Source: Chitinophagales bacterium (GTDB lineage Bacteria; Bacteroidota; Bacteroidia; Chitinophagales; UBA2359). Taken from it: a DNA stretch of 39,393 nucleotides. The stretch spans positions 1 to 39,393 of the forward strand of contig JAHDBB010000003.1 of the NCBI GenBank assembly GCA_020630635.1, given 5' to 3'. Positions 1-39,393 of this stretch are shown piece after piece (within the stretch, counting starts at the first letter, position 1; each line of letters begins with the position of its first letter). The notes under the pieces were generated by a model. That model had not been told where the DNA came from. It did no database searches and was given only the letters and a program-made list of their open reading frames with translations. The position numbers and the translations under genes were made by a program.

Positions 1-10
1 AGAAATAAGG

Positions 11-142
11 TGTACAAGTTCAACAAAGAGATTTTTTAATATATAAGGCGAAAAACGTAGCGGTTCGACGACTCGAAATAGCAGGGCTATTACGAGGCTT
101 TTCAACGACATAGATTGAAAAATATCAAAGTTGAGTTATACA
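11..142. repeat. Imperfect terminal-inverted-repeat element with a central hairpin (MITE-like or structured intergenic repeat)
   Basis: TGTACAAGTTCAACAAAGAGATTTTTTAATATAT (11-44) is an imperfect reverse complement of ATAGATTGAAAAATATCAAAGTTGAGTTATACA (~112-142). Centre: CTCG-a-AATAGC-agg-GCTATT-a-CGAG (72-96), 10 bp with one A.A mismatch. Confidence 0.45.
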
Positions 143-345
143 TGTTATTTTTTCATCATTCCTTAGTTCTTTCAAGTATTTTGTACCTCATTCGTAATTA
201 CATTACAAGTATCTTGCAATTTGCTTGGGATTTCAAATACTTTTTCGCTTATTTGTGAATAAAATACAATTCATTTTAAAAATTAAAAACTGTATAAATC
301 ACTAAAAAACAATTAATTAATAAATTTTATTTATTAATTTTGTGA

Positions 346-1800
346 ATGACTTCTCTAATATTTAAGACCAAAACAATGGAACAAAGCAAGCTGATTGTAT
401 TAATTCGCACTTTTTCAAAAGAAGAACTACAAGAATTATACGATTTTGTACATACACCTTTCTTTAATAAAAAGCCTTTTGTACCCGATTTGTATGACTT
501 GATTTATGACGAATCGCCCCATTTTTCTAAGCTTGAAAAAGAGCAATTATGGAAGCAGATTTTTCCCCAAAAAGCCTACAATGATATACGAATGAGACGT
601 TTGATGGCTGATCTTTTGGGCGTGTGCAAAGAATACATTGCTTGGCGAAAATTTGACCAAGATCAACGAACACAACATCTTTATCAGCTACAATATTTTA
701 GGGAAAAACAACTGGATAAGCATTTCAATACCAGCCGTCGCAATATTGAGAAGTGGCAAGAACAACATCCCAGACAAGATATTTGGCATTATTATCATCA
801 ATATCGTTTGGAGAGAGAAATTGGGATGTCGATCGCTCAACAACGCAAACGTACTGCGGACCCTAATCTACAAGTTTTATCCAATCATTTGGATGCCTTT
901 TATCTCATCAATAAACTCAAAGCCTGTTGCTATATCCTCAATTATCAGACCCTCAATTTGGTCGAATATGATTTGCCTTTACTAGAAGAAATTTTATTGC
1001 ATCTTCAAAAAAAAACGTATCATCACATTCCTATTATTGACTTTTATTATTGTGTTTTACAAAGCTTGTTGGAAAAAGAAAATACATCCTACTTTCAAAG
1101 ACTCAAAAATATATTGGTCGAAAATCTACAATTATTTACCAAAGAAGAAATCAATGAGATGTTTACTTTTGCTCGCAACTATTGTATCAAACGAGCCAAT
1201 CAAGGAGATACTGCTTATTTGACTGAATTATTGGAATTGTATCAACTAGAAATTGAGAATGGTCTCTTGCTCAATGCAGAAGGAAAACTATCGCCTTTTA
1301 CGTATAAAAATATCGTTACTTTGGGCATTCGGTCTAAACGCTATGAATGGACACAAACTTTCATTGAACAAAATAAAGCCGTATTAGCAAAGGAGTTTCA
1401 AGATTCTTCTTATGCTTTTAATTTGGCAAGATTGTATTTTCAACAAAGTGAATTTGAGAAAATTATTCCTTTACTCAATGAGATGGAATACCGAGAGATT
1501 TTTATTGAATTGTCTGCTAAAAACTTACTGATGAAAACCTATTATGAGTTGGAGGAGTTTGAGGTTTTACATTCATTTTTGGATAGTTTTCAGATGTTTA
1601 TTAGACGCAAGAAAAAAACATTGGGTTATCATTGTACAAGCTACCTCAATCTGATAAAGGCGACTCGTCAGTTGATGCGTTTGCACTATGGAAAACAAGA
1701 AGCTGTTGCTCCATTTAAAGAAAAAATGACCAGTATTAAAGAGATCGTGGATAAGCAATGGATATTGGAAAAAGTAGCACTATTGGAGAAAGTGGCTTGA
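346..1800 (+). CDS. Conserved hypothetical protein, 484 aa (alternative start at 376, MEQSKL...)
   Basis: Long ORF with bacterial codon usage, helix-rich sequence and no recognisable catalytic motif. Confidence 0.8.
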   Translation: MTSLIFKTKTMEQSKLIVLIRTFSKEELQELYDFVHTPFFNKKPFVPDLYDLIYDESPHFSKLEKEQLWKQIFPQKAYNDIRMRRLMADLLGVCKEYIAWRKFDQDQRTQHLYQLQYFREKQLDKHFNTSRRNIEKWQEQHPRQDIWHYYHQYRLEREIGMSIAQQRKRTADPNLQVLSNHLDAFYLINKLKACCYILNYQTLNLVEYDLPLLEEILLHLQKKTYHHIPIIDFYYCVLQSLLEKENTSYFQRLKNILVENLQLFTKEEINEMFTFARNYCIKRANQGDTAYLTELLELYQLEIENGLLLNAEGKLSPFTYKNIVTLGIRSKRYEWTQTFIEQNKAVLAKEFQDSSYAFNLARLYFQQSEFEKIIPLLNEMEYREIFIELSAKNLLMKTYYELEEFEVLHSFLDSFQMFIRRKKKTLGYHCTSYLNLIKATRQLMRLHYGKQEAVAPFKEKMTSIKEIVDKQWILEKVALLEKVA

Positions 1801-1804
1801 TGAA

Positions 1805-1855
1805 ATATATGCCAAACGTGTCAGATTTTGAAAACCTGACACGTTTGGCATATAT
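1805..1855. terminator. Perfect 20-bp stem hairpin between convergent genes; possible bidirectional terminator or palindromic repeat
   Basis: ATATATGCCAAACGTGTCAG (1805-1824) / CTGACACGTTTGGCATATAT (1836-1855), loop ATTTTGAAAAC. Lies between stop codons at 1800 (+) and 1865 (-). The core resembles the hairpin nested at 6220-6260. Confidence 0.6.
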
Positions 1856-1864
1856 CCTCTATAA

Positions 1865-3886
1865 TTATATCATTTCTTCTCCAAATTCCACCTCTACAAT
1901 CACTCGTCCCAATTCCTCTTTTGCTTCTATACTTTGACCATTCACCAAATACGTTTTTAACTCTGGAACACTCAAATAAACGGTTGCTTTATCCAAAGAT
2001 TGTGGATGTCTTTCTAAGGTAATATCGTCGCCTAATCGGGTAAAAACTTCGACATCGGCACCAGGAAAAAGATGTCCATTGCTTCCCAATATTTCAAAAT
2101 TACCTGCTTCTACTTTTTTATATACAACTGATTGAAAAGGAGCTAAATGTACTGCATAAGAGACAATTTTCTTTGCTCTAAAATACTTGCCTTCTGGTAA
2201 TAAAATATCTTGTCCTTTATCGCTTAAATTGGCACACAATAGATAGTGCTTGTCTCCTATTTCAAAACGAATTTTATAAAGGTCTTGGTCTTTTTGAACC
2301 ACTATTTTTTTCTTATCTAAAAGCGGAAACTGTGATTGATATAAACGCAATGTCTTTTCATCATAAGTATCCAAATTATCGGAAGTAAAAAGCAATCCTC
2401 CCAATGCTTGATTGAGTAAAAAGAGGGTGTATTTTTGAGGAAAAGTGAGTGTATTATTTTCTTCTCGCAAGATAAAAACATCAGGATCATTTAAGAAGAA
2501 GCGTCCATTTAAAGCATGTCTTCCTATCGTACTATTCAATGAACATTTAGTGGAAACACGCTCTCGATACCGCAAACGATTTTTCAAAAGATTGTCTTCC
2601 CATTTCAACGCTACATCTGCCCCAATCCGACAATAATCGACTTGTCCCAATGCGCTTCCTAATGGAACGCCACAACCCAACAAAAGTTTGTCTCCTGCGA
2701 TTTCTCTTAAAAATTGCATGGCTTCACACATAACTTGTCCTCTGGTTTGGTGAGGTGGTGGAACGATGGCAGCCGCATGCAAAAAATCTAATTTCAGCAT
2801 ATCAAAATTCCATTCATCCAAAAGACGACGAAAGGTTTCTCGTAGATAGTTTTTGACTTGTTGATTCCCAAAATCCAGCGCATAAAATTTGCCACTCCAA
2901 TCAGGTGAAAAACCAATGGGCAAAGGCAATCCTTTTTGATCTTTTAACAGCCACTCCGTATTCTTTCGGACTTCTGATTTTTCTTCACAAATCAAAGGAG
3001 CAATCCACAGTCCAGCCTTATATCCAGCGTCATGAATTTGATCAGTCAAAGATCGCATACCATTAGGAAATTTTTCATTGGGCATCCAATCACCTACCGC
3101 TTGTTGATAACCATCATCTATTTGAAAAAGATCAATTGGAATATTTCGTTGTTGAAAAGCAGCCAAGTTTTCCAAGACTGTTTTTTCGTCAATTTTGGTG
3201 TAGTGATGGTACCAGCTTGTCCATCCACTCACATTTTTGGCAGCAGCTTTTTCTAGATTACTAGCTTCTAGATAGGTATCCCAAACCTCTTGGGGTTTTC
3301 CTTTTTTATAAAATAATTTAAATGCGGTATAAGGCTTTGATAGTTCCAAATTTTGACAATCCTTGCGAATAATCATTCTATCCGCATTCATATAGGTTTC
3401 AAAAATAGTAAAGCCTGATTCTTCTGACAAAGAAGCCCACAGTTCGATATGCTCCTTTTTTCTAAAGTAAGTGTAGGTATAACTATGAAACGTTCCTTTT
3501 TCTTTGGGATAGTTATAAAAGTAATAATCGCCATAATAGGACATTCTAAAACGATTGGTCACAGGACTTGCCAATGGATTGAGTCCTTGTAGATGTTCGT
3601 TTTTCATAAATTCTCGACTATCCGTCCAAGTCTGATAACCATTGACAAAGACTTTTTCATTTTCTCGCATTTTACGATCAATGTGTAAGGCGATATTTTG
3701 TAATACAATGGGTTCTTTAGGAATCAAATGAACTGTAAAACAATAAATATCTTCTTCTATTTCAATTGAAAACAAATCGTCTTCTATATTTTGAATCGTT
3801 GAAATGTCATAACTTTTAGGCTGGTTTTGATGCCAAAACTGTAATTGGAGGTTGATGATATCCATAATGTATCTTTTTTTGCCCAA
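1865..3886 (-). CDS. Alpha-galactosidase (melibiase), glycoside hydrolase family 36-like
   Basis: Motifs GWTSWYHHYTKI, PIDLFQIDDGYQQAVGDW, KAGLWIAPLICEEKSEV and FDMLKLDFLHAAA are typical of GH36/clan GH-D. Likely internal start MDIINLQLQF. Confidence 0.9.
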   Translation of the reverse strand: MGKKRYIMDIINLQLQFWHQNQPKSYDISTIQNIEDDLFSIEIEEDIYCFTVHLIPKEPIVLQNIALHIDRKMRENEKVFVNGYQTWTDSREFMKNEHLQGLNPLASPVTNRFRMSYYGDYYFYNYPKEKGTFHSYTYTYFRKKEHIELWASLSEESGFTIFETYMNADRMIIRKDCQNLELSKPYTAFKLFYKKGKPQEVWDTYLEASNLEKAAAKNVSGWTSWYHHYTKIDEKTVLENLAAFQQRNIPIDLFQIDDGYQQAVGDWMPNEKFPNGMRSLTDQIHDAGYKAGLWIAPLICEEKSEVRKNTEWLLKDQKGLPLPIGFSPDWSGKFYALDFGNQQVKNYLRETFRRLLDEWNFDMLKLDFLHAAAIVPPPHQTRGQVMCEAMQFLREIAGDKLLLGCGVPLGSALGQVDYCRIGADVALKWEDNLLKNRLRYRERVSTKCSLNSTIGRHALNGRFFLNDPDVFILREENNTLTFPQKYTLFLLNQALGGLLFTSDNLDTYDEKTLRLYQSQFPLLDKKKIVVQKDQDLYKIRFEIGDKHYLLCANLSDKGQDILLPEGKYFRAKKIVSYAVHLAPFQSVVYKKVEAGNFEILGSNGHLFPGADVEVFTRLGDDITLERHPQSLDKATVYLSVPELKTYLVNGQSIEAKEELGRVIVEVEFGEEMI

Positions 3887-4003
3887 AATTAAGCAGCTTT
3901 ATCCAAAATATGGCGTTTATCCTTCTCAAATACTTCCAAGCATTTCCTTTTTTGATAGATACTTACGATATTTGACCAATTAGATAATCAATAATACTAA
4001 GCT

Positions 4004-4705
4004 ATGTATAAAGTTGTAGAAAATGCAGAGGCGGCTGTCAAAGACATTCCTAGCAATTGCACCATTATGCTGGGAGGTTTTGGGCTTTGTGGCATTCCTG
4101 AAAACTGTATCGCTGCCCTTGTAGAAAGTGGGGTGACAGGATTGACTTGTATCTCTAACAATGCTGGAGTGGATGATTTCGGGTTGGGCTTAATGCTCCA
4201 AACTCGACAAATAAAGAAAATGATCTCTTCATATGTCGGTGAAAATGATGAATTTGAAAGGCAATTATTGGCGGGGGAATTAGAAGTAGAACTCACGCCG
4301 CAAGGAACTTTGGCTGAACGCATTCGAGCAGGCGGCGCAGGTATTCCAGCGTTTTATACTCAAACGGGATTTGGCACAGAAGTCGCAGAAGGCAAAGAGA
4401 TTCGAGAGTTTAATGGCAAAAAACATGTAATGGAAACTGCACTAACTGCCGACTTTGCCATTGTCAAAGCCTGGAAAGGAGACCATTCAGGTAACCTCAT
4501 TTTCAAAGCAACGGCTCGCAATTTTAACCCTATGATGGCAATGGCTGGAAAGATCACTATTGCGGAAGTTGAAGAGCTTGTTCCCAACGGAGAACTCAAT
4601 GCCAATGAGATTCACATTCCTGGTATTTTCGTTCAACGAATCTTTCAAGGAGTCACTTATGAAAAACGCATCGAGCAACTGACTGTCCAAAAAAGCAAGG
4701 CTTAA
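4004..4705 (+). CDS. scoA: 3-oxoacid (succinyl-CoA:acetoacetate) CoA-transferase subunit A
   Basis: [36 protein letters not shown] and [24 protein letters not shown] are characteristic of CoA-transferase family I subunit A. Confidence 0.93.
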
Positions 4706-4764
4706 TATTAGTGACAAGTTTTAAGTGACAAATGACTTTCAGCTCAGTTTCTGATTTTTATTTT

Positions 4765-4882
4765 TTGGAGCAAAAGGCTGGGTACTTCGTCGTTACAGAA
4801 AGTCCCGCTATCCGTTCTTATCACCAAGCCACCCGAACCCCTTTTGCCAAACTTGTTGGTGATACCACTACTATCGGGGCTA
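4765..4882 (+). repeat. Structured intergenic element, copy A (forward)
   Basis: Left end TTGGAG; arms AGTCCCG (4801-4807) / CGGGGCT (4875-4881); variable stem TATCACCAA (4819-4827) / TTGGTGATA (4856-4864), 9 bp perfect. Confidence 0.8.
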
Positions 4883-4926
4883 TTTTGAAAGGACACAACA
4901 TCCAAGAACAGTAACAAGTATGTACC

Positions 4927-4973
4927 GCAATTTGACAACCTTCACCACAAAACATCCAAAGCTGTCAAATTGC
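4927..4973. repeat. Inverted repeat upstream of pheS, 11 bp perfect
   Basis: GCAATTTGACA (4927-4937) / TGTCAAATTGC (4963-4973). Confidence 0.6.
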
Positions 4974-5087
4974 CATAAAACATAACAAGAATCACCAGTC
5001 ACTTGTCACCAGTCACCAAAACAAAAGGAACTTATTCAACCCGATTAGAGTTTTAGGATTAACCCAATATCAACAAAAAGAAATTCC

Positions 5088-6119
5088 ATGAGTCAAGAAT
5101 TATTCGACAAAGCCAATGAAAAACTAAGCGAAATCGAAAAGTATGCAGTCAATAATGCCGAAGAATTAGAAAAATTTCGCATTGCCTTCTTAGGAAGCAA
5201 AAACACCATCAAACCTCTATTTGGGCAAATCCGTCATGTAGATGCGGACCGAAAAAAGGAGTACGGACAACTCGTTAATAAGCTCAAACAAACAGCAGAG
5301 GCAAAGTTTACGCAACTTCAAGGGCAACTGGCTCAATCAGCAGCAGCAGATATTGAAGTTCCAGACCTCACTCGTCCTGTCAATGCAGATCGTATAGGCA
5401 GTCGTCATCCCTTGTCCATTATCGAAGGTAAAATCATCGACATCTTTTCACGCATCGGATTTAGTTTATCAGAAGGACCACAAATCGAAGATGATTGGCA
5501 CAACTTCACCGCTTTGAATTTTCCGCCCAATCATCCAGCTAGAGATATGCAAGACACCTTCTTTTTAGACAAAGAACTGGCATTGCGTACCCACACTTCA
5601 TCGGTACAGATTCGGCACATGGAAAACAACGAACCACCGATTCGAGTCATTTCTCCTGGTCGAGTATTCCGCAATGAGACCATCTCTGCCAGAGCGCATT
5701 GTCAATTCCACCAAGTAGAAGGTTTATATGTAGATGAAGGCGTATCTTTTGCCGACCTCAAACAAACCCTCTACTATTTCGCCCGTGAGATGTTTGAAAA
5801 AGATACTGAAATCCAATTCCGTCCTTCTTACTTCCCATTCACCGAAATCTCGGCAGAAATGGACATCAGTTGTTTAGTGTGTAAAAAAGAAGGTTGTCCC
5901 GTTTGTAAACATACAGGCTGGGTGGAGATATTGGGCTGTGGGATGGTCGATCCCAATGTCTTGGAAAACTGTAATATTGATAGTGAAAAATATACGGGCT
6001 TTGCTTTTGGGATGGGAATCGAACGGATCACCATGTTAAAGTATCGTATCAATGACCTTCGTTTATATTTTGAAAATGATGTTCGCTTCTTAGAACAATT
6101 TAGCCACATCATCCCTTGA
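5088..6119 (+). CDS. pheS: Phenylalanine--tRNA ligase alpha subunit
   Basis: RIGSRHPLSIIEGKIIDIFSRIGF, EGPQIEDDWHNFTALNFPPNHPARDMQDTFF, LRTHTSSVQIR and FGMGIERITMLKY are canonical PheS motifs. Confidence 0.98.
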   Translation: MSQELFDKANEKLSEIEKYAVNNAEELEKFRIAFLGSKNTIKPLFGQIRHVDADRKKEYGQLVNKLKQTAEAKFTQLQGQLAQSAAADIEVPDLTRPVNADRIGSRHPLSIIEGKIIDIFSRIGFSLSEGPQIEDDWHNFTALNFPPNHPARDMQDTFFLDKELALRTHTSSVQIRHMENNEPPIRVISPGRVFRNETISARAHCQFHQVEGLYVDEGVSFADLKQTLYYFAREMFEKDTEIQFRPSYFPFTEISAEMDISCLVCKKEGCPVCKHTGWVEILGCGMVDPNVLENCNIDSEKYTGFAFGMGIERITMLKYRINDLRLYFENDVRFLEQFSHIIP

Positions 6120-6185
6120 TAAAATTCTAATATTTAATTTCTAAATTCTAAACTGTCCATCTTATCCGTTGTGACAGTAATGATC

Positions 6186-6332
6186 TAGCCCCGATAGTAG
6201 TGGTATGAATGTGAAGCTTGGCTAAACCAGTCAGGTTTTGAAAACTTGACTGGTTTGGGCAAGGCTAAAACAGACATAAGAACGGATAGCGGGACTTTCC
6301 ATTGCGACGAAGTCATGAACCCTTCGCTCCTA
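6186..6332 (-). repeat. Structured intergenic element, copy B (reverse), with nested palindrome in its loop
   Basis: TAGCCCCGATAGTAGTGGTAT (left on +) and ATAAGAACGGATAGCGGGACT...CTCCTA (right); outer TATG/CATA stem; internal TAAACCAGTCAGGTTTTGAAAACTTGACTGGTTT palindrome. Confidence 0.78.
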
Positions 6333-6457
6333 GCCTAAAAGATGAATAGGATTATAGGGTTTTTCGAGATTAGTAGCATTTCCATTCAGACTAAAAAAAC
6401 AGGAACTGAACCCAAAGTCACCAGTCCCTACACACTCGTCACTCAAAACAAATCAAA

Positions 6458-7321
6458 ATGACCTTAGAAGAACTCAAAACCATTGTTATTGTTGGCGCAG
6501 GTACGATGGGGACTGGTATCGCTCAAATGAGTGCTATGGCTGGTTACAATACCATCCTTTATGATATTGCGGATGCTTCGATTGATAAAGCCCTCGCTAG
6601 TATTGGCAAAAATATTGATGGGGGAATCAAGCGTAATAAGATCAAGGCAGAAGATAAAGAGCCGATCTTAGCTCGTATCCAAAGAAGTACAGACTCCTAT
6701 GATTTGAAAGGCGATTTTATCATTGAAGCCATCTTGGAAAATGCCGAAATCAAAGTAGACCTCTTTAAAAAATTGGCTTCGTTTAATCGACCTGACACCA
6801 TTTTTGCAAGCAATACATCCTCCATCCCTATCACCGAGATTGCAGCCAAAGTACCCAATCCTGGCAGAGTAGTCGGTATGCACTTTTTCAACCCTGCACA
6901 CATTATGAAATTAGTAGAAGTGATTTCGGGAGCAGCAACCGAACCAGCAGTCGCTCAATTAACCCTTGATTTGGCAATCAAAATGGGCAAAAAAGCGGTC
7001 ATGGCAAAGGACTCACCTGGATTTATCGTCAATCGAGTCGCTCGCCATTTTTATGTAGAATCCTTAAAAACATTAGAAGAACAAGTCGCTGATTTTGAGA
7101 CTATTGACGCTTTGATGGAAAACAATGGCTTTAGAATGGGTCCTTTTAAATTGATGGACTTAATCGGGATTGATACCAACTTTGCCGTCACCAAATCTAT
7201 GTATCAATCTTTTTTCAATGAAGCAAAGTTTCGTCCCAGTCGCATCCAACAGCAAAAAGTAGATGCAGGACATTTGGGCAAAAAATCGGGGAAAGGTTTT
7301 TATGATTATTCAGAAAGTTAA
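6458..7321 (+). CDS. 3-hydroxybutyryl-CoA / 3-hydroxyacyl-CoA dehydrogenase
   Basis: VIVGAGTMGTGIAQMSAMAGYNTILYD Rossmann motif, FASNTSSIPITEIA, GMHFFNPAHIMKLVEVI, DSPGFIVNRVARHF and a C-terminal GKKSGKGFYDY. Confidence 0.95.
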   Translation: MTLEELKTIVIVGAGTMGTGIAQMSAMAGYNTILYDIADASIDKALASIGKNIDGGIKRNKIKAEDKEPILARIQRSTDSYDLKGDFIIEAILENAEIKVDLFKKLASFNRPDTIFASNTSSIPITEIAAKVPNPGRVVGMHFFNPAHIMKLVEVISGAATEPAVAQLTLDLAIKMGKKAVMAKDSPGFIVNRVARHFYVESLKTLEEQVADFETIDALMENNGFRMGPFKLMDLIGIDTNFAVTKSMYQSFFNEAKFRPSRIQQQKVDAGHLGKKSGKGFYDYSES

Positions 7322-8574
7322 TACTTATACTTTCCCTTCCACCAATACTTCAACCACTCTCTCGACTGATTTTCCCGTTTATTATCACCAGGATCATACA
7401 ATTGCGTATTTTTGATAGCATCAGGCAAATATTCCTGTGCTATAAAATTGCCCGAATGATCGTGAGTATATTGATAATCCTTTCCATAATCTAACTCTTT
7501 CATCAAGCTAGTTGAAGCATTACGCAAAGGAAGCGGAACGGGCAAATCTCCCGTTTTACGAACCAATGCTAAAGCTTTGTCAATCGCCAAGTAACTCGCA
7601 TTGCTTTTGGGAGCTGTCGCCAAATAAATCGCTGTTTGTGACAAAATGATCCGACATTCTGGATACCCAATCTTGGTGACGGCATCAAAACAAGCATTTG
7701 CCAGTAACAGCGCATTGGGATTGGCATTTCCAATATCTTCCGATGCCAATATCAACATCCGACGAGCTATAAATTTGGGATCTTCTCCGCCCTCAATCAT
7801 CCGAGCCATCCAATACAATGCCGCATTGGGATCGCTCCCTCTAATGGATTTGATAAAAGCCGAAATAATATCGTAGTGTTGTTCTCCTGACTTATCATAA
7901 CGAGCTACATTGTGTTGCATAATCTGTTCGACAAGCGCATTATCTATGACTCCCTCTTTGGCTACTTCCACTGCCAATTCCAAAAGATTCAACAACTTCC
8001 GCACATCCCCTCCAGAATAACTCAATAAAGCGTCGGTTTCTTGCAAGCGAATATCTTGCTTTTTCAAAATAGCATCTTCTTTTAAAGCCGTCTCCACTAC
8101 TTCCAATAATTCAGCTTTTGTCAAAGGTTGTAAAACATAGACTTGACAGCGAGATAAAAGGGCTGAAATGACTTCAAAGGAGGGATTTTCGGTAGTCGCT
8201 CCAATGAGGGTAATGATGCCTTCTTCGACGGCTCCTAAAAGTGCATCTTGTTGGGCTTTATTGAAGCGATGGATTTCATCTATAAACAGGAGAATATTAC
8301 CTCCTTTTCGGGCAGTTTGAATGGCTGCTCGTAAGTCCTTGACTCCTGAATTGATGGCACTTAGTTGAATAAAAGGGACTTTGACGGTCTTAGCGATGAT
8401 TTTGGCTAAAGTGGTTTTGCCTACGCCTGGCGGTCCCCATAAAATCAAAGAAGGACACTTTCGCTCCTCAATTAATTTCCAAAGCAATTGCCCCTCTCCT
8501 ACCAAGTGGGTTTGTCCTCTGTAAGTTTCGAGGGTTTGAGGGCGCATTCTTTCAGCGAGTGGTTTATGGCTCAT
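7318..8574 (-). CDS. rarA: Replication-associated recombination protein A, AAA+ ATPase (RarA/MgsA)
   Basis: [24 protein letters not shown], Walker [55 protein letters not shown]. Confidence 0.96.
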
Positions 8575-8585
8575 AATTTACTATT

Positions 8586-9077
8586 TTAGTCCAAAATCAG
8601 TTGTAAGATAATGACATCTACCCATTCTCCCTTGACAAATCCAATCTTTCGCTGAATACCCACCTCTTCATAACCCAGTTTTTTGTTGTAAATGATACTG
8701 GTTTCATTAGAAGCCCAAATCTTGGCAACCAGATGTTTGTATTGCAGCTCTTTACAGACCGATATGACGTACTTCTTAAAATAAGTTCCAAGACCTTGAC
8801 CGATATAGTCTTCGTCTAAATAAACGGATGTTTCGGCTGTATATTGATAACCCAGTCTATCGCTATATTTTTTGATAATCGCCCAACCTATTAGCTCTGC
8901 TTCTAAGGTCATGACAAACAATCGTTCTCTATCTCCTTGCTTCTTCAAAATAGCTTCATAAAATGCCCGTGTTTGGGGTTCTAAGTTCATATTAGCGATG
9001 CCTAAGTATTTATTATAGATGGTAGCAATCGCAGCGCAATCGGTTGAGGTCGCTAATCGGATAATGGGATTTGGCAT
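8586..9077 (-). CDS. GNAT family N-acetyltransferase (phosphinothricin acetyltransferase-like)
   Basis: IRLATSTDCAAIATIYNKY, SVYLDEDYIGQGLGTYFKKYVI, ASNETSIIYNKKLGYEEVG. Confidence 0.88.
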   Translation of the reverse strand: MPNPIIRLATSTDCAAIATIYNKYLGIANMNLEPQTRAFYEAILKKQGDRERLFVMTLEAELIGWAIIKKYSDRLGYQYTAETSVYLDEDYIGQGLGTYFKKYVISVCKELQYKHLVAKIWASNETSIIYNKKLGYEEVGIQRKIGFVKGEWVDVIILQLILD

Positions 9078-9126
9078 AATTTAGCTTTTTAAGGTTCTGG
9101 TACTAAAGGTTTTTTCCTTTACCAAC

Positions 9127-9261
9127 TAGACCTGATAGTAGTGGTATAGCTGTTTGAAGACAAGCCCACAAGTCAAAAAGACTTGCGGTAGAGCAAGGCA
9201 CAGCTATAAGAACGGATAGCAGGGAGACCCATCACGACGAAGCAACGGACGTTCTCTCCTA
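9127..9261 (-). repeat. Structured intergenic element, copy C (reverse), head-to-head with copy D
   Basis: TAGACCTGATAGTAGTGGTATA...CTCTCCTA; stem TATAGCTGT (9145-9153) / ACAGCTATA (9200-9208), 9 bp perfect; nested hairpin CCACAAGTC (9166-9174) / GACTTGCGG (9180-9188). Confidence 0.8.
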
Positions 9262-9296
9262 CTCAAAAGACAACTTCTTTTAAAGAGAATGTTTTT

Positions 9297-9435
9297 TAGG
9301 AGCGAAAGGTTTTTCTTTCATCGCTACAGAAAGTCCCGCTATACGCTATTATGGTGAAGCCTCGCTCTACCGCAAGTTTTTTCAACTTGTGGTCAAAGCC
9401 TCGCTTTTTACCATAACCGCTGCTATCGGGGCTAT
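9297..9435 (+). repeat. Structured intergenic element, copy D (forward), head-to-head with copy C
   Basis: TAGGAGCGAAAGG...AGTCCCGCTATACG...CTATCGGGGCTA; stem TTATGGT (9349-9355) / ACCATAA (9410-9416); nested hairpin CCGCAAGTT (9370-9378) / AACTTGTGG (9384-9392). Confidence 0.8.
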
Positions 9436-9487
9436 TTGGGTAAGAACAGCACTTTTGCAGAACTGTTTTAAAATCTATATAAAAAAG

Positions 9488-9523
9488 AAAGCGACCCTCC
9501 CAAATGAATGGAAGAGTCGCTTT
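9488..9523 (-). terminator. Rho-independent-type terminator of the giant gene
   Basis: Minus-strand AAAGCGACTCTTCC-attcattt-GGGAGGGTCGCTTT then CTTTTTT: 14-bp stem with two G.T wobbles on the minus strand only, ~45 nt after the stop codon. Confidence 0.88.
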
Positions 9524-9568
9524 TCTTTCATCTCAACTTTTCAGTCGAGGCTTATCTTTAGAAGACTA

Positions 9569-12500
9569 TTACTCTTTGATAAAGCGTGTAATAGCTACTT
9601 CTGTATCTTTCTGTACTGAAAGGAGGTAAGTACCAGCAGCATAAGAACGGATGTCAATCTGAACTCTGTTCAAGCCTTCGGTAGTTTCAACTTTGATTTC
9701 GTTGATGATCTTACCAGTTACATCCATTACTACTAATGTAGCGTCTGTCACGTTCACTGATTCAAACTTAACGTTGATTAAATCAGATGATGGTACTGGA
9801 GCAACAGTTACGATGAAGTCGCCAGCTCTTCTTTCAAGAGCGATAACTTGTGACGCAACCTCTGTCTTACCATCTAAGTCAGTCGCTAATAATCGGTAGT
9901 AGCTGATGCCTAATGGAGCCAACTCATCTAACAAGTCGTAGTTTTGAGCAACATTGCTATTGCCTTTGCTATCAACTTTACCGATAGAAGAGAAGTTCAC
10001 ACCATCTAAACTACGTTGTACAGTGAAGAAGTCATTGTCTTGCTCTGATGCTGTAGTCCAGAATACTTCGTTACCAGCTTCAAGAACTCTACCATCAAAT
10101 GTCAACAACTCGATTGCTGTTTTAACACAGCTAATTTCGCTTTGTTGCTCAGTGATGATTTCATCAGGATTAGTCAATGAGCGAATTTCTACACAGTAGC
10201 TTGATTCAGCACCCATATCAGATGGAGCTGTAACGCTGATTGGAACAACGAATCCGTCAACATCGACAGTTACGTCAGTCCACTGATCGTCACCACAGAA
10301 GCGGTATTGATAAGTTTCATCGAAGTTAATCAAGCTCAATACTGCAGTAAATGTTCCTTCTTCTTTGTTACATTCGATCTCTGTGAAGATTTCAGGACCT
10401 ACTGGAGGACATTCAATTGTGATGAATACAGTCGCAGGAGCTTCGTTACCAGCAGCATCCACTGCTACGTAATCGAATGAATCTGGACCACAGTAACCAT
10501 CAACTGGAGTGTAAGTGAATGTACAATCAGAGTTCAATTGTACTAAACCACCGTTAGCACCTTGTGTATAATCAGTAGTTACACATACAGCACCTGGATC
10601 GTTACCATTAACATCAATGATGATTGCTGTATTCATATCAGTTGTTATATTATCATCAACAGCATCAAATGGATCTGGTCCTTCAACTGTTCCTTGAGTA
10701 TCCTCACAAGCGTTTCCACTAGTGAAGCTATAAACAACATCTACACCAAGAATTTCTGTTACAACGAATGTGTTTCCTTCAAAGTCATTACCGAAGTAAC
10801 TGTATGCACCGTTACCACCTGTAATTGTGAATGTTACCATATAAGAACCACCAATTTGGTCTTCAGCAGTAATTTCAAATTCAACAACAACTGGCTCGTA
10901 GTTCGTTAAGTTGAAGGTTGCTGGATCACTTGGACATCCCGCAGGAGTCAAGTAAATAACGCTGTAAGAAGCACTCATTCCAGCAGGAACTGTAACATCC
11001 AATGTTGGAGAATCAGTTGTTACTTCATTTCCTTCACTGTCAGTCCATACATAACTTACATCAGCAGGACCACCAGTTACATTCATTGTGAAGTTCTCGT
11101 CATCACATTGTTCTAAGTCACCACCAGTTAAGACTGCATCAGCAGATTCAACTGTCCAAGTTACTTGTGCACGACCACCTTCGCAACCTGATAAGCTAGT
11201 GTAGCTAACCCATACAGTAGTGTCTTCAGTAATCTCACCTGGAGAGTATGCTAACGTTTGTCCTAAGTTACCTTTAACGATTGTATCGTTATCTACTGGG
11301 CTTGCCCATACGATTACGAAGTCAAATGCAGCAGAGTTCACAAGGATTTCTGGAGCAGCTTGACCTGCACAAGTAACTGCAGGATCTTCGATAGTTGGCT
11401 CAACTGGATTAGTAAATACGTTAACTACTTTAGTTACTTCTTCTCCACAGCTACCTTCAACTTCGTAAGTGATAGAGAAGCTACCGCTTGAAGCACCTTC
11501 AAGGTCGTAAGTGAATAAGTAACATCCATCTTCATTTGGAGATTCTGCAACAGAACCGTTAGCGCAAGACCAGATACCGCCTTCAACATTTGGAATCAAG
11601 CAGATTTCGTCGCCTTCGCAGAAGAAGAATTGACTAGTAGTAGTAGTGAATCCTAATTCTAAGTTATCACCTAATACAGCCACCTCTTTAGTAACTGAAG
11701 AAGTACAATCTCCAACTGTCACAGTGTGAGTGATTGGGTAAACTCCAGAACCAACAGATGGATCGAATGATGTGATTTCATTACCATCAGCATCAGTGAA
11801 TGTTCCAGCACCGAATAAGTTGAATGGATTGTCGTCAGCACACATTGAGCTTGGAACGAAGAAGTTAGCATTTGGTGCTGCATCTACGTGTACGATTACA
11901 TCACCTGATACTTGACAATCGCCTTGACCCATTGTGTAAGTCAATACAACTGTAACCACTTCATCACCATCGAAGTACCATCCCTCTTCATTAGAAGTAT
12001 CATCAAATGCACCATACTCAACTTGATAGCCAGCCCAAGTACCACCTGGTGTGCTGTTTCCTAACAAGGTTTCTAATGCTAAGATAGTTCCTTCACAGAT
12101 TGTAGTTTCTTCAACTAAATCAAGAGTTGGTTGATCGAATACATTAACTTCTGCACTTGCAACACATCCATCAGCAGAAGTAGCTGTGATTGTGTAAGTA
12201 CCAGCAGTAGCTGGATCTAAGCTAGTAGCAGCAGCTCCGTTTACTGTATAGTCATAACCGCCTGTCAACTCAACAGCATCAGCACCAGCACAAAGATCTG
12301 TTGGTAAGTAGCTAATATCTGGAGTAGCGTTAACAGTGATTATCATTTCAGCACTTGCATCAGTACAAGCATCTCCCTCAGCACCTACTGTGTAAGTTAC
12401 GATTGTTGTACCGACAACTGGAGTGTAAGTACCAGGAACAGCTACGGTTGCACCGTTTACTGTTACAGTAAATACTCCGCCGCCAGTAGTACCTTCAGCT

Positions 12501-15500
12501 AAGAATGATAACAAGTTCAATTCTTCTGCATCTTCTTCACACAATGTTACGTCATCAGCTAATTCAGCTACAGATTCTTTAACTACATAGAATGGAGTCG
12601 TAGTTGTAGAAGAACAAGGACCGTTAGTAACAGTATGAGTGATGTAGTACAATCCGTCTAAGTCAGCACCTAATGAGTAAGTGATACTTCCATCATCATT
12701 GAATGATGCACCAGAAGCTGGATCTAATAAATCAACTGTACCGTCATTTGTGATGATTAACTGAGTAGTTTCACCATCTGTCATATTTGGAACAATCAAT
12801 AATTCAGCACCTGCACAGATTGCTGGACTTGCATTAGTATAGAAGTCAGAATCAACATCGTTATAGATAGTGATAACTACACTGTCAGAAGCATCTGGAC
12901 AAGGATCCATACCTTCTACTGTATAAGTTACTGTAATATCAACAGACTGCTCACCACCGAAGTCAAGATCGTTCAAGCTCAACAATGTTCCACTAAAGAT
13001 ACCTGCACCAGCAGCCATTGCTTCAGAGTTGATTGAGAATGTACCACCTAATTCAGTAGCTGGAGTGTAAAGTGATTCTAAGAAGAATACGCTTAATCCA
13101 CCACAGATTGGATCAACAGAATCTAAGATGTCTGCAACAGCAGGAGCAAAGATTTCGATTGTTTCACAAGCAGTAGCAGAACATCCGCTGCTTAAGCCAC
13201 TACATTGTTCAGTTGTGTAGCAAACTTCAAGAGTTGTATCAACTGCACTTGCAACGTTTAAGTTGAATGTACCAGTTTGAACATCTAATGTAGCGAAGTC
13301 AGAATCCATTTCACCGTTAATAGTGAAGAATCCAGGAACCTCTAACCAGCTTGCACAAACTTCTAATTCAGTGTAGTAGAATGCAGAGTTAGATTGTAAG
13401 TTGAATGTAAATCCACCTGTAGTACAAGTCAATGCTGCTTCTAAAGCATCAACTCCACCATAAAGTGCAGCGATTTCATCCAATCCTAATGTATCTCTGA
13501 AGTATGGACCGAAGTCAAATACACTCACAGAGTCACTTGCTAATACAACACCACCAGGACCTGTCAATGAGAATGCGTCATAAGCAGCAGGCTCAGTGAA
13601 GCTTGGTTGGTAAGCAATGATTACTTCTAAGTCAGTCAAGAATGATAACTCAGTTAAGTTGAATCCTTCAGTTGCTAAGTTAGATACTAATGATGTTCCT
13701 GTTGGAGCAAACTCTAAAGTATCAGAACGCAAGAACTGACATGCATCTCTTTGTACTGGACCGTTAGTTGGTGTTAATGGATAAGTTTCATCTAATCCAC
13801 AAACTGGGCTATCAGTTCCAATAGTAAATGATGGATCAACAATTTCGTTGATAATGATTGTGAAGTCAACAGAAGTGAAGCATCCTGTACCTGCTAAGTC
13901 CGCATTTCCAACAGTATATGTGTAAACATAAGTAGCTGGTCCAGCTAAAGTAGCAACATCAATTGGTCCTTCTATTACATTTCCTTCTGAATCAGTCCAA
14001 ACACCACCTGGAGTAGTACCTTCAGTTAATACGCTATTCAATTCAACAGAAGCATCTTCTAATTGACAGAATGCCATACTCATTGGATCAACACCTGCAG
14101 TAACTGCTTCATCAACTACAACTGTTTGAGTTGTACTTTCAACACAAGTAAATCCGTAGGTTACAGTATGTGTAATTGCGTAAGTACCTGGAGTCGTTAC
14201 AGATAAGATGTCATTGCTAATTGAAGCACCCGCTGGACCTTCAATTGTCCACTCACTTCTATAAGTAGTAGTTGGATTCAATGGCCATCCAGATGTTAAG
14301 TCGAATAAGTCTATACAAACATTGCCATCTGGAACATCGAAGCTCGGATCTGGAGCATCTTGTACCTCAATAGTAGTGCTTGCAGAGAATGTACATCCTA
14401 CTGGAGTAGATACTGTGTAAGTTACAGTATGTGTACCAGCTCCAGCGATTGCTGGGTAGAATGTGTTACCAATAACACCTGTACCAGAGAAGTCACCACC
14501 TGAAGTAGATTCACTCTCTAAGTATTGTGTTAAATCAACAGCCGCATCTTCTGAACATAACTCATTGTTCCAAGGCTCATTCAAGATGTCAGCCCAGTCA
14601 GCAGTTGGTGCGCCATATACCCATACATAGTATAATGCACTTCCACCACAAGGATCTGGAGTTGTGTGGATGAAGCTATATAATCCTTCTGGAGTAGCAG
14701 CATCTAAGCTAAAGCCTGTTGTTGCGTCTCCTAAGACATAAGCAGATAATGTACCAGAGATAATACCGAAGTTACCGTTTGGTACTACACTGAAGTCTCC
14801 ACCAGCACAAGCAGTACTTTGTACAGTCGCAGATGGATCGTTGTAAGGATTAACTGTCAATGTTGCAGAAGCAGTTTCTTGACAACCAAATGCTCCAACT
14901 GTGTAGTTGATAGTGTAAGAACCAGGAGCGAAGTCATATTCATTTCCTTGGATATTTGTACCATCAACAGCGAATGAACCGCCAGAAGTAGCATCAGTAC
15001 TAATCATTGTAGTTAAGTTAACAACACCTTCACAAGCTTCTAAGTCAAGAACTGTAGCATCTGGATCAACCACGATGATTACATCTCTTGATACCTCATC
15101 TGTACATTCAACACCATTTGTAGTATTGGTTACTGTGTGAACGATTGTGTACAATCCGTTCAAGTCACCAGTAGCAAATGTTGCAGAAGCACCAGAAGCA
15201 GTTGCGATAGTATTTGTACCATCTATTAATGTCCACTCACCGTCTGCACCATTAGCAACTAAGTCGTCACCAGAACAAACAAATGGAGAACCATTAGTAG
15301 TGAAGAATGCGTCTGGAGTTGGAACAACTGTTAATTCAGCCTCATCAGAAGCGTGACATTGTCCTTCAACACCAACAGAATATCCAATTGTGTAGGTACC
15401 AGGTACTAAGTCGTACTCGTTACCTTGGATTGCAGCACCATTGATAGTGAAGCTTCCACCACCGTAAGCAGCTACATCAACCATTGTAGTCAAGTTCACT

Positions 15501-18500
15501 GAACCAGCACATACTGTTAAGTCATTGATAGTAGCATTAGGCTCACCAATAACATAAACATCTCTGTCATCTTCAACAGTACAAGGACCGTTAGTACCAT
15601 AAACTGTTACTGTATATAATCCGTCCCATGCTGTTTCACCAGCAGCAAGCGTACCATCAGTTAATTCTAATGTCCAAGTAACACCATCGGTTGTTGTTAA
15701 GTCAACAGGAGAACCATTTTCAATAGTAACATTAGTTACATCAATTAAGCTAGTATCTACTGTAACACTGATTGCATCACCAGCACAGATAAATGGACTT
15801 GCATTAGTTGAGAATGTAACTTCTGGCTCAAGATAGATTCTGATAGTTGCACCATTTGTAACAGGACCACAGAATTGTTCTGCAGCTAATACTCCGTAAT
15901 CTGCTTCAGTAGCAGTATAGAATACATCTACATCAATGTAGCTTGCATCAGGAGCAGTTGCGTCAGTTACAATAGAGCTAATATCTAATAATGTATTACC
16001 TACTGCGTCTATTTCAAGAACACCAGCACTTGATGTCCAAGTACCTCCGCTAGTTGCACCATAGTCACATCCTTCACCTGCTGGTGCTAAGAAGTTATCA
16101 AGTGCATAGTGAGAGAATAATGCATCTGGACAGATTTCAATCAATGTAGTATCAAAGTCTGCACTAATTGCTGGGTGTACATTTACATTGTGTACATATA
16201 AGTTGTAGTCTGTGTCATCACAAGTTACACACTCAAATGTAGTATCAATGATTGCAATAGGTTGTGGGTAGTTTGCTAAGTCTAAACAGTTACCGTCTGC
16301 ATCTGTGATTTGTGTAATGAAGCTTACATCACAAGTAGCTGGATCAGTTACTAAGAAGCCTTCTGGTAATTGAGCACCAGTAGCATCATAAGCACCAACA
16401 GCGTTTTTCTTAACTTCAAACTCAACATAAACTTGTAATTCGATGCTAACTGGAGCAGAACGAGTTATCAAGTAATACTTGAAGTATTGAGCCTCACAAG
16501 AAGCAAAGATACTATCTAAAGCAGCTTGTCCGTCACCATAAGCAGCGTCGTAAGAAGCAAGGATAGTTTCAAAGTCAAGAACTGCATTTCCACCACCATA
16601 TTCTGTACCATCAGGAGCATTACCAAATACTTGGTCTAAATCAGAGCCAATAGGAGGATTACCTAATCCAACTAATAATGTACCATCAGGACCAGCAACA
16701 TAGATAGAATCCCAGTCACCGTTTGTCTCAATCTGACCACTAAACTCGTCAGGTAAAGGTAAGTAATTATAGACAATTTCCATATCTAATACTCTACCAC
16801 GACTTCCACAGAAGTAGTTATCAACAGCAACTAAGCATACTGTAGAGTCACCTCTGTTTAGATCAAATGAATTAAAGTTTGTACCATTTGTTTCAGCAAT
16901 AGTATCTACATCAGAACCACTATAGATGATAGTATCTAATGGATTACCAAATTCAAATACTAAATCGTAAGCCTCATCATCGCTACCTGCACATACATCA
17001 TCAGGAACACCTGAGAATGCTGGATTCCATTTCACACCAACAATATTTAATGAAATTGTTGCAGTATCATTACAGATTGGATCACATCCTTCTACTATGT
17101 ATTCAAAGATTACAGCAGTATTAGAATCTAAATCACCAACATTAACAACACTTACACCATCCCATACAAGATCGTTAGCTGCACTTGGAGGAGACACTTG
17201 ATCTAATGTCAATGTACCACCTTCAGTAGCTCCAGATAATAAGTCTAATAAGTCAATATCAACACCGTATCCTTCACAGAAGTCTTCCGTATTGTCTAAT
17301 CCAGCAGTAACATAACCACATACAGTGATTTCTACTGTGTTTTCAACTCTACAAGACTGCTCACCTACCACATAAGTTAAGTAGTAAGTACCTGCTGGGT
17401 TACCCATACTAGTAGTTGATTCTCCAGAGTTGAAGCTACTACCAATTTGGTTACCATCTGCATCCGTCAATGTGAATACACCACCATCATTACAAAGTGG
17501 ATCAGCATCTGCTAAAGCACCAACTGTAAATACGCCAGGAGCTGACATACAAACTACAGGATCGTAATCAAATAATCCAGTAGGACGTGGGATTGTGTTA
17601 ATTTGTAAGATAGCATCTGCTTCACACTCACCGTTGTCAAGTGGGTTGCCATCTACCATATATTGTACATATAATGTATCTGCACCTAATCCTGCAGGAT
17701 CAACTGTATTACCAGTCAACCAAGCTGGTTGAGGATCTAAGACATTTCCGTCTGCATCAACTGCTGCGAATGAGCTGTTGCCATTTACAGTAGAGTAAAT
17801 CTCTAAGTATTGAGTCAAGTCAATTGTACCATTTTCATCACATACTTTATCCAATACACTTGGGTTAAATAATGCAACTGCTGGTCCAGTGATAAGAACG
17901 TCTGCACAGAAGTCATCTGCACATTCACCACCACTTGTAGCAACTGAGTGACAAAGAGTATATAAACCTGGGGTTAAGTCTTCAGGAATATCATAAGTTA
18001 CAACTGAACCACTAACACTTGTAGATAATGCAGTAGAAGAGCCATTTGTTAATGTTAAGCTTGTTGTAAATTCAGCATCTTGTGCAAGATATACTTCTAA
18101 TGTTTGACCAGCACAGATAGATGGGCTTGCATTAGTTGTGAATGTTGCGTCAAGATCTGTAATCACATTAACTGTGAATGTTGCAGTAGCTTCACCACAA
18201 GAACCACCAGGAATACCAACATTGTAAGTGAATGTTGTACTACCATTAGCAAGATCATAGATATTATCTGTAATCATACCGTTAGCACCAACATAAGTAC
18301 CACCTGCTGTTGATTGTGGGCTTAAGTAATCATTTAATGAAATGCTACCTTCACTCAAACAAACTGTAATGTTATCTGGCGTGAATGCTGCATAAGCATC
18401 ATCTAAGATGAAGATTTCTTGTTCTTGTGAATCAGAACATTGTCCATCAGTTACTGTATAAACTAATGTGAATAAGCCTGTTGTGTCAGATGGGATAGTT

Positions 18501-21500
18501 CCTGCTGTACCGAAGGCATCAACGAAAGATCCGCTCCAAGCACCACCTGCTGTTGCAACTGTTGCATTTGCTAAATCGAATGCATTACCAGCACATAAGT
18601 TCTCATCATAAGCGAAACTTGCATCAGGAGCAGGAGTCACATTGACAGTAAATGTTGTGCTATCATAACACTGACCTTCAATACCTACATTGTAAGTAAT
18701 AGTTGTAGTCGTAGTTGCTGTCCAAGTAGCTCCGATAGTATCTCCATTTGCTGTGAAGTAACCACCTTCATCTTGACCACTTAATAAGCTAACTAAATCA
18801 ACTAAGTCACCTTCACAAACCTCCGAGGAAGTACCTGTTCCAGCTTCACCATCTAGTACAATATAAACATCAGCACATTGAGTATCTGTACACTCAATAC
18901 CGTTTATTGTATTAGTTACTGTTAAACATACTTGGTATAACCCATCTAAACCAGCAGTTGGGAATGTGTGAGTTGCATCAGTTGTGTTAGAAGCAATTAC
19001 TGTTCCATCTGTTTGTCCAAATGTCCATTCCCAAGAATTAATTGCATCACCTGTGTAAGCAACTGTTACACCCGCATCAGCACAAACATTTGATGTGGCA
19101 GTGAAAGTTGCTTCTGGACCGTCGATAACTGTTAAAGTAGCTTCATCAGTATCAAAACATTGTCCAACAACTCCTACTGAGTAACCAATCGTGTAAGTAC
19201 CTGGTGCAAAGTCATACTCATTACCTGAGATGGCTGTACCGCTTACAGAGAAGCTACCATAAGGTGTTGCTTCTGGATCAAGCATTGTAGTCAAGTTCGT
19301 TGTACCTTCACATACTGTCAAGTCATTAATAGTAGCATCTGGTACTGCAATGATGAAGATATTTTGTTCTTCAGTAAATGTACAAGGACCAAATGTTCCA
19401 GTTACTACAACTGTATATAATCCAGAATAATCTTCACCACCTGGACTAGTTGTAGGAATTGTGTAATCATAGCTTCCACTTGTTGTATCGCTGTACAATA
19501 CATTAGCGTCACCATTAATTAACTCAATAGAAATAACTGATTCTATTTTATCACTTACCTCAACTGTCAATACATCTCCAACACATAAGTAAGGACTTGC
19601 GTTAGTTGTAAAGAAGTCTTCTGGAGTGATGTAAACTCTTAATGTAGAGGTATCAGTAGCCATATCACAATCACCACAACCAGTAGTTAATGCAGAAGCA
19701 TCATCTCCAGTTACAGTATAGATAACAGGAACATCAATGTAGCATTGTGCTAATTCTTGTTCTGTTGGTAATAATGAACTAATGTCTAATAACCAGTTAC
19801 CATCTACATCATATTCAAGAACACCTCTACCAATATCCCAAGCACCGCCAGTAGTAGTTGGTCCAGCCAATGTACAATCATCGTCATATTGACAATCACC
19901 ATTTTCGTCTGGTCCACCTGTAATGAAGAAGTCTTCAACTAATAATCCAGAAAGACTGTCTGCTGATAATAATAATACGTGAGAGAATAATTCATCTGCA
20001 CATACATCAACTTGATCTACAAGGTTAGCATCCAATTCTGGACTTACATATATTTCTTGCTCGAAAATTAATCCATCAGGATCAGCACAAGCAGAACATT
20101 CAAATGTAGTATCTACAATTACGATTGGCTGTGGTAAATCAGCAGCATCTGTTACAACACTACAAGTAGCCTCATCAATGATTTGTGCAACAAACGTTGC
20201 TTCACCAGTTGCTTCATCAACTACGTAGTGACCATCTGGTAATGGATTACCTGCACCGTCATAAGCAGCAGAAGAATTCTTAGTAATTTCAACCTGTGCA
20301 TATACATTTAATTCAACATATACAGGAGCTGCTCTTGTAACTAAGTAGTAGTTAAAGATTAATGGCTCACAAGAACTGAATAATGAATCTAAGTATGCTT
20401 GACCATTTCCACCTGTAAAGATGTCATAAGCAGCTAATACTTGATCGTATCCAATTGTAATGTCATCAAATGTTTCATCATCAGGGTTTTGTGGATTACC
20501 TGTAGCCAATACTGGTACATCTGGTTGTCCAGGAACATACGCAGGATTAGAAGAAGCATCAGGACCATGTACTACACAGAATTGATTTCCACCAGGACCA
20601 GAGATAAATAATGAATCAGAATCACCATTTGTAATAACAGATGGGTCAAATGGATCTGGTAAGCCAATATAGTTATAAGTAAATGTCAAGTCTAACAACT
20701 CGTTTCTTCTACCACAGAAGTAATCTTCTGGAGCTACTAAACAAACAGCACCATCACCTATGTTTTGGTTAGCTGGTTGGAAGTTTGATCCGTCAGTAGT
20801 TTCAATAGTATCAATACCTGCACCTAACCAAACGATCGTATCTTTTGGTTGTCCAAAGTCAAACTCTACATCATACTCTGAACCGTTAGAACAAATGTTC
20901 ATAGAACCATCTTCGTTTCTAACAACTGTTTCAGAAGCACCTGCATCACAGTCTGTACAAGTTAAGTCAAATCCAGGATTCCACTTAGAACCTTCAATGT
21001 CAATAGTGAATGTGTAGTCTTTATCACAAGCATCTACACAAGCATCCAAATGAATGTTAAATACAACAGAGTTACCTGCTAAGACATCTGAAACATTAAC
21101 AACAGATACACCATCAAAGTAAGCACCATTTCCAGTTGTCATTGTAATTGTTACAGAATCAAGAGGAGCTCCATTAACTGTAATGTAATCAAAGATGTCA
21201 ATATCAACTCCATAACCTTCACAGAAATCAGGTTCTTCATTAATATCAATAGAAGTTGCTGGACAAACTGTAAGGGTATCACAATTTGTAGCTTCACATA
21301 AGTGTTCTCCAATTTCATCAGAGATACCTGCTGTATAACAAACTTCGTATTCACCTTCAGCAGTTGGATCAAATGCTAATGCCATTCCATCCAATGGAAC
21401 GTTTACAGAAGTTGTTGTTACAGTACCATTAGGATCTGTTACTGTAAATACTCCAACATCATTACATAATGGATCCGAATCAGGAGTGATTGCGTAGTTG

Positions 21501-24500
21501 CCACCTACCTCTAAACATGCTGGATAAGAGAATGCAGCAGTTGGAGCAGGAACAACAACAATTGTTAAGATTGCATCTGCTTCACAAGGAGTATCAGACT
21601 CACTTGGATTTTCAACAGAGTATTGTACATATAATGTATCAGTTGCTAAATCAAATGGATTAAATGTATTTCCTTCTAAGATTGCAGCATCTGTATAAAC
21701 ATTACCAGCAGCATCAACTAATTCAAATGCACCAGTAGTATTGTCAGTAGAAGTAATTTCTAAGTACTGAGTTAAGTCAATACCTCCAACTACATCTTCA
21801 CAAACTTTGATTTCACTTGGCTCAAAGAATGCAATTGCTGGATCAGTTATTAAGATGTCAACACAGTGTTCATCTGTACAATCAACTCCATTCTCACTAT
21901 TCGTAACAGTATGACAAACAGTATATAAACCAGCTTCATAATCTGTTGGTATAGCCCATGGGGTTGATGGAATAGTATCTGTATCTCCATTTGTGATTGT
22001 CCAAAGCTCTTCATCACCACCTGTTGCATCGAAGAAATCTAAGTTCAATCCAGCACAGATTGATGGACTTGCATTTGTTGTGAATGTTGCATCTGGAGCA
22101 TCAATTACAGTAATCTGGAAGTCATCAGAATCAAAACATTGACCTTCAGAACCAACAGAGTAAGTAACATCATATACACCAGCAGTTGCTCCAAAGATTA
22201 CAGAACCAGAAACACTAATTGAACCATTTGCAGAAACATACAATCCACCTGGTGTTGCATTAGGATCTGTTTGTAATGCTTCTAAGCTAATTGGATCACC
22301 TTCACAAACTGTAGCATCGTTGTGGTCTCCTGCAATAGCATCTTGAATTACATAAACTTGTGTTGCACCTGAATCAGAACAAGTAACACCGTTTAATGTC
22401 GTTTCTGTAGTTACTACAACATCATACAAACCATCTTCAAAGTTAGCAGCATCTACAACGATTGTATATGTACCTGCTGTACCTGTAGCTGGTTGACCAT
22501 TAACAAGAACAATTGTATTTGCACCTAATGTACCATTAACAGTAATTGTCAATGTAGAATCAACACATACAAATGGATCAACTTCAATAGAAGTGATTTC
22601 TGGTTGCATTACACCTGTAATATTAATTGTAGCACTTGCTTCACATTGTCCTTCACTACTTGCTGTATAAGTAATAGTCATATCACCTGCAACAGTAACT
22701 TCATTACCAACAGTATCAGTACCCATTATGAATACACCACCTGGAGTATAAATTCCATCTAATAAAGTAGTCAAGTTAACAACAGAACCATCACAGATAG
22801 TTGTGTCAATATCAACACCTGCTGATGCTGGTGCAATAATGTAAACTTCAACTAATGTGCTATCTGTACAAGTTCCATTAGAAGATGTAACAGTAATCTG
22901 GTATAAACCATCCATTGTTGGTCCAGTAGAAACTGTGAATGTACCATCTCCATTGTTAACACCCATTTGGTTGTTATTCAATGTAACGATTGTGTCTGCA
23001 TCAGCTAAGTCACCTGTAACTGTTACGATGAAGTCATCACCTGCACAAACGAATGGAGGCACGCTTACACCTGTAATCTCAGGAGTGTTCTCAATTGTCA
23101 ACATTGCCGTATCAGAAGCAAAACAATCACTTTCTTCTGCAACATTATAGATGAATGTATAAGTACCAGGACCATAGCTTACAATCTCATTACCAGCAAT
23201 AAGGTTAGTACCAGTCGCTGTGATTTCGTAGAATGTTCCACCTGGAGTAGTTGGATTACCTCCAAATAAGCCAGTCAAGTTATAATCATCTGTTTCACAA
23301 ATAGTAGCATCTGCTAAAGTAGCATCTGCTTCTTCGATTAAGTAAACATCTTGAGAAGATTCAGCAGGACCGCCACAAGCGTTAGAGCCAGTAGCAACAA
23401 TGTGCCATAATCCGTCTAAGTTTACAGAATCATCAAAGTCTCCTACAGGAATGCAAATAGCTGTAACTTGAGTATGAATGTTACATACACTTCCATCATC
23501 ATTATAGCTAATTGCCAAAGTATCAATCGTTACTGTTACATTTGAACCAAATGCTGGATCAGTAACAGGATATATTTCATAATCTTGGCTATCACGTAAT
23601 ACGATTTCTCCGTCTGGTGCATTGAAGGCAACACAAGCAGCAGGATAAATCTTTAACGTATCATCGCCACATAGATAAGGACTTGCATTTGAAGTAAACA
23701 ATGAGTCTGGTAATAATGGATCAATCCAGATTTGCATTGTATCTGCATCTCCCATACAAGGAGGCTCAATGATAAATGGCTCACCAGCACAAACTGTTTG
23801 TTGTTGTACATAAGCAATAGTCGCAGGACCACAAGTTGTAACACCTGCTGCCGCTAAATCCCATTCGTATAAGCCTTCAATAACTGTATTTTCTTCTAAG
23901 TAGATTTGCTCATCAACAAATACTGTCAATCCATTCTCATCAATGTAAGAAGTAGCAGGAACAATAACAGTATCTAAAGTAGTTACTGGTGTACCTTCAC
24001 CAATGGCAATAGAACCACCTGGTGCATCTACCCAGTAGAATGTACCACCTACACTAGAAGGATCAACTAATAATGAATCTAAGCTAACAACATCTGTTTC
24101 ACAGAATTCAGGGAAGTCACAAACTAACTCAGCATTAACTGATGGATAAATTATTAATGTATCACAGAATGTAACATCTTGACATGCAGAACAAGAGAAT
24201 GTTGTTGAAGTAAAGATGATTTCTAATGGACATCCTTCACAACTGCTTGCTGCATAATCTGCTAATGCAGGAACATCTACAACAAGATCATTTGTAGCTA
24301 ATGGATCAAAAGACACAACTGGAACACCATTCAATTCTAACGTATATTGACAAGTATCGTTATTTATCTCAACAAAATCACCCATTGCAGATTCTCCGTT
24401 TGGTCCACAGTTCACTTGAGCAGTTACTTGTCCTTTAATTAATACCCATTCTAAATATACTGCTATATCAATACCCATACCTGCAGCATTAGAAGTTAAG

Positions 24501-27500
24501 CTGTAAACAAATGGTTGTGGGTTACAAGATGCCATAGAGTCATTTAAGGTTTGAAGACCTGCACCTGGATAAGCAGCTTCATAAGCAGCCACAATTTCAT
24601 CAAATCCAAGCTCACAAGAGAATGAATTATCTGTAGCATCAAAAGTACAATACGAAGGAACTGTATTATCAGGTATACTATCTATCACAACACCACCAGG
24701 TCCTATTATCATAAACCCATCATGATCACCTTGTGCCATTGGGAAATTAGAATGATAATCAAAAGTTAAAGTAAGATCATTTATATATCCTTTAGGACCA
24801 CATAATTCTTCATTAATACCAACTAAAACTGTATCCCTTAATTCATCAGGAACAATAGCAGTCATCATTAACTCATCTCCTGTAATCATCGGAGGAATGT
24901 TCAGATCAACTGTATCATCTTCAGCAGCTCTATCAATAACAATCAATGTAGTATCTAAATCAGCAGGTAAATCAGCTTCATAAAGTCCATCATTGTTACA
25001 AACGATTTCTGGAACATCAAATACTGGGCTGAATTTAACAGAGTCAATCATAATCCAAAGAGTATCTAAGTCAAAGCAAGAAGTGTTGTTGAAACCAGAA
25101 CAATTAAAGTCTGCATCTGGTGCACCATCACAGTCATAATCTAAGTTTTTACCAACTTTATAAATTGCCCAAGTTACAATAGGATCAGAAATAGTTAATG
25201 TTGGATCAATACCAACACAAGTTTCATCAGCATCTGTAAACATTAATGGACCGTCAGGATCTAACTCGAAGTGACCTTTTTGACAGATAACTTCTGTTAC
25301 TAAATCTTGATAAATAGTATCATATAATACGGTATAAAGTGTATCAATACCATCACCATCATTACTATCAACATAAGATGTATCAATAGCTACAATCTCA
25401 ATTGCTTCAGTTGTTTCTGTAACAATTACAGTATCAAATGGCATGGTTGTATTTGGAGTCAATTCAGGAATCAAGCAAATATCTTTGTTAGTACCTTCAC
25501 AAATTGCAATAGTATCTAAAACAAATTCTGCAAGAACTGTATCACAAACTGGAACCAACATATCAATAGAATCTGCACATTCATCACGACCAACAATGTA
25601 ACGAATAGTTACTTCTGAACCACCTGCATTAATTGGATCCCAGATATAATCAAAAGTAGCTGGTAAACCTAATGCTGGATTAGCAGGAGCTGTTTGAATG
25701 ACTTGGAAGTCAGGAGCTACCACTAAATTACCATCCTCATCAAATACTTTGAATTCACCACAAGCAGAACCGCTTCCTGTATAAGGATATGGTGCTGTTG
25801 AAGTAGTCAAGTCTGTTAAGTTGATTGGACCATCACCTGCACAAACTGGAGCTGGATTTTTGAAGTCAGCAGTTCCACCAGGAATGATTTCAATATTATC
25901 TTCAACCATTACCATACATTGAGCTAGTGCTGTATCTTGAACTGTAAATCTAATGGTTAAGAATCCATCAAACTTTCCTGTTGGAATCAAACAATCATCA
26001 AATACTGTCATTTCATCATCTGCATTATCTCCTGTGATAACACCTGCAAATGGACCAACACCTGTTGTGTCATAAGGTACATAACCTGCATAAGTATCAG
26101 TAGAAGCATCATAAGCATTATAAGCAACAATATCAAAATCACCTAAAGAGCTAGCTGTAGAAATAACATCGCCATTAGCATCTTTTAATGAAATGTAATT
26201 GAATAAGTTACATAATGTATCATCAGAACAGATTTTCTCTGGTAAATCTAAGAATGCTTGAATACCAAATCTAACAACTACCCACGCAGTATCTGTAGCA
26301 TAGCAATCTCCATCTCCATTTGCAGGAGTACAAGGCATTGTTACACAACAGTCAGGAGAACCTACAGAATAAACAACCTGAATAGAATCAGGGAATGTTC
26401 CTGTTGGATTATAATTTAATTCATATCCACTTGCACCTGAAATAGCACCTGTTGCAGAAGCACCTACAGTAGAGAATGTTCCACCTGCTGTTGTTGTTGC
26501 TCCCCACAATGCAGTCAAACCTGTTTGACCGGAAGTAGAAACACAAATTTCAGCATCATTGATAGTTGCATCAACTTCTGGCTTCACAACGATAGTTGCA
26601 ACACACTCATCAGCACAAAGGTCTGCACCAATTTGGTGGTTGATAGTGTAAATACCTGCTCCTAATACTGCTGGATCTAAAATAACACCAACATAGTCAC
26701 CAGTTACAGCATCAATAGAATCAGTTAAAGTAATAACTGTACCATCATTACCTGTTAATGTCCAAACATCTAAATCTTCAATATCACCACTTGTAGTATT
26801 TTGACCAAAGATATCCATTAATGCTGGATCTGGACTTAATAAGAATGGACCATCAGATACACATAATGAATCATCTGGAACATCAAAACAAGCATTATAA
26901 GATGGGAATACTCGAATATTCGTATAAATAGTATCACTACAATCAATGCCTCCAGCAATTGAAGTTGCAGCAAAACCGATAGTATAATCACCTGCAACCA
27001 TTCCTGTTGGATCTACTAATATAGAATCACCTGGAACTGTTGGTTGAGTAACACCTGTTGGTAAATCGAAGAATGTTCCCATTACACCTACTGGAGTTCC
27101 ACCTGGATACAAGTCATCATATACATAGATTGTAAAGTCTGGATCAGACATACAAACTGCATTTGGATAATCAGAGAAATATGGATCTGGAGAAGGAACT
27201 AATGTTACAGTAGCTGTATCTAAACGGATACAAGTTGTTCCAATTGCATTTGGAGCTGCTGATACTGAATAAACAACATCTACAGTTGTAACATCTGTTA
27301 CAGTCGTTGGATCATAACAAAGGTTTGTACCATTGATGCTTGCACCTGCAGGAACTGGATTTGCTGGATCTTCAATGAAGATACCACCTTGTGTTGTTCC
27401 ATTTTGGAATAACTGTTGTAAGTCATAACAAGTAGCAGAGTTCAAACAAGCTGTATCTGCTTCTGTAATATCCGCAGAAATATCAAATATTTCAACTACT

Positions 27501-30500
27501 TCACAATCACTGCTTGCACAAGAATAGTTATCATCAGTTGTACTTGCTACTTCTTCATAACAAATTTCTAATAAACCAATATAACCACCAAAATCAATAG
27601 AACCAGTAGCTCCATCAATTATTACTGTACCTGAAAGGTCAGCACCTTGTGTATCTGTTACTGTCCAAAGAGTATCTAAAGGATCACCAGTAGTAGAAGA
27701 AGGACTTACAACATAATCATATAAGTTTACGGTTTCTAAACCACAGAAGTCTGGTAAATCTAAATCAACTGCTGGTTGAGGAACAATAGTAATTGTTGTT
27801 GTTCCAACATCAACACAACATCCTGTAGCACCTGGATAAGAAGCAACAGAGTAGTCAATAACTGCTGAAACTGGAGCAGTAATTTGAGCTGGATCATAAC
27901 ATAAGTTGGTTCCATTTAAGGCAACCCCTGTAGGAAGTTCATCTCCTGCACCACCATTCATTGTTTGATTAACAGCCCAAAGACCTCCTGGTGTTGTTAC
28001 ACCTGCGATAAATTGTTGTTCTAAATCATAACAATTTGTAGAAGCTAAACAAACTGTGTCTGCTTCTGTTAAGGTTGCATCTGTACAAGGGAATACTTCA
28101 ATTGCTTGAGTATAACATTCTTCACAAATACCATCTCCAAGACAGAAAGTAATGGTATATACTCCGTCTACTGTTGGATTAAAGTCTGCTGTATAATCAC
28201 CATTATCTGTGATACCATCACCTGTCCAAGAAGAAGGTGTACCTGGAATTGGAGGATTGTCTGGCATTAAAACATATGGTAATGCTCCTGCAACACTACT
28301 AGACCCATCAATACAAATTGGTGATGGATTCGTCCATGTAGGATCTCCACTAGGTAATACAGAGAAATATTCTGTTTCTGATGCTCCACAGACAACATCT
28401 GTGTCATTATCGTCATTGGTTTCTGTGTATGTCACAGAGTAATCACCAGGCGTTAATGTTGCTGGATCAATTGTAAAATCTGCACCAATAACTACGGTTG
28501 GGTTAGGAGCTAAATCAACTGTAAATCCTGGAGCAGCAGCAATCATTGTAAATATAATAGTATCATTTGGTCCAATATCTTCTCCTGTTAAATAATCAGA
28601 AACATTATATGGATCATAATTTGTACAAATAGGACCATCTGGTAAATCAAAGTCTACAGTTGGTCTTGGAATCAATGTGATACTAGTCGTACCAATACCA
28701 ATACAGTTACCTCCTGCACAAGCATCTCCGACAGAGTACTTAACAAAGATAGTTGTTGCTTCGGTAATAGTAGTAGGGTCATAATTTAAGATGTCTCCTG
28801 CTACAGTAATACCACCAGGATCACTTGGAGTAATATTAGGATCTAATGCTGGATCTAAACACCAAACTCCACCTTGAGTTGTTCCATCAAATAATTGTGT
28901 TAAATCATATTCACCACAATTACATAAACAAACCTCATCTTCTGTTAGAGTAGTAGTAACAGGACAACTTACATCAAAGTCTAAGATATATTCACTTTCA
29001 CAAGGTTGTTCTCCAACCTCAAATTGAACCGTCCATTCTCCTTCAGATGTCAAAAACTGTCCTACTGCATTTGGATCAATAGGTGCTAAAGTACCATCAT
29101 CAACACGAGGATCAAAATACCAGAAATCATCAGATGGGTCAGTTGGTGTGCCTCCATCATTGTAGAAAACACCTGAACCTGTCCAACTACCTGTAATATC
29201 TGAAGTAGTAATAGATGGTAATTCTTGGTATGTTCCTGCATCTGGATTAACCAAATTGCCTCCACCTGGAAGGAAATAAGGCATCGCATCACAACAAACA
29301 CATTCTGTCATAAAGAATGGGTCTAAGCTAGGACATATTTCTATTGTCTGTGAAGCAATTTGTGTACATTCAACTGTACATCCTGCATCTGTTGCAGTAG
29401 CGTCACAAGAACTTGTTACTGTATTTTGAATGGTAAAGAAGGCACAAGCAGCTCCTGGACTTGGAGCAACAAACGTTGTTGGGTCAGCTATAGGAGTGGA
29501 TACTCCTGCTGCATCTATCAATTCCCATGTTCCTGATTGAGCATCAATGCCACTACCTTCAACATTCGTATTTAAGAACTGTGTCAAATCTAATCCAGCT
29601 CCTTCACACAAGTTGCCAGGATTATCAAAGTCTGCATAAACCCCTTGACAGATATGTACTCGAATTGGAGTTTCTGAAACTGCTGTACAACCATCAGAAT
29701 TAGTTACTTGATATACATAATAATAAACTCCTGGCATATATGTTGATGGATCTACCGTATTACCTGGTAATGGTCCACCTGTAATCATACCAGCAGCATC
29801 TGACTCAATAAAGTTTCCTCCTAAATCAGCTCCACTAGCAATATCAATAGCACTTTCAATGTTTAAAGGACTATCTGTTGTACAGAAGTTAAAACATTGA
29901 TCTATTAAAGAAGCATTCGCTGGTTCAAAAATTGTAATTTGAACTGGTGCAGTGATACTTTCACAAACACAATCACCACCTGTAGAACCAGGACCTGAAC
30001 CTGTTGCGGTAACCGTTTCTGAAATGTAGAAAGTATAAGTACCTGGATCTGGCTCTCCATTACCATCTGCATCTAATAATCCTGCTCCACCTGCACCAAC
30101 TAATCCTGGCACCCAAGTTCCACTAATACCTGTTGTAATTTGTGTCGCATTATCTCCTTCATATACTGTAAAGGTACTTCCTGGCTGAGTTTGTGTTAAT
30201 AACACAGTAGGAGGTCCTGCCATATCATAATCCTCTGCACAAATTGGATTGGGATTATCTATGTCTGGAGCAGCTGGTTGAGGCACTATTGTAAATCGTG
30301 ATGGAGTTTTAGGGCTTAAACAAGATACATCTGCTCCTTCTGCTAAAGGATCACTTGGAAGATTGCAAATTGTTGCAGCATATAAGATATTATCTCCTTC
30401 TATTAAGCCTAAATTATAGATTGCATCATCAGGATTCCAAAAATCACCTGAAGCTGTAACAACAATAGCATTGGCAGGATCCATTTCATTTGGATCTGTA

Positions 30501-33500
30501 AACCAAGCAATCATACCATCACTAGCGGCAGGATCACATCCATTACCAGGACAAGCTCCTGCTGCAGTAGCTGATAATCCTTGCATCATTGCAGGATCAA
30601 CAGGCTCACCATCACAGATACAATAATCTGTTGTTACAGGGGCTATTGGTGTAGGTATTTTTTCAATGTAACAAGAATTGAAAGATACATCTAAACAGAC
30701 ACAAGGATCTGCTGGATTCATTAAATCTTCAATAGTTGCACCTGGTACAATTAAAGGTAAAGCATCAGGATTTGAACTATCATAATTGACAGCACAAACT
30801 TGGCATAAAGTACCAGGTCCTGCACCACCCGCAGATAAATCAAAATCTAATACATCTGATACTTGCTCTACGACTCCTCCTATTGATAATACATAAGTGG
30901 TCACAAATGGTGCCATTGTATTGTTACCTGTAACTCCATCAATAAGACCAAGTGTAGAGGTAGTTCCCTCACAGAATTGGTATAAACAAGAACAGGGATC
31001 TTGGGGCTCTAATTCAATCATAGCCTCACAGTTACAAACACCTGGATCTGCTACTGGCATTGCATTTAACAATGCTGTAACCATACCTGGCGATGTACCA
31101 TCTGCTGGAGCTACAAAAGGACCAAACTCATATACAAGTGTTCCAGCAACAGTAGGCATAGACGTAGTAGCCCCACCAACTGGTTCTGTTACATCAATAG
31201 TAGATGCTACAGGAGAATCTCCTGATAAAGTTACTACTACAGTATATTCATAAGAATCATCTGTTTCATCTGTTACACACCCTGTGTCACCTGGATCACC
31301 ATTACACTTACCTAAAACAACATCCAATGTTAAAGAAGGATATACATAAAAAATAGTCTCTACTAAATCAGAACAACAAGTATCTGCTGGGATGCCTGTT
31401 GTTTTATCCACATTATAGGGACATACACAAGTTGACCAGAAAGAATAAGCACCTGGTACACTACTATCTACTAATCCTACCACTACTGGATCAAACACAC
31501 CTGTAGTATCAAAAGGCATACCTGTTAAATCTTGTAAATCGGCTGGTGTTGCCATATATACCAAATTATCAACATCTTTATCTGGACCATCATACCACAC
31601 TATATTAGGTAAGAATGGAGAAAATTCTGGAATTGGAGGTGTATAGGTAGCAGCTCCGTCTGCAAGTGTACAATTTCCATCTGCAAATGGGAAATTAATT
31701 GGACCTGAATCAAAGACTATTGTCGCATCTCCGTCCATATCAATTAATTCACAAGCATCTCCATATCCGTCACCATCCGTATCATCTTGTATTCCATCTG
31801 CGTCAGCATCTATGGGAACAACTAAATTAGGATCTGACAAACAAGTAGCTCCAGGAGTTGTTTCAGTAAATGTAAATACAGAATTAGTTAAAACTCCCAT
31901 ATCACCACCAACACAGTCTCCTACTACTAATTGCCAATCTGTACTATAAATATTTTGTCCTGCAAAATTACTCCAGGAATAAGCTCCCCCAACAGCAGCT
32001 CCTCCATTAAATGTTCCTGTCCAAGGACCTGGTGCATTAAAAAGATCTGCCATAGCAGCTCCAGGAGCGTTGGTAAAACATAGATCTGTAAAGTTCTGCG
32101 GTTGAGCAAAATTAGTACCCTGATTCGGATATATAAACATTGAAGTACCATTTGGACCAAGAAGTGATATTTCTAAGTCTGTATTCCAAGTATGAGTACC
32201 CGTCATACAAATCTCAATCTCCATATTTGCTGGATCGAAGGGACAGAATACAGGCGGTGGTGCAGCACAAGTATCACAAGTAGCTGTCAAACCTATTTCA
32301 TCTGTATTCAAGTCTAATCCAACTGAAGCATCATCCGAACAAACACAGGCATCTTGGTTTTCTGGTTCTAGTATGTCTGGACATTCAAAACACTCTATAG
32401 TGGCAAAACAGACTTCTTGTTCTAAATAACAACATTGCATATTGGTACAAGTTAAGTCAAGACCATCATCTGCATAGTTAGAACCTGGCAGATAACCACC
32501 AACTAAGTAGCAATAAGTATCTGCAACACCAGGAGTCGGATCTGTAAAGGTTAATTCATTACCGACTGCAACTACATCAGCAGGATTACCTGGATTAGTC
32601 ATTCCAGCGGCAACAGATAACATGCCATTAGGCATATCTGCTGGCGCAGCACCAGCACTTGATACAGAACAAGTTGTAAAATCAGCTGGAGTTGTTACTG
32701 TAAGGCATTCAGCATTTCCGCCAATAGTTATTGTGACATCATCCCAAGTAAAATCCTCACCAGCAGGAGCAGCACCATCATTATCAAATCCCTCAACTGC
32801 AATTGTTGTTCCATTTGTACTAGTCCCAAGCAAAAGATCAGTTATCAATGCTCCATTTGATCCAGAGTAAGCATTTACTGAAACATTTGTAAAACAAGCT
32901 GTTATTCCACCACTTGGACCTAACATATCGGCCTCTACAGCTACCTCAGATATGAATGTACCATTAAGATATAAATCAATTGTACTGGCAGACATATTAC
33001 CATCAACAACATTATTAAAATTAGTTACACAAATTTCAACTGTATTAGATTCTGTAAACAAGTCAACACCACAGGCATCATACATTCCACCTACTACAAT
33101 TCCTCCTACATCACCAGCAGCTGTTCCACCAGGACCTGTACTAAACACAGCATCTGCAACAGGTGATGGTGGTTGCAAAACAGATTGTTCTCCTGTAATA
33201 GTAGTAGTATATACTTGAGGATCATCATCACACGTTGCTAATGGTCCAGCTGTAGCTAAAAGAGTGTTAACAGGAGGATTCCCAACTGAAACAACTAATT
33301 GAATAGGACAAGCAGCTCCACAACTAGCATTTCCATCATCTGTAGCACTGTCAAAAGTATCACCAGTAGCTAATTCATCACGAATCTCTACAGTATAAAC
33401 ACCTGGTGCTAACCCTGTAGCTTCCCAATCACCATTAGCTTGTTGAGTTAAAGCACCTGTTGATGGTCCAGCAACTATTTCTACAAAATAATTGGCAATA

Positions 33501-35164
33501 GAAGTCGCTCCACCATCATCTGTAAAATCTTGGTTTCCATCAGCAGAACCACCACCAACATTTTCCACAATAATACGTCCGTCCATAGTTGTTCCTGTAC
33601 CTGCTTCACAAGTCACAGGACAAGCACGTGCCTCTGCCACTAGTGGGGAGGCATCAGAAATAAACTTCACACAAGTCGCAGCTTTAGAACCATCACAAGG
33701 ATCTTCATAACGAACACAAATAGTAGATACTTGTCTATTAACACCATCTCCAAAATCTTCGATTGTTACACCATCAAAATCAAATGGATTTCCTCCACCT
33801 TCAAATGGGTTCCCAGCTAGAGGAAAAACACAATCATCTGCCGTATTTAAAAATGCACCAAATTGTGCAGAATAATTGGCAGGATAGGCTGCTCCATCAG
33901 TATTAGAACCATTTTGACATTGAATAGTACCACTCTCACCAGGGTCTCCTGCATTAGCCATACCAGCAGCAACACAAGCAGGATATGCTGTATTAGAGGT
34001 ATTGGGATTTATAGGTACTCCATTATTGGAAATATATACAATAGCATCAGTAAAAGTATTATCATATCCAGGACATACAGGTGTAGGTAAAAATACATCT
34101 AAACTATTCACACCATTACATCCTGTAGGGGTAGAAAAACCAACCTCCAACAAATCACGACAATTGACTTCCAAAACATTGGCATCTAATTGTAACAATC
34201 CGTTGGCAGAGTTTCCTCCTGCCATAGGTGCAATACCTGTTTGTCCACCATTACCACCACCAACTTGTGTTCCACTAGCACTAGCATCTGTAATATTACA
34301 AGTAGCAGCATCAAAAGGAGTTTCTGTATCTATATCTTGTACTACACAAGAAGAGGCTGCGTCTCCTGTATCTTCAGGTTGAGCAACCCAATCTCCTGAA
34401 TAAGTAGCACCTGCAGTAGCACAAATTGCTGGACCACCAGAAGTATTTTCAGCACTTACAATAGAAAGTACAGGAACTTCAATAGGATCATTATCTCCAG
34501 ATAAACAGATGCGTACAACATCTGACACAGGAGACTCTGCAATCAAGGCTATCTCTCCACAAGCAATAGCTGTTTCAATACCACAATTAGTTAAGGTAGT
34601 ATTACAACCTGCATTTGTAGGAGTGGCAACCACCAATTCCCACATAAAGACATTGTAACATTGCCCTGGGCAAAGATCAAAAAGGAAATTTTGTACTCCT
34701 TCAACAGAACACATCCCTGCTACATTCCAAGTGTGGTTTTGTGGCCCATTTGCTCCATCAATTAATTGCCCTAACTCACCTGAATAACAAGTTGAGCTTT
34801 TCTGATCCAAACATACAGAACCATCTCCAAAAACATCTCCACCATTGCTAATTGGCAAACCTACCACATCACCATTGGCACAGGTTGTTGCACCTGAGAC
34901 TGCATACTCACCATTAATACCATTTTGGGAGGGAGAGTTTTGTCCATAAAAACCTACATACCAAAACAAGGACTCATTTGCCCCACATTCTGTACGATTT
35001 GCACAGTCTAAATCCCAGCTTAGAGAAACTTCTCCAGGTCCAGTTTCTGTTACCACAATATTAGTGGGGGTAACAGGAGTAGTACATTGGGAGTGACCGT
35101 CATGAAAGTAGAAAATTGCGGCTAATGCCACAAATCCTACAATTAACTGTCGTAGTCTATTCAT
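9569..35164 (-). CDS. Giant (8531 aa) secreted T9SS-dependent multidomain adhesin-like protein with Cys-containing Ig-like repeats
   Basis: Uninterrupted ORF; signal peptide MNRLRQLIVGFVALAAIFYFHDGHSQ; many ~80-100 aa beta-rich repeats (ATICEG..NLT..L...GG.F......YTI.YSVG..GQC..S..A.LTV); C-terminal APVPSSDLINVKF...ATLVVMDVTGKIINEI...AAGTYLLSVQKD...RFIKE is a type A T9SS sorting domain. Confidence 0.93.
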   Translation of the reverse strand: MNRLRQLIVGFVALAAIFYFHDGHSQCTTPVTPTNIVVTETGPGEVSLSWDLDCANRTECGANESLFWYVGFYGQNSPSQNGINGEYAVSGATTCANGDVVGLPISNGGDVFGDGSVCLDQKSSTCYSGELGQLIDGANGPQNHTWNVAGMCSVEGVQNFLFDLCPGQCYNVFMWELVVATPTNAGCNTTLTNCGIETAIACGEIALIAESPVSDVVRICLSGDNDPIEVPVLSIVSAENTSGGPAICATAGATYSGDWVAQPEDTGDAASSCVVQDIDTETPFDAATCNITDASASGTQVGGGNGGQTGIAPMAGGNSANGLLQLDANVLEVNCRDLLEVGFSTPTGCNGVNSLDVFLPTPVCPGYDNTFTDAIVYISNNGVPINPNTSNTAYPACVAAGMANAGDPGESGTIQCQNGSNTDGAAYPANYSAQFGAFLNTADDCVFPLAGNPFEGGGNPFDFDGVTIEDFGDGVNRQVSTICVRYEDPCDGSKAATCVKFISDASPLVAEARACPVTCEAGTGTTMDGRIIVENVGGGSADGNQDFTDDGGATSIANYFVEIVAGPSTGALTQQANGDWEATGLAPGVYTVEIRDELATGDTFDSATDDGNASCGAACPIQLVVSVGNPPVNTLLATAGPLATCDDDPQVYTTTITGEQSVLQPPSPVADAVFSTGPGGTAAGDVGGIVVGGMYDACGVDLFTESNTVEICVTNFNNVVDGNMSASTIDLYLNGTFISEVAVEADMLGPSGGITACFTNVSVNAYSGSNGALITDLLLGTSTNGTTIAVEGFDNDGAAPAGEDFTWDDVTITIGGNAECLTVTTPADFTTCSVSSAGAAPADMPNGMLSVAAGMTNPGNPADVVAVGNELTFTDPTPGVADTYCYLVGGYLPGSNYADDGLDLTCTNMQCCYLEQEVCFATIECFECPDILEPENQDACVCSDDASVGLDLNTDEIGLTATCDTCAAPPPVFCPFDPANMEIEICMTGTHTWNTDLEISLLGPNGTSMFIYPNQGTNFAQPQNFTDLCFTNAPGAAMADLFNAPGPWTGTFNGGAAVGGAYSWSNFAGQNIYSTDWQLVVGDCVGGDMGVLTNSVFTFTETTPGATCLSDPNLVVPIDADADGIQDDTDGDGYGDACELIDMDGDATIVFDSGPINFPFADGNCTLADGAATYTPPIPEFSPFLPNIVWYDGPDKDVDNLVYMATPADLQDLTGMPFDTTGVFDPVVVGLVDSSVPGAYSFWSTCVCPYNVDKTTGIPADTCCSDLVETIFYVYPSLTLDVVLGKCNGDPGDTGCVTDETDDSYEYTVVVTLSGDSPVASTIDVTEPVGGATTSMPTVAGTLVYEFGPFVAPADGTSPGMVTALLNAMPVADPGVCNCEAMIELEPQDPCSCLYQFCEGTTSTLGLIDGVTGNNTMAPFVTTYVLSIGGVVEQVSDVLDFDLSAGGAGPGTLCQVCAVNYDSSNPDALPLIVPGATIEDLMNPADPCVCLDVSFNSCYIEKIPTPIAPVTTDYCICDGEPVDPAMMQGLSATAAGACPGNGCDPAASDGMIAWFTDPNEMDPANAIVVTASGDFWNPDDAIYNLGLIEGDNILYAATICNLPSDPLAEGADVSCLSPKTPSRFTIVPQPAAPDIDNPNPICAEDYDMAGPPTVLLTQTQPGSTFTVYEGDNATQITTGISGTWVPGLVGAGGAGLLDADGNGEPDPGTYTFYISETVTATGSGPGSTGGDCVCESITAPVQITIFEPANASLIDQCFNFCTTDSPLNIESAIDIASGADLGGNFIESDAAGMITGGPLPGNTVDPSTYMPGVYYYVYQVTNSDGCTAVSETPIRVHICQGVYADFDNPGNLCEGAGLDLTQFLNTNVEGSGIDAQSGTWELIDAAGVSTPIADPTTFVAPSPGAACAFFTIQNTVTSSCDATATDAGCTVECTQIASQTIEICPSLDPFFMTECVCCDAMPYFLPGGGNLVNPDAGTYQELPSITTSDITGSWTGSGVFYNDGGTPTDPSDDFWYFDPRVDDGTLAPIDPNAVGQFLTSEGEWTVQFEVGEQPCESEYILDFDVSCPVTTTLTEDEVCLCNCGEYDLTQLFDGTTQGGVWCLDPALDPNITPSDPGGITVAGDILNYDPTTITEATTIFVKYSVGDACAGGNCIGIGTTSITLIPRPTVDFDLPDGPICTNYDPYNVSDYLTGEDIGPNDTIIFTMIAAAPGFTVDLAPNPTVVIGADFTIDPATLTPGDYSVTYTETNDDNDTDVVCGASETEYFSVLPSGDPTWTNPSPICIDGSSSVAGALPYVLMPDNPPIPGTPSSWTGDGITDNGDYTADFNPTVDGVYTITFCLGDGICEECYTQAIEVFPCTDATLTEADTVCLASTNCYDLEQQFIAGVTTPGGLWAVNQTMNGGAGDELPTGVALNGTNLCYDPAQITAPVSAVIDYSVASYPGATGCCVDVGTTTITIVPQPAVDLDLPDFCGLETVNLYDYVVSPSSTTGDPLDTLWTVTDTQGADLSGTVIIDGATGSIDFGGYIGLLEICYEEVASTTDDNYSCASSDCEVVEIFDISADITEADTACLNSATCYDLQQLFQNGTTQGGIFIEDPANPVPAGASINGTNLCYDPTTVTDVTTVDVVYSVSAAPNAIGTTCIRLDTATVTLVPSPDPYFSDYPNAVCMSDPDFTIYVYDDLYPGGTPVGVMGTFFDLPTGVTQPTVPGDSILVDPTGMVAGDYTIGFAATSIAGGIDCSDTIYTNIRVFPSYNACFDVPDDSLCVSDGPFLLSPDPALMDIFGQNTTSGDIEDLDVWTLTGNDGTVITLTDSIDAVTGDYVGVILDPAVLGAGIYTINHQIGADLCADECVATIVVKPEVDATINDAEICVSTSGQTGLTALWGATTTAGGTFSTVGASATGAISGASGYELNYNPTGTFPDSIQVVYSVGSPDCCVTMPCTPANGDGDCYATDTAWVVVRFGIQAFLDLPEKICSDDTLCNLFNYISLKDANGDVISTASSLGDFDIVAYNAYDASTDTYAGYVPYDTTGVGPFAGVITGDNADDEMTVFDDCLIPTGKFDGFLTIRFTVQDTALAQCMVMVEDNIEIIPGGTADFKNPAPVCAGDGPINLTDLTTSTAPYPYTGSGSACGEFKVFDEDGNLVVAPDFQVIQTAPANPALGLPATFDYIWDPINAGGSEVTIRYIVGRDECADSIDMLVPVCDTVLAEFVLDTIAICEGTNKDICLIPELTPNTTMPFDTVIVTETTEAIEIVAIDTSYVDSNDGDGIDTLYTVLYDTIYQDLVTEVICQKGHFELDPDGPLMFTDADETCVGIDPTLTISDPIVTWAIYKVGKNLDYDCDGAPDADFNCSGFNNTSCFDLDTLWIMIDSVKFSPVFDVPEIVCNNDGLYEADLPADLDTTLIVIDRAAEDDTVDLNIPPMITGDELMMTAIVPDELRDTVLVGINEELCGPKGYINDLTLTFDYHSNFPMAQGDHDGFMIIGPGGVVIDSIPDNTVPSYCTFDATDNSFSCELGFDEIVAAYEAAYPGAGLQTLNDSMASCNPQPFVYSLTSNAAGMGIDIAVYLEWVLIKGQVTAQVNCGPNGESAMGDFVEINNDTCQYTLELNGVPVVSFDPLATNDLVVDVPALADYAASSCEGCPLEIIFTSTTFSCSACQDVTFCDTLIIYPSVNAELVCDFPEFCETDVVSLDSLLVDPSSVGGTFYWVDAPGGSIAIGEGTPVTTLDTVIVPATSYIDENGLTVFVDEQIYLEENTVIEGLYEWDLAAAGVTTCGPATIAYVQQQTVCAGEPFIIEPPCMGDADTMQIWIDPLLPDSLFTSNASPYLCGDDTLKIYPAACVAFNAPDGEIVLRDSQDYEIYPVTDPAFGSNVTVTIDTLAISYNDDGSVCNIHTQVTAICIPVGDFDDSVNLDGLWHIVATGSNACGGPAESSQDVYLIEEADATLADATICETDDYNLTGLFGGNPTTPGGTFYEITATGTNLIAGNEIVSYGPGTYTFIYNVAEESDCFASDTAMLTIENTPEITGVSVPPFVCAGDDFIVTVTGDLADADTIVTLNNNQMGVNNGDGTFTVSTGPTMDGLYQITVTSSNGTCTDSTLVEVYIIAPASAGVDIDTTICDGSVVNLTTLLDGIYTPGGVFIMGTDTVGNEVTVAGDMTITYTASSEGQCEASATINITGVMQPEITSIEVDPFVCVDSTLTITVNGTLGANTIVLVNGQPATGTAGTYTIVVDAANFEDGLYDVVVTTETTLNGVTCSDSGATQVYVIQDAIAGDHNDATVCEGDPISLEALQTDPNATPGGLYVSANGSISVSGSVIFGATAGVYDVTYSVGSEGQCFDSDDFQITVIDAPDATFTTNASPSICAGLNLDFFDATGGDEELWTITNGDTDTIPSTPWAIPTDYEAGLYTVCHTVTNSENGVDCTDEHCVDILITDPAIAFFEPSEIKVCEDVVGGIDLTQYLEITSTDNTTGAFELVDAAGNVYTDAAILEGNTFNPFDLATDTLYVQYSVENPSESDTPCEADAILTIVVVPAPTAAFSYPACLEVGGNYAITPDSDPLCNDVGVFTVTDPNGTVTTTSVNVPLDGMALAFDPTAEGEYEVCYTAGISDEIGEHLCEATNCDTLTVCPATSIDINEEPDFCEGYGVDIDIFDYITVNGAPLDSVTITMTTGNGAYFDGVSVVNVSDVLAGNSVVFNIHLDACVDACDKDYTFTIDIEGSKWNPGFDLTCTDCDAGASETVVRNEDGSMNICSNGSEYDVEFDFGQPKDTIVWLGAGIDTIETTDGSNFQPANQNIGDGAVCLVAPEDYFCGRRNELLDLTFTYNYIGLPDPFDPSVITNGDSDSLFISGPGGNQFCVVHGPDASSNPAYVPGQPDVPVLATGNPQNPDDETFDDITIGYDQVLAAYDIFTGGNGQAYLDSLFSSCEPLIFNYYLVTRAAPVYVELNVYAQVEITKNSSAAYDGAGNPLPDGHYVVDEATGEATFVAQIIDEATCSVVTDAADLPQPIVIVDTTFECSACADPDGLIFEQEIYVSPELDANLVDQVDVCADELFSHVLLLSADSLSGLLVEDFFITGGPDENGDCQYDDDCTLAGPTTTGGAWDIGRGVLEYDVDGNWLLDISSLLPTEQELAQCYIDVPVIYTVTGDDASALTTGCGDCDMATDTSTLRVYITPEDFFTTNASPYLCVGDVLTVEVSDKIESVISIELINGDANVLYSDTTSGSYDYTIPTTSPGGEDYSGLYTVVVTGTFGPCTFTEEQNIFIIAVPDATINDLTVCEGTTNLTTMLDPEATPYGSFSVSGTAISGNEYDFAPGTYTIGYSVGVVGQCFDTDEATLTVIDGPEATFTATSNVCADAGVTVAYTGDAINSWEWTFGQTDGTVIASNTTDATHTFPTAGLDGLYQVCLTVTNTINGIECTDTQCADVYIVLDGEAGTGTSSEVCEGDLVDLVSLLSGQDEGGYFTANGDTIGATWTATTTTTITYNVGIEGQCYDSTTFTVNVTPAPDASFAYDENLCAGNAFDLANATVATAGGAWSGSFVDAFGTAGTIPSDTTGLFTLVYTVTDGQCSDSQEQEIFILDDAYAAFTPDNITVCLSEGSISLNDYLSPQSTAGGTYVGANGMITDNIYDLANGSTTFTYNVGIPGGSCGEATATFTVNVITDLDATFTTNASPSICAGQTLEVYLAQDAEFTTSLTLTNGSSTALSTSVSGSVVTYDIPEDLTPGLYTLCHSVATSGGECADDFCADVLITGPAVALFNPSVLDKVCDENGTIDLTQYLEIYSTVNGNSSFAAVDADGNVLDPQPAWLTGNTVDPAGLGADTLYVQYMVDGNPLDNGECEADAILQINTIPRPTGLFDYDPVVCMSAPGVFTVGALADADPLCNDGGVFTLTDADGNQIGSSFNSGESTTSMGNPAGTYYLTYVVGEQSCRVENTVEITVCGYVTAGLDNTEDFCEGYGVDIDLLDLLSGATEGGTLTLDQVSPPSAANDLVWDGVSVVNVGDLDSNTAVIFEYIVEGCDPICNDTATISLNIVGVKWNPAFSGVPDDVCAGSDDEAYDLVFEFGNPLDTIIYSGSDVDTIAETNGTNFNSFDLNRGDSTVCLVAVDNYFCGSRGRVLDMEIVYNYLPLPDEFSGQIETNGDWDSIYVAGPDGTLLVGLGNPPIGSDLDQVFGNAPDGTEYGGGNAVLDFETILASYDAAYGDGQAALDSIFASCEAQYFKYYLITRSAPVSIELQVYVEFEVKKNAVGAYDATGAQLPEGFLVTDPATCDVSFITQITDADGNCLDLANYPQPIAIIDTTFECVTCDDTDYNLYVHNVNVHPAISADFDTTLIEICPDALFSHYALDNFLAPAGEGCDYGATSGGTWTSSAGVLEIDAVGNTLLDISSIVTDATAPDASYIDVDVFYTATEADYGVLAAEQFCGPVTNGATIRIYLEPEVTFSTNASPFICAGDAISVTVDTSLIDVTNVTIENGSPVDLTTTDGVTWTLELTDGTLAAGETAWDGLYTVTVYGTNGPCTVEDDRDVYVIGEPNATINDLTVCAGSVNLTTMVDVAAYGGGSFTINGAAIQGNEYDLVPGTYTIGYSVGVEGQCHASDEAELTVVPTPDAFFTTNGSPFVCSGDDLVANGADGEWTLIDGTNTIATASGASATFATGDLNGLYTIVHTVTNTTNGVECTDEVSRDVIIVVDPDATVLDLEACEGVVNLTTMISTDATSGGSFAVDGTNIQGNEYDFAPGSYTINYTVGAFGCQETASATLTVNPYNDPSATVQSTACAGGDFSVVPNGNFGIISGTLSAYVLGDATTGFSLDAATPEGLYSFIHTTPDPCGGSALYYVWVYGAPTADWADILNEPWNNELCSEDAAVDLTQYLESESTSGGDFSGTGVIGNTFYPAIAGAGTHTVTYTVSTPVGCTFSASTTIEVQDAPDPSFDVPDGNVCIDLFDLTSGWPLNPTTTYRSEWTIEGPAGASISNDILSVTTPGTYAITHTVTYGFTCVESTTQTVVVDEAVTAGVDPMSMAFCQLEDASVELNSVLTEGTTPGGVWTDSEGNVIEGPIDVATLAGPATYVYTYTVGNADLAGTGCFTSVDFTIIINEIVDPSFTIGTDSPVCGLDETYPLTPTNGPVQRDACQFLRSDTLEFAPTGTSLVSNLATEGFNLTELSFLTDLEVIIAYQPSFTEPAAYDAFSLTGPGGVVLASDSVSVFDFGPYFRDTLGLDEIAALYGGVDALEAALTCTTGGFTFNLQSNSAFYYTELEVCASWLEVPGFFTINGEMDSDFATLDVQTGTFNLNVASAVDTTLEVCYTTEQCSGLSSGCSATACETIEIFAPAVADILDSVDPICGGLSVFFLESLYTPATELGGTFSINSEAMAAGAGIFSGTLLSLNDLDFGGEQSVDITVTYTVEGMDPCPDASDSVVITIYNDVDSDFYTNASPAICAGAELLIVPNMTDGETTQLIITNDGTVDLLDPASGASFNDDGSITYSLGADLDGLYYITHTVTNGPCSSTTTTPFYVVKESVAELADDVTLCEEDAEELNLLSFLAEGTTGGGVFTVTVNGATVAVPGTYTPVVGTTIVTYTVGAEGDACTDASAEMIITVNATPDISYLPTDLCAGADAVELTGGYDYTVNGAAATSLDPATAGTYTITATSADGCVASAEVNVFDQPTLDLVEETTICEGTILALETLLGNSTPGGTWAGYQVEYGAFDDTSNEEGWYFDGDEVVTVVLTYTMGQGDCQVSGDVIVHVDAAPNANFFVPSSMCADDNPFNLFGAGTFTDADGNEITSFDPSVGSGVYPITHTVTVGDCTSSVTKEVAVLGDNLELGFTTTTSQFFFCEGDEICLIPNVEGGIWSCANGSVAESPNEDGCYLFTYDLEGASSGSFSITYEVEGSCGEEVTKVVNVFTNPVEPTIEDPAVTCAGQAAPEILVNSAAFDFVIVWASPVDNDTIVKGNLGQTLAYSPGEITEDTTVWVSYTSLSGCEGGRAQVTWTVESADAVLTGGDLEQCDDENFTMNVTGGPADVSYVWTDSEGNEVTTDSPTLDVTVPAGMSASYSVIYLTPAGCPSDPATFNLTNYEPVVVEFEITAEDQIGGSYMVTFTITGGNGAYSYFGNDFEGNTFVVTEILGVDVVYSFTSGNACEDTQGTVEGPDPFDAVDDNITTDMNTAIIIDVNGNDPGAVCVTTDYTQGANGGLVQLNSDCTFTYTPVDGYCGPDSFDYVAVDAAGNEAPATVFITIECPPVGPEIFTEIECNKEEGTFTAVLSLINFDETYQYRFCGDDQWTDVTVDVDGFVVPISVTAPSDMGAESSYCVEIRSLTNPDEIITEQQSEISCVKTAIELLTFDGRVLEAGNEVFWTTASEQDNDFFTVQRSLDGVNFSSIGKVDSKGNSNVAQNYDLLDELAPLGISYYRLLATDLDGKTEVASQVIALERRAGDFIVTVAPVPSSDLINVKFESVNVTDATLVVMDVTGKIINEIKVETTEGLNRVQIDIRSYAAGTYLLSVQKDTEVAITRFIKE
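9572..9824 (-). other. T9SS type A C-terminal sorting domain within the giant protein
   Basis: GDFIVTVAPVPSSDLINVKFESVNVTDATLVVMDVTGKIINEIKVETTEGLNRVQIDIRSYAAGTYLLSVQKDTEVAITRFIKE. Confidence 0.9.
10410..10680 (-). other. Cadherin-like / bacterial Ig-like (Big_9-type) domain in the giant protein
   Basis: DAVDDNITTDMNTAIIIDVNGNDPG...GGLVQLNSDCTFTYTPVDGYCGPDSFDYVAVDAAGNEAPATVFITIECP. Confidence 0.75.
13155..13838 (-). other. Module M4 (divergent ~230-300 aa repeated module in the giant protein)
   Basis: VDPSFTIGTDSPVCG...LTDLEVIIAYQPSFTEPAAYDAFSLTGPGGVVLA...LDEIAALYGGVDALEAALTCTTGGFTFNLQSNSAFYYTELEV...ACETIEIF. Confidence 0.6.
14351..18151 (-). repeat. Second copy of ~1300-aa protein super-repeat in the giant gene
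   Basis: DATFTTNASPSICAGQTLEV...ALFNPSVLDKVCDENGTIDLTQYLEI...EDFCEGYGVDIDLLD...VKWNPAF...INDLTVCAGSVNLTTM... is collinear with the block at 18152-22093. Confidence 0.85.
16205..17041 (-). other. Module M3 in the giant protein
   Basis: VKWNPAFSGVPDDVC...NYFCGSRGRVLDMEIVYNYLPLPDEF...YDAAYGDGQAALDSIFASCEAQYFKYYLITRSAPVSIELQVY...DTTFECVTCDD. Confidence 0.7.
18152..22093 (-). repeat. First copy of ~1314-aa protein super-repeat in the giant gene
   Basis: DATFTTNASPSICAGLNLDF...AFFEPSEIKVCEDVVGGIDLTQYLEI...PDFCEGYGVDIDIFD...SKWNPGF...INDLTVCEGTTNLTTM...; the next DATFTTNASPSICAG begins 3942 nt downstream. Confidence 0.85.
20070..20993 (-). other. Module M2 in the giant protein
   Basis: SKWNPGFDLTC...DYFCGRRNELLDLTFTYNYIGLPDPF...YDIFTGGNGQAYLDSLFSSCEPLIFNYYLVTRAAPVYVELNVY...DTTFECSACAD. 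Confidence 0.7.
24170..25047 (-). other. Module M1 (divergent) in the giant protein
   Basis: VKFSPVFDVPEIVCNND...ELCGPKGYINDLTLTFDYHSNFP...GDHDGFMIIGPGGVVIDS...FDEIVAAYEAAYPGAGLQTLNDSMASCNPQPFVYSLTSNAAGMGIDIAVYLEWV...FSCSACQD. Confidence 0.6.
31745..31830 (-). other. Putative calcium-binding thrombospondin type 3-like Asp-rich segment in the giant protein
   Basis: PIDADADGIQDDTDGDGYGDACELIDMDGD. Confidence 0.65.
31850..32260 (-). other. P/Homo B (proprotein convertase P)-like domain in the giant protein
   Basis: MEIEICMTGTHTWNTDLEISLLGPNGTSMFIYPNQG...PWTGTFNGG...WSNFAGQNIYSTDWQLVVGDCVGGDMGVLTNSVFTFTE resembles P-domain consensus. Confidence 0.55.
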
Positions 35165-35196
35165 AATAAATAAATTATTTTTTATTATTGGTTTAA

Positions 35197-35622
35197 CTAA
35201 TTTTCTAATCTTCTAAGTGGAGGATTAGGAGCTTTAATCTTCACATATCTTTGTCCTGTAGCAGGATTTGTTTTAAGCAGTCTATTATCCGCTTTACGTC
35301 TATCACTAACACGAAGAATCTTTCCTTCTTTTGCTTTCCTTCTTTCTTTAGCCTCTATTCTTAGGGGCTGTTTACCTCCTCTCAATTGTGCTCTTTGAGC
35401 ATTAATTTTATCCAACTGATTAGCCACTTCATCAGTGATTGGTTGCTGCAAAAGTTGGGCTTCTTGTTTTTCAAGTTCCAGCCATTTGGCTTTATCAGCC
35501 TTATCTTTTTCCATTTGCAATGCCTTTGCTGCATCCATTTGAACTGCCTGAGTTTGTTGTCCAAACAAGGCAAAAGGCATTACCAGTATCAGGATGATAC
35601 CAAGCAATTTAAATAGTCTCAT
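35197..35622 (-). CDS. Small secreted Lys/Arg-rich protein, 141 aa, directly upstream of the giant gene
   Basis: Signal peptide MRLFKLLGIILILVMPFALFGQQ; basic, coiled-coil-like body; 32 nt from the giant ORF start, same strand. Confidence 0.82.
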   Translation of the reverse strand: MRLFKLLGIILILVMPFALFGQQTQAVQMDAAKALQMEKDKADKAKWLELEKQEAQLLQQPITDEVANQLDKINAQRAQLRGGKQPLRIEAKERRKAKEGKILRVSDRRKADNRLLKTNPATGQRYVKIKAPNPPLRRLEN

Positions 35623-36063
35623 ATTTTTTATTTTTTGTTATTGAATTTATTTTTTTCTGAGTACAGAAAACCAATAACAGCAGGCTATATGCTTTGGGTT
35701 GGATTCTGTAAGTTTTTTACTAAAATTGGTTTAGTTATTAGATATAGTTCTAGTTTCAACACATAATAGAGTGTAAAGAAACAAAACATTCCTCAAATTT
35801 TGGAATATTTGAATAAAAAAAGATGTGAAGAAATGGTTAAATCTTACACTTCCAAATAATTAGGTAGTATTTTTTTGTAATTTCATCAGGCTTTTCCTCA
35901 CAAAATAAGCAAATTATTTTGGATTAATTGATAAAACCTCCTTTTTTTTTTCTATCATTGAACAGAAAAAGTCAAATCGTCTTTATCTATACTTTGTGTA
36001 CAAAACCTTCTTATTGTCTTTTATACGACATCAAAAATTTAAGTTTTTTAATTTTAGCCTTTT

Positions 36064-36642
36064 ATGACAACTAATACCAAACTCACATCTTATAAAAACA
36101 TATTCCAACTATTTTTCTACCAAGCAACACTTATTTTGTCAACAAATATACTAATTTTATGCTTTTCTTGTCAACAAGAAACCAATATTAATTGGATGGA
36201 ATTTGAAACGGTAGATAATATTTTCAAAAAAAAGCCTAAAAAAGGTTTAGTTTTTATCTATGATCCAAGTTGTGAAGACTGTCTTCATGCCAAAGAATAT
36301 GTACAAAAAGACCCTTTTATTATCTCTTATATTAACCAACACTACTATCCCATGCAGTTAGGCGTTTTTGAGGAAAGAACCATTCATTTTAATGGAAAAG
36401 ACTGGCATAGCGAGCGGAGTTTTCAAGGACCTAAATATAGCACTTTGGCAAAAGCCTTGTGTCAGGAATCTGATGCAGTACATACCCCTACCTATGCTTT
36501 TTTGGATGAACAAATGAATCTCATAATTCCGATTAAAAAAAATCTTAGTAGGGAAGAGTTAAAATTATTGCTCACCTATGTAAAAGAAGATAAATTTAAA
36601 GAAATGAATATTGAAGAATATAAAGCTATATTGTCAAGATAA
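36064..36642 (+). CDS. Thioredoxin-fold-like lipoprotein (CxxC), 192 aa
   Basis: Lipobox-like LILCFSC; VFIYDPSCEDCLHAKEYVQKDPFI and HTPTYAFLDEQMN match thioredoxin-like layout (CxxC, cis-Pro region). Confidence 0.72.
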   Translation: MTTNTKLTSYKNIFQLFFYQATLILSTNILILCFSCQQETNINWMEFETVDNIFKKKPKKGLVFIYDPSCEDCLHAKEYVQKDPFIISYINQHYYPMQLGVFEERTIHFNGKDWHSERSFQGPKYSTLAKALCQESDAVHTPTYAFLDEQMNLIIPIKKNLSREELKLLLTYVKEDKFKEMNIEEYKAILSR

Positions 36643-36650
36643 TACAGTTA

Positions 36651-36949
36651 ACGTGAATTTCGGATTAAAATGGTATTTTTTTGAAAGGTGTTTTACAAAC
36701 CGTTTTTTGTGTGGTTTTGCCGTCCGTTTCCTTGTCTTCGCCAGACGGGCTTTCATTTTTCAGTCGATAAAAATATCTGGGCGATCCCGAAATAAAATCT
36801 TGCTCAATCACACGTTCCTCTCGCAAAGCCACACCTCGCTACCAGTAATTGAGCATTGCCAACGCTTCTTTTTCGGTTCTGATGTGAGTATTAAATTATA
36901 ATAATTTGATTTTCAGCTTATTATAATTTTACTAATCCGAAATTCACGT
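36651..36949. mobile_element. 299-bp MITE-like element with perfect 17-bp TIRs and 7-bp target-site duplication
   Basis: TIRs ACGTGAATTTCGGATTA (36651-36667) / TAATCCGAAATTCACGT (36933-36949); flanking direct repeats ACAGTTA at 36644-36650 and 36950-36956; internal inverted repeat GTGTGGTTTTGC (36709-36720) / GCAAAGCCACAC (36823-36834). Confidence 0.88.
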
Positions 36950-36980
36950 ACAGTTACTAAGGGTTCAAACCATAACCCAA

Positions 36981-37098
36981 TAGACCTGATAGGAACGGTA
37001 TACGTGTACAAGGGAGGCATATCACATAAGGGCTATACGTATAAAGAGTGGATAGCAGGCGCATGCTTTACGACAAGGCACCTGACCTTTCTCTCCTA
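36981..37098 (-). repeat. Structured intergenic element, copy E (reverse), head-to-head with copy F
   Basis: TAGACCTGATAGGAACGGTATA...GGATAGCAGG...CTCTCCTA; stem TATACGT (36999-37005) / ACGTATA (37037-37043). Confidence 0.78.
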
Positions 37099-37151
37099 AG
37101 TAAAAAACCAATAACTAATAGATTTATTTACTTTTGAAGAATCTTTATTTT

Positions 37152-37264
37152 TAGGAGCGAGCGGTTATTACTCTTTCATCGTGACGGGTCTCCCCGCTAT
37201 CCACTATTATGACAAGCCTTGCCTTTTAGCTATCCTTTTGTCATAGCCGTTGCTATCGGGGCTA
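37152..37264 (+). repeat. Structured intergenic element, copy F (forward), head-to-head with copy E
   Basis: TAGGAGCGAGCGG...CCCCGCTATCCACTAT...GCTATCGGGGCTA; stem TATGACAA (37208-37215) / TTGTCATA (37238-37245), 8 bp perfect. Confidence 0.8.
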
Positions 37265-37300
37265 GCTGATTGAGAGCAATACTCCTTAGTGACATCATTT

Positions 37301-39061
37301 TTATTTTACTTTAAAACTCTGAATACTTCCACTATTTTGTAATGCCAATATAATTTTTTGTTCTCCTACCTTAATTAGTTGTATATCTTTTATATTGCCC
37401 TCCAATAAGAAATCCTGATTTTGAGTTTCAAAGAATTTGCCATTATCATCATTAATCAATATGTACCCTTTTGAAGCATCATATCTTACAGTTTCTGGTT
37501 CGGTCTCGTATATATTTCCAGCCCCTACAATATCTATCAATCCATCGTTATTAACATCTTCAAGTATAGAGGCTAAAGTAGGTCCGTACTGTACTACATT
37601 GGGTAATTCGGATTTTGAAAAGTCTCCATTACCTTTATTTAATAATAAGACTGACTTAAAATCTTTTGCTGTTAAATGAAGAGCACTTTCAATTTTTTCT
37701 GGTGTATATATAGCATTCAAGTCTGCTTCTGCAAAACTTGTAAAATCTTGAAATTTTGTATTAATAAACGGCATTTGTTCAGATGAACATTCTTTTCCTC
37801 TAACTGGTAGTAATCGGTTATCAGATTCACTTGCCAAAACAATATCAATAGAGCCAGAATTGTCAAAATCGGATGCATAAAGATGTAGTTCTTTGTCATC
37901 ATTTCCTTTAAATTTATTATTTTCTCCCAAATTTCCAATGAAGTAATCTGGGAGTCCATCATTATTTACATCTTTACACGCAATGCTATACCACCATCCT
38001 TTAGTAGCATATTTAGATAATTGTTGGGGAGTGAATCTATTTTCATTATTAATAAAAACCATTGGAGCCATCCATTTTCCCACTATTATTAAATCAAGAT
38101 CACTATCCATATCATAATCAGAGAATACAGCATCTGTTACCAATCCTAGTTCTTGTAAGTCAGGAGATTTTTGAGCTGTTATATCACGAAAAAAACCATT
38201 TGTATTTTCAAGCAGATAGGATTGGGGAGGAAGTGGATATTTTCCGGGAATTATTCTGCCACCAACAAAAATATCCCAATCCCCATCTTTATCAAAGTCT
38301 CCTGATGTAACCGCATACCCACTTGTGAACATTTGAGGAAGACGATTTAATGCTTTTTTAAAATTACCTTTACCATCATTAACATAAATTCTATCTTGTA
38401 ACATCTTGCTTCCTTCCTTGAATTCATTTCCTCCACTAACAACATATAAATCTAAATCGTTATCATTGTCTATATCTACAAATAAACAGCCTGTATCTTC
38501 AAAAGCTTTATCTTCATAAAAAGCTGTTTGATTGGTAGCCCAAAAAGTGTTATCCTCTTTTTGTATATATAAACTTGCCGTAAATCCTTTTGCACCTGTG
38601 ATAAAAATATCTTCTAGTCCATCATTATTGACATCTCCTATTGCTGATTGTGGTCCATATTTAGATTGTTTTTGGGGTAACAAAATTTCTTTTTTAAAAT
38701 CATCATATTCATTTTCCTTATGTGTATAATCAGGGAATAAATTGTTAGGATATTTTGAAATTATTTTGGTACTTGTCTTTGGCTTAGTAAGTTGTTTAAC
38801 GGCATCTTTAATATCAAGAGTAATCAATTGATTGGCTGCTATATTGTTGAGGGTTTGAGTTTTTCCATTGTACCAATTAATTTTTAATGAATCTATTTTA
38901 GAATTTGTACCTAATCCAATATTGACTTTAGGAGACATGGAAGATTGAAAACCACGATTGAGAAAATGTTGGTAAGTTTGTTTTATGTCTTTTGTAAAAA
39001 CTTCAATGATGCTACCTATTCCATTTTTATTATGAGTACCTCCGTTTATTTTGATGGACAC
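37301..39061 (-). pseudogene. ASPIC/UnbV plus FG-GAP/VCBS repeat protein, probably 5'-truncated by the adjacent IS
   Basis: Starts inside an UnbV domain (NNFVSIKINGGTHNKNGIGSIIEVFTK...IDSLKINWYNGKTQTLNNIAANQLITL), then FG-GAP repeats (DVNNDGLEDIFITG, DIDNDNDLDLYVVSGG, DFDKDGDWDIFVGG). The frame stays open upstream of the called GTG start into IS sequence. Confidence 0.7.
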
Positions 39062-39101
39062 AAAATTATTGGTACTATTAGACTTTATTAGGAAAAATTT
39101 A

Positions 39102-39393
39102 TTAGATTCCCGCGTGCGATGCTTGATAGTTCCTTTGTGAGCTTTTCACTCTCAAATTATGAAGCCCACAAGCCACCACCATTATGGAGTCTCTGAATTG
39201 GGTGGATCGGATACGGATAGTGTCCTTCAACATCCGAAGTCTTTTGACCCCACTATTGGCGTGTTCGACAACGACTCGTGTTCCACTCAACATTTTATTA
39301 TATAATTTTTGGGAAAAAGATAATTCTTGTCCTTTGGGTTTTTTGAAAGGAATTTCTATAGTGGGTTCCCCTGCTAATTCTAATCCCAAATAG
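39102..39393 (-). mobile_element. IS5-superfamily DDE (DDE_Tnp_4-like) transposase, C-terminal part, cut by the window edge
   Basis: YLGLELAGEPTIEIPFKKPKGQELSFSQKLYNKMLSGTRVVVEHANSGVKRLRMLKDTIRIRSTQFRDSIMVVACGLHNLRV; the called start is an internal TTG. Confidence 0.85.

Follow-up and report, generated by a model that had tools for sequence, protein, structure and literature searches.

Compensatory arm changes, strand preference and alternating orientation of a Flavo-1-type hairpin repeat in a Chitinophagales genome

In a stretch of 39,393 nt (hereafter the window), taken from a genome that, judged by its pheS relatives, appears to be that of an uncultured member of the Chitinophagales/Saprospiraceae, six copies of a hairpin-forming sequence, A to F, are found (Table 1). 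The question that these copies raise is whether their arms are truly held together by compensatory changes, on which strand the hairpin folds, and what kind of element multiplies and carries it. A preliminary description of this DNA had claimed that the conserved arms covary and had favored the forward strand as the functional RNA or single-stranded DNA.

When the window was searched against Rfam at the gathering threshold no copy passed; when an E-value cutoff was used instead, the copies matched the whole length of RF01705 (Flavo-1), on the strand opposite to the one that had been proposed. Copy A falls just under the threshold of 42 bits, at least 147 copies in the genome exceed it, and the closing, inner and apical pairs of the RF01705 consensus are present. 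The element is a divergent lineage variant of Flavo-1, a candidate structured RNA whose function has been unassigned since 2010 (Weinberg et al., 2010; PMC2864571).

Table 1. Positions of the six copies of the element in the 39,393-nt window
Feature	Position	Strand	Remarks
Copy A, core	4804-4881	+	
Copy A, whole conserved unit	4756-4917	+	T-run, GGAGCRAA box, TTCGTCG box, hairpin, 3' tail
Copy A, hairpin matching RF01705 (Flavo-1)	4801-4881	-	40.5 bits, gathering score 42; contig L001, 1517-1605, minus
Copy B, core	6185-6293	-	
Copy B, whole unit	6150-6341	-	second hairpin repeat, CCAAACCAGTCA..., inside the variable tip
Copy C, core	9128-9223	-	
Copy C, whole unit	9092-9271	-	type II foot GGAGAGAA...GTCTCC; closing CCTG/CAGG
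Copy D, core	9335-9433	+	
Copy D, whole unit	9287-9468	+	type I foot; inner pairs GC/GC; head-to-head with C
Copy E, core	36982-37059	-	
Copy E, whole unit	36946-37107	-	closing CCTG/CAGG; inner AC/GT
Copy F, core	37193-37263	+	
Copy F, whole unit	37145-37298	+	inner AC/GT; head-to-head with E

The conserved unit is ~165 bp long and, as seen in 171-173 copies, conservation continues past the Rfam model from ~48 nt before the hairpin to ~34 nt after it. A T-run ~40-48 nt ahead of the hairpin comes first, followed by the boxes GGAG(C/A)GAA and TTCGTCG and then by the hairpin itself and a 3' tail of ~34 nt; the foot exists in two forms, GGAGCGAA...AAAGTCCCG...GGGGCTA and GGAGAGAA...GTCTCCCCG...GGGTCTA. 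The order of parts is identical in G020, a genome of another family, with TTTTTTTGAAGCGAAAC ~40 nt before the arm. Mutual information between the flanks gave a strong signal within the 5' flank and no clear additional pairs, and this signal reflects two subfamilies. In four contigs (L052 8633, L057 16291, L066 14285-14607 and L084 401) extra 3' halves lie 42-117 bp past a copy or past each other in the same orientation, forming a tandem repeat of the 3' arm and tail. At 1805-1855 of the window there is a near-perfect inverted repeat of 25 bp with one base separating the arms; a relative of it is the variable tip of copy B, so that this repeat family seems to be nested within a Flavo-1 copy. 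The window also contains a single open reading frame of 8,531 aa (9569-35164, minus strand) with a bacterial Ig-like domain and a type IX secretion sorting tail near its C-terminus, which is predicted to encode a giant secreted adhesin-like protein.

The letters reported for the arms were found in the window exactly as described: the closing helix is CCCG/CGGG in A, B, D and F and CCTG/CAGG in C and E, whilst the inner dinucleotides are GT/AC in A, B and C, GC/GC in D and AC/GT in E and F. These pairings hold in the wider set of copies from the same genome, where four arm pairs show compensatory double changes among ~249 distinct copies with several unrelated tip families, which supports the claim that the structure is maintained through compensatory change. 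Pairs were counted in 246 distinct cores of this genome. At closing pair 2 we found 203 C-G and 37 T-A, with C-A in five cores and C-T in one; inner pair 10 is G-C in 233, A-T in 10 and A-C in three, inner pair 11 is T-A in 210, C-G in 34 and C-A in two, and pair 6 is A-T in 242 and G-C in four. In Flavobacterium-like genomes pair 6 (GATNG...GGAN'AGC on the Rfam strand) can also be T-A, with a few C-G. The variants are spread over 14 (pair 2), 6 (pair 10) and 8 (pair 11) tip families, and therefore multiple origins or exchanges are required; the counts themselves are of related copies and not of independent events. The compensatory changes are real and lie far beyond chance, which is excluded by the additional copies.

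Concerning the strand, the preliminary description relied on the outermost part of the helix, AGTCCCG/CGGGGCT, which was indeed found in A, B and D with one T.G pair, and had suggested that both strands be folded. Neither line of evidence supports the forward strand. The T.G pair is a fixed feature of the lineage that does not covary, and it is lost on both strands in about one quarter of the copies: of ~249 copies 170 carry AGT/GCT at this position, 51 carry CTC/TCT and 8 carry CTT/TCT, and the latter two forms (59 copies) are unpaired on either strand, so a maintained outer helix was not confirmed there. The half-changed pairs within the helix point to the opposite strand, since an A.C read forward is a G.U on the reverse strand, which is the strand of the Rfam model. 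Reading forward, the intermediates at the core pairs are 10 A.C or C.A and no G.T or T.G in the first set of cores, and a replicate set holds a single T.G, at the outermost pair. The interior of the tip stem gave 11 A.C versus no G.T in the first set, the inner end of that stem 10 G.T and one A.C, and the variable stem in a separate set of contigs 14 A.C versus 2 G.T, leaving its first pair aside. This first pair is C.A in 27 copies of the first set and in 13 from the separate contigs; it is perhaps one inherited change, so little weight was given to it.

Fold energies agree with the half-changed pairs. The reverse strand of the core is lower in energy in 233 copies and higher in 16; with flanks of 5 nt it is lower in 168 versus 79 using RNA parameters and in 206 versus 33 using DNA parameters, and the same strand is lower for five of the six window copies. 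The two strands are thus unequal and the reverse strand is favored by wobble pairs and energies together, a result that applies to RNA and to single-stranded DNA alike, as a test of this kind cannot separate the two.

Copy statistics were taken from two samples of the genome, 543 kb and 241 kb, and from pattern counts over the whole genome. Searching the whole genome with a moderately strict pattern gave 1,315 exact matches, and its reversed control gave none. The density is 0.32 copies/kb in each sample, which extrapolates to ~2,000 copies in 6.3 Mb, a number that is possibly somewhat high because the samples were partly picked for holding copies. With genes called by a simple script, 170 of 176 copies are intergenic, and the flanking genes show no bias relative to the copies (48 ++, 55 --, 24 convergent and 20 divergent). 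The family is patchy: RF01705 was detected in nine of 41 genomes, counting the source genome, the pattern was not found in 19 of 20 relatives, and among 397 Bacteroidota genomes 61 contain the family, mainly one Flavobacterium-like genus and its relatives. In one relative (contig L092) the genes for a CoA-transferase, pheS and 3HCDH follow each other with short spacers and without the element at the sites of copies A and B; this empty site is too diverged for a target duplication or an insertion boundary to be read. Copy number, placement, patchiness and the empty site indicate an interspersed repeat that has spread and not an RNA gene, although site differences among relatives could in principle also reflect loss of the element. 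The nearest pheS relative lacks Flavo-1 at this place, and its intergenic space there holds a different repeat-like sequence rich in G+C (L091 9793-10000). Further short intergenic repeat families, TTTGACAACTTTCATGTAAA..., ACTGTTCAGTTTTTACATGTTGGGACG and TTTTAGAATTTTAAAATT..., are seen in the spacers of close copies (e.g., L051 9480-9660 and L278 10630-10770).

Another feature of the copies is the orientation of neighbors. In the window the copies run A+, B-, C-, D+, E-, F+, and only B/C break the alternation. In the source genome the first sample has 130 opposite pairs among 145 adjacent ones (one-sided binomial, 2e-24) and the second has 55 among 63 (5e-10), which pools to 185 opposite and 23 same. 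Copies that are two apart tend to agree, the mean orientation product being positive (0.59 and 0.45). Alternation is therefore shown in this genome, and it spans kilobases with genes in between. A genome of another genus (G017), with a diverged element, has 23 opposite and 3 same pairs; in G020 the numbers are 18 and 11, which is not significant. Several simple causes do not fit. Gene direction is ruled out by the intervals in which all genes lie on one strand, where 74 alternate versus 6. Local inverted duplication was rejected because neighbors are no more alike than random pairs (likeness of 0.646 versus 0.662). Intervals with the 3' tails pointing in (+-) are shorter than the others, 35 versus 3 below 400 bp. 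Short inverted pairs that insert as such do not suffice on their own: this process, together with solo copies, predicts more same-orientation pairs than long +- intervals, whereas among intervals of at least 1 kb in the source genome 43 are +- versus 22 same-orientation pairs, and G017 alternates despite having no pairs below 400 bp. A general effect of assembly is disfavored, as control intergenic repeats of the same genome, few in number, do not alternate (5 opposite, 11 same).

Our leading guess is that alternation reflects loss of, or selection against, direct neighbors via deletion. In the sample all same-orientation neighbors lie at least 2 kb apart, which this idea would predict; they are also not less alike than random pairs (0.662 in both, by a coarse identity test), which gives it no support. 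The next guess is an insertion process that senses orientation, and the pattern may also come from a boundary role or from a bound protein that senses orientation. In the literature searched no account of alternation on the kilobase scale was found.

What, then, is the element? One option is a structured non-coding RNA or UTR element, with covariation that comes from RNA function and copies that are active RNA genes. Rfam files the family as a small RNA, some F. psychrophilum copies lie in transcribed 5' regions, and one strand is favored by wobble pairs and energy; the first two of these count against a reading as mobile DNA. Yet ~2,000 copies in a single genome, in random orientation to genes and at no fixed distance from them, make active RNA genes a poor fit, and in the F. 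psychrophilum transcriptome Flavo-1 matches lie indifferently sense or antisense to transcribed regions with many outside them (PMC9723704), which is the expectation for a DNA repeat. We regard the RNA option as quite unlikely. The placement of the hairpins between genes might also suggest intrinsic terminators repeated at gene ends, an option that we reject as extremely improbable: on neither strand is the hairpin followed by a T-run, which on the forward strand instead precedes it by ~40 nt, and gaps between divergent genes hold copies about as often as convergent ones.

Intergenic hairpin repeats with inverted neighbors would also be expected if the copies were REP elements mobilized by a RAYT (REP-associated tyrosine transposase), and the Y1 transposases of this genome include two of RAYT type, as well as one of IS200 type and one further gene. 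Based on the following data this is a very improbable origin. No special framing of these genes by copies was found, and although 274 of 397 genomes of the phylum have Y1 transposases none was found in three Flavo-1-rich ones (G122, G257 and G177), so that RAYT and IS200 were both rejected as carriers; the unit of ~165 bp is also well outside the 20-40 bp of REPs. A further option is that the copies have been domesticated as boundary or architecture sites, with a protein that reads their polarity and gene blocks framed by inverted sites. Alternation over kilobases that is independent of gene direction, its recurrence in another genus whose element has diverged, and neighbors that did not arise by local copying speak for such a role; no binding protein is known, alternation in G020 is weak, and a family this patchy cannot be generally essential, and we consider this role unlikely. 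It is conceivable, if rather doubtful, that the dense copies serve as directional sites dividing the chromosome, with polarity switching between successive gene blocks and an inverted pair framing each of them, the cause being a protein or enzyme that senses orientation over several kilobases. The reading that we prefer, and hold to be probable, is that this Flavo-1 variant, an intergenic hairpin repeat of ~165 bp in ~2,000 copies, is most likely non-autonomous mobile DNA of REP/MITE type. In such a process a trans-acting enzyme would recognize the Rfam strand in its folded, single-stranded form, the paired arms would be kept since only folding copies are multiplied, and the hairpin would spread through intergenic space by means of this candidate enzyme; no transposase linked to the element was found.

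Taken together, the number of copies, where they lie and which strand they favor speak for a mobile DNA repeat that forms hairpins, and work on Flavo-1 would then take another direction. Alternation over kilobases in two genera is without a ready explanation; it would be either nature's own clean record of how direct repeats are selected against, or an indication that the direction of the sites is read by something.

In comparison with known systems, the element shares with REPs and BIMEs an extragenic location, high copy number, a hairpin, frequent inverted neighbors and heterodimers; REP dimers are often inverted as well (PMC3733652). REPs are palindromes of 20-40 bp whose foot carries GTAG or CGTC (PMC2817692, PMC3733652), whereas here no such motif adjoins the stem and CGTC is found within the TTCGTCG box, ~13 nt from the helix. 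BIMEs alternate among closely spaced units (PMC2817692), while here alternation is seen across kilobases with genes between, and no link to a RAYT was found, either by framing of its gene or by co-occurrence across genomes. As in MITEs, the repeat is short, non-coding, patchy and missing at orthologous sites; unlike in MITEs, no inverted repeats were seen at the two ends of the conserved unit, and a partner transposase was not found. The element resembles Flavo-1 as modeled in Rfam in its sequence boxes, its closing helix and variable tip, its inner helix of two bases with internal loops, and its range within the Bacteroidota. The variant described here differs from that model in its junction and tip, which drop copy A below the threshold, in its conserved flanks on both sides of the hairpin, and in the number of its copies per genome and their alternating orientation, the behavior of a DNA repeat rather than of an RNA gene.
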